From Tomocerus qinae (Eukaryota; Arthropoda; Collembola; Entomobryomorpha; Tomoceridae): DNA of 64,000 nucleotides. Positions 1-64,000 of this stretch are shown here, piece after piece. The translations under genes were made by a program, and so were the position numbers. The notes beneath the pieces were generated by a model. It ran no database searches and was not told the origin of the DNA. It saw only the letters and a list, made by a program, of their open reading frames with translations. The DNA is taken from contig CM034546.1 in the NCBI GenBank assembly GCA_020055645.1, positions 101,804,001-101,868,000 of the forward strand, given 5' to 3'. The first letter of the stretch is position 1. Every line of letters begins with the position of its first letter.

Positions 1-828
1 CTAGATAGCTCAACTTTCAAACAGATTCTTACCATTTATAATCCCTATGATTTTGCCATTCGATTTAAGCGTAAGTCCATTTGACCAAGTAATATTCATG
101 TAAATAACGTAAATAATGTATATTTTTTCTATTGTATACGGCACTGCTTTGTGTCATCTAATTAGTTTATTGTCTGTACAAATTTTTTTTGTTTACTTTT
201 AGTGAAAGGAACTAATAATCAGTTGTATGATGTCACGGAAGGCGCAGGCAAAATCAGCTCTAAAAATTCGTTAGACATAATAATTCGGCTTTTACCAAAT
301 CTTGTCAGTTCTACCTCCTCCGAACCCCTCCGACATAGAATACGTGTTTTTGTGTACGACTACCAAACAAAATCTCTTCTTGGTCACACAGATGTTCTCT
401 CCGTCGTTCACTTCGGAGGAATGTCCAGTCTTGATTCGGGAACGACAGAATCATTTCAAAGAAGTTCTGCTAGTAGTATAAATCCGTCAATTTCACAATC
501 TGGCAAAACTCGTTCTTTACCAGTTGGAGGAGGAAGAGGAGCAATATCAAATTTAAGTGATTATGCGGGCAGCAACTCTGGAGGTAATGCCAATGCTGGT
601 GGAGGTGGAGGAAGTCCTTACAGTCCAAATTATGTAGCTGTAGCCACTGCTGTTATTTGCATAGCATGTTTGATGTTACCAACTAGTGAAGAGTCTGGAG
701 GGTCAGCAAATTCTAACTCTGGAACTGTTTTTCCTACTTATCTTCAGCTAAGCGTGAACCAAAAGCTCTTGGCTGCGTACGCGTTAGGATTATCCAGTTT
801 TGCACTGTTTTTCCCAGCTCGTGGCTGA
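1..828 (+). CDS. MOSPD1: MOSPD1/MOSPD3-type MSP-domain ER membrane protein (3' part, 5' end outside window)
   Basis: Two exons are visible, 1-70 and 203-828, joined in phase (231 residues), with the 5' end beyond the left edge. Exon 1 reads KQILTIYNPYDFAIRFK, the core of an MSP (major sperm protein) domain, followed by a conserved strand ending YDVTEGAGKISSK and LDIIIRLL. The C-terminus has two hydrophobic segments, YVAVATAVICIACLMLP and LSVNQKLLAAYALGLSSF; the second is nearly identical to the end of vertebrate MOSPD1, as I remember that sequence. Family members sit in the ER membrane and use the MSP domain to bind FFAT/FFNT-like motifs at membrane contact sites. Between the MSP domain and the membrane segments lies an unusual Gly/Ser/Asn-rich linker of about 90 residues. 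The choice between MOSPD1 and MOSPD3 cannot be made from this part. AATAAA signals lie at 1266 and 1288. Confidence 0.88.
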
Positions 829-3800
829 CAGTTGATTCATTAATATCTAATTGCATGAACAGTCTCCGTCTCCAAACGTATTTGACCCTATTTGTATAAC
901 CAAAATCATTTATCATCAAATAACAATTTCACAATGTTTATTGTATAGCGCATTTGGATGGCTTGTATAGCTATAGATATCCTGTAATATTTAATCAATT
1001 CAATGACTAAACGTGTTTGTGGTTAGCTATTTGTCCATTGACTGTCTACAAGTAGCTTGTACTTTTGATAACTCTTTAATAACTAAATTAATATTTAAAA
1101 TTACGTAATTAATATTTAAAATTAGTAGTAGCATTTTTCTGAACATTTTTGTATATAAAGTAATCAACTTGAATCTTTTATACAACTTATATCTGTAGTC
1201 TGTAGCAGCATTAGTAATCCTTGGAATTAGACAAGTGTGATATAATAATCTGAACTCTGAACATAAATAAACTAAATTAAAAGCGCAAATAAAGAAGTCC
1301 CGACTACAAATGTAAAAAATATAAGTAGTGATTAATGAACACTTTTGAAATACTAATGATAAGTTAAGTATTTCAACATTTAGTCATTCTTGATTGTAGT
1401 CTATAGCTATACTCAACCCGAGGTAGATATAGCTACTTCGTAAAGTAATAAATTACGAATCGATAATAATATATTTGCCTTGGGCTACTGCTATACTTTT
1501 AAGGTTTTAATTTAGTTACTAGACTAAAAATAGAACAATGATAATTATTATAATGAGAATTATTAGAAATGGTTTATTTTGAATATTGTTTTTCATAAAG
1601 TTTTTCTTGCATTTTGTTTACTTTCCATCGGTTGTAAAATAAATCGTAGATGTTTCCTATAGTCGATTAGATTCTTAAAGTTTATAATACGTTAAAACTT
1701 ATATATTTGTAGTACTTATGGTTAAACTTATTTGTTTGCGCCGACTTAATTATGTGTAGCTGAATGCAATTACGCCTACGGATTTTGTGTGACTTTCTCT
1801 GTCTTTGCTGCATAGCGTAGCATGTTTTGTTGTAAAAGATAACTCATTTTTTGTTAAATAGCTTAAATAGTGAAAATGTATCTATATTTACCAAGTACTT
1901 TTACTTTGCAAATGTGTTATGAATATCGAATTTCAGAATTTGATTCAATACAGTACATATTACCTATATTCATTCAGGAAGTCTTATGTATATGCTCAAG
2001 TACCTATACATAAAGCCATTAAGGTCTAGGCACTGAATAAGTAATGATTTGACTTTTGAAGGCCAAATTCGGCTCACACCATACAAGTCTTTTGTGTGTA
2101 CCTTTATCATATACTTTGTTAAGTTAAATAGTTTTTATTATAGTTTATTAATACTAATTGTTTTGGAAACTTGGTACTGTATGAGTTGACGACTGCAGCT
2201 TAGCTTAAGTCCGACTGGACTACATTATTATGCGTTTATTATGATATAATTGATAAGATGAGAGAGGATTTATGTAGTCAGGGATGTTTAATATAGTTAA
2301 ACATTTGTAATCTGTTAATCATTAGTAATGTGCACGTAGTTGCCAATTTATGCCTATATCCTATGATAATAATAACTATTATAAGGAATTGACTCATAAA
2401 CTTAAAACTTACTATACTAAACTTGTTATGCATATGCATATTCAATAATATGGATGCAATAGTTGTAGCTACAGCTAAACTTAAATTACTCAAGCTGCTG
2501 CAGAGGTTGCCTTCAGTTATGATTAAATACGGAGAGTTGAACTTCACATGTACAAATAAATAATTAAGTGTCCAAAACGCATAGTGTAAGTATTTCGTGA
2601 ATCAAGTACGTACGACAACGACATTTAGTAAAGATTAGGCATAGCGGTATAGATTATTTACAATTACAATAAAATGACAGACAACAAAACGTGGGCGATG
2701 TATTGTGTGTGTACTACGTGTTAATTGCTCCAGCGCAACTTTCATGCAAAACTCGAGCAAAGTATTGATATTGAATAAAAAAAATGACATTTCTTTCTTA
2801 CGTACTTATACATCCTTTTCTTTTCCTTCCGTTGTCATTTGCGTAGCACTTTCCATACTATGACGTGTATTTGGAATTTGAGCATACAGTGCATCACCAA
2901 AACTGCTAGGGTTAGCCCTAAAATAAATAAACTGTCACACGGAAGCAAGAGTTTTGCGTAGACAGAGCTTTACTTGCGTTGTTCCATTTGAGACACGAGT
3001 GTAAACGATAATTATTTTATTCCAATCTTAGTCTCAATCTCAATACATTCTAAACCATGAAACATTTTTTTCGTTAATTGCTTAGTGAAAGTTGTCTATG
3101 AAGAAATTTTTTTTAATCTGTAAAAGTAATTGTGTTAGGTGTATAGAAATTTAACTTTATCTCACTGTAGAAGGTCTTATTCAGATACAATGGCCAGTTA
3201 AACTTCACTATAGTCTATAGTCATTCCTATCAATTATTATGACTCTCTTTAAGATCATCCTACCCGATTTTGTAACAAACGTCAGCTAGAAAAATACCTA
3301 TGATTATAACACAGAATGTATAGACTGTGGTATATCATTGATTAAGACGGAGAAATTCAATCCATGATATGATGCATCTAAGACTAAGACCATGGCTTAT
3401 GAATGCCTACAAAAAGCTCTTTTGATGTTTTGTTACAAAATAAATCAGGGTTCATCACGTCCATGTGATATAACAATCATTTTACAATAGAAAGGTACCA
3501 ATTCAACTTAAAAATCATCGTTCCATGAAGTTCCTTTTGCTAGTTAGTTATATTTTGTCCACCATGCATGTATTTATTTACATGTATTTATTCAATTTTT
3601 GTATTCGTTTACCAGTAAGCAAATGCATTATGTAAGGGTTTCTATGGCTAAAACCATCCAAAACTTTTGCATGTGCCCTGAATAATAAATTTATGGTCGT
3701 CTGCACCAGTGACCACCGCACCATTTTATTGACCACTTTTTCTGCATCTTTTCTCAATATAGTACCTGTCCATAATGGATTTCTCAAAAAGCTGTTTATA

Positions 3801-4138
3801 TCTCACACTTTTATGTATTTCTGGTTTGATTCGGCTTACTGCTGTTGAATGCGGACGTGTGTTAGGGAAGGCTAAAGGTTGCAGCTTCGTTTATCATTTT
3901 GCACTGGCTACAGTTTTTTGAAGATTTAAATTGAGTTCTGAATGTGAAACTTATATAGTAGAAATTGAGTTTAAAGTAACGGTTCATGTGACTTTCACCA
4001 TTCCCTTTCACATGCGAAAGTCATATGACTTTCACTGTGAAAGTTCTACACGGAAAGTTGTAGTATCCTAATAGTAATAACTCTAAAGAGAAAACTCATT
4101 TAAATAAAGAAAGCTGTAACAGTAGCGTTCTAATTTAG
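829..4138. other. MOSPD 3' UTR and intergenic DNA
   Basis: This stretch is AT-rich with no supported exon. The first ~460 bases are probably the 3' UTR of the MOSPD gene, with AATAAA at 1266-1271 and 1288-1293. The last ~150 bases contain an array of GAAAGT boxes upstream of the next gene, listed separately. Short open stretches here have no recognisable similarity. Confidence 0.6.
3989..4055. promoter_or_regulatory. Cluster of GAAAGT/ACTTTC boxes with an 18-bp perfect palindrome
   Basis: Within about 65 bases there are six copies of the hexamer GAAAGT or a close variant, in both orientations. The centre, 4016-4033, is a perfect palindrome: GAAAGTCATATGACTTTC. The cluster ends about 85 bases before the ATG of the secreted-protein gene at 4139. 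The spacing and symmetry suggest binding sites for a dimeric transcription factor; the factor is unknown. Confidence 0.45.
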
Positions 4139-5896
4139 ATGCAGAATTGCAGATGGAAATATACAAGGACTATATGGAGCATACATATATCGCTACTTTT
4201 ACTGCTGTTAATTTCTAATGTAACAATAATGATCAGAAATGTGATTGCATTGCAGTTGAGAATTTACTGGTACAAAATGAGAAAGATCATAGTGAAGTGA
4301 AAAGATTTGCCACAAAGGAGGATAGCATTGAAAAAGATGCTCTGGTCAAAATTAAAAGTAAGAAAAAGAAAAGAGATGCGAGCTTGGCTTTACTGCAAAA
4401 ATATCAGCCCGTATTTCCAGATATCCAGCCAGAATACTATGATCCAATTTTGGAGAAGAGAAATACGAATGAAGATGCCATTGCTACTACCATAATGAAT
4501 AACAATGATAACGCAGTTTCTGGGAACTCCAATGTTTTTGGTACCAGTAAACAATTTTTGAAATAGACAAATAAAACACTCCGACTTACATGATTTTGAT
4601 AGACATAAATGCAAACAGAAACGGAGAAAAGAGGAAAATCACATCTTCATCTTCGTCATAAGACTCGTAAAAGGAATAAGGATGACCAGGCGCCATTAGC
4701 CATTCATATTGAAGAGACAATGGGTCTTTTAACTTCTACAGAGAATGTGCTACCAGTTCTAGAGGAGTTAATCCCGTTCATGCCTCCGAATGAGGATGTT
4801 ATGTCACCTGATGTTCCATATGCCTCAGTTTTTGATGTTTGGGCGAATAAAAATGTAAAATCAACGTCCTCGGGGACTATTGGGGTTACCACATCAAATT
4901 CGCCCACATTTCAAGGTAGTAATTCATGTTTCGAAAATTTAAGACAATATTCAGTTAGTTAGCAAGCTGTTACACATGGGTATCTTATTTCATTAACAGA
5001 TATTACGGAGCAGGATATTGGAAACGATTTATTTAGACTTGGGCGAAATGTCCAAGCTAAAATTATTGGACGAGCGGCAGCAGATGATGAAACTACTGTT
5101 ATCGATACTCCTCCAGTGAAATATGAAGGGACATTGGAAAACGCCAAAGCAGCATGTATACCTGATTACATAATTGCCCAAGAGATTTATGGACCAGAGG
5201 TACTTATTACCATACACATAATTTTACCATGGTTCAGTCATTTCCTTTTCTATAAGGATTCTTTAATATTGCTTTTTCCCCATAATGCAGTATTTATATA
5301 TATATAGCAAATTTTGTATATCCCAATATAGAGTGAATCAAACAAGAAGACTTGGGTGGATAATAATAAGGGTCAGATTTGTAACTACAATAAGTTTCTA
5401 AAGTGTCTAGATAAAGATAAGGCCACGACAGACAAAGGCGACTCAGAATCAGATTCAGATTCAAAAAAGACCTACTGTGGATGCATTTTACCTGAGTTAA
5501 TATATAATGGTGATAATTGGTAAATTTTATTAAGAATTTTATTTTTCTTATTCATTTTTTGGTTTATTCTAATAAAGACTATTTGATATTTTACAAGAAT
5601 ATTTGCAAATCTGTAGTTACATTCCTGCGGGTACGACAGAAAAATCCAAATGCCCGATAAAGATATCTCCTTCTGCTGGGAAGTTCCCTGGTGCCCCTGT
5701 CCTTTCTATTCCGTGCACCGCCAACTCAGAGTGTGTCCAAAGACCGGAATTTTTTGGTAGCCGTTGTATATGTAAACCCAACATAAAATTTCACCGAAAT
5801 ACTCAAACCTGTGGAAATGCCCCGAATACTATTTTCTATCCAATATTTCAAGTCTTGTTGGTACTAGGAGCTTTGGGGACCATCTTTGCATTGTGA
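4139..5896 (+). CDS. Uncharacterised secreted, probably GPI-anchored protein with a C-terminal EB/EGF-like Cys cluster
   Basis: I did not recognise this gene. Six exons keep phase throughout: 4139-4219, 4261-4540, 4619-4915, 5000-5199, 5332-5519, 5617-5896 (441 residues). The start is chosen because it opens a signal peptide with a run of leucines (HISLLLLLLISN). A basic, Lys/Arg-rich part follows (KIKSKKKKRD, RHKTRKRNKDD), then a segment rich in acidic residues, then a Cys-containing domain. The last exon has spacing resembling an EB or EGF-like module (PCTANSEC then SRCICKP and TC). The protein ends in a hydrophobic tail (FQVLLVLGALGTIFAL) with no charged residue after it, as in GPI-anchor signals. 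It probably sits on the cell surface. The first acceptor is ambiguous: AG at 4260 keeps frame from the signal peptide, while the stronger CAG at 4255 does not. The exon 1 junction is the weakest part of the model. Confidence 0.72.
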
Positions 5897-8790
5897 CTGT
5901 TTTCCATATATTCATTCACACTTTACATTTTTTTGCAAATTCTTATAATAATCTTAACTATGCATAATGCATATTATTATATGCAATTATACTAAAGATT
6001 CTTCAGATATACTTGCAGCTGTACCCACATATAGTCAATGTTTTTATGTGAGACCCATTCGCTTGTGTCTTTGAAAAGTAAATATGCACAATGTAATAAA
6101 AACTCAATACATAAATTAAAAAAATTGGGAATGTGATATTTGACAAAAGAAAAACATTTTTGAATCAATCCATCCATGGGGCAGTTTACTTTTGTCGGCT
6201 ACTCATTCCATATAATATTATGGTATACGTTGTTGTTTGGTCTCTGCATTTCAGTTATAAGAATTGAAAAAGTATATTATTAATATATGTATGTAAATAT
6301 GTATCTGGTGCTACTGGTAATACAGAGAAAAAAAATATTTTCTTGCTTCCTTGTATGTAGGTACTGCAAATTAAAAATGTTATCCAAAATGAGAATTGTG
6401 CGCATGTGATTAGGTGGGAGGTATATTAGTATCATTGCCATCTTTTTGTCTGCAATTAGTAATTGGATGTAAAGTGCAGTGGGCAATGTTGTCTTACTGT
6501 CTTTGAACGCATTTATGTACGTATCATAACTACTATTTAACATTTATTAATGAAGAGCAGCATTACATACTCTTAAGTGTGTTGGAATGGGTAAATCCAT
6601 GATGTGAAGCGTAGACAATGTAATTGGACCGGAGGTATATTGTTTAGCTGCATGTTTCATTTATGTTACATGTATTATGTGTGTCTTATTTTTATTGTGC
6701 TTTTGATACAAGAGATTTTTTGCAAACTGGAATTTTTGCAGGATTTTGCCAGTCTGAATACGCGATGGGTGTTAGTAAGTCCAAAAGCTATAAGGGCCAA
6801 GTGTACGTGTCTAAGTATTAAGTAGTATATAAGTGCATAGGATCATAGGACATAGTTTTTGTCACCCTTCAATAATAACACTACAGTATATTGCTACAAT
6901 AGTAGAGCTAAGTATAACTATGCAATACATATAGCTAAATACACAGCTAAGCAAAGGAAAATGTTCAATATTATTACTGATTACAGACAAACAGGGTGAT
7001 ACTCACCAATACAATCTGACTCTCTTCTGGCTGACATATACATAGAATAAGAGTGTCGGGTTTAGTTAGAGTAGGCAAAGCTAAAGGGGAAAGGTGGACT
7101 CTATACGTATGATAAGTATACCATGTATTTACAGCTTTACCTACTTTTACAAAACTACAGCGGATATAGCAGTAGTATAGTCATTCATAACACTGTATGT
7201 GGTAGTAGTCAATCTAGTCATTCATTTTCATACTAAGTTCCCTACTACTACGTAAGTACGCGAGTAGGTACTCTGAAGCAAACAGATTGCATTGAAGGTC
7301 TTTCCACAAGACAACTTTATTTTCAAGAAATCACCCAATCTTATCTAATCAACCCTAATAAGGAGGTAAGTGCTCTTAAATAATTGATTCATTTTAATCA
7401 AGTAAAACAAGCAATTGATTTTATGTCCAGTTGTCTTTTGTAGAAAGCCCAAATCTATCCTTTGTCCTTAGGAAGCTGTAAAGTACAAAGTTGGCTGGAC
7501 TTGCATTAACTTATTTGAAACATTATTTTGAAAAGGTATTTTTAGATAGATACTCTCTTCCTGTAGATTTCGTCTCGCTAATGACCTTTTTAAACTATGA
7601 GCTAATTAGATTTAGTGCTGCACTAAAAATTGTAGGTAATAAGCACTGGACTAAGCATTGTGCTCAACACAAAGCGATATAAAATAGAACCACAACACAA
7701 CTAGCGTTTTTAGTCATTCAAAACCAAAAAATATCTAATATATTAATGTCATTCTGTAATTTCTATAAGTATTATTTATGTTCGTTTAATAATGGATCTA
7801 ACTGTAAGTAATACATACACATACACGTGGGCGAATTTGAGTTTGAGTCAGTCTAAGTGCAGTTAAACTGTAAACAATATCAAATAAACATCAATGCAAA
7901 GATCGCCTAATTTAAAATGACAAGTCGTTGATGGACAAAAATCTAAGTGCTGCGTAGTGTCAATATAGATTTTGTAGATGACAATTTGATAAAAGGGCTT
8001 ATTCAAATCCAAACTTCAACAAACATCAACGTCCTTGTCTCCACAGATTTAATGCAGCAGTTAGTTTTAGGTATACATTGGTCGACAATGTCATTCCACT
8101 TACACATATTTTACAGTAAGAATTCGGAAAATTGACTGTAGAAGACAATTGGAGAAAAATACTCGTATGGAGTTGCAGCAGACAGATCTTTGCCTTCCTC
8201 CATCTTCTTCGTTTAAGCTTTTGAAACGATCTGCGGTCGAAAATTATAATTAGGGTGGAAAAATACTTGTGTTCAAATACTTGGCCACTCGAGTCGAGTG
8301 CACTCCATAGTATTTGCTAACAATAGGTGGTAGACGGTAGATATAGGTATTATTATTTCAATTTGCAATACTGGAGCTGTTGAAAAGTAATGTACAATAG
8401 TTATAATAATATTGCATTTGTATAAGTTAGTAAGTGGACTAATTACAAGGATTTCTATTCTGATAAATGTAATTTGCAATTACAATACTACCATGTGTTT
8501 TTTACCATTTCATTTAATTATTATTTACAGCAGATGTGAGTTTTCATAATTTCCATAGATATTTTACTTTTCTTTGTTTTCAGTTAAAATTAAACGGTGT
8601 AATCTTCCCGGTGTCGTCAACAGAGGGGAGATATTATTTTCAGCTATAGCTGCTCTGCATCTGTTCGGTTCCGGGTCATTCAACCAAGCCGTCAGCCATC
8701 AAAGTCAAAAATAATATCTGTATAAATAATCTTTGGGGGAAGATTTAGGGAAATAGTCTTTATTCTTTTGAATTCTAATTACCATACCTT
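5897..8790. other. Intergenic DNA, then AUP1 upstream region
   Basis: AT-rich, with only short random-looking open stretches. The section 8590-8720 is less AT-rich than its surroundings and lies just upstream of the AUP1 start, so it may hold that gene's promoter and 5' UTR. No TATA box stands out, and nothing else could be supported. Confidence 0.5.
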
Positions 8791-10236
8791 ATGGGAGAAC
8801 AAGTCACTATAGAACAACTATTTCATAAGTCATGGTAAGTATCGTGGTCGGTGAAAACAAGATTTTCATGAATTATTCCGCATAAAAATTTCATTTCAAA
8901 GAAATTTAGTAACAAAATCGTTACCTATTTTCAGGTTTCGTCCATTCGGACTAAGTACCCTGTTGCTTATTCTTTATGCCCCCATAGGGGTTTGTCTTGT
9001 TATTATACGGCTGTTTATGGCTATACAGTTTTTCCTTTTGGCTTGCGTACTTCCTCCCTCAAAAATCCGTCAGTAAGTAATTAATTATTTATTAGTAAGT
9101 ATTAGAATTATGACGGTTTCTAATTTTTTGTTTTTAATCCCTCATTTCTTTTCTTTTTGTAAATAGGAAATGTATGCGAATCATGAGTTGCGTGCTGGGG
9201 ATGACTGTTTGTAGTGATGGAGAAATTCAACCCGGTGGAAAAGTCTTCGTGTCAAATCATATCAGTGAATTAGATCACTTGGCTATTCATTTGTCTACAA
9301 ATGCTTTTACTGTAAGAAAAATTCAATTGGCTTTTGCAATTCGAAACTTTTGTGACTCACATGATTTTTTATGATTTAATAGCCAACCAAAAGACAAATT
9401 CCAGGGATCATATCAGATTCTTTGGCAATGGTCGAGATCGACGGAGATAATCTAACTAGAGATGATATAGATTCATCTGAAGAACCATGGCTATTATTCC
9501 CTGAGGGAGAATCTACAAATGGAAAAGCAGGACTCCTCTCATTTTCGGCCGTTGAACTTCCCGAAGGTTTGGTTGTCCAGCCTATTGCTCTACAAGTCTC
9601 CCGTTATTTCTTCAACCCTAACTCGTTGTCCGGATCTCTCAGTCAACAAATTTTAATCTCCTTATTTGTTCCCAATACACATTTTTCTATGAGGTACAGT
9701 ACATATTGTGCTAAAGTTTACTTAAGTGTTTATGACCTAGTTTTTGGCCATTTTACACTAAAACGTTTGAAATTAATTTAAACTAAAACATTATGGTTGT
9801 AATGTACAGGTTCCTGCAACCAGAAATTGTTGATGCAGAGGGATTATGGAAACAGAAAAGTCAAGCAGTTATCGCACAAGCTTTGAATCTGACAACTACA
9901 AAATTTGATGAGTCTGACAAAGCAGAATGGAAGAAACGTGTGTTTTTCCGCCCACCCAGTTTAGCGACCATGGCAAGGGCAGTGCAACAGCAATTGTCTC
10001 CTCATATTCTCTCTCCGGAAACGATAATAGCAGCCCTGCAAAGAACAGGCTCTGTTGAAGCAGCCGTGGAAAGTCTTAGGCAAACGTGCGTCGGGAGTGC
10101 TTCTGGTGTTCCACCTTCCACATTTTCAAAAAATGCTGCTCAGCGTATGATGTCCTTTCAGGAACGAAAAAGGATAATGATTGCCAATGCAAGACAAAAG
10201 TATATTGAGAAACATGGGCTTAACATAGCAGGATAG
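8791..10236 (+). CDS. AUP1: AUP1, lipid-droplet/ERAD acyltransferase-like protein
   Basis: Five exons (8791-8834, 8935-9072, 9167-9311, 9383-9693, 9810-10236) encode 354 residues, slightly shorter than human AUP1 (about 410). In order: an N-terminal hydrophobic hairpin (LLLILYAPIGVCLVIIRLF) that anchors the protein in ER and lipid-droplet membranes; an acyltransferase-like region with NHISELD and LFPEGESTNG; a CUE domain near LSPETIIAALQRTGSVEAA, which binds ubiquitin; and a C-terminal G2BR segment, MSFQERKRIMIANARQKY, which in the known family recruits the E2 enzyme UBE2G2. AUP1 links lipid droplets to ER-associated degradation. All three modules are present, so the gene looks intact. It converges with TMEM186, with about 600 bases between stop codons. 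A poly(A) signal AATAAA lies at 10363-10368. Confidence 0.93.
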
Positions 10237-10833
10237 ATATTTATACTATACTATACGCTATACGTACATACAATGGAAATACTTGTCTAATTATTAGAGT
10301 TATTCATTACAAATGCGCAATTAACTGAAGGAAAAACGTCTCATTTGTCTTATGCATCACTAAATAAAGTTAAGTGCTTATAAATGTTAGTATTTCTCGT
10401 GAACACTTTACTGGAATCTTCATGTGTGAATTCGTAATATATATACCTTAAATGCTTATAATAACATGTTAAGCTATTTTTTAGTGATTGTGTTGTCGTC
10501 GTTGTCTGTCGAAACGATTAAATGTATATTACTGGTGAATCAACTCATATTGACAAGATTTTTCAGTTTATTGACTTTCCACAATACATATCTATTATTC
10601 GGCTCCTTTCCTAGGATTAAATGAAACTATTTCCTATAAAATACTTGTCACTAGCATATTCATGTCTTATATTATATAGTATTTTCATAATATGCAATGA
10701 ATCACAATTGCAATAAATAAACAAAATCATATATTCTATATATGGTATTAGCATATCTGAATGATTTTAAAATGATTAATATACAAGCAGGATAAAAGCA
10801 GATTTTTTTTCAAAGAGTGAAGATCTACCTATA
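10237..10833. other. Convergent 3' intergenic region between AUP1 and TMEM186
   Basis: The two genes end facing each other here. AATAAA at 10363 serves AUP1. The rest is AT-rich and is probably 3' UTR of both genes. No further element is seen. Confidence 0.5.
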
Positions 10834-11721
10834 CTATGGAGGTAAGCCACCAAATATAATTCCAAATTTCTCTTCGTCAATTACTGTTCCATATTTGAAC
10901 GAAATATTATACTCGTCATTCTCGTCAGTGTCTGTGAACTGCTTAACTTTTATATATGCAGTTTCGTAGTTTACTACATATTCAGATAGAGGAACAATTT
11001 CTTTAATGGGTATAAATTCATCAACTCGCCCGCCCCAAAAGTCCAAACGAGCAATCCGAACGGTTTTCAAGGGATTTTCTGTTTTTGAAACGTACACACG
11101 TCCAATAAGGCGAGTAAAGAAATTTCCGACAACGTAAAGCATTGTAGCTGCAAAAATTAATTAATTAATCTATTAATTAGTAATCAATTTTAAGACCACA
11201 ATTTTCTACAAAACGGGTATTTGAGATATTTACATACATGCCAAAATAGATCCTCCTAGTGCTATGTACACTGAATTTACATCGACAATTTGATAGACGA
11301 AACCGGCAATGGTCATCGGAACAGCCATTAATATTGTGAAAGCAGTTTGTGCGATTTTAAATCGTTGAAGTACACGGGCGGCAACGATTTGATCACAACG
11401 GTATATTGGAGCCCATTCGGACATTTCGTCTTCATTTTCAGTTCTTTTAACTTTTTCATCTTCAATAGGAGCTAATTTTATTTTCTGTTCACTCCTATTT
11501 AACATATTTAGCTTTTTACTGCTTTTTACTGGTGTATTTTCATTTATATTTTTAAGGCTTTGGCATGATGAGAGATATCTACAGTGATGAGGAATATTTC
11601 CGAAAATTCTCTTCCAAGGTGTGTAAGGAAACAGTCTATATCTGGAAAAGGACGCTGGCACCCGGCTTGTGGAGATAAATACTGTCCAGCAAATGCGAGA
11701 GGACATCGGAAATGAAGACAT
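10834..11721 (-). CDS. TMEM186: TMEM186, mitochondrial complex I assembly factor
   Basis: Two exons on the minus strand, 11238-11721 and 10834-11147, encode 265 residues. The N-terminus is basic and poor in acidic residues (SSRICWTVFISTSRVPASFSR), as expected of a mitochondrial targeting sequence. The middle holds the family core WAPIYRCDQIVAARVLQRFK, followed by two membrane segments: TAFTILMAVPMTIAGFVY, and a second (VYIALGGSILASTMLYVVG) formed across the splice junction. A soluble C-terminal domain follows, with RLIGRVYV. In mammals TMEM186 belongs to the MCIA complex that helps build respiratory complex I in the inner membrane. The ATG at 11721 is preferred over an in-frame upstream ATG at 11772 because it begins a better targeting peptide, though the longer form cannot be excluded. 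Assignment is by remembered family features. Confidence 0.83.
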
Positions 11722-12950
11722 TTTACTGGGGACAAGCAAAAAATGTATAACGATTATGTAACCAAAAAACAAAAGTATATATCTAATGCATTTCTAATAT
11801 TTTAAGACTTCCATATTACACTTTTTATTCTGATTTTATTTTAATAAATGCTTAGCCTAAGAATTTCATGAGTTTTTGCCAATTCTCACCCCGAAGATAA
11901 CGAACTTAATAAAAATTCTTCCTTTACTGTCCCATGCACTTATATAATATAAACTGTTTAATTTCTATCGCAATTTCTGCAATCTGGTTCGTAATTCTAC
12001 CTTGTACATGTGTACAAGTTAATTAATAATTAATGTTTAGTTTGCTTTCACTACATTTATGCATAAGCAAGATTTTATCAAATTATCCAGGAAAAGAAGT
12101 TCATAAGGATATTTCTTGGATATAAAATTTGCTTGACTGGGAAAATTGCTATTGCTCCCGCCATTCTTTCCCATCCATGCTGTGAAACAAGATACATTTC
12201 TCAATGGACTCAATTCCCATTAAACGCCTAACCTAGAGTTCACTTCACATAGTTTGTTCTGTTCTTTTGAGTTATCTTTTCAAGACTTCCGTCCTACCTT
12301 CATGTCATATTATATTGAAAAACTAAAAAATCAAGAAATCGCCTCCCGTTGAGGACTAATAATTCACACCAGGCAATTGAAGGACTGAAAGATAGAGAAA
12401 GTTTCTTGGAACGACTTGAGTCATGAGTCATCATGAGAAAGTGCTGTTAACCGTTTTTAATTTATCCAGGAATAATTTGTACCCATTCTTTCATTAAGTC
12501 TTTGTACTTGTACTGTACACCTTACTTTATGCACTATGCTGCACCTTACAACGCTATTTCTCATTATTTCTTCAATTTCTTATTTGCATCATTATATACA
12601 TTGAGATCATTATGAATGCTGAAATTTTGAGTCTTCTTGTGTCATGCCATCATGTTTCAGTTCAGACTAATGAAAGTACAAGGATTATCCTACAAATACC
12701 TTAACATCTTTGGGTTGAAAAATATTTATCGTAGCGATCGTATAGAATAAATACTTTATTACATGAGAATGAAAAGAAGTAATAAATATTATTTAATTGC
12801 ATAACTAAAAGAGTTTTAATTGACATCTACATTAAAGCGACAAAATCATAACAATTTAGAAAACAAAAATTAATGTATCAATGAGAGTCTATAAGTAATA
12901 TTTGTCATGTCGTAAATTCGGCAAGTCGGTATAATATTTAAACAGCAACC
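11722..12950. other. Intergenic DNA between TMEM186 and the odorant-binding-like gene
   Basis: AT-rich, with no supported exon. A minus-strand AATAAA (TTTATT at 12755-12760) lies about 190 bases past the stop of the odorant-binding-like gene and may be its poly(A) signal. TMEM186's promoter should lie just above 11721, but no TATA box is evident. Confidence 0.45.
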
Positions 12951-13856
12951 TTAGGATTTACACACCTGCAAGAGAAAATTTTTAATGGATGACCATTTAA
13001 CATTAAAAATTGTTCGAAAATCGGATAAATTTTGAAAACTTACAGCCAATACGGATTTCATTATGCACTTTTTCATGGGTTTAAAGCTGCTACAGTTGTC
13101 ATCCATGGACATAGGTCCAGCTGTAAAGTAAAAAAGTTAGAAAATTGAGACTGAGCTAATAAATATTTTCTAAGATAAACAAATGTGGGTAAAAAATCTC
13201 ACAGCTAGCTTTTTCACATCGCAGTATAGCATCTGTCACCGCTTTCTGAGCACTTTGAGGAAAAACAGAACTTACAAACGACGAAACATCCTTGGTGAAC
13301 ATCATATCTTTCTCAACCTAAAACCGTCATGAATAAATTCTTTTGAATCAATGCTACACTAATCTGTTAATCTGTTCTACAATTTAATTAACAAAAACAG
13401 TGTACCAGTCCAAGGTTTTTCCACATGCAAGCCACGAAGCACTGTAAATATACACAAAGAATCCCATACATACAAAGAGGAATTAATATGCATTAATTGA
13501 ATTGTTGAGCATTGAATTGTTCTCTTACGGGATTTTTTTCTCCTTGGTCTTCGGTAAGCTTCATTTCCTTTTTGCACTCTTCAGCAGCTGTGGTTAACGA
13601 TTCAAGCTTAAGATCTTGACCTAAACATTTAGCAGGTTCTCCAGCTTTACCATGGCTTTTTATACCTGCGCTTCTTAATCCCATTAACTTTTCTTCGCCT
13701 GCTTTCTTTTTTCCTCCCTCCTTAAAATATGTCGAAAATGTCAGAAAATAAGCAAAAAGTATATTTAAATTTTGAAACGATCAGAATATTTCAACTTACA
13801 ATAGAAGCAAACAGTAAAGCACAGCTTGTTAAGAAAATTAAAGTATGAATAGCCAT
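12951..13856 (-). CDS. Odorant-binding-protein-like secreted protein (PBP/GOBP type)
   Basis: Six exons on the minus strand (13800-13856, 13529-13720, 13406-13441, 13203-13317, 13044-13120, 12951-12965) keep phase and give 163 residues. It begins with a signal peptide (MAIHTLIFLTSCALLFASI). The mature part shows the OBP cysteine spacing: C1 in EECKKEM, then CFVAC (C2-x3-C3) followed by MWKNLGLV, C4 in LRCEKA, and NCSSFKPMKKC (C5-x8-C6). The phrase around C2/C3 is typical of insect OBPs. Two extra cysteines, AKC before C1 and VCKS at the very end, could form a fourth disulfide tying the N- and C-terminal parts together. OBPs carry small hydrophobic ligands in sensory lymph or other fluids. The distance from C1 to C2 (15 residues) is shorter than usual. 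The last exon codes only four residues and the stop. Confidence 0.8.
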
Positions 13857-16800
13857 TGTGACTGTAAATAATGATAATTCAACTTGAATTTGTATTGTCG
13901 TCTTAAAGAGAACCGAGTCGTACTGCGCTGAGGTTTTTGATGAACTGGATTACGACCACAGCTAGCATGGAAGCTTTATTGCTAATGCCCTTTTTAATGT
14001 TGAAAGCGGAAGTAGGCATACAGAACAGAACTAATAGCAAAAATGTATGTACTTGCAACAAATAGTTAATTTGGGAAGCTAGCTTTACCGAAGGATTTGG
14101 TGCTGTCACTCATTTGCCCTATCTTTAGAATCACAGGAAATGCTTTACCTGTAAACATGTTTTCCAATTGGGGGAATGTTGGAAAAACAACGATCTATTG
14201 CTGATTTAAGCACAATTACGATTACGATTAAACTACCATCCGATGATAGTAGTTTAGCACACGGTATGAATTAGCAGGTATAATGCCTACTAATACAATT
14301 ATTAACCTTGTTAATTTATAGCTAATTTCACATTTCCATTCCCTCCGCTATCTAAATACTTTTTGCTCTTCCTCTAGTTGTTTACCGAAAACATACGATT
14401 TCCACTTATCCGTGCGTAATTATACTGCTAGTGACAAGTTCAATTGACATTTGGCATTGCATATTTGTATAGTATGGTAGCTAAATAGGGGCAAAGTATG
14501 CTTTAGGAATTAATTACAATCGTAGAGATGTAATCAGCGAGTATTTTTGGTTGAGAAGTATATAGGCAACTAAAATACATTCAAAGAGAGCAGAGACTTC
14601 CTATCCTACACATACGAGAATACAAAGCAACGGAAATAATCTGTTCGTTTTTCACAATACATTATTTAGAAGAGTATCAATCCGACTTAACGAACATGAG
14701 CATGCTTATGGGATTGCGGCGCAATAAAGTAGTAAACAAGATTGGTTTTGGAGATAACATTATTTTCTTGGCTATTAAAATGCATTCTAACATAAATCGG
14801 AGTTTAAAAATGTAGCGGATATAAATAGTATTTGCATGAAATGCTAAAGCACCGTAAAACGAAAAGGACTTTTCGGACAGAAAAGCAGATAATAGGCTAT
14901 AGGCTATCTAATTTAAGATAATAATGGATGCAATTCAATGCCTACTTGGATATAGATTCCTAGTTCTCAATAATGTATTAAAAATTGCATGAAAATAGGC
15001 AGGATTGCTACAGGATGAACTTTTTTTGGCACTAATGTGCATATAAAGAGGTGAACTATGGAAATCGCGTATTCAAAATGTGCATGACCCATAAGTATAT
15101 GTGCATTAATAATATGTCAAATAGCTTGTGATACGAAAACAAATCAACTGCAGCCAAATAAAAGAGTGACAACCTGACAAATGACTGACTCATCCTTCTG
15201 CATTTATCATTATTCTTTAACACACTTAGGAAATGGCTTTACAATACTATCTCCTCATCGAATTCAACTATCATAATCTGATCCTGCCAGATGTTTCCAT
15301 ACAAAATTTCATGTCAGCTTTATACACAATAATATTTTGTATATTTGTCTTTATATGCACAGCGGGAGTCCTATAATTGTACAATTTCATCCAGGTAGTG
15401 TTAACCTGCTTTTATTGGTGCATTTCATACATTCACAATGGACAATGACAATTTTTAACCCCTCAGTTCATGCAACGTGAACATAAACATTTCGATTCAA
15501 AAGGAAACAACCGTACTGTCTGTACAAGTAACCAATTTGATAACTGCAGAAATAAAATACTCTCTAAAACTGGAGCACAGAACTAACGGAAGTCATAAAG
15601 TGACTCTACACATCTTATAAATGGCTAGTGACTTTTATCATTATATCAAATTATCTTTACTTAATGGACCTATGGATTTGCCTCTTCAGCACAATTTTCA
15701 CTTTGTACGCGGTATACAACGAATAAATATTGTAGCTTTGTCCATAGTGTTCAAATCAAAACAGAAAAATGCAATTTTATGTTCCCAAAATAGTATGTCA
15801 CACGTTGTACTAAAATTGCTAATATTTTGCTAAAAATTCATGCGGTACATTTTGTGAAGATAATCGCAATTTCCTTACAGCAAAATGTTTCATGTGTCAA
15901 ACGAATATGTACTGAGTGTGTGTAATGTATGTTAATGAAGCAGCGTATAATAATAAATTTTATAACCCATTTTGAGTGGAGCATAATTGAATGGTCTCCA
16001 TAATTGAAGGATGACAAGTAAAGTCAACCATGTATGTACATACTAAAAAATTGTGGGATAAGGGATGAAAATTAGAATAGAAATAGAGACATTCTTTTAT
16101 TCTGCAGCAATGCAAGTGAAAGTTGAAGAGTGACCCAGGCGGGGACGAATAATGGAGTGGTCTATAGGGATAGAATAATTTGTTGGAGTTATAAAGATTG
16201 AAATAACGCTACCAGAGTATAAAGGAGAAGATTATATTGAAAATCGTGTCAGGTAGAATCCAATACTGGAACATGTAGCCAAAAGAAGAAATCCGGGCAT
16301 TTTGGGGGTTGGGAAGGCAGTTTGAGGTATCCTTGACAATTTTATTGACTAATCATCTGGCTGAAAGTGAATTTCACTCACTTTCTTTGTCATAAAGTGA
16401 ATGAAGCACCCAATACCAGTCTATAGTCCACGACAACTACTGCACACTGAAGAATGCTATGGTATGGATGGTAATAGAGTGGTATCTAATTTCTATTTTC
16501 TAATACCCATGCATGCACTACCACTACACGCTGAATATTATGCACATCAGTTTAGAAAGTTGGCTATGACTGATGCAATTTGTTTTATCGATTGAAAATC
16601 ATGCCTACATACCACGAAACTGCTGAATAAGTATTACTTTAAAACAGTCCCACTTGACTTAGTTCAGGGAGATGCAATTTACTAATGTACAAAATAAAAT
16701 TAGGGGCACGTGTTCTCATTGTGATTTTAGAAGACTGCACCTTCTAGACTTCAAGTACTATTTGTAGAGTGCATTACTACGATTGCATTTGTGTATCTTT

Positions 16801-17596
16801 AAAAGGAATACATTTTAAGATTCATAAATTCTCCAAAATGAACTCTGAAATTTGTAATATACTTAGAATGTGCATGATGCACAATAAGATGATAAATTAG
16901 GGTATCTGTTTTGTATTATGCACTCATGAATAGTTACCTTTTGTGTTTGTGTTACAATAGTGTGTGGATGTGTATCAGGTGTATGAGTGTTAAAGGCTAA
17001 TGTACACGTCAACTGAATTCAACAGAAGAAATACGAGTGATTTTAGGAAAAATCCGATTTCTCGGTAGTGTGGAATGGTGTGGGATAGCTCAACTGAACG
17101 GCTGAGCAATGTAAGGAATAAAAAGGGAGAATGGGAAGTCGGGTAAGAGTCAGTCCTCTCGTGCAACTCCTTTATCGAGTTTCTACTGTCCGTGCTGTAG
17201 GTCTCTTAATGATAGATCTACAAAAGAAATACAAGATGCAAAAGTTGCATTCGCCTAAAATTTCTAACGTGTCTGAAGCCATTCTCCGAGACTAGTTGGG
17301 TGAGAATGGAAGTAAATTAGGTTACACACGTGTTTACATTTGTATACTATTCTCCAGGAAGTGCTTATACATACATTTTATCTAGCAGACTTGGAAATAC
17401 TTAAATGTAGTGTGATTTCTAACAGGTTAGTCAAACCAGTAGTGAAGTGAAGTTTCTAGAGTTTACTTATAATAATATTTTGGCTGCAAAATATTAATAT
17501 CAAACTACAAGCAATAAAACTACCAAATAGCTCTACGCAGAAGTTGAAAGTGATTATTTATTACACAGTTAGGTCCTTGTATTTATTTATTCAATC
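13857..17596. other. Intergenic DNA
   Basis: No supported gene. Just above 13856 on the minus strand a pyrimidine-rich stretch ending TTTACAG lies five bases before the ATG of the odorant-binding-like gene, so that gene may have a 5' UTR intron. The final few hundred bases should hold the promoter and leader of the gene starting at 17597; no TATA box stands out. Confidence 0.45.
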
Positions 17597-20500
17597 ATGA
17601 GTATGAACTTCGGAAACTTTTCACCTTCTAATTTCCAAACTTGTTTAACAAGCAATAGTTTAAGTGGAAAACTCCGAGCTGGTCTTGGAGTTTCCATTTC
17701 GGAGAGAAATGACGGGGGCAACAACAATTTCCTTATGATTTCCAAGTCAAGAATCCCCGATATTCAAATGATAAATAGATATTACGGACTTGTTCCTAAG
17801 AAGTTTACCATTAATTCCCGTAATACAGACCAAAGGTAAGTTTTTACATGAACATACAATTTAAATTAATGTTTTCTCTTAGAATATAATATATTGAGAT
17901 GAAATACGATGCAAAAGATTGCTACATTGTTTCATTCAAAGTAAATCTAGAATGTACAGAAATATTTTTATTTTTTGGTAGATATTTGATATTAATAGAT
18001 TAACATTGATGGATATAACATTGATAGATACACGCTATAAACCAGATGAATTTGGATGAATTCGGATGAATTTGGATGAATTTGGATGAATTTGGATGAA
18101 TTCGGATGAATTTGGATGAATTTGGATGAATTCGGATGAATTCGGATGAATTCAGATGAATTACGATGAATTCGGATGAATTCAGATGAAATCAGATGAA
18201 TTCGGATGAAATCAGATGAATTTAGATGAAATCGGATGTACTATTTTTAAGCCTAATACGTGTATTCAAGGCAAAATGATTCCATGCTTTATAGTTAGCA
18301 AAGCATAATCATGTTAGGCATGTAAATGTAATGAAAAGTGAATATATTCTGGAAAACGAAGAATTAAAATGTTGATTTTGAAAAAACAGCTCAAAACCTG
18401 GGAGTACAAAATTGCGTGCAAAATCCGCGTATACATTTGACTACAGTAACAATAATTCGGGGAAAGGAGGCCGTTCTTTGCGAAATGACAGCAACAGCTT
18501 TTACAATTCAGGGAATGTGGGGAACAATCAAAGCGATGAAAAGTACAATGACCCACAATCGAAATCTCATTCTGTCCAGTACAATAACTGCGGAGAGACA
18601 AAGAGTCGGCGAAAATCGGAAGTGTCTCAAAATCGACGTGGTTCTCTGTCAGGGCAAGTGGAAGTTGTGGCAAAGAAAATGCCCGTTGAGAAATACAAAC
18701 GATGGAAGCGAGCGAAAAGTTTGTCTCTAATGGATAATAATGCAAATGTGAATAATAATTCTGGAGAGAAGGATAATAGAAATTTTCAACGAGTGATTAA
18801 GATAGACTTGAATAATATGCGATGGGAGGAGAGTTACCAAACAAAAACGACATCGGTCCTTTTGTCTACTAACGAAAATTCAGAGAACAACTTGGACTTT
18901 GACTCTGGTTGTGACCGATCAAATCCCACAGAGTGTTCTCCTCAAGTGCAAAATGAAAATCCGAATCAAACCACAACTTCCTCCTCCCTAATTAGTAATA
19001 ATGAGACTAATAACCTAAATAGCTCCGCAGTGTGTGCTAATGGTTCCGTGACGAAGCGGGGCTCTCTCCGGAAAACCATTAGCTTTGATGAGCAGCTTCT
19101 ACAAAGTACTCCTGCTGAAAACCTTGTCACAAAACCAGGTAAATATACTTATAATGCAAACACGTCCTTCTCCATATTACTCTGTCTTATCTTTTTACTA
19201 AGGTTATAATTCTAATATATTCCCACCATTTTATATATCTATAAATATAGCATGCGTTGCATAAGTGCCCGTCATAGTCATAACACTTCCTACAAGTTTA
19301 GTCCACTTGCCATCCTTTAGAAGCTCATTTCTTTTTTAGCATTGATTCCTTCGTCTGGTATTTTCACACTGTCCGATGTCCTCTGTTGTTATACATAAAT
19401 ACAATGTAAGTGGCCACAAACAAAACTTGAAAAATCTCTTTCAACCTATTCAAAATATCATCGATATTATTATATATTATCATAATTTTAAAGTTTGGCA
19501 TTATAGAAGGAAATACTATTTCGTGACTGCATAGTGAGTGAATATTAACAAATGATCAAAAGTTCAGTCTGTGCAAAGTTTAATCGAAGTTTTTGTTCCA
19601 AAGTTAGATTAGGAATATTAAATCGTTCCCCACATCCGATTATTTCATGACAATATGTATATAGTTCTTATCAAGTATTAAGAACTTGTAGTAATTAGTA
19701 TTAAGTATTATTAAGAATAGGTAGTATATACTGGTAGATGTAGGACTGAAAAATTTGTCGTTCTTCAATGTATACCAACGGTTTGCTTATTGGGAGTTCT
19801 TTGATTCATGAGCATGGTAAGACAAATTCAGTATTTTATTTACTGGTTTTTAAATGCTGTACTCCTTTTGATTGCTCTCCATTTAGTTGCTAAAAAATTA
19901 GGAGGTTAATGGCAGATACAATACTATCGTGCATGGGTGATATTTACTTGTCAATTTTATAGTACAATCTATTACAAATATTACAATACAATAATAATAA
20001 TATGATATACTTTAGATGCTTCTGGAAAAAGTCGTCGTCCGATGACAGCAACGACAAGGCCGGTACAGAATTCAGCCAATGCATTTAAAGTGACTGCGTG
20101 GACAACTCGTGCTGGTCAAACAACTAGCGATCGTCGATCAAAGCTTCAAAAGTCAAATTCTATTCAAAGTGACCGTGACCAGTTTTCGTCTGTCGATACA
20201 TTTGGGCAAGGCGAGTCAGACAATGAGCAGGAGGGATCTGCGGATTTCCCCAGTTGGGCATACCGTGAGAGTCGTAGAACGTTGCATGTACAAGCTCTCC
20301 CCGAAGTGAGCACCATGGTGTCGGCTATCAGCCCCCCTGCAGACGAGGAAATTCAGTCGGAGATAGAAAAGGTCGCTCAAATGCTCAATAATTTACAAAG
20401 CCAAGAAAAGTGCTTCGCCGAACCTCAAGCAAATGTGAAGAGCGACCTTGTCAATGGTGAAAGCATTTGCAAAAGTGAGCATCAACACTCGATTGGCAGT

Positions 20501-23500
20501 GCCGACATAAAATGTAATGATACAGACGTAGTAGACACATTAAAAAAGGATCCAAATCCTAGTGGTGATAATGTGGCTCCGTCCATCGAGAAAGTTGCAG
20601 TGAATGGAGATGCCAATGTCGCTGGAGATGGAAAGAGAGTTTCAAGGAGACCATTTAAAAAGTCTGTTTCAATTTCCTGTGAAAAAGAACTGTATAGTGC
20701 AACTGTTAGTGGGAATCAATCAGAAAATGCCAATTCGATTACTAAAAGTGTCCGACCTAAGACAGCAACTCCTGCTAAAACCATTACTAGAAGTTCATCC
20801 ATTGGTGCAAGGACAACTGCAACATCTGGAAAACAAAGTGGGCAATTGTCCTCGGAGAAAACCAATAATGCTGATCAAAGTCAAGGTTCGAAGGCCAGGA
20901 AAATCCTCATTAAAAAAGCTCTCATCGAGATCAATCAAGCCTCGACTGGCTTTGGGAAAAGAGTAGGAATTATGGGTCGACCAAAAACTGCACCCATCCC
21001 AGACAAAAAGCAGTCAACACCCAATAACACTCCGCAAAGACAACCTTTCAAAGCCTCGTAAGCTTTTACACTATATAATTCACTACATATCATCACACAA
21101 TCTATCTGTTCCCCAGAGAAAAACTAAATAAGTAGGCACCTCAATACATTATGTAAATACGTAATAAGTTGATGCTCAAGGTAGGTTTCTTCGGAATCAT
21201 TCCTTCCATTATTTGACTTCTTGGCGTGTTTCAATGTCCTTATTCTGGTTATCTTGACGAAGCTTTTATTTGATTGTATATGGTGAATGGTGACACGGAG
21301 TGACACGCCGGGAGGTTGAACATGAAATGGGAAATTCAGAGTCTGTCGTCATAAGCATAACTCAAGATGACAGTTTTCTTTTCCTTGTCATTCTTCCACT
21401 AATCATTGTTATAACCTGAGAAAGTGGGAATTGATCCGATCTATCCTTTTATTCTACCATGATAAATATCCCTAACCAAATCATATTACATTACAGTGTA
21501 AATCAGCTGCCCTTTTGTATATAAATATCTCAAAAGTTATTATAGGTACCTAATAATCTTATCTTACATGTCTTTTGTGGTGTGGAAATATATTTTCAGA
21601 GTAGCTTGGTTGTGGTATAGATACAACCCCCCTTTTACAATTACCGACTATGATATTCCAACCAGATTCAATTCGGTTTTATTACATATTTCAGTTGTTT
21701 TCTCAACGTATTATTTCTCAAGGCTAGCTATTTAGTAGGCTATCAAAATCAAAATAGCATATTAGGTAGCTTTCGTCAAATTGAGAATGCATTAGCAATT
21801 CAGAGAATGTCCTAGAAGTTTCCTTTTGAATATCAACATAGGTCATCCATTTATGATGTTTTTATCTTTCTTCTGTGGTCTGTCAGTTTTGTGAACAGTC
21901 TTAATTAATTGACAAATACCTTATTTTCTACAGTAGTAATTTCCATTTAAATCTGTATTGCATGTTTTTTTTACTTTGTCCTTCATCGCAAATATACTCG
22001 TAGCCGATTATTGCGACGACACTCTGACCCACATTATCTCTTTAACAGTAAACATAACTAGGTAGGAATCTATTGTTTTAGATAAGGCGAGCTTCTAACA
22101 CTAACACATTTCGAACAAAAGATCCGAATGTATTAATTTTCGTAATGTCAATTTTGTGATCTTTACATTTATCGATTACTGTAGTTCAATGTTACTGAGC
22201 TTCGAGCAGTTAATTGTTTGGACATAATATAAATTGTCAAATTGTGTTCGGGAGATTGATATGTAGATAAAAGGATCTTGAATTTCTCCTTTGGCAATAT
22301 CTTAACTTAGTTATATTATGATAATTGCAAATACAAGTAGATTGAAATATTTGGTGCCGGTATTGTACATGGAAAGCTTATTATTATGAAGAAAAATAGA
22401 ATGGCTAGCTATAAACTGGAATTCAATTGATGATATGATATTTTGATGTTGCATTTATGTCTAGTGCACCTTTATACTATGTAGCTGTAGTAATTAGTAA
22501 TAGTATAGTAGTAATGTTATGTTGACAGTAGAAATAGTCAGCATGTACACTTATCTCAATCTGTGAAAAAGTTTGCTAGGGAATCATTGATTTCACATTG
22601 TTTCTGCAGCAGTTGGTTCACCGTGAACCGTGCTCACCCTCATTTTCCGTAATTGGTTTTCTCTTTTCTATCACGAAATAACTCTTAACTCCATTGTAAA
22701 AAGGATTTCCTTCATAATAGTGCAACTCTCCAAGTCTGACCAAGCGGAAAGAACACACATAACGCGTTCAGTTTCCAAATAAATGACCCGGACATTTCAG
22801 ATAGATGTACTTTGTAAGTTTCGTAGGTTTTCTTTATATCTATAAGGATTTATACATGTCATATTCTGGTTTGCTTTATTTACTCTTGTCCCTATGCAAG
22901 TGCTATATAACAAAGTTATTCGTAAGACAGATTATCCTTCTGTAATTCTGTGCTTCTACTGATAATTCTCTTGTAGGGAATGACATGGTATTTGCTACTG
23001 CTTTTCATCACGACAAAACAGAATTTGCATGACAAGTAAGTGTAGAGACAGGAATGATAGCTACTAAACTTATCTTTAAAAATTGGTTTTATTGACTTTT
23101 TCAAACTGTTAGCTATCAATTTTCTTTCTTTATGACATATAACAGAGCTAGTTCACTTTTATTGGGTCTAGTAATGTATTTCCGCAGAGTAGACTATTAG
23201 TAGTTAAGATAGATAGGCAATCCTTCAACTTGTACCTATATAGGAATAGAAGACTCACTAGTTTTCTTAGAGACCTAGTTAGACGATTTTACTCAAGTTT
23301 AAGTATACAAGACGCCGACATGATTTATCGTCAAAGAAAGTAATTTAATATGCATTTTCTTTGTTATATATCGGCAGAAGGTCACCTCCATCCTCCACAA
23401 CAGAAGGAGGAAAAGCAGGTCTACCTTTGCAGAAAAAGAATACTCTTGCTCAGAAAATGGAGCCAGCAACTCCTGAGAAAGTGGACAGTGAAGAGCAGAA

Positions 23501-23964
23501 ATCCCCAACTTTAAGTCCTGAAGTAAAACATAGAAGTCTGGCTAGGCAAAGCTTTTCTTTGGATGACGGACTCCTCCTGGGATTTTCTTCGAAAGAATTT
23601 AGCCGAGATGTCAATGAAGATATAAAAGATGCAGAATTATCTTTTCTCAGCTCGAAAAAACGAGAAGAATGTCTAAAAATCTACGAGAAAATGTTGAAAA
23701 CTGGCTGTGCCATCAAACTCGACACGATTTTCAGGTTTGTAGATTTAAACTTAGTCCTCATTTTCTAATTCCGTTGTCTTAATTAAATATTGGTTATTTT
23801 TTCACAGAGGGATGATGACTCCTTCAGAGTATCGGACATTTATTAAGGCTGCAGAAAATGCTGCTAAAGAAGCAGCTACCGAGGCTGAAAATGGGAACGA
23901 TGTTCCTGAAAATGATGGGAATGCTGGCATTCCTATTGATTCTTCGGTAACGGAAGTGGAATAA
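17597..23964 (+). CDS. Uncharacterised 847-residue, largely disordered protein
   Basis: I did not recognise this gene. Five exons (17597-17835, 18390-19138, 20016-21057, 23378-23734, 23808-23964) join in phase. The N-terminus (RIPDIQMINRYYGLVPKKF) looks folded or interaction-prone. The long centre is rich in Ser, Asn, Lys and Thr, with repeated basic-serine patches (RRKSEVSQNRRGSLSG, KRGSLRKTISFDEQ, RRPFKKSVSISCEK, RSLARQSFSLDDG) that read like kinase or 14-3-3 sites, and RPKTA/RPMTA motifs (SRRPMTATTRP, SVRPKTATPAK, MGRPKTAPIPD) reminiscent of microtubule or ciliary proteins. The C-terminus is denser: SSKKREECLKIYEKMLKTGC then LDTIFRGMMTPSEYRTFIK, probably helical, and is the best candidate for a conserved domain. 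There are no membrane segments and no signal peptide. A cytoskeletal or signalling scaffold is a guess. The introns include an 877-base and a 2.3-kb one. Confidence 0.8.
18043..18237. repeat. 10-bp minisatellite in intron 1 of the 847-residue protein gene
   Basis: About 19 head-to-tail copies of a 10-base unit, GGATGAATTY, with most variation confined to the two or three bases after GAA (TTT, TTC, ATC, TTA). The array lies in intron 1 between exons at 17597-17835 and 18390-19138. The left part is more uniform and the right part more varied, as expected if expansion is recent on one side. Confidence 0.93.
21058..23377. other. Large intron (2.3 kb) of the 847-residue protein gene
   Basis: This intron separates exon 3 from exon 4 and is far longer than the others in the window. 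It is AT-rich. I saw no exon, RNA gene or ordered repeat inside it, although an enhancer or alternative exon cannot be excluded by eye. Confidence 0.55.
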
Positions 23965-26225
23965 ATAATTATATTAGTACAGACACAACTTAATTGAGGT
24001 AGCAATTAGAAAAGTGTACTTTTATCAGTGTACAAATACATTGTCGACTCTGCAGTGCAGAAACTAGCGGCAATCATTGGTGTTCGACATACATTTACAG
24101 ACGTCTTTTACTGTATTACGTGTCATTATACATTTGTAACCTTAACCGGATAAATCACATAGTATACTATACATAGTAGGTCATTAAAACAAATTCATGC
24201 ATAGGCACACAAAGTACATTAAGCCCTTCTATTGTATTTGTATTGTAATTATCTTGTTTCGCAATTAATATCTACATTTTTTTAGAGTACAATTTAACTC
24301 AAGGTTTATTTTCTATTTACATTGTCTATGCCTTACATCTAAATACAATTGTATTAGATATTATTTATAATTTTATGTTAGTACTGTGATTGACACATTC
24401 TCAGTGATGTATTTTTATGTAAATCTATTTGAGACAATTTTGAACTGGTTGCTGGATCAAAAAGACACACAAAATGGCATTCAATGTCGATTGGGAATAT
24501 ATTATACTGTAAAATATCATTCTGTAGTTTCAAAGTGTCAAAATGTATGTACATGAAATAAAAGAATACTTATTGCCAAAGAGAAGTAAAACGACCAAGT
24601 TGGTTGATGTATCCATTAACATATTCATACATGTCACAAACTTCTTTGTCCTTTAGTTCTTAAATTGAGAAAATTCATAGGCTATTCTTGTATAGAGCTA
24701 TAAGGTTAGCCCTTCTCTAAGATAACCTTCTCTACATATCTAGTCTCAAGTCTACTTATAAGTATTCACCTTAATATAAGTCTTCGTCCTTAGGGATAAG
24801 GTACTTAGCCATGATGCCTGAGGATATGTTTGTCAGTCAAGATGTTGATGTTTACTGGAAAGAACATAAAGAAAATTGTTTTTCGGAGAAGCTGCTGGTT
24901 GAGAAATTGTGTCTTGGTGTTTATGAACTGAAGATTATCAAAGTCTAGAGTCGAGGGTCACCATGATCCTAGATTACCCTCCCTTAGAGCATAACCGCGC
25001 ATAATGTATCTATGCATTTGAAGTTTCTCAATTCTGAACTGAAGGTATAATTCAGCTGAACAAAACGACTATTGTCAAATGCACAAATTGAGCATGTTGA
25101 AAGCAATCCTTTCCTTTTTCCAAGTCGAGTTTAGTAGAGTTGGTTCAAGGTTAGACTAAACGACCGATGATGGTCTAAACAGCAATCTACTCTTGGTGTA
25201 CCTTTATATGAATGGAATATGCACTACGTCAGTATAAGTTCAAGTGCTATTTATATAAACTTTAATCTCCCAAGTATAGATTAGTCCAGACTTAATACAC
25301 TCCAAACATAGGACGTGTTAACTCGTGAATATTTTTATTTGTTAGACTGTCTGAGAATAGAGTGCGGTTTGACAGCTAATGAAGTAGAACATTTAAATCG
25401 TAAGGTCTACCGGTATAAAGTTTACAGGTAAATATTATGCAGATCGTAACGAGGAGATCAATATGTTAAGAGTGGGCAAAGGTCCTATTAAGGTTAGGTA
25501 TTGTGTGCATTAGAAAAGTTTATTATTATTATTTGGTATTATCCAACCCAACCAACCCAAGTGCATTCATCCTTAGCCGTGTAACCTTCAAGCTACAGTC
25601 ACTCAGAACATCAGCAGCAGAAAAATTGCTCTATCTTTTCATTTGTACTTTGCAAGTATAGCTACGCAGTTCGATTTTACTACTATATATTACTACTTGC
25701 CACATGTGCACCATTTGACATTCCACTACAGGATATCCAACTTTACTCAAATGGACTCACGATGAAAATTATGTTTTAAGAACAATAGCATGTGTGATTG
25801 CACAATACAGACATATACTACATAATAAACTATTATTAACTTTGTGCAAAATCTTGTGCTATAGTTTTATTGTTTTCGCAAACTCTCCCACCTACATGCG
25901 TACATTGCACAACATTTTACACCTAATAACAACAATGTCAGGTGACAATATTGACAACTGTGTAAACATAAACAAAACGAATGAACTTGTTTATAGAAAT
26001 GTGTATACGAAAATCTCCTGTGAATATTATCAATAGGGAGTTGTCATTTTCCCAACTAACTAAATGCGAACTTTTTTAAACTTCCGTAAGAAAATCCGCC
26101 TTCTTTTCTCTCTTCCTCGAATTGTCTATGAAATTTGTTGTCTCCCTGCCAAGTATTCCCCTATAGGAATCCACAGACGGAGTTGGAAAGACCTCTTCAA
26201 GATTTCTAATTGTATTTCCAGTGAC
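23965..26225. other. 3' UTR of the upstream gene and 5' region of MFSD11
   Basis: AATAAA occurs overlapping the stop of the upstream gene and again at 24557, the latter a likely poly(A) signal. The right end probably contains a 5' UTR exon of MFSD11 and an intron, because a good acceptor (TTGTATTTCCAG) ends at 26221, four bases before the MFSD11 start codon. No other gene is supported. Confidence 0.45.
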
Positions 26226-27992
26226 ATGTGTGGAGGCGATGCCCAATTTCAAAATGTGCTACTCCTTGGAGTATCATTTATGTTTGTATTCACAGCGTTT
26301 CAAACTATGGGAAATATTGAGGTACATTTACTACTAAATGTCAAATTTGTTTAATTGATGCATATTTCATTTAAAAGCTCATTGTGTGATTTTAATTTGC
26401 AGCAAACTGTCTTGAAAAGCATACAAACAGAAATTCCATCCTTTAAAGGAGATGGCTACACGAGTCTGGCAATTATTTATGCCGTTTTCTCAATTTCAAA
26501 CTGGCTGGCTCCGTCCATTGTTGCTGTTATTAAAGCTAAAAGTGCTATGATATTTGGAGCTGTTTTATACACAGCGTTTATTGCAAGTTTTCTTTACCCA
26601 AAAACATGGCTTTTATACGGGATGTCAGGGATTTTGGGTTTGGGAGCAGCTGTTCTTTGGACAGCTCAAGGGAATTACTTAACACTGTGTTCCAACGAAG
26701 AGACAATGTCCCAGAATGCTGGCGTTTTCTGGGCGATACTGCAGAGCAGGTAAATATAATGACAGAATAATAAAATGCTATTCGTACAACGCAAGATGTA
26801 TAATGACATTGATTATTTTTTGTCTGTATAGTATGTTCATTGGAAATCTCTTTGTCTTTTGGCAATTTGAGGGAAAAACTCAGATTGATTTTGACACTCG
26901 GACATTAGTTTTTGCAGTACTCACGGGTATAGCTATAGTTGGTGTAATATGTCTCCTGTTTCTAAGAAATCCAGAGTAAGTTGCTAAATCATATGATTTT
27001 CTTCGCAAATCATTTCTAAATCTAGTTATTAATGTCAAACGGTTTGTATTAAACAGAGCTTGTGTAGAAGAACATGACGATACTATGACTCTTCCAGTTA
27101 CAAATGAAAACGCCACGTCTGCCTTAAAGAAATCTTTGAAACTATTTACCCGAAGAAATATGATATTATTGGCTTTCACCTTCTTTTACACGGGAATTGA
27201 GTTGTCCTTCTTCAGCGGAGTGTACTCCTCATGTATCGGCTTTACAAATCAATTAGGAGAGGCTAAAAGACTTGTTGGACTCTGTGGGATTTTAGTCGGG
27301 GCTGGGGAAGTTCTTGGAGGAGCTTTATTTGGACTGCTGGGATCTAAAATTAATTTTGGAGGTATTTCTACAATACTTGCAGACTTTATTGTTGACATTT
27401 TGCAATATTTAGTATTTCAATAGTTAGTTTCTAATGTTCACAGGACGAGATCCGATAGTTCTTCTTGGATTCCTATGCCACACGTTGGCTTTCTACTTGG
27501 TATTCATCAATCTGCCGAATGATTCCAATTTAGGACCAACAGAAACATTTTCTTACATAAATCCTCCATCGGCCATTGTGGCCATGATTTGCGCATTTTT
27601 GCTGGGTAAAATACCGACCTAATTTTCCCATTATTTATGAAACAGCAGATTGTAAAAATAGTTGTTTTGAAATAGGTTTCGGAGATGCGTGCTACAACAC
27701 TCAGATATACTCGATACTAGGGGGATTGTATCCAGACGAGTCAGCTCCTGCATTCGCTCTTTTCAAATTCACCCAATCAGCAGCTGCAGCTGGCTCATTC
27801 TTCTACAGTGCTGTACTTCCTCTTCGGGTTCAATTAGGGATTTTACAAACATTTTGTGTGATAGGCTCATTTACCTTTTTCATAGTCGAATGGGAAACTG
27901 TAAGGAAGCAGAGGGATACCGTAAGTATTGCAACTGAATCTTCAGTAGACGGAGAGGAAGAGGAGGAGGAGGAAGATCAGAAATTCAATTAA
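26226..27992 (+). CDS. MFSD11: MFSD11, UNC93-like major facilitator protein
   Basis: Six exons (26226-26321, 26403-26749, 26832-26975, 27057-27361, 27444-27605, 27676-27992) encode 456 residues, close to the ~450 of vertebrate MFSD11. The first segment, NVLLLGVSFMFVFTAFQTMG, followed by QTVLKSIQ is the UNC93/MFSD11 signature. Further hallmarks are GLGAAVLWTAQGNYLT, NAGVFWAILQSSMFIGNLFV and FFYTGIELSFFSGVY, plus GGLYPDESAPAFALFKF near the end. About 12 hydrophobic segments fit the major facilitator fold. The natural substrate of this family is not established. The ATG at 26226 was chosen because vertebrate proteins also begin about ten residues before the first membrane segment; the frame stays open upstream to 26064, so a longer N-terminus is possible if the upstream sequence is not an intron. 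The C-terminus is a poly-Glu tail. Confidence 0.93.
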
Positions 27993-30482
27993 ATAATCCA
28001 GACATTAAACTGAATGTGTACATAACTTATTTGTAATTAGAATATGTAGGAGAATGTCAGCTTGATTCATCAGGGCTTTATTTGTACTAGAATAGCGTGT
28101 GTCTGTAATCTGTATTTAGTAGTTGTACTTATGTTCACTCTATTGAGTTAGACTATTGTTTATATCTATGGGCTAGATTAAGATCTGTGATTGACTCATG
28201 AACTTATAATAATTAATAAATCAATCATGAAGATTACAAAATTGTAATCACTTCCATAAACTTGTGATAATTGTAATTAGCGTGTATAAAGTGTACCAAT
28301 CCTTAATAGCTTATTGCTAAATAGTAAGACTAATTGCTATCTTCTCCATATCCTAATACACTTAAGTTGTATGTATCTGGACAAATGACTTTTATTTATA
28401 TTATTATGTAAGATAAGGTTTCTACCAACGGTAGCATAAGACAAGTCAAAACCGAAGTATGTAGAAAGTCGGAAAAAGGGGTTCTGCATTTTAATTTTTG
28501 AGTTCAGCTAATTTGAACACTTTTATTGTCGTGTTTGAGTATTAGTATTAAATCGTATTATTACAATTTTCCTTTTAATATATTGAGTCGGGAATGTATA
28601 AGCGAGGTACCTATCTATCTAGTTAAATTTTAAAAGCATTTTAGTAAGTATGAAGTAAGGACGACTATTTAAAACCAATTGTTCTTCCCTGTTCGTATGT
28701 ATTTGTACTGAGTAATTCAATAAAATTTTTACTGGAGATTTTATTGCGGATATTTTCAAGTATTTTTGAATTTGTTGATAATAGCTGCAAATGTAAAAGA
28801 CAGTAGGTTCGTAGAGAGCATTGGATATGCATAATTTAACCCTTAAATTACTACATACTGAAAAAAATACCTGAAATACTGCAGTAACAGCCTGAAAACT
28901 ATATAAATACATCTGAAATCCTTATAAGTGGTTCCATTTTAAATACGTATTCGGGTTTAGTAAATGTTCCGCGTTTATAATATAACATGTATACAAATAG
29001 CCCATTTGTATCCAAACTATGGAATCTGTAACTGTAATGTATCATCTGTCTTTTTATTATTTTCAATTACCAAATAAGTGCCTAATAATGTTATCAATTA
29101 ATGTACCAAACTTCCAAACTAAGAGTGTAGGAACGACTCTCAAATTTTCATGTTGTAAATTAAAGCTTAATTTTAAGTCTAACTATACATCTATATCTAT
29201 CTAATGCTGATATGGATATAAATTATCCATTCATAAATACATATATAATTTTATGGTGAAATGCAATAAACGCAACATCTGAATCAATTGTTTCGGTGTG
29301 TATTCATTTTGTATTATACTATTTGTGGATATACATTTCCTTGCATAATGATTTAGTAATGAATTTGAGGTACTACTAATATATAAATTGAAATGTTTAT
29401 TGCTATTATAATTTTCTGGAATTACAATAAAATTCCTTTCCCACAGTTCTCATTCATGCATCTGTTAACTTTAGGACCTGTTTATTAAGTCTTCTGCAAA
29501 TGTAATGATTAGCGGATGTCTTTACTCTATTTTCAAAGCCAAACCCATATTATCATTAAGTTAGGTAGAAATGTATTTTTATTAGTATGTTAAATATGTT
29601 TAGGTAATATATGTACCTACTGCATACTACTATAGATAGGTAAGTACATATACGAAGGATTATCAGATTTGGCTACTACAAGTATGACGTGATGTTTTTA
29701 TAAAATTGTAATACATGTGAATTTCTATTTCTGGTGCATTACAGCATTTACAAAATACAGCTAACAAAGATACTTAATTTAATCACTGATATCAATCAGC
29801 ATACCAGCTGCACTTAAACATTCATTTATGCTTTTACGCTGAATAGTGATTAGCAGTATGACTGTGTTCAAATGACTAACTCCTTTTCCAATAATTTACA
29901 ACAACGGAAACAAAACCTATTGAAGGAAGATATACATGCATTTATAATTGTAGCATATATTCATATCATTGGCATTTTTGTCATCATCAGCTTAATATTT
30001 TCTGCCCACATGTATACAAGCTTCAATTACTTAAAATTCTACTTATCCCCGACTTTGTTCATCTCATAATGTCTCATGAGTAATATTCTAGAAAAAACGA
30101 ATGAAAATAGGCATCAGAAGGTCTTGTTTTTTTATTTCCGTTTGAAAATAGGCACAGTACGTATTTCATGTACATATGTACATTAAGCATTAGAATTGAA
30201 TTCACCCAGACTGTACATATGCGTAGATATATAGCCTTCACTTTTAATTTTGAGAAAATATGGTTACCTATGTGGTCTCTATTCATCCTGACTTTAATTT
30301 GCATTTATATAATGTTCAAATGTAAATACGCACACAGAGAAGAAAAATCTTAGCTTTTGCCTACTGTAAATAAAGTTGTCACACAATGCTCTTAAATGTG
30401 GTACTCAAAAATGACAAATGAAGCATTTTGAACAATTGCATTGTTGATTCTATTTAAATTCAAATGCTATTGCGTTTCCAAA
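27993..30482. other. Intergenic DNA
   Basis: AT-rich with no supported gene. A short inverted repeat, GATTACAA with TTGTAATC two bases away, lies near 28230 and is typical of chance in AT-rich DNA. The MFSD11 3' UTR occupies the left end. Confidence 0.45.
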
Positions 30483-30517
30483 TATATAAAAGTGGAAAAT
30501 TCTTCTAGATCCACAGT
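30483..30517 (+). promoter_or_regulatory. TATA box and initiator of the small secreted-peptide gene
   Basis: TATATAAAAG at 30483-30492 is followed about 30 bases later by CACAGT, an arthropod-like initiator, at 30513-30517. The start codon of the secreted peptide follows about 75 bases downstream, so the leader would be short. Confidence 0.6.
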
Positions 30518-30589
30518 ACAGTCCAATACATCACAACTTGTGTTTGAGTCGTGGAGGATTTTTCAAGAGTTTCAAATATTTTGTCGAAA

Positions 30590-31276
30590 ATGGTATCAAA
30601 GATTTTAATCTTAACCATCGCCATTACTCTAGCAGTTAGCTGCTACGGAGTTCCCCACCATCATCCCGATCATAATGGAAACTCCACTGATGTAAGTAAA
30701 ATATCACTCAATCTAGTTCATCACATGAGAAAGGACAGAACAAAAATATTTAGCAAAAAAGCAGTATAAGTTTACTAATTACGCATTTTAATATTTTGCA
30801 AGCAGATGCCGATGCCACCTCATCATCCTATGCCTATGGATCCAAGATTTTTCTTCAATCGTAAGTCCTAAATTTATCAAAATAGGTGTAATTATTTAAT
30901 TCATTCAAACATAATCTACCATCGATATAGAAGGCTTTAGTGTAGTCATTCTGTTGAACCACTAAAGGAATATGCAGATATTGCTGTATAGTCTCAAATA
31001 CTTTTTTTATGTTCACGAGAGAAATGGTACTACGCAATTACGCATACTGTGCAGTTAGAGTTTAGAAATAATGTTTCCAATATTCCAATACATTTGCAGT
31101 TTTGTCCTTCACCTTGAATTTTTACAAACTGTTTTCTAGTATTTCGCCCATTCTTCATTCCGTTGCCGTTTTTCCAAATTCCAACGTCACCAACTACGGC
31201 GACAACGACAACCACGACTGCTGCTACTACTGCTTCTACTACTACTGGCACTACCACAACTATGACTCCTCCGTAG
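30590..31276 (+). CDS. Small secreted His/Met/Phe-rich peptide with a Thr-rich tail
   Basis: Three exons (30590-30691, 30806-30860, 31140-31276) join in phase to give 97 residues. The family was not recognised. A clear signal peptide (MVSKILILTIAITLAVSCYG) is followed by a His-rich stretch VPHHHPDHNG, a Met/Pro/His exon (MPMPPHHPMPMDPRFFFN), an aromatic stretch LFRPFFIPLPFFQIP, then about 35 residues that are mostly threonine with some alanine, as in mucin-type O-glycosylated tails. There are no cysteines in the mature part. It may be a secreted matrix, mucous or antimicrobial-type peptide, or a metal binder through His and Met; none of these is shown. The gene has its own TATA/initiator promoter, fitting strong tissue-specific expression. 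The acceptor of exon 3 could instead be the CAG at 31099, but that choice breaks the frame. Confidence 0.7.
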
Positions 31277-34200
31277 AAGAATTCGAAAATAAATTCTTGC
31301 TAAGGATCATCCTCCTTAGCAATTCTTCAAAAGTCATAATGATACTCAACTGTTCATTCGATATTTTTGTCAGTTTAGAGTCTGAATCAATAAATGACTT
31401 TAACCAAACAACAATAATTTTTATTTTGCACATTTTTATGCAGCTTAAGGTTTCCCAATATCCATCTAACTAACAAGTGCTATTTTCTAGCAAAATATTT
31501 ACATTATCATTTTTTAATCCAATAGTTCATCACCTTTCCAGAGCAATATAAACAAAAGGGAAAGAATGTTTTTGGCAAAGAAACTGAAATTATAAATAAA
31601 CAAAAAAATAATAGATTTTTATCTGGTTCGCTCTGTCTCTTCCATGTCCAAAAGAATGTATGGAAGGTTCTTGGATAAGTTTCTGCACACAAATAATGCT
31701 ATTGGCCTACATGATGTGAAGTATATGTATATTATAAGCCATAAGTACAATTGGTAAGTTATTAAATCGTGGTAAATGTTGTAGAGGAGTAGTTGGTAGG
31801 TATTTGAAAACGAGAGTCATAGACCCAGAGGGGATGTCAAGTCAATTGCAGTGCAATGTCAGGAGAGTGACATTTGTTTCATTCTTCTGAGAATCCGACA
31901 CCCTAGTAGTCACCACAAATATTTCATCCATGCCCTGGCTTTGTCTTGCCTATGAGACCACCATAACAAGCAAGATTCTACAAAATCTATAAAGATCTAC
32001 CTTATCATGATACTAAATATATGCATTAATATATTTATTTGGGTGAGAGCCAATATACTAAATACAGACATCACACTCAACATTTTATAGAGTAGAAGGG
32101 CATTCTTTACACTTAAAACTAACATTACGTTTTGTAATTATTTTGTACAAGATAACATTGCCGTTTTTTGCTAGTTTCTGCTTTGAGACTACAGCAGCAG
32201 CTTTAATGATTCAAAATGCAATATACTACCTTTAAAAAGATTACCAATTTGAACATAGCCGTATTAACAAAGGTTTATATGGGATCCTTGCAAAATATTA
32301 AGGATTCAGGTTGTTCTTGTTAAGGTTACACTTTGGCCCTGCATAGCAACCACAGGGGACTATCAAAATGCATGTTAAAAAATCTTTTACATCGACTATT
32401 ATAACTTCCGGAGGATCAGTCTGATTTTTATGGAACCTACATTTTTGGAACCGTGGACTATCAAGGAACAAAAGTTACCATTCGGAATTTTGATATAGTT
32501 GCTTTAAATGGACCAAAAACATCAACGTTTTATAAAAAACTAAAAATGACTCATTTTTTTGGGAATTTGATTTTTTTAAATGCATTTAAAACAACTATAT
32601 CAAAATTCCGAATGGTAACTTTTGTTCCTTGATAGTCCACGGTTCCAAAAATGTAGGTCCCATAAAAATCAGACTGATCCTCCGGAAGTTATAACAGTCG
32701 ATGTAAAGATATTATGATGAATTTTAAATGCATGGAGGTTGACCCGAATTGCTGATGATGGAATACCGAGGGCATAAGTCAATGCAATTCCAAAAAATTA
32801 GTTTCTAGGAAACGGGGAAGTGTATTATATTATAAAGATTTCTATACTGACTTGTATAGTAGCATTTCCACCTGTCGTCATTGGCAATGTTATTACAAAT
32901 ACTTTAGTACAAAATCTTTTTTGTTTGCATCTTGCTTCAATGCATTCATACTTGTAAGTTTAAGTTATAACCATGGTTGTTATAACTACTATCAAAGATG
33001 TCTATTGTCCATGTGACATAAACGGCCATCAAGTACAAGCATTGACACCGTAGTCATAGTGATATAGTACTAACCAAAGTACTAACCAATAGATTTACAA
33101 ATATTATACCATAAGACGGCCGTTTATGCCGCATGGAATTCATTTTGTTATTGACTTGATAGCATCTTGTTTATCAATATTGCACTGCCAAAACTTCCCC
33201 TTGAGGTAGTGGAATGGCCGGGTAGGTTAACTATGGGGTTTCGGATGTGACAATTGACGGGTTAAATTTTGGAAATTATATTTTTTTCGTTAGCAACCAA
33301 CGTAAACAGCGTCCTTAAGTTTGTCTTTCCTATGCGTGGAATATGAGATAACTATGCGAACCAAAGATAAGTATGCGATATGAAGACATCGTGGCTTTGA
33401 ATGTGACAAACTGTACCACTTTACTGACGTTTCGCTTCACATTATTCACATTCATTGGTATCCGATTTCAGGAAAATATTTGGCTACCCTTGTCACAGTA
33501 AGATTCTTGAATAAATACCACTAGAAAACAAAGTAGCAAGTGAAAAATAGTATTATTTACTTTCTAGTTTACATACTTTTTACTAGCTAAACAACGTAGT
33601 TCCAATACAAGACAATTTAACGTAAGGCATTCTTAGTAGTATTATTAATGGATACTACAATATTGTAAGCAATACAATTAAATATATCTGAATAACAAAA
33701 TTACATAGTACAATTCTGAACTTAGTAGTAATAAAGGAAGTCGATGCGATGCAAAATACAAATTTAACTTTGGCTTGAACTTAAATGACCTACGTATAGG
33801 TACACTCTTTTTGTACCAATTACAATTTTAATAATCACTCTGAAACGTGATAATACGATGTGCGATGAATCTATTTATAGAATCATAAGTCTTCTTACAT
33901 TGTAAATTGTAACCTGCCCATTTAAAGTCCTATGGCAGAGCCGAATTGAAGACATTCCATTGTTGAACAAGATAAACCGAAAACTAATCCAAATAAATCT
34001 TTAAGCAGCAAAACTGATTACAGTATGCAAAATGACATAATATGCCACATCGGCCAAAATGCATTGGATTAGTAATAACTAATAACTGATAACCATACTT
34101 ACTGCTTAAACCAGCACTTAATAGTATTAGAATGTACGGTAAATATAACAGGAGGGCTAATTTTCAGCAGTTTGTGCTACTTCAGACAAGTCCCAACAGG

Positions 34201-37200
34201 CAGTTTGATAATAATTAGTGTGTCAAAATGAAAACGTATAATATTCTCCTACGTGGCAACAAATGACATTTGCATGACAATTAATTAGCACTGTAAATTA
34301 GTACAAAATCTCCTGTCAGTGTCACTCACAAGTAGTCTTTGTCGTTGTTTGTTTCCAACTGAAATGTACTGCATCTTAATTCTGAATTAACAAAGTGTAA
34401 TAAATTATAAATAGTAGGTAAGACTTAATTATCAATTTAAAACAACACTGACAACTTGTGTTAGTTATAATCAGCTACACAAGTCAAAGACCAGAGACTT
34501 TTACATAAAATGTAATGAGTTTACTTAAGCACACGCTAAAACTTCACTAACACAGACATTTGGTTTGTATTTCCATATGATTAAAGTAAATTAAAAAAAA
34601 CGTACCTAAAGTACTCATTACAGGTAACGCATAACTATGCATGTATCTGAATCATTTCGTGAATTCATGAATATTGTGTACACAGATCTGTATTAACAAA
34701 TTTGAAATAATTGTTTTAAACGCTCATAAACTTAGTTTGACAAACAGCGTTCATCTATAAACGCTGGTCTGAATATTATTGTAAACAAAGATTTTAGAAT
34801 TGTTTACGTGTAGTAAATAGAAAAATCAAGACTTTTTAAATGGGTAATTTACTTTGACTTTATCATAGCATCACTGCGACTAGGACTATTTGCTTGGAAT
34901 AGAATTTTTTCTAGGTCATATTGTATATGTATTTAGGAGTTGTGTATGGGAATTACAAATTACCTCTATTGATCTATTTAAAATACCCATGTGAAATACT
35001 TGAAACTACATAGCTAAATAACAGGAGAGTTAATATTAATCTAATAGGGTAAGCACTACATTTATCACATACCTAAAGTGAGTAGTAGCTTTTTATAAAT
35101 AACTTAGGATAATCAACTGCATCATACTCAGATGCAGTTTGCAAGGCTTTTGCTATTAATTAGCCTTCATTCTAGATTCATGGGTGATTTATTGAGATTG
35201 TTTCATACAAGTTCAGAACAATAATGAGATTGGCAATGAGGATCTAAACAACTATTAAAATACTCATTTTATACAGTCGACTAATGTCATATCTCATTTG
35301 AATATTTTCTAATGTATGCACTTAGAGAGTAAAGAACGGTGCCAAGTGGCCCCAAGTATAATAATACTTTATCCTTTTCGCAAGTAGATCGGTAAATATT
35401 ATTTTTACTGCCTTCGATAAACCTTTCAGGTTAGAAATGCCACATTACATTTAGTGATGAGGCTTTTCGATTTTTAAATGCTTATAAACCTTTCATAATC
35501 CCTTAAATGACTAAAATATACTGGCATTTTGAAATGAACATGTTTCTACTTTGAAGAAATGAATTAGAAAACAGAAAATTGTGGGTAATCCTGTAAAATG
35601 TAACTTTTAAGTGATTCACACTAAAATGGGTCTAAAGGTTGACCGTTTTTGGGGCTAGACAGAGGATTTTGGTGCTCTCCGGGTGGTATGATTGCTCATT
35701 AGGCCTACCACATGCATGCAGTATATACTCATGCGTATTTTTATCGTAAAATAAGCAAAGAGACTTAAGGATAAGTGTCGCCGGTAGAAAAAATAACAAA
35801 CCCGTGCCGAGGTTATCGGATATTTCGTTGTTTACTAACGATAATACAGAATGTCGAGTTGTCATATTGTAATTGTATCAGTACATGAAAATATTTAATG
35901 TTTTACGTGTCGAAAATGTAGTAAGGCCACATGGCTCCAATGTTCTGTGAAGTCTTTTGACTTTCTAATTAAGAAAACTTTATTTATAAACATCCCCTAC
36001 GATATTGTCATCACCTACAGATAACAAGGGCTTTTCTGAGTAACCGATTACTACTTACTTGAGTGAGTAATTCACATGGATGCATGTATTCATCTATAGA
36101 ATGTACATACTATATAAATAAAGTTGAGATTCAGTTTCACGGAGTGTCTACGGAAAGCTATAACATTCTAAGAAGAGGTACATTACCTTGTATTTTGGGA
36201 ATGTAATTACTACACTGTCATTGTTGCTAGTTCCTCCGTGTCCTTTCTGCTGCAATTTCATTGTGAACAAAAGGATGCATGTGCACAAGCAAGGAAGACA
36301 ATGAAACATTATAAAATGATAAGGTACCTAAATGTCATTTTATGCGCAATAAAACTAAAGTAATTGTATCACAAACATTCACAGTCTCAAATTGAAAAAA
36401 AGAAATTTAAAAAAATGCCTTAATATCTTTTGAGTGTCGTAGTTTGTGCAGTCTTTGTTCTACTTCATTCCATTTAATCTTGTTTTGCTGCAAAGTGCTC
36501 TTTCTCTGCACTTCACATGAATGCAATATCAACCCTATCTGTTACATATTAACTGTCGCATACTACGCTTGATGCTCTTGTGGCTAAGCTTCGGTTAGTA
36601 CATATGCGTACCCAGATACTCTACAACTCAGTTATAAATAATAGAATTTAGATTAACTGCAAAGGTCAATTAAAACTTTTTACTGCACAGTATCTACTAA
36701 CCAACTCTATATATAAGTGTAAAGTGTAAATGTAAACAACATCCAACTATAGCTACTTTTAAGCCTAACTAGTTCAACTTGGATTCCACCCCAGTTTCAT
36801 GCATTGTTACCGACTTCTTTATAACTCGGGGAAAGCAATGGCACACATTCAAAGACCTCATGGAAGAAACTTTCTTTGCCCATTTCTAATTTTAGCCGAG
36901 ACGGAAATCTCCATGTTAGATTTCAGATACCGTTTCTCTCCTCAGTAGGGCAAATACTCTACATACGAATTAATACAAGACATTCCACATGTATTTATTA
37001 TTTTCATGTACTATTTTATTATTTGGCCATGGCTGATCAACATCAACCGCTGTAACAATACCTCTTATTACAGTAAATAAGACTTTTGTCTAAGTTCTTA
37101 AAATTTAAGTACATTAAAAAGCTGATGAAAATGGTAAAGATGTTTTATCAGAAAATGATAATTCTCTTTAGTACTCGACTTTGGCCCTTTGGCAAGAGAA

Positions 37201-40200
37201 TTATGACAAAAAGTGTAAAATAGTTAAAATAAAAATTGGTATCATATTAGATGCACGTGAACCGTATGATAAATTTGAAAAAATCACGATACTTCGGTGT
37301 GACTATTTGATATGAGACTGGTCTAGATTGAGGTTGCTCTTCTAAACCTGTTCGATCCATCATGCTTTATCTGGATTTCATTTTCACGATTAATATAGTA
37401 GAGAATCCTGTGTTTAATTCCGAAGGATTTCAACGCAAGAGCTAGCAGGTGGCAAGAGACACTTTAAATTAGAATATTATTGTGAGTTGTAGGTAGTAAG
37501 TAGGTATATGTTGCTCGGTGGAGTTTCATTTCAACTACCCTTGGCAGACTTCAACTGTCACCGTTCAGTTCAGTTTCAGTGGCACTGTCAACTCAAGTAG
37601 AGAACTTGGGCTAAGATCTATACTGGAAGACGGATGCGTTTAAATCTGGCTTGAGCTTGACTCATCAGGTCTTACGTGATGAGGAGTTACTACGTCCTAC
37701 CCAATGCAATGTAATACTACTTCCATGTGCTGAAATATTTCAACTAATCGTTTAAACAAATCTGTTGTGTATTAATAAATGTATATGTGTATAAATATCC
37801 AATACGAGAGACAGAAATAAAATGATTATTCATTAAACTAACTCACTGTGCATCAACCAACTGGTGACTTGTAAGTAAACAAAAATAAGTTCGCCCCCTT
37901 TGCCAAAATAACTGGGTAACTACCTACCAAATCATCATAACTCAATTTTGGTGTGGTCCATAACAAATGTCGTAGTTATCAAGTAATTATCTTTTTATGA
38001 CCATAATCATCACATTATAATGTAAAAATTGTAATTTATTGTCTTAACCAGCCAATTAATGCAGATAACTTATCTCTAACATCAGTTACTTCCAAAGCAA
38101 TATTAAAGATGAAAAGTAGTGCTGTAAAATAGAGGAGCGTAGTAAGAGATGAATTATTGCAAGTTGGTATCTGTACTCGTCTTCAGATCTCAATTCTCGA
38201 CCCAAGAAAAGGGGAACATTAAAACTGCAGCCAAAACATACTCCAATCAGTCCACGATAATTTCAGGCTTCTCCGCACTATTTCAATCACAACAACGACC
38301 TTAAGTATAACATAATCTAAGATTCTCATATCATTACTTGTTCTATTAGTACCTAACGTAATTTTGAATTTCAGCCTTAATAATAAAATGTGGTGCCGTA
38401 GTGTCATTACTCAGACTGTGCAAACTAGCGTATTAATTCAGATACGGTAGAACCGATCGTGATGATTTTTGCCAAATATTGATGAATTGTAATGTATTAA
38501 CCCATTGAACCATAACTTATTTATTTGTACATAAATAGAGTATATCATTTACGTCCACTGAGCTTAAAAGTTAACGTATTTGTCAAATGACATATTGGGT
38601 TACATTTCCTAGTAGGTCATTGAATTGGTCGACATGAATACCTAGACAGATTATAATCATCGTATCACAGTGTAGAGGGGTACCACTCTCAACTAACGAT
38701 GAATGATTAAACAGTACTTATGTTGTAAAAGACATTTAATTTTTATAGGCTCTTCTTTTTCAGGAAGTAAGTAGTATTTCGTATTGCATACTGAAAACCA
38801 GCGGTTGTACATGACAGCATTATACTAATTGAACGCTAATCACTGGAATATCCGGAACGAATCAGAATGAAATATGAATGACAGTTAACAGGTGGGTAAC
38901 CGACATTAAACGGATATAGTCATCGAGTTCGAGTATAATCTGTAAATGAATGGGCCACACCAAGGAATTTCCGAATGTCTTAATGTAAAGCAAGTTGATT
39001 TGTTCGGTAGTTTCTCATCCTTTCAGCTCCTGTCAGATATTTTTAATTTTGTATGGTCTGAAAAATCTGACGGACCAAGGGCGCAGACTGCAGTTGGTGG
39101 TATTATTATATACCATCTACTATCCATGAGTATGTCTATGAAAATTGTGATTATTCTGATTATAATACACGACAGTCAGAATGCCCAGACTATTCATTTT
39201 TTTCAAGTTAGGTGTTGCTTGTCAATCCTTAGAAGGTCGGCTGTTGTATAGAATTTTTAAGATCATGTCACATGAAATCATAAACGTTATCACTCAAAGG
39301 AATTCGGAGGATAAAGTACTGCTGTCAAAGGATTGGTCAATGACAATTCTGGTACTTTAAAAAATGACGAGAACAACTGGAAAGCAATATAATATTACTG
39401 ATGTAAAACCTTGAAGGAGTCCTTAAGCTAAATTTAGTAGCACGTGTAACAGCATGAAATAAACGGGACTCGTTGTACTTGGAGTATTATAGTTTTAGTA
39501 GTATTGGTTTATGTGATTTTACTCTTTATTTGACACTGCTACTGACACATGATAAAACTACGCATAATATTTCTTCCCTAATACCTCCATCTTATTTTTT
39601 GGAGGAATCTTTGATACTATCGTCGGTTTTGTTTTTGATTGTGATCCGAGAAGAATTCCTGGCAGATTTCTTGGAGTTAGTAACATGTAGGGAGATATGT
39701 GATAGAAAAATGAAAAGGATGTTATGAAGGCAGCAGACAATGGTAGTTTTATCACTGCAAGAAATAATTATAATAGTGATATTGTAAACAAGTTAGGTAG
39801 GTAGTGCAATTTGGTAGTTATAAATAAGGAGCGTAAATTGTATTTTGGTATTAAATAGGTAGATAAAGAGGAAAAATGCAAGTAATTTAAATAGAACAGA
39901 GAAGTACGAGGAGGAGAGGACAGCCGTGTTGATGATGTTGATAAAGTAGACGACTTAAGGAGTAAGTTATGTTTGTTCAACGCTGTAATCGGAGCAAAGC
40001 TGATAAGTCATCCGAATTGGCTTGGCTCCGTTGTCTCCTCGTTTGCTCGAAAGATTTATTTATGTCGTTGTTTGTCCTGCCTGTCTGCTTCCACTTCAGT
40101 ATTCGTCTTCATCTTTTTCTTACTAATAAACCTATAGCCGCAGTTCCTCCGAATACATTCCTCCACCATATCTCTACTATTTAGTAATCACCAAGTATAT

Positions 40201-43200
40201 CTAAGATCTGTATTAATGTACCGTTGTGTGTCAACACCGAAAAACATCCTTTGCTCTACAATATATTTTACTTAGATTACTCCACTCTACTTTAATGATC
40301 TCATCACAACTGCCATCCAAATACTATCTCTGATTTATATTCGTCCTCACAGAATTATTTACACTGTAATAGAATGCATGCCATTATTATCTGACTCACT
40401 GGCGTACCTGGCATTGCTATTCATTCCAATGCTTATATACACTTCGTCCTCCTTCTTCCTGTCTTTATAATACATTTTTTTCCTCCTATGTTCTCGTAGT
40501 AAACTTAATTATAACAAAAAACCCCAATACGTATAAACAATTTAAATTGTCAATTTTTTGTCAGAGGTTTAAATAAAAAATACCTTTTGTTAGGCAATGA
40601 TTAGGTATAATAGATATTTATTTGCTAAAGATTGGAAAGGAAAATTCATCAAAAAATTTGAAAACATTTAAGATTCTTTCAGCTTTTTTAGGAGAGAGAT
40701 GGGTTTTACAATATTGTAGATCATGTGGTCCTGATTTTAATAATATTCCATTTAGTTCTATTGGCGGTAGACGTAAAAAATTTGCATTATCTTATTTGTG
40801 ACCAGCTTGCTTACTAAGTATTAAATTGACATGCATGACCAGGATCAGTTGGATCGGATCAGAAAGTCGGATAAGATCAAATAACAATGGAAAATCTCCT
40901 GATTAATTTCGATCAAGGTGTGAGGTGCTATATTTTCTGCCACATGTTTCTTTGTGTACAGGGACTTTGTGTAATCTGCATAATGTGTACAGTTCTTGCT
41001 TTTACTATCAACTATTATCTGATCCAAAGCCCAAAGTCTAGACTGAACTATATTTACATAGTTGGTAAATTGGTGTGCTATGGGCATAGATAATCCAGTC
41101 ATTATTAATTATGATTTTTTCTGTCTGCATCTGCATTGATGTCATTAATTTTGTTATTTCACCCAACAAATACAGAAAGCCATAATGAATATCCCACACC
41201 CGGGCACCACCAACGTGGAAAAGATAAGTGTGCATGCAAGATGCTTCTCTGTTTCTCAAAAAATGATCTCGTTAACTTCACTTGAATGCCTTAGTGCATA
41301 CTTAATATAACACTTCTACATTTGCACAGTAGTTATGATGTGCACATCAAAACAACTGTTCGGCTTGTGGTTTAGTTTTATGACTTTTCTAAATGTCAAT
41401 CTGTAATGCTGTCAAAGGAGTCAGAGAGAGTGAAGGTCTATATAGTAGATGGGAAGCCCCAAATCATGCAGACACCATAACCAAGAATAATATTTACACT
41501 AATTTTTCACTTACAGAAAACAAGCAAGGATATGCAACTTTTACTCCTTCAGACTATTAACATTGAGACTTAAAAATCAAATCTATAAACAGAACACCCA
41601 CACTGTCACTCGAAACGCCATAAATCTTGTATATGGTACCCCAATGCTAAAGTTATTGCGATTGCTGACACTCACACTCAATTAAGATTTATTAACTGAT
41701 ATGTACGCTTCAATTTTCTCTGAAAATCCTTGTGCGGGAGAGAAAGCTGTAGGCAGTTGATGAGCAATTGTTAGCTAATAAATATTCACCTGCCACAAAA
41801 CTACTGATTGATAAATTTGGTAAATATTGCGTTTATTTTGATGTATAATTTTGCCTAGATTTTTGAACACTTGACTTGATTACAATTGAGATTGAACTGT
41901 GAATTCTGCATGGAAGCTAATTATGCCACTTGCCACCTTCTTATACAATATTGCATCGTTGCATTAAAATCTGGTTTTGATCAAATGGAGTCTCTTTTCT
42001 GGGTCAATATGTATTTAAGATATCAAACTACATTTTTTACATCTGTTTATGCTTATAAATACACTTTTAACATGTCACCTCATTTTATTCCACATTTTTA
42101 ATGCAACTAAATCTAAACCAAGTGGCAAAGTCTCGAAATAAATTCAATCTCAAGAATTGCAAAATATTCTATTTTTGGCCGTTTAGGTTAGTAGTAGTAT
42201 GAGAATCATGATGCTATTTATTTATATGCCACGTTTTTTGCGTAGGTACTAGGTACACGAATTACTAAATACCTATACATTCCTTTACTCCTATATTTAC
42301 ATACACATGATAGAAATTAAGAACAGTCTAATCTGTACACTTGCAAGATACGACACTTTGGAGTCAACAGACAATGGATTATCTTAACTGATCTTGACTT
42401 GTAAGTTGAGCTGCGACTGCGACTAACTTGACCTTAAATTAATCTCTCAGAATTAATAATAGAATAATATTCTATCCAAATTGGAATTAAGAGAATTTTT
42501 ATCAGCCAATCCGAAGGAGGTCTTCAGTTTCAGTCTCGTGCACAATTTACGAGGCTGACGCTGATATTATGTATGAATTTACTACACGATCATCCACATC
42601 ATGCTTTGAGTATGTCATATTTTTTGCTACCCATCCACAGCGGTCCAAAGGACATTATGAAACGTTAAAGGGAAAGATTTCTCACTGGATATGAATATAT
42701 GAAAATAATTTAAATAACATGTTTAGTATATACACGTGTAAAATTGCCACTCTGCTAAAGTAATTATAATTCTCTCGTATGCCTTTGTATATGCAACCTT
42801 CTACTAACCCTAAAATGAAGATGAGACACAAACGCAAAATTATTTTATTGGTTGATAGCACTGCATATCTTGATGTGTAAAAGTAGAGAGTAGCAAATAA
42901 TGAAGCTAGAGAGATAATGCTCGGTAAAAGTGTGTAGAGATGAAAATGATACGGCAGAGATGCTTAAAACAAAGTTGTCACCCTCGCTCTTGATGCCAAG
43001 ATAGGCCACCCCTTGCGGAATCGGGCTTCGGAGATAAATTCTTCATCATTTTCAGCCTTTCATTAGTGCACAGTATCTATATCATATATTTAATCCACAC
43101 AGGATCTCAAATGTAAAAATAACGAAGTATGGGTACAGTATCTAAATTATAGTATAGGCAGACTAATCGTAATTTCCAACGATTAAGTAGAGACAATAAG

Positions 43201-43205
43201 AAAAC
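31277..43205. other. 12-kb gene-poor stretch
   Basis: No exon chain could be supported in either strand. The longest open stretches (for example 38946-39251) have no domain, no consistent splice partners and no coding-like composition. The only clear structure is the long hairpin at 32382-32710. The stretch may hold regulatory DNA, lncRNA or decayed repeats that cannot be told apart by eye. Confidence 0.5.
32382..32710. repeat. Long near-perfect inverted repeat (hairpin; MITE/foldback-like)
   Basis: The left arm, 32382-32510, pairs with the right arm, about 32583-32710, around a loop of roughly 72 bases. Arms are about 128 bases long with only about four differences (three substitutions and a one-base length change in a T run), so about 97% identical. 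Shared landmarks are AACTTCCGGAGGATCAGTCT, GGTTCCAAAAATGTAGG and CAAGGAACAAAAGTTACCAT. No protein is encoded. The structure fits a small non-autonomous DNA element of the foldback or MITE type that arrived recently, or a hairpin RNA source. Target-site duplications were not identified with confidence. Confidence 0.85.
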
Positions 43206-43242
43206 TATATAAACCGTCATCACTCTTCTTCATGATTCAGTT
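43206..43242 (+). promoter_or_regulatory. TATA box and initiator of the EF-hand-like gene
   Basis: TATATAAA at 43206-43213 is followed by TCAGTT at 43237-43242, matching the arthropod initiator (TCAKTY) at the usual spacing of about 30 bases. The leader to the ATG at 43458 would be about 220 bases. Confidence 0.65.
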
Positions 43243-43457
43243 ATCCGAAGAAATCCAAACCAACTGCAGTTTCCTCTCAATTCAAGTGCTCTATTTCAAT
43301 TTTCAAACACATTATTTTCAACGAATTCATATTCCAGAAGATCCCTCCACGAATTTTCACCGAGTACATATTTCGTTTGGCTTTGCACTCTTGTGATCTC
43401 ACTTTGGAGTTGTGAAAAAAAGTTTTTCGGTGATTATAGTATTTCATATCGTCAGAA

Positions 43458-44208
43458 ATGGTAAGTCCAAACTTTTCCTAGCTGATTGCTTCCTTAAGGT
43501 GACATTAATCCGTTTTAAGGTTAAGGAAATCTAATGTGGTAATTGTTCTTTGTTTACAGGAGGACAAACTAAAGCGTGAAGCGAAAACTTGTAATTTGAA
43601 TTGATATTTCTGTGAGTAATCTCATCTAAACGATAAAGGTAGTTATAATCGTTTTATTTTATCTAGATTTGGAAAAACTTTTCAAGAAATACGACAAAAA
43701 ATCTTCGGGAGCTATCTCTATGGATGATATGAAACTGATAGTGAAAACAACAGTAGATGACTACAAGCCAGAACTGGAATTGGAGGAACTCATGGAATTG
43801 ATGCAAAAGCATGCCAAAGGTTTGTTATTTTTTGAGCATAAAATTCTTTTATGTACTTGTATTTGTGGTTTCTGACTTTTGAAAAATGTTATCCCTGTCC
43901 AGATACAAAATACACAGAGCACAACAAGAAAACAAACCAATTTGAGATGAAATTTCGTAAGTGTATCAAAATCTACATTGCTTTTTTACATTAAATGACA
44001 TAAATTATAGATTTGTTTTTATTTTGCAGAGAAAGACACACTTGATTTTCCATCTGCTCTTGCAATTGTAGTTCACTTTTTGAAAAAGCGGGAGAAATGT
44101 TCTAATGCGTTTTCTGGAAAGTCCATGGTCCGAAATCACGACTTACCAGACAGTCATAGACATCTTCTAGCGGATCAAGATGTCTCTCAAAAAAGGAGAC
44201 TTTACTAA
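43458..44208 (+). CDS. Small EF-hand-like protein (139 residues)
   Basis: Five coding exons (43458-43460, 43560-43590, 43667-43819, 43903-43956, 44030-44208) join in phase. The first contains only the start codon, directly followed by the donor GTAAGT. The protein begins MEDKLKREAKTYLEKLFKKY and has one EF-hand-like helix-loop-helix, loop DKKSSGAISMDD, in which positions 3 and 12 (Lys, Asp) are not the best calcium ligands, so binding may be weak. A second helical pair (LELEELMELMQKHAK) follows. The C-terminal half (DFPSALAIVVHFLKKREKC, then a basic His-rich tail) is not recognised. There is no signal peptide, so it is probably cytosolic. The exact family is unknown; a degenerate calmodulin-like or sarcoplasmic calcium-binding relative is possible. 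The TATA/initiator upstream suggests tissue-restricted expression. Confidence 0.7.
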
Positions 44209-45440
44209 ATGAGTTAAAAGGTACCGGCTGAGCGTAATTTGTAGGAGTAAGAAAAGATTCAACATATTTTGGTCATCAGCACTTACATAATATAACTTAA
44301 TTAATTATCATTGCTTTCCTTTCGCCTTAGGATGTCTACGAATAATACTTTTTATCTAGATCTATCATATAGTCAGATAGATGCTCAAACCAAAGGAAAA
44401 TAAAAACTAGGTAATTATGGTTATTTAAGCTAAAACTAAAATCTAAGCGAATTAATCCCCCTATAGACACTACACGCAAAATTTACAGTGCTAGTTACCT
44501 TCGCCATGTGCTTAGCTTATAGAATTAAATAATATAATTTGTATTTGTAATTGCAGTTAGTTACGTGAGACAAAAAGTTTTTGTCTGCTTCAGTTCTTTT
44601 ATACTGCCCTATATTGTTAACATACTAGTTATGAACTTTTGAAACATTCTATCATGTACTATACATTTATGTAACACCTAAATATTTCATGGTAATAAAC
44701 GCAGTGTGCTATATCAAAGATGAATTTTCATACTTTCCATCAAATGGGTAACTAACAATGACATTTGTCGTTGCTCATGAATTCGTTCGATTTAACGATT
44801 GGCCGCCTAATCCGTAAGAACGTTTTTTGCATCTTCTATATACAATATCTTCCATATGTACGCTAACTGTATAAATAAAACTCGACTTCTTCCATAAAAG
44901 GTTAGGCAAGTACAATAGGGTTTAGTCATCACAAAGTGCAAGTAACCAAACCGAGGACAGTTTACATAAAACCTCATTTATCTAACATTCAGAATGCATA
45001 ATAAGAGTACATAATCTGTGTTTTACATTTAGGATTGCTTTGCTAGAGTAAGAGCAGATATTTATTACGCATTTGTAAACTTTGTTTACATTTATACATA
45101 TACTCCCTATGTTATCGGTTGAGACATTTTATTATACATTTATATAGGATGAAGAACAAGATTGCAAGACATAATCTTATATTTTCTGATGAATTCTTTC
45201 CACATCTCTACAACAAAAATATTATTCAAAATGAAGAAAAATCAAGACTTTTTGATCGCCATTTAAGATAGAGCTCATACATAATGAACATTTATCACTT
45301 TACCCAGTAACATTTAACTGATAATAATAGAATAAGGTCGCTAAACAATTAAGCCTTCAATAACAACTATTAGAGTGACCCGACATCAAAGCTTGTCTGT
45401 TCATAGTACAAACCTGTCTACCTAAGGCACAAGAAGTTAG
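44209..45440. other. Intergenic DNA between convergent EF-hand-like and SOD2 genes
   Basis: AT-rich with no supported gene. AATAAA occurs near 44694 (GGTAATAAACG), a plausible poly(A) signal for the EF-hand-like gene. Nothing else is seen. Confidence 0.45.
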
Positions 45441-46488
45441 TTACTTTGCTTTAGACAACCTTTGTGCAACATCTGACCAGTTGGCTATATTAAAAATGTT
45501 TTTAACATAGTCGGGACGAACGTTTTTATACCTGCAATAAAAATGTAATTATTTTTCAAACAATTCAGACAGCAAAAAATACCCTTTTTAAGAATGGATA
45601 ATGTTTAATTACTGAAGATAATATGCGTGTTCCCAAACATCAATTCCAAAAAGTGGAACAAGTCCAGTTGTTGCCTCAAGAGGGTCTTGATTAGCACAAG
45701 TTGCAATTTCGAGTCGTTTTGTCGTTTTATTGTACCCCAACCATCCCCATCCACTACCTGCAATGGTATAAAATAATTTTACTCAAAGTTCCTCAAACAA
45801 TAATAAATCCATTAATGACGCTATATTGTCCTTGTCCTTCTCCATACCTTGAACTGCAACTGTAGAACCACTGAGACGAGTCTTCATGTTTTCAAACGAA
45901 CCAAAGTCGCGTTTAATAGCTTCCATAAGTTCTCCTGGTTTTAAATATAACAATTTTAGTAACAAGGATATACAATATGATAGAATTTACAATATGGACT
46001 AAAATTGATGTTCAACCTACCTGAAGGTTCTCCTCCCCCTTTCGGGCTGAGATTTTGCCAAAATATAGAATGATTGAGATGTCCACCACCATTGAACTTG
46101 AGAGCAGCCCCAAGAGTTATGATGGAGCTGACATCATTTTTAGCTTGAGCCTCGGCCAATTTTTCCTCTGCCACATTTAAATTGGCCACATAAGTGGCAT
46201 GATGCTTTGAATGGTGGATTTTCATTATGTCCGCAGAGATAGTTGGCTCTAACGCATTGTAATCATACGGTAAATCTGGGAGAGTGTGTTTTTCTCGAGA
46301 TATTAACTGAAATTGCGCTGCTGGAAGAGTAGACTTCACTCTATAACGATAACATGTAATAATAAACAAGGTGATCATTTTCATGATTATTATTACATGT
46401 GTATATATTTACTTCCGAAAGCTGAATTTTCGTTATTGAACATGAATATTACCAACCTCATTAAAACTTTATTGCAGTGACGAATCAT
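45441..46488 (-). CDS. SOD2: Mitochondrial manganese superoxide dismutase
   Basis: Five minus-strand exons (46457-46488, 46021-46340, 45848-45934, 45613-45757, 45441-45531) encode 224 residues, the usual length. The N-terminus ([20 protein letters not shown]) is basic, as in a mitochondrial targeting peptide; mature sequence starts at [16 protein letters not shown]. The four metal ligands are visible: His in [11 protein letters not shown], His in [13 protein letters not shown], and Asp and His in [27 protein letters not shown] and [10 protein letters not shown] are typical of the eukaryotic Mn enzyme. It converts superoxide to hydrogen peroxide and oxygen in the mitochondrial matrix. No residue appears lost. 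Confidence 0.96.
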
Positions 46489-47378
46489 TTTCGGGCTGAT
46501 TAATTACTCCTGCAACAAGTAACACAAATTGTTAGTGTAAATTTCAAAAAATGAATATTATTCCAATACATCTGTCAGTGATTATGTCTATTTGATAAAT
46601 AAGTGTAGAATTAAATGGTTACAAAGCGCTGAATAACTTACAGCTGGGGTCACACTTGAGAACTCTTAACTCTTGGGTTACAAATTTTATTACAAATTAC
46701 TGAATTTCCAAAAAACTAAATTCAAACTTTGATCTCGTCACGTCAATTCACGTGAATTTCGGCTTATTCAAGGATTCCCGGGAATGTTGAAGTAATATTT
46801 AGTGGTTCGTACTCGTAGTATAGTGGTCTTATGACGGCGCGGCCGGCAGGATAAAATTCGACTGAGACCGGGTGAAAGTTTTATATGAAGTAAGCATAAG
46901 GAAAGAGAAAGTGCTGCGCTTATAGATTACTTGTCTTCCGTTATTTATTTAATGGACAAATTGGAGGAGAAATAAAATTTTTAATCGTCCTTTCAAAGTT
47001 AGCAACCATATATTTTTCGCTTAAAAATGTGCCACTAATCATGGACATTGTCATATGAGTTGTGAAAGATTTATGACAAATATGAAGTACTGACATTGAC
47101 AAATATAAGTTTTCATTTGCATGTTTATTACAAATTCTATTATTATGCCTTATTGATACGGAATATAATGTTAAAAATAATGTTAATTAAATACAAACGG
47201 AGTATTGAAAATGGAACACTTCATAATGCATTTTAAAGATTGCACTATAAAACTGCAACGCGAGCGAGGATTAAAAACGAATATAAGATTTTGATCTTTT
47301 GCACGAATTACTTGACATACTGGCAAGGTATGTGTGCGGTCTTAGGTATTCCTTTCCAGTGTGCGTCTTTATCAAAAG
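46489..47378. other. SOD2 upstream region and GTF2F2 3' region
   Basis: Mostly AT-rich. A short GC-rich patch near 46835-46880 (around GACGGCGCGGCCGGC) stands out from the surrounding DNA about 350 bases above the SOD2 start and may be part of a promoter. The right end is the GTF2F2 3' UTR. Confidence 0.45.
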
Positions 47379-48670
47379 TTAATCAGAGTCGGGTTTTTTG
47401 TAATGCCTGTATTCATCCTTCAATTCCCACATATTTTTATGAGGATTTTTGACGCAGTAGCTGCAATATTCTTTGAGCACTTCTTTAAGATATCCCTAAA
47501 ATAAATATACAGTAACATAATGAATATGCAAAAATGTCAGTTATTAGTAATTAAAATATTGATCACATATTAACTTACAACTGGTTGATTAGTAATTCTG
47601 ACAAGGTCCTTAACATTGTAGTACTGATGCTTTTCAAATGCGGAAAACAACATTTCAAGAACTTTATCTTTATCATCCCTTGCCTTTTTACCTTCTGCTT
47701 TCTTACGTTCTTGATACTCAATCTGTCAAATTAAAGAAACCACAGTAAATTATGATGATTTTTGTACAATAATTGTCAAACATTTCCTATTGCCACCCCA
47801 AGAGAATTTGTAATAAAATAGGGTATTTTTCGACTGATTACTTACATTGTTTTTATGATCCGACACAGGCTTATAACTTTGTACAGGTCTTTCAAGCTGT
47901 TGAACCTGTCTAGCTGGTTGGGAAGCTTTTCTAATTTCCTCTTTCTTTAATGCCATATACTGCATATCAGGTAACGGACGGCACTCAAGCCTCTGATGGA
48001 CTTTTCCCAATATTCTTATTTTATCGGGTTCTTGCACAACATCATCTAGCGTTCCTGTTCAAAAAAGATTTTAAATAATTCAGAATGACTGTTTTGGTTC
48101 TTTTGTCAATAAACATCAATCAGTAGTAATATGAAATTAGAATTAGAAATGAGCGACTTACCATTGTCTATATCAAAGGCAGCTAAAGTTTGATTCACTA
48201 TAGAGGATGTCAATAATTCGTGATCTCTAGGAATATCTTTTTCTCCCGGCTCCTTAAGGCACATAGTAGCATCACTAAGTGACAATGAAACTTTTGGTCT
48301 GCCACCCATTGTGGGATCTTTTTCAATTTTAAGTTTACCAGCTTCTACATTTCCAGGTATTTTTTCCCATCTTGCAGCCAGATACTTGGGTACCTAGGAA
48401 TAGGGAATTGTATTGTAATGAACTATAATTGATTATGATTACCATTACTTGTACTGTGTGAATATAAAAATATAATAAACGCTATAAATAGCATCAATTT
48501 ATGACACTTTCATTGGACAGAGTAATGTATTTTCTCAAAACAGTTAAGTGCACCAATAATACCTTTACTAGCCAAATTCCTCTGCTTGCATGCGTTAAAT
48601 CAACTTTGGAAGAGCTGTGGCCTTCCTTGACTTGGACAGGATTATTCGTTGAATTTGAATTTTGACTCAT
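47379..48670 (-). CDS. GTF2F2: General transcription factor IIF subunit 2 (TFIIF beta, RAP30)
   Basis: Five minus-strand exons (48563-48670, 48162-48393, 47846-48054, 47579-47722, 47379-47495) encode 269 residues, slightly longer than human (249). The N-terminal dimerisation domain includes GIWLVKVPKYLAARWEKIPG and GKLKIEKDPTMGGRPKVSLS. The middle has GKVHQRLECRPLPDMQYMAL. The C-terminal winged-helix DNA-binding domain includes LFSAFEKHQYYNVKDLVRIT, QPVGYLKEVLKEYCSY and HKNMWELK, which are very conserved. RAP30 pairs with RAP74 to bring RNA polymerase II to promoters. Exon junctions all keep phase. The start ATG at 48670 begins a short Asn/Ser-rich leader before the conserved part. It lies head-to-tail with SOD2. 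Confidence 0.96.
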
Positions 48671-50307
48671 TTTATAGCTGGTAGCATCAGGGGTTTACGA
48701 TTCACACAGTATCAGTCTCTAAAAGTAAAAAACATAGTAAAACAAAACATAAAATGACGTTTGTAATTTCTAGATATTCAATTAAAAATTTCCCACAATA
48801 ATCGATTTTTTTCACCTTATAATTCCAAAATACACTTTTTAGATGCTAACAGTCACCTCAACCATCAGCGTTTTGTAAGCAATATTCTTAAAATTTGAAT
48901 CTAAGACAGACGGCAACTCTTGATTGTGTGGGCAATGAGGATTTGTTGTAATATGGTCTTTAGATTGGATGTTGCATAAGTAAATATCTATTTATTTATT
49001 TAGAATCAAAAACAGATTGAGCAGATCCCCAAATCCCAATATTGTCGGTTCTCGGCTATTAGTGTAGGTCCAGGTCGCAGGTACTCTTTGTGTAAACAAG
49101 ACTTTTTCATGAAAAATGTTTTAATATAATACAAATATTTTATTTTCATATTATTTGCAATAAAAATCAGCTTAAATTTTGAAAATAATGTTTTTTAACC
49201 AAAAAAGTTCACTTACTTTTGACTTCTACGTTCAACTGTCGCCTACTACTTTCTCATTACGAATATAACCGCTGCGATAACCAAAGGGGCAGAGCTGTGT
49301 TGTTCAGATATAACAGCTTTTACTGAATTCACGGACGGTCACGATCAAAACAATTTGAATTGAATCAAAAGGAAATGATGATTCGAGAACGAATATTTGC
49401 GTTATTGCGTCTATACTTTAAAAATTCGGCTATAAAGTATCGGAAATCCAAATATAAAGTCTTTAGTCTCCGAGGAATCTTCCACTAGACGAATGTAGAT
49501 GATTCCTCGGACATACCGATAGACACTTCATTCTTTACTTCTTACGTTGGGATTGGGAGCGATGTTGTCATAATAATAGTAAAGTCATAGTCATATCAAA
49601 CTGAAAATTAATGCTATCAAGTGAGCCTTTTTATGATGTAAAACGTAGAAACGATTATTTTTGGTTTTTTCTAAGATTGCCTTTAGTTAGCTATTTATTA
49701 TGGTGATAATGTGCGTGTAAAACATTAAAACTTCCTAAGACTGTGTGGATGATAATAATGAATAATTTGTGATTTGTTGTAGTTTAATTGGTACTTTTAG
49801 TACAACAGCTATATAATATAGCTACAGTTACAATAGTACAAAGTTACATTATGCCATAATGCCCCATATATTTTAAGAGCAAAGTTTATTGTATTTGTAC
49901 ATTTTGCATAACTTTTTCATGAAACCGATTGAACAACCGAGTTCAGAGAAATCAATGTAAAATTCAGCTAAACTATATATACTTCAATCTTCTCACATTA
50001 TTCGATAATGAATAATGACCATACCTAACTTACGATACAATACAGATAACTTACAATATATGTAATTTTACAATTTACAACTAACAACTTAACCATTCTA
50101 TGTAGTATGCACAAAATTCACCCCAAACCTCTGTTCCAAGTTCCTACAGCCTAACTGCATATACAGGCTATACATGTACATCACCCCATGACCCCCATAT
50201 GTTCCCAAATGATCTATAACAACCTTTACTCAAAAATAATTAACTTTTATTACTTTTGTAATTTTATTAACTTTGACAAACAAAATGTTAAATTCGGCGT
50301 AACCCTA
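48671..50307. other. GTF2F2 upstream region and 3' region of the repeat-protein gene
   Basis: The left end holds the GTF2F2 5' UTR and promoter without a clear TATA box. A perfect 11-bp stem (TCCGAGGAATC at 49469-49479 with its inverse at 49501-49511) lies in the middle. The right part is the likely 3' UTR of the repeat-protein gene on the minus strand. No other gene is supported. Confidence 0.45.
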
Positions 50308-52569
50308 CTAATTTGCAGGTCCATTTCCTGGTCCATACCCATTAGGATTAACACCCTGAGGAGGACCACCGTATTGGTTTTGATTTCCGAGCCCTAATGC
50401 TTGATTATTGTTGGCTGCACTAATTGGGGCAACACCAATATTGCCAATGAGTCCACCTCCGCCTGGAGGCCCAGCTACCCCAGATATTCCTCCGGCGGCG
50501 CCAGAAACTGCTCCAGGGGCGTTAGGTGCACTAGGAATTCCGCCCCCAGGGGCACCAGGAATTCCACCCGCACCATTAGCGGCCATGTTTTGTTGATTTT
50601 GATTTCCCAGACTTCCTATTTGATTATTGTTGGCTGCACTAATTGAAGAAACGTCAACATTTCCAATAAGTCCACCACCGTACTGACCAGGTGCTCCATT
50701 AGGGGGACCACCTTGTGGACCACCATATTGACCTGGGGCTCCGTTTGGGGGACTGCCATAAGGACCACCATTAGCCATTTGATTTTGCTGCATTTGATTT
50801 CCCAGCCCTAATGCTTGATTATTGTTAGCTGCGCTTATTGGTGAAACTCCTACGTTTCCTATGAGTCCGCCTTGCCCTTGAGGTCCGGGCCCATATGGAC
50901 CAGCAGGAGCTCCATTAGGTGGACCACCATATTGACCAGGGGCTCCATTAGGGGGACCGCCTTGTGGGCCAGGGACTCCATTAGGGGGACCACCTTGTGG
51001 GCCAGGGATTCCATTAGGGGGACCACTCTGTGGGCCAGGGGCTCCATTAGAGGGACCGCCTTGTGGACCAGGTGCTCCATTAGGGGGACCGCCTTGTGGA
51101 CCAGGTGCTCCATTAGGGGGACCGCCTTGTGGACCAGGAACTCCATTAGGGGGACCACCTTGTGGACCACCATATTGGCCTGGGGCTCCGTTTGGGGGAC
51201 CGCCATAAGGACCACCATTAGCCATTTGGTTTTGCTGCATTTGATTTCCCAGCCCTAATGCTTGATTATTGTTTCCGGCGCTTATTGGTGAAACTCCTAC
51301 GTTTCCTACGAGTCCGCCTTGTCCTTGAGGTCCGGGCCCATATTGACCTGGGGCTCCATTAGGTGGGCCGCCATATTGACCAGGGGCTCCATTAGGTGGG
51401 CCGCCATATTGACCAGGGGCTCCGTTAGGTGGACCACCATATTGACCAGGGGCTCCATTAGGTGGGCCACCATATTGACCAGGGGCTCCGTTTGGAGGTC
51501 CGCCATAAGGACCACCATTCGCCATTTGATTTTGCTGAATTTGATTTCCTAACCCTAATGCTTGATTGTCGTTGCCTGCGCTAATTGGGGAAACTCCTAC
51601 GTTTCCTACTAGTCCGCCTTGTCCTTGAGGTCCGGGTCCATACTGACCTGGGGCTCCGCTAGGTGGGCCACCATATTGACCAGGGGCTCCGTTAGGTGGA
51701 CCACCATATTGACCAGGGGCTCCATTAGGAGGACCACCATATTGACCAGGGGCTCCATTAGGAGGACCACCAGGTGGTCCAGCTTGTGGATTAGGTGGAC
51801 CGCCATAAGGACCACCATTGACCATTTGGTTTTGCTGAATTTGATTTCCGAGTCCTAATGCTTGATTATTGTTGGCTGCGCTTATTGGAGCCACTCCTAC
51901 ATTTCCTACAAGTCCTTGAGGTCCTGAAGATGCAGGGACACCGGGAACGTTGCCTCCATTAGGAGGGCCATATGGCACATTTCCATTAGGCCCATTAGGA
52001 TTAACTCCTGGAATAGGACCGTTACTTGGGTTAGCTCCTGGGGCTCCGTATTGTGGTGGAGCTCCATAATTATTTAACTGATTTTGTTGAGACTGATCTC
52101 CAAGTGCACCGATTTGGTTATTATTGGCAGCACTAATAGGGGCCACACCTACATTGCCGATGAGCCCACCTTGTGGTGCTGAGGGAACTCCACCCGTAGG
52201 TAATCCATTTGAATTGGGTCCAGCAACAGCCCCTACGGCTCCGTAGCCATTTGGATTAATTCCAGCACCATATCCATTTGGATTAGCTCCGTATCCTCCT
52301 GGGGGACCTCCCCCTCCATTACTCATTGCATTCTTTTGCACTTGATCTCCAACTGCACCGAGTTGGTTATTATTGACAGCACTGATGGGCCCAGTATTGA
52401 TGTTTCCAGCTAGTTGAGGTGTGACTAAGGAAATATATAGACATTCAAATTAGATAATATTATAGTTGCATGTGTTTAGTGGCAAATTAGGATGAAAGGG
52501 ATGAAATTGTAGTTTACCTTTAGGAAAAGTCACTATACCCAATAGAACAAAAAGTAATTGACGAATCAT
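50308..52569 (-). CDS. Secreted Gly/Pro/Asn/Gln-rich protein with eight modules and silk-like spacers
   Basis: Two minus-strand exons, 52518-52569 and 50308-52424, encode 722 residues. The family was not recognised. Exon 1 gives a signal peptide (MIRQLLFVLLGIVTFPK). The rest alternates eight copies of a ~30-residue module, consensus GLIGNVGVAPISAANNNQ followed by ALGLGNQIQQNQMANGG, with spacers built from an 11-residue repeat GGPPNGAPGQY or GGPPNGAPGPQ (about 20 copies, in blocks of 4, 5, 9 and 2). Spacers often end GPGPQGQGG. There are no cysteines and few charged residues. The Gly/Pro spacers resemble elastic silk or cuticle proteins; the Asn/Gln ladder in the modules suggests stacking beta-structure. 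A structural, secreted matrix, adhesive or cuticular role is an inference. The first and last two modules are more divergent than the inner ones. The gene has a TATA/initiator promoter. Confidence 0.85.
50680..51800. repeat. Coding tandem repeats (33-bp units inside ~300-bp higher-order units)
   Basis: The DNA of the repeat protein contains about 20 copies of a 33-base unit encoding GGPPNGAPGQY-like peptides, grouped into blocks separated by longer conserved modules. Adjacent 33-base copies are nearly identical, while the PQ-type block (about 50950-51170) is a distinct sub-family. This pattern fits unequal exchange, so allele length is probably variable between individuals and assembly here may be collapsed or expanded. 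Confidence 0.9.
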
Positions 52570-52620
52570 ATTTTCTAGACACTAAAGACTAAAAAATCCA
52601 CTGGGGTTTCAGTTTAAGTG

Positions 52621-52655
52621 CTTGATAGTTGCAAAATCATTTCCTTTTTATACCC
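52621..52655 (-). promoter_or_regulatory. TATA box and initiator of the repeat-protein gene
   Basis: On the minus strand GGTATAAAAAGG lies at about 52655-52643, followed about 30 bases later by ATCAAGC, a fair initiator, near 52626-52620. The start codon at 52569 would follow a leader of about 50 bases. Confidence 0.6.
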
Positions 52656-53885
52656 TGAAAAATTTCATTTCACATAATTCCATTGTAACATATCTTTGTC
52701 TTCAATTGTTTTGACTCTGTCAATAGACTATTAATATCTATCACACGGCTCGTAAAATTTCTTTGATCTTTCTGTGAAGGCTTTCTACAATGTGATGGAC
52801 GATTGAATTGGTACACGAGCGTAAGCTGAATATACTTTTGGTGGACTAATACCTTCCGACTCGAGCAGTCGAGCATTCTGCATTTCGGAAAAGGGGTTTA
52901 AATATAGGCAGGCAATCACACTTTTATAAATTGTAATAAGTTCGTAAAATTTTTCAATCTGTTTTGCAACCTGTTACCTGCGTTTGAACAAATAACTGAC
53001 AAAGATGAAATTTATAATCAATTTATGGAATTTCTATTATAGAAAACTATTTAATTTTGAAGAATGTTAACTTTATAATAAGTAGATTGAATACGATTTT
53101 TAGTGGTTTAGTTTTATTTGGTTGTTTTATGTTTATAAATTCAAAATGCCAAGAAATTAATCGTTTTAAATTACGTATTGTATTTTGACTATTACTTAAT
53201 ATGCAATTATTCAGCAATAAGTACATTTCACATTTCGATAATAACATAAGTATATAACATTATTTTATGGATCAAAATATTTCTTTGATGCGAAAGCAAT
53301 GTAAATACTTGTTACGTATTTAATGAGTGTAATAGATGAAGCTTAAAATAGTAATAGTTAGTGATTGTTAAATAAAATTCAATGTTTTCTTGCATTGTTT
53401 TCGAGTTTTACATTTCCACCTTTTAGTGTAATAACAAATGCGTATCACAATTAAAAAAGTTTTATCGCACTTTGTTCTACAATTCAAGGACGAATAATCG
53501 AAAGCGCCTCACTTTGCTAGAGTCAGTGTTTTACATCTTTAGTTTAGTTAACTAGGTACTTGTACGGTGAAGTACTATAACAATGCCACATAGAAATATG
53601 AAGGAAAACAAACAGAAAAAGGTTGAAAATGACTACTTGAGCAGTAAACGTAACAAGGTCGTTTAAAACTCCTAGTATAGCACCTATTAGTTGTATTGTT
53701 ATCGCTGGGTTCAAGTGCATTCATGAACCAAATCTGTATCGAAGATGCATAATGTAACCACATGAAAATAATAGTCAACTACAAAAATGAAGTAAAATTA
53801 TAAGTATTCCAGTTTCACTTAGATGAGTTCCATTTCGGTGTTCCAATTTCCAGAGTGCTTATCCTTAGCTAATTACATACCAATT
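52656..53885. other. Intergenic DNA between the repeat-protein gene and IFT81
   Basis: AT-rich, with no supported exon. The right end is the IFT81 3' UTR. No ordered repeat or RNA gene is seen. Confidence 0.45.
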
Positions 53886-56800
53886 TTAATTGGCATATTT
53901 ACTGGCCTCTTTTAGTCGTCGCTTCATTTCCAAGAGTCTGAAATATCATAAAAAGTGGTAAAATCGAATTGAGAATTTCATAAGTCTATAAAAATTAATT
54001 AAAATTGTTTCATACTTGACAAGGTCTTTCCACATTACTGCTTGATTTACCCTCTCAGCTTGTCTCTCCACAATAAGCTTCTCTTCTTCTTTTAAGGCTT
54101 TTCCTAATTTCTCTTGTTCGCTTACTTTACTCGTCAGATTCTCTCTAAGATTATTTTTATTCAGTAGAATATTAAATAAATAATTTTTACGTTATTATAG
54201 GACAAAATACTTTTATTATTACTTGAATGATTTTTTCCTGTCTTGGTTATTGCCAGATGTGGTGTAATTTTTTAACTCTTCTTGCATTCGGCGAAGATCT
54301 ACTTTATGAATCACAATTTGGGCCTGTAGTTTAGAAAACTTGATTTGATCTTCCTCGTATTTCTTTCGGTAACTTTCCACCTCCTACGTATACCCATGCA
54401 TAGTTAAATATAATATAAATATGTACTATAAGTTAAGCTGTCTAACAAATAAATGGAAAGACAAAAAAATTGTAAGATTGTAACTATACTGGTTTATACA
54501 CTTGCACCTATTTTCTAAATGCTCCTATACAAGAAAACAAAACAGTATAATAAACTGTAGTTTTTCTGTAGGGTCAGGTAGATTTTGCAATATGCCCAGT
54601 TGTAAAATAATACTTCTTTGCTAAGTTATCAAAAATGCGTTTTGACGTACTTTAGTTAATGCACTCATATTAGACTCGATGGATGTGGCTATGCTGTCAT
54701 ACTTTCTTTTGAGAGCTTCGTGTTCATGTCCCAGAACTTGAGACTGCTGCCGAATACTGTTCAAATCTAAAGACAATAAATGATGACATAAAATAAAATA
54801 ATATGCAAATATGGGGATGTAGGTAAAACACAGGTAAAATATTTTACTTTTAACAAGAGGAGCTAAATCAACTTTTTTCATTGCTATTTTGTCGTGAAGC
54901 TCTTGAACTGCTGACGACATTTGCTGCAGATTTTTGTTTTTCTGTTCGTCCAGATAACTTTTCTCAGATGATATTTTCTCCAGATTATCTTGCGCTTCTA
55001 CAAATCCTTTTATACCCAAACGGGCTTCTAAAGCTGCCTGCAAATTAAATACGTAAATAAAATTTAGGTAAAAACTGGAGGGGAAAACTTGAAATTGGAA
55101 ATATTAATAAATACACAGAAGGATAATTACCAAATCGAGAGAACTGTTTTTTAATTCCTCGTCAGCAATGTAAACGGTCTTGGCTAAAATACCACCTTCT
55201 GCCTTGAGAAATGAAAGTTCTGCTTTCATCTGTTTGTACCGTGTGCTTTTAATTCGCAGATTTTTTACGTACTCTTTAAAATCTTCTTCTTTCATTGTCA
55301 CATCTCCAGCAAATGCGGACAATTGTTGCTTTTTTTCTGCTTCATCTTCTTTTAAAGCTGCCAACTCTGTCCGAAGCTCATTTAATTTTTCTACCAGTGT
55401 AGACTTCCTATTGGCCACTATTGCAGCTTGTTGACGAAACATTACTAATTTATCATCTTCTGTTCTCATCATTCGCTTCATCACCATTTCATTAACTTCA
55501 GATTTAACCGCATCAATCTAGAAAAATCAGATTCAGAAAAAGCTACCGATATATTAATTATATAATACCCTGTAAATTAAAGTGCTTGAAACTTTACTTT
55601 GTTTTTGGTGTTTTCCAAATCTTTGGGTGACAGAGCAGTTTCACTCATGACTCTTTCAAAAATAAGCACTTCTTTTCGCCTGGCATCAATTTCTTTTGGC
55701 AGCTTTTCGTTAACGATGTATTTGGACACATCTGTGTCTTGTTCCAATCTTTGTAGAATCCCTTCCGCTGTTGATCCGGTATTTGCAGCTTTGATTTCCT
55801 TCAATTGTCTTTGTAGTCTTTGAATTCTTTGTTCTGCTTGATTCACGGCTTGGGATTGAGAAATACTTTGCTGGTCTAATTCTCTTGCTTGTTCTTTTTC
55901 TTTACGAAAATTCCTAACTACCTCAAGAGTAGATTCTATATTTGGAACACCCTCAGCCTGAGATTGAAAACAAAACATGTATTAAAATCCTGCATGATTA
56001 CAATTTTGATGAGTAATGGTTAATTCACCTGTCGTTTCATCTTTTCAATCTTCCTTGTGACACTATCCTGTTCTTGCTCCATAGCGGCAATATCCTTACG
56101 GATTTCCGATGTTGTAAATCCTTTGCTCCTCATTGTCTCCAGTTGTTTGTGAGCGTTTTTGAATTGGTCTATCATACCCTCGTACTAAAATCACATAATT
56201 AGAAAATTGTGTGATATTGATATGCAAGATATGAGTTGTATCAATCTTACTTGCTGATATAGTTCTTCCACTTCGATATCTGACCGAATATCTTGAGGGA
56301 TATCCAATTTGACCAGAAATCTTGCCAAATATGCCCTGGTCTTCAATTCGTCTATTCGAGGGAGCAACCATGCTAGAATCGGATGAATCACTTTTGTGCT
56401 CCCGGATATCAATCCAGATCTTAAGGCTGATCTATGTTACCCAGTAAAAATAAATAGTACTGAATAAATGTCTATCTATGCATGCAAAGTTCTTGAAAAG
56501 ATGTTAGTATTACTACAAGTGATTGAATGTCAGTGCATATTTTAATTCAAAATATTTCACTAACGGATTGTCATCTGGAGGTTTATATTTTAGAACCCGT
56601 AGCATATTTAACATCCGAACTACCGTTTGTTCCGGTCCTTCTTCCCTGATGTCCAATTTATTGGACGGTTCAATTTCAGCCAAAACATCATTCAGTATCT
56701 AAAAAGTTTATGGAAAACTAATTACTAATTACACAGTCGACTATTATCGGCTTGGAATACCTACTTTTATAATAAAGTTACATATACTCAATAGTTTTTA

Positions 56801-57084
56801 TATAGGTTGTATTGGATTGGAGTAGACTTGTCAAAGGAAGATGACATGTATGCAGTGTGCAAACTTTTTGTTTATTACATAAGCGAAACTAGTTAATTGT
56901 TAAATTAAAAGTTATGTGCAGTGCATCATTTATTAGTCATTTCTAATTGTGCTAAATGAGATTTAAAAAAATTAACCTGTAATAGCAATTCAGGCTTTAA
57001 AGAGTCAAAAGAGATGACCGTAAAATTCCTTTTGAATGGATCTTTGGCCAATTCAGTTATGATGAGTCTAATTGTCTCCGTCAT
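53886..57084 (-). CDS. IFT81: Intraflagellar transport protein 81 (IFT-B core)
   Basis: Eleven minus-strand exons (56977-57084, 56565-56698, 56251-56431, 56029-56184, 55598-55957, 55131-55517, 54848-55037, 54651-54766, 54223-54383, 54016-54144, 53886-53937) all keep phase and encode 657 residues, close to human IFT81 (676). The N-terminal calponin-homology domain shows [60 protein letters not shown] and [20 protein letters not shown], all strongly conserved. The rest is coiled coil, pairing with IFT74 in the known complex, with a conserved end near [19 protein letters not shown]. The IFT74/81 N-terminal module binds tubulin as cargo for cilium assembly. The gene looks complete. It is divergent from CEP290, sharing the upstream region. 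Confidence 0.97.
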
Positions 57085-57357
57085 TGTGTCACTCGCACTA
57101 TACAAGTACTACTGTGTAAGCTGCAAGGAGAAAAACAATGACAATGGGATAACTACCTAAGTCACACAAAGGTTCCTCCACCCTCACAGTTTTCCTTTCC
57201 AGTACAAAAGGATTGGACTAACGTATCGTATAGCCTGCTCTGTTACATATGCACACTATGTATGTCCGCAAATAATACAGTGGACAAATCCACCTGTGTG
57301 TGCAGCTGCTCTGATCTGAGGTCCCAACTGCTGAGGTGGTCCTTGTATGTATGAATG

Positions 57358-57372
57358 GTTGTTCATGGAAAC
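57358..57372 (+). promoter_or_regulatory. X-box (RFX-factor) motif
   Basis: GTTGTTCATGGAAAC matches the X-box consensus RYYNYY-N(1-3)-RRNRAC at every constrained position with a 3-base spacer. It lies about 275 bases above the IFT81 start and about 945 above the CEP290 start. RFX factors drive ciliary genes through such sites in animals. Confidence 0.55.
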
Positions 57373-58116
57373 TTTAGCACAACAAAACCAGGTTATGTAA
57401 GTTCCGAGGGGAAATCGATACGGGAAATCCGCGTAACTCTCATGCGTTTTCAGTGAAAGGAACCTTGTAGTCCTGTAAATTGTTACCAATGCTAACATGT
57501 GTTTTAGTAGCTTTAGAAAAGCGAAACATTTGTCTGTAAGAAACATCTGCAGATTTTTATGCTTTATTATAATATTAGGATCTAAGACATATTTTTAATT
57601 GTCTTACATATCATCCATCATCCCCCAAAACATTGATCTAAAAATCAAAATACTACTAATACTTTTAGCTCATTTAGCTATTCCAAGACGGAAAACGTGT
57701 GTAAGGAGCTTAGGATTAGCTTTAGCTATTAGAAGGAGGACTTGGCAACGGTAATCGATTTTCAGCAAACAAATAAATAGCAAACACAACAGAGATGCAC
57801 ACACTTTACGGGTAATCTAATCACATACCTAGAATCGTTCACTTACGTAGTGTGGTTAGTTTGTGTACACGATAATATGTAGCAGGAACTAAAAAATCTG
57901 ATAAAAAGAACATGTAGAGTTTAGAAATGGTCTTCTGATATACCTCGATTCTCAGGCAGCAATAATACTAAACAATAACTCCTACAGTACAAAATTAATC
58001 ATATTACGACAATTTAGGTTTCATCTCAGAATCCTGCATTTTCTTGATTGGATTGGAAGTAGTTATATTGGTATATAAGAGGATTATATTGGTTGACAGT
58101 AATATTTATTCAGTCT

Positions 58117-58131
58117 GTTCCTTATGTAAAC
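58117..58131 (+). promoter_or_regulatory. Near-consensus X-box close to the CEP290 start
   Basis: GTTCCTTATGTAAAC fits RYYNYY-N3-RRNRAC except for one position (T in place of a purine in the second half). It lies about 185 bases above the CEP290 start codon. It shares GTT, ATG and AAAC at the same positions with the full match at 57358. Confidence 0.4.
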
Positions 58132-58315
58132 AACTCCTGACCATTGGATGATGAAATTAAGTTCGTGTTTTGGAACAAAATCTACAAATTATTCTGCAGT
58201 AGCCAATACTGTATAGTTTATCGTTAGTATTTTGATTAGGTAAAGAATTAGCCAAATTGAATAAGTTTATCTAATTAGCAAAAAGCGAAAAGTTGGGTTA
58301 GTAATCGTGAGTAGA

Positions 58316-61300
58316 ATGGAAAAGCCACGTGCAGCTCCGAGAAATGTGTTCAATAACAACAATAATGATCCAGAAAAGGAAGTCACAGAAGATTCGACAG
58401 AGCCTCAGGAAACTAGAAGTCGAAGACGTCCCGGAAGACGGCATAATCAAAGAGATAGAGACAGAGATAGACCAGATACATTTGACAATGAGAGTGACTT
58501 GGATGCGGCAGAGTTAAATAGGCAAATCGAAAAGTTGGAAAGGGATTTGGCTCGACGGGAAAGGGAACTGGATGAGGAACGTAGTGAGAACGAAAGAGCT
58601 CTGGACAAAATCAAGAAACTGGAGAGGGATAAACTGGAACTTAAGAGGGAAGTGGAGGATTTCAGGGATGAGGCCAATGAGTACAAAAGAAACTTTGAAG
58701 AATTGAAAACGAAAATTAAAAGAGCAGGGATTTCTTATGGAGCTACGGACTTTGATGGCAACGAAGATGAATTGAGCCATAATCACGACCTTCCTACTTC
58801 TGCCAAAAACTATGAACTAATACTGCAACAGAAAAACAGAGAGATGACTCAACTAATTGAGGATATTGAGGTATTTAGTAGTTAACTCATTTAGCAAATG
58901 GATTATTGGTTCTAAAAGTACTTTTTTTTCTGTATAGAAATCTGAAGATGACAAGCGGACATTGCAGGAGAAAATGTCTGAACTGAAAGATTCACTACAG
59001 GAAGCAACAGTGCAAATAGAAACGATGGCTAACGATCATTTCAACATGAAATCTAAATTGGAAAAATCTGAGGATAAAATCAAACAACTTGAAGAGGAAA
59101 ATTTAGTACTTGGAATTAAGCAAAAAGATCTAATCGAATTTAAAGAACGCCATGATAAATATCTGGAGAATCTATGCAGTGCAGTAGATGTTCGGGTTGA
59201 CGTTTGGAAGGTATGGGAAAAAATGAAGTATAAATTAGGTCGATATACTTGTGCTTAGTACAATATTTTTGTGACAGAAAATGATGTTTGAGAAAGATGA
59301 GGAGATTGACCGATTAAATGTGAAAGTAGCCACAATAATTGCACAACAGTCCAACAACCAGGCAGACAGTGAGAAAACTGTTATACAGCAATTGAAAATG
59401 GTAAATATTAATTATTGGGATCCGCATTTTTAATCTATAAATAGAATATTTGTAATAGAATATATGAATCTCGTTGTGTTGATAATTTTTGAATCTAGAA
59501 ACTTCTAGAGCGAGAACAACAACTCACAATGCTGAATGAAAAGTTGAAGCAAGCTACGGATGAAATAAACTCGAGTGTACAAGTTATTGAGAATCTTAAT
59601 TCTAAAATTAATGCAACAGAAGAGAGCGGTCCGACAGGAAAACAGATGAAATCTGTACAGTTGAAACTGAAAAAGTGCGAACTACAGCTAGAGAAACGCA
59701 GCAAACAGTTGAGTCTTGTAGAAAAGGAAGCGGAAGACAAATCCAGAGAAATCGCTTGTCTTTTGTCTAGAATGCATGATTATGAAGCAGGAGAATACGG
59801 TCTTCCTGAAGCTGTATCTGAAATTAAAGAGCTAAAGACACAAATTCGTATTCGGAATACACAAGTGGAAACCCTGACTCAGGAATTAAATATACTTCAA
59901 TTACAAGTAAATGATTTGATGGACGAGAATGATATGCTGAGAGCTAAACTGGGGAAAGAACAAACAATAGACTTGCAAGGGGAGACGAAAAGGTATTGCA
60001 AGAATAGAAAGAACGAAGTTTCTGCATTGAGAGCTAAAGTTACAGATCTAGAGGAAGAGATTGTTCAGTTGAAAACATCCAATAGGTCTTTAAGAAAACA
60101 AGTCAATCAACTAGAACAGTCTCCTCCAGAAAGGGAAATGGAGCTGGTTCCATCTCAAAGACCGTTTTCATCCGCTACAACAGATTTTCATGGTGAAGGT
60201 TCAGGACGTACATTGGCAGCGAATATTTATTTCAATGATGAAGAATGGAAAGAGAAATATGACATAATTCTCGAAGAAAACACTGAGCTTCGTAGGGGGA
60301 TGCAGGATATTCTTGACGAAATGCATAAATTAAGCGGTGAGTTTTGATTAATGATTTATTTTTATCCATGTAGATTGCATTGCATAATCCATTTTCTGTT
60401 ATGATATGTAGAAGAGAGTTCTTCAGATATTCTCATTCAATCCCCGGTTTTGGAGAATCTACTGCGGGAGATGTCAGCAAGAGGACTAATTCATTATCCT
60501 TATTCCATTACAAGTTTCCATCTTAAGGTGTGCAATATAGAAGGAAAGAATTCTCAGTTGAGAGAGGAACTACACCGAGTACGGCAAGAAGAAAAGCAGT
60601 GTAGAATGGAGCTGAGCGAAGCAAAGTCAACAATTCGAATTCTAGAGGATAGGCTTAAAACAGCGGAAGAAAAAGTAGCTGAAGTAGAGCTAACACCGCG
60701 TATTTCTCGCCTCCGCTCCAGATCACACTCCCCATCGTATCGAGGAAAAAAGGTTACTTTCGACAATGGAAGTCAGGAAATGACTAGTGAATCCGAGAGT
60801 GGGATTAAAAATAGAACTGAGTTTTCAGATACGGAAGATTTTAAACCTGTTGTTAGTACCGTTGGTGTTAAAAATGTTGTTATTGATGATATCTTAGTAG
60901 AAATTGAAAGCCTTCGAACTGTCAATGCAGCGCTCAAGGAAAAATTTAGACAGGAGAAAATTATTTTGGAAGATCAACTGAAAATGGTGGAAGAAAAAAC
61001 TAATAATCTTTTAGATGCTACTGATAATGATACTGATGCCAAGATGGTTAGGAAAATAGAATTCCTCAAGTCCATTAGAGATGCGAAAAACACAGAGATA
61101 AATTTCCTCGTAAAACGAATCACAGAAGTTGAAAATGACAACTTGAGTCGATTGGGAGCTTTGGAGAGATTCAAAGTTAAAGCCCTCCATCAGATTTCTG
61201 TCTTTCAGCAAATTCTAGAAGGAAGTGTTCCAATGCATTTACTCTACGCTACCAAAAAACAGCTGCGTGAGCTTTCTTCAAATTATGATGAGATGAAAAT

Positions 61301-64000
61301 TCGGGAGGAACGCATTGCGAAAACTCAATTGGATTTCCATAAGAAAGAAGCGTTATTAGCCACTTTGAAAGAGAAAGATGAGAAACTCGAGGAAGAAATT
61401 GAGATTCTGCAAGGAAGAATTCTCCTTTTAACTGTGGACATTGAGCAAAAGCAAAATGCTTCGCCATCGAAGGGTAATGATGAAAAGTTAAACGCATCTG
61501 AAATAAGGAAGGAGGAGTTCAAGAGTAGGCTCGACTACCAAATCAAGATGAATTTAATGCTAAAAAGTCAGATAATTGAATTGGAGAAATCCAAGGGAGA
61601 AATGGAGAAGAAAATCACAACTCTGATTGAAAAAGTTACTTCTGCTCAAAGCGTCGAGAGAGAACTTCGCGAGAAAACTGTCGAAAGCGTGTCGCGAGAG
61701 GAATATGATTCTTTGACTAAAAAACTGATTACAATAGAAGAAAAACTTTTAATGGAGCGCGATGATACAATTAAATGGAAGGAAATTGCAGAAATGGCTC
61801 AGAATCAAATCAAAGCTATAGAAAATATCAAGGACTTTGAGCGAATGGAGTACGATTCTTTGTTAGTTCAAGCTACAGAACTACAATCCGAATCCAACGA
61901 AAAAGCTTTTGTAGCCAAAGCTCAAAGACAAATTTTGGTTGCAGAAAAGGAAAAGCATCTTGCTATACAACAAGTAAGCACCAAAACAAATTATTTCATT
62001 TAATAATTTAATTGGTCACTGTGTTTTTGTTCTTTAGGTGCAGAAACTACTCTCCAAGCTAAGTCATTTAGAAGCAAGTACACTTCAGCAAGAAAAAGTC
62101 AATCATGACAGAGAAATGGCTTTGATTTCTATGCACACCCAAGTGATTATGCGATATCGCACCCTGTTTGCCGCTCTTCATGAGAGTAATTCTGTAAGAC
62201 CTCCTGTAAACAGAGAAGGAGTTGACTTTGCCGAAGCGTTTAATTTATTTACAAAAGCACAAGAAAAATGTATCGAGTTGGAAAATCAGCTGTTTTCCGA
62301 AAGAAATAAGTTAGACGAGTACGAACAAAGGTGTAAAACTTTAGAAGATATGCTGACAGCCATAAAAGATGGAAGCGAACAAGATTTTACAATTAATTCA
62401 ATGCAGAAAATACAAGATGCTAGGATTGAAGTAGCAAGGTGGAAAAGGAAATTAGAACAGAGTGACTCCAAATGTGCCAATCTTCAAGAATCCGTTCATC
62501 GTTTGGAAACCCGGGCAAGCAATCTTGAAGAGGATCGAATTCGTTTAGAACATTCGCTAGAACTAAAAGATTCGTTGACATCTACACTGATAGCTACATC
62601 GGTAGAAAAGGGTAGTAATTTACCAGGAGATATTTTGTCATCGACTTCCCTCCCAACCCTATTGGCCATCAACTCATCCCAAAAAATTAGTCTAATAAAA
62701 ACCCACAAAGATACACAAACGGACGATAGTTATCTAAATGTAAGTACTCGAGAAGATGGCTCCACAGAAATGATTTCCAAGAACGAAAACCTTGAAGAAT
62801 TAGAGACCCTTCGGATACGAATTTGCGAACTTGAAAATACAGTGCAGACAAAGGAAAAAGTAATAAATGAATTCAAACTAGTACAACTACCACCACCTAA
62901 TGTCTCCAGGAGTCGCTTTAATATAGACGGTTCGGAAGAAGGCTTGATTCATCCTGCGGACGTTCAGGAAGCCCTTGATATCGCTAAAGAAAATATAACT
63001 TCGCTAAACGATCGCTTAAAAACGAAAGAGGATAGCATTAGCCAATATAGAAAACTGTTGGCTGAAGTTCGCACAGAAATGAGTTCTACTACCGATCGTC
63101 ACGTCCAGGAAATGAGAGCTTTGCAGCTGACCATTTACCAACAACAGCAAGCATTCGCCAGGTTAAAATATTATTATTTTCTATACCTATATACTCATCA
63201 CATCTTAATACTAATTAGTAATTTAATGCAGAATGAAGTCCACATTAAGTCAGCCGGTTAAAGACACACTGAACATTGAAGGGACTATTAAAGATCAGTT
63301 GACGCGGATTCATGAACTAGAAGATGAAGTCTCCGAACTTCAGCACGCACTGGGTAATGTCGCTTCGCAATTAACTACAGCACGGAGTGAAGCGCATCGT
63401 TGGCGCTGCACATCAGATGCAAGGTTGAAGGAGTTGGATTCTGCAAGGGATCAACTTTCATCTGAAAATGTTGAAGAGATTCAATCTCTGAAGCAAAAAA
63501 TACAACATCAGCAAAAAGCTATTGAAGAGCTCCAAGGACAACTTCTTGTAAATAAATCCACGTCATCGTCATCCCTCACAGAATTAGTAACCGTACTAAG
63601 AAGGGAATTAGATGAAAAAGAAAAGCAGCTAGATATCTTCATGAAAACTCTTCAAAATACAAGGGTATGATCATTTTAATGTTTAATTTTAATGTTTTAA
63701 TGAACGTGAACTAATCATCTAGGGCTCTGCAAGACTGGCAGAAAACAAGCAGATTGAAGATCGACTTCTTTTAAAGGAGAAGGAAATTGAAGATCAAAAG
63801 GATCAAAACAAGCAACTTCAACAAAAGGTGAGGTATAAAATATTTTTGATTAGAATTAACATCCTTTCTTTAATCCTTTTTTTGTACACACGACTTCCAG
63901 ATTGCAGCTCTTCAAGTTAGAGTAAGTAAATTGAAAGTAGTCAATATGAGAAGTGGGGCGTCTTCTGAACTTGAAGAACTTCGGCAAAAGTTTAGAGATC
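58316..64000 (+). CDS. CEP290: CEP290, centrosomal/transition-zone coiled-coil protein (3' end outside window)
   Basis: Nine exons, 58316-58870, 58938-59210, 59278-59400, 59499-60336, 60412-61973, 62038-63161, 63232-63664, 63723-63827 and 63901-64000 (continuing), give about 1,704 residues so far. Almost all is coiled coil. Clear CEP290 landmarks are DYEAGEYGLPEAVSEIKELK, VNDLMDENDMLRAKLG, ALERFKVKALHQISVFQQIL and, late in the window, LNDRLKTKEDSISQYRKLLA. CEP290 builds the Y-links of the ciliary transition zone and gates entry to the cilium. The protein starts about 190 residues later than the human one: an Asn- and Arg-rich leader (NVFNNNNNDPEKE, SRRRPGRRHNQRDRDRDR) replaces the conserved N-terminal coiled coil. 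Either this lineage lost that part or a first exon lies upstream. About 600-700 C-terminal residues are expected beyond the edge. Confidence 0.95.

Follow-up and report, generated by a model that had tools for sequence, protein, structure and literature searches.

What protein is encoded by the repetitive minus-strand locus between 52569 and 50308 in this window (the whole 64,000-nucleotide stretch of Tomocerus qinae that was analysed), and what could its repeats be doing? Read from the sequence, the locus is a gene of two exons separated by a single 93-bp intron, and it lies on C1, a 140.5-Mb contig from an animal chromosome, in a genome of 334.4 Mb (334,443,149 bases in 115 contigs). Exon 1 (52518..52569, minus strand), with 52 bases and its ATG at 52569, codes for MIRQLLFVLLGIVTFPK, a hydrophobic leader, plus one base. 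The intron (52425..52517, minus strand; GTAAAC...CCTTAG, phase 1), with splice sites deduced from the sequence, has a GT donor and ends in CCTTAG, and the reading frame is preserved across the exon 1/exon 2 join. Exon 2 (50308..52424, minus strand) codes for the remaining part of a predicted product of 722 residues and for the stop codon, within a minus-strand frame of 713 codons from stop to stop (50308-52449). Upstream, a sequence match to a TATA box (TATAAAA, 52646..52652, minus strand; function presumed) terminates 77 bases upstream of the A in the start codon, and past the stop codon two putative AATAAA signals, recognized by sequence match, lie at 50246..50268 on the minus strand (first bases 50268 and 50251). 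The mean hydropathy of the leader over nine residues is as high as 3.39. Judged by eye and by hydropathy, the leader is probably a signal peptide, with a cleavage site that by eye is less than ideal. Taken together, these features suggest a genuine arthropod gene whose product is a secreted, almost uncharged modular protein.

Part of the frame consists of 33-bp tandem repeats detected by TRF, and the GC content of the 2-kb stretch is 50%, against 32-34% in the adjacent stretches, as might be expected of a spurious open frame across a GC-rich minisatellite. On the other hand, the longest of the six-frame ORFs in 50308-52424 has 704 codons (100 single-base shuffles gave no more than 256), the splice sites, leader, TATA box and AATAAA signals are all in order, and the divergence between copies is biased to synonymous positions; a minisatellite artefact is thus extremely improbable. 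Over the 28 pairs of modules, the pooled pS is 0.654 and pN 0.174, with a pN/pS of 0.27 (pS is saturated in 10 of the 28 pairs, where dS is not computable). The pooled pN/pS over pairs of the 19 linker units is 0.26. In both cases the pairs are non-independent, and recent duplication and likely conversion among copies also shift the ratios; the ratios thus support a constrained protein, not modules constrained above linkers. Since the linker units match the modules in conservation by pN/pS, the modules are not singled out by selection. With synonymous change exceeding replacement change, the locus appears to specify a translated, constrained peptide.

Elsewhere in the window, a superoxide dismutase gene (PF00081) is found at 45956-46408 on the minus strand and a gene for an UNC-93 family protein (PF05978) at 26355-26753 on the plus strand. 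Two coiled-coil genes (53946-56431, minus strand, and 58265-63670, plus strand) resemble by eye IFT81 and CEP290, a likeness that a Pfam scan of four ORFs from these genes did not show. At 18045-18238 a 10-bp unit, GATGAATTCG, is repeated about 19 times (TRF score 269); this array has stops in all three plus-strand frames, and two of its minus-strand frames are partly open.

The product contains, after the hydrophobic leader, eight 28-residue modules with the consensus LIGNVGVSPISAANNNQALGLGNQxQQN. From the alignment, and all on the minus strand, module 1 lies at 52330..52413, module 2 at 52081..52164, module 3 at 51829..51912, module 4 at 51529..51612, module 5 at 51229..51312, module 6 at 50782..50865, module 7 at 50587..50670 and module 8 at 50368..50451. 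The first is the most divergent copy, and in the last the final residues deviate and merge into the C-terminal tail. When eight 36-residue copies are aligned, 12 of the 36 columns are invariant and the mean column identity is 80%. The eight Asn/Gln modules at 50308-52569 described in an earlier note on this DNA are confirmed, on the minus strand: the core ISA.N[ND]NQ occurs eight times in the 722 residues, and the best 28-residue self-match is identical at 28 of 28 positions, a figure that rose no higher than 15 when the residues were shuffled 20 times. The arrangement of the modules is regular in their order and not in their distances, with successive spacings of 83, 84, 100, 100, 149, 65 and 73 residues.

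The linkers between the modules are rich in Gly, Pro and Tyr and built in part of 33-bp repeats. Arrays of such repeats (TRF, minus strand) occur in the linkers between modules 3 and 4 (51638..51772), 4 and 5 (51338..51514) and 5 and 6 (50904..51169), where most of the sequence consists of 11-residue units like GGPPNGAPGQY or GGPPNGAPGPQ. The 33-base Gly/Pro spacers that had been claimed are thus present, but in the middle part of the protein only. Their description as elastic GPG spacers was inaccurate: the linker unit P[PS][NS]G[AIV]PG[PQ][YQ] is present 19 times and GAPGQY, part of the common spacer unit, 13 times, but GPG only four times and GPGQQ never. Modules and linkers differ sharply in composition: Pro and Gly make up 18.3% of the modules vs. 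59.3% of the linkers and tail (477 residues), Asn and Gln 34.4% vs. 17.6%, and Val, Ile, Leu and Met 26.8% vs. 5.7%. Among the 26 tyrosines, 25 are in the linkers and tail and one is in a module. Neither Cys, Glu, His nor Trp is present in the whole 722-residue protein, and the only charged residues beyond residue 23 are four Asp and one Lys.

With the exon 2 product as query, no Pfam family scored above its cut-off (the only row was DUF4949, with 17.8 bits vs. 31.1), NCBIfam gave no family, and nothing in the PDB was better than E 0.44. Scanned singly against Pfam, all eight modules were without a family at E<=10, in a search where the HMMER filters remove most weak matches; bacterial chaplins did not match in the Pfam scans. 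No second copy of the gene was found in the 334-Mb genome, where this gene is the sole match of three protein queries (N-terminus and modules). A DNA pattern for the core has 12 sites in the genome, of which eight are these modules and four are in surroundings that, when read, contain no module; a control pattern read backwards has none. Among prokaryotes (one genome per species, 84,980 species) there were seven pattern matches and among viral contigs 60, none of them confirmed by tblastn at E<=1e-3. A text search of the open-licence literature returned no paper with SAANNNQ, and among the matches listed for collembolan cuticle proteins, arthropod Asn/Gln amyloids and springtail silk no similar protein is named in the titles or the opening lines of the abstracts. 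The module was thus not found in Pfam, NCBIfam, the PDB, its own genome, prokaryotes or viruses, a scope that leaves arthropod proteomes outside. As far as it is testable, the earlier view of a secreted modular structural protein belonging to no known family is supported, with nothing significant in the three databases and a leader recognized by hydropathy.

A query with the spacer gave two matches outside this gene in the genome, both rejected as matches of composition. The first, on contig C4 (C4:17336001-17343000, ORF 2534-4162, minus strand), is an Asn-rich ORF of 542 residues, with two stretches at 45-46% identity and no module by eye; it contains PTNNINTQYGAP repeats and is silk-like. 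The second, a short ORF at C1:96206306, also without a module by eye, has 165 residues (C1:96204001-96209000, ORF 2115-2612, plus strand) and contains GPQYQMGMPMSG repeats.

Some other features of the genome were observed. Copies of cytochrome oxidase I, arthropod-like by eye, are present inside C1 near 36.67 Mb and 139.115 Mb; the matched part of one copy reads without stops under the invertebrate mitochondrial code, and another copy is split between frames. Runs of TTAGG are present. Peptide synthetase condensation domains have 12 matches, nine of them above the cut-off, in very long frames of up to 2456 codons (for example, C1 108415927-108418740). Together with the PF00379 matches described below, these features fit a springtail, although genes of the peptide synthetase kind are also reported in nematodes, rotifers, a spider mite and others (PMC10531068, seen in part). 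Isopenicillin N synthase was sought as a springtail marker: for DIOX_N there are 19 matches, two of which span the whole profile and match isopenicillin N synthase chains. That identity was rejected for both, with other oxygenases matching better and neither named by NCBIfam; no isopenicillin N synthase was found among these two, the full-profile matches tested of the 19.

Several known systems resemble the protein in part. Silk-like proteins (spidroins of the MaSp2 and flagelliform type; the SilkSlider class) are likewise repetitive and alternate associating blocks with elastic ones rich in Gly and Pro. The repeats and Gly-rich composition of that functional class are present here, with secretion assessed only from hydropathy and by eye. 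Such structural proteins are likely to have evolved independently, and silk of the spidroin type is marked by GPGQQ/GPGXX together with poly-Ala blocks, according to the part consulted of PMC4944945. In contrast to spidroins, the present protein has no poly-Ala (the longest Ala run is 2) and has the Asn/Gln module as associating block; GPGG is absent, like GPGQQ, and the Pfam scan of the exon 2 product shows no spidroin domain. Collagen-like Gly-X-Y triplets occur in runs of seven at most.

Resilin (Drosophila CG15920 type) shares Gly/Pro-rich repeats and regularly spaced tyrosines but differs in its repeat unit; YGAP, part of the resilin motif, occurs here twice. The domain Chitin_bind_4 (PF00379), typical of arthropod cuticle proteins and expected of CPR cuticle proteins and resilin, is absent from the exon 2 product in the Pfam scan, with 114 matches elsewhere in the genome. 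The ABU/PQN (APPG) proteins of C. elegans are likewise Asn/Gln-rich and belong to the moulted pharyngeal cuticle, which contains Gln/Asn-rich proteins for which the authors propose amyloid formation; in the portion of that article consulted they have at least 9% cysteine, vs. none here (PMC4232772).

Curli (CsgA) invites the comparison made in the earlier note, with the S-x5-Q spacing in all eight modules (and nine times in the whole protein). The curlin repeat spacing in its fuller form, S-x5-Q-x-G-x2-N-x-A, does not occur. Curli repeats adjoin; here the module starts are 65-149 residues apart. The curlin repeat profile has no Pfam match at E<=10 in either the exon 2 product or any of the eight modules, again with the HMMER filters removing most weak matches. 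The likeness is thus limited to the short spacing. A curli-like functional amyloid, in which each module would form one or more beta-arches stacking within and between chains, could also draw on the Asn/Gln-rich composition of the modules and on the Val and Ile in their first half. But none of the eight modules matches a Pfam family, and Asn and Gln together number at most 27 in any 80 residues, below the limit of 30 used in the prion census. Neither AlphaFold2 model (module 1 or modules 6-7) contains a beta strand, although the program models amyloid unreliably and is a poor test for it. The amyloid-like cross-links proposed earlier are unsupported by these models and by the composition, and we consider an amyloid role for the modules improbable.

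Given an alignment of the eight copies, AlphaFold2 modelled module 1 with a helix at residues 13-34; the model has a mean pLDDT of 66.9 and 15 of its 36 residues at pLDDT 70-90. The model that spans modules 6 and 7 and the linker between them (seven-row alignment) has a mean pLDDT of 44.3, with 85 of its 100 residues below 50 and weak helices in comparable positions of both modules; for tandem modules, whose structure the earlier note had raised, the prediction thus gives weak helices and no strand. AlphaFold2 weakly favours helix in the module. One could then imagine that short Asn/Gln-rich helices in the modules pair as weak coiled coils and act as cross-links between disordered linkers, a version of the block-copolymer organization discussed below. 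Both models draw the helix in the later part of the module and part of the single-module model is well scored, but the two-module model is mostly of very low pLDDT, short peptides are easily drawn as helices, and the conserved Gly and Asn form helices poorly. Such pairing is unlikely, although less so than amyloid.

With moderate confidence, and reasoning from sequence, we favour a gene whose product is a structural protein of block-copolymer type, secreted to the extracellular space. Most likely, the design is a familiar one, with alternating elastic and associating blocks, and the modules are unfamiliar. Judging from composition, after secretion the modules would associate as reversible physical cross-links, through hydrogen bonds of side-chain amides and contacts between Ile, Val and Leu. 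The linkers, with 59% Pro and Gly, would remain disordered, hydrated and elastic chains, and their regularly placed tyrosines could be joined by a peroxidase into a network, as tyrosines are joined oxidatively in resilin. The alternation of elastic blocks with cross-linking blocks is described, in the part consulted, as the common design of elastomeric proteins (PMC3291537), and a high content of Pro and Gly as holding elastin and other elastomeric proteins disordered, hydrated and out of amyloid (PMC5703643, likewise in part).

For this block-copolymer protein, the likeliest settings would be cuticle and secreted fibres, stalks or glues. The Pfam scan of the exon 2 product revealed neither a chitin-binding domain nor any other domain of cuticle proteins, which counts against this reading. 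An eggshell, spermatophore-stalk or gland secretion, compatible with the block-copolymer reading, is a reasonable possibility, if somewhat short of an even chance: composition and architecture suit any secreted silk-like material, and springtails deposit their spermatophores on stalks, but no data here distinguish such a secretion from cuticle. The confidences given to the helical pairing and to this secretion overlap with that given to the block-copolymer reading and do not add up to one with it.

Springtails are known for a granular, water-repelling cuticle. A bolder proposal, which we hold to be quite doubtful, is that the module is a new self-associating block, confined to the lineage, with which that cuticle would be built from a near-neutral, cysteine-free protein. 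In the part consulted of PMC9861782, the structural proteins of the springtail water-repelling surface are described only as glycine-rich. If the protein is in springtail cuticle, its gene would be a candidate for that surface; and, if the block-copolymer reading is confirmed, the Asn/Gln module would add one more kind of block to those that cross-link natural elastic protein materials.
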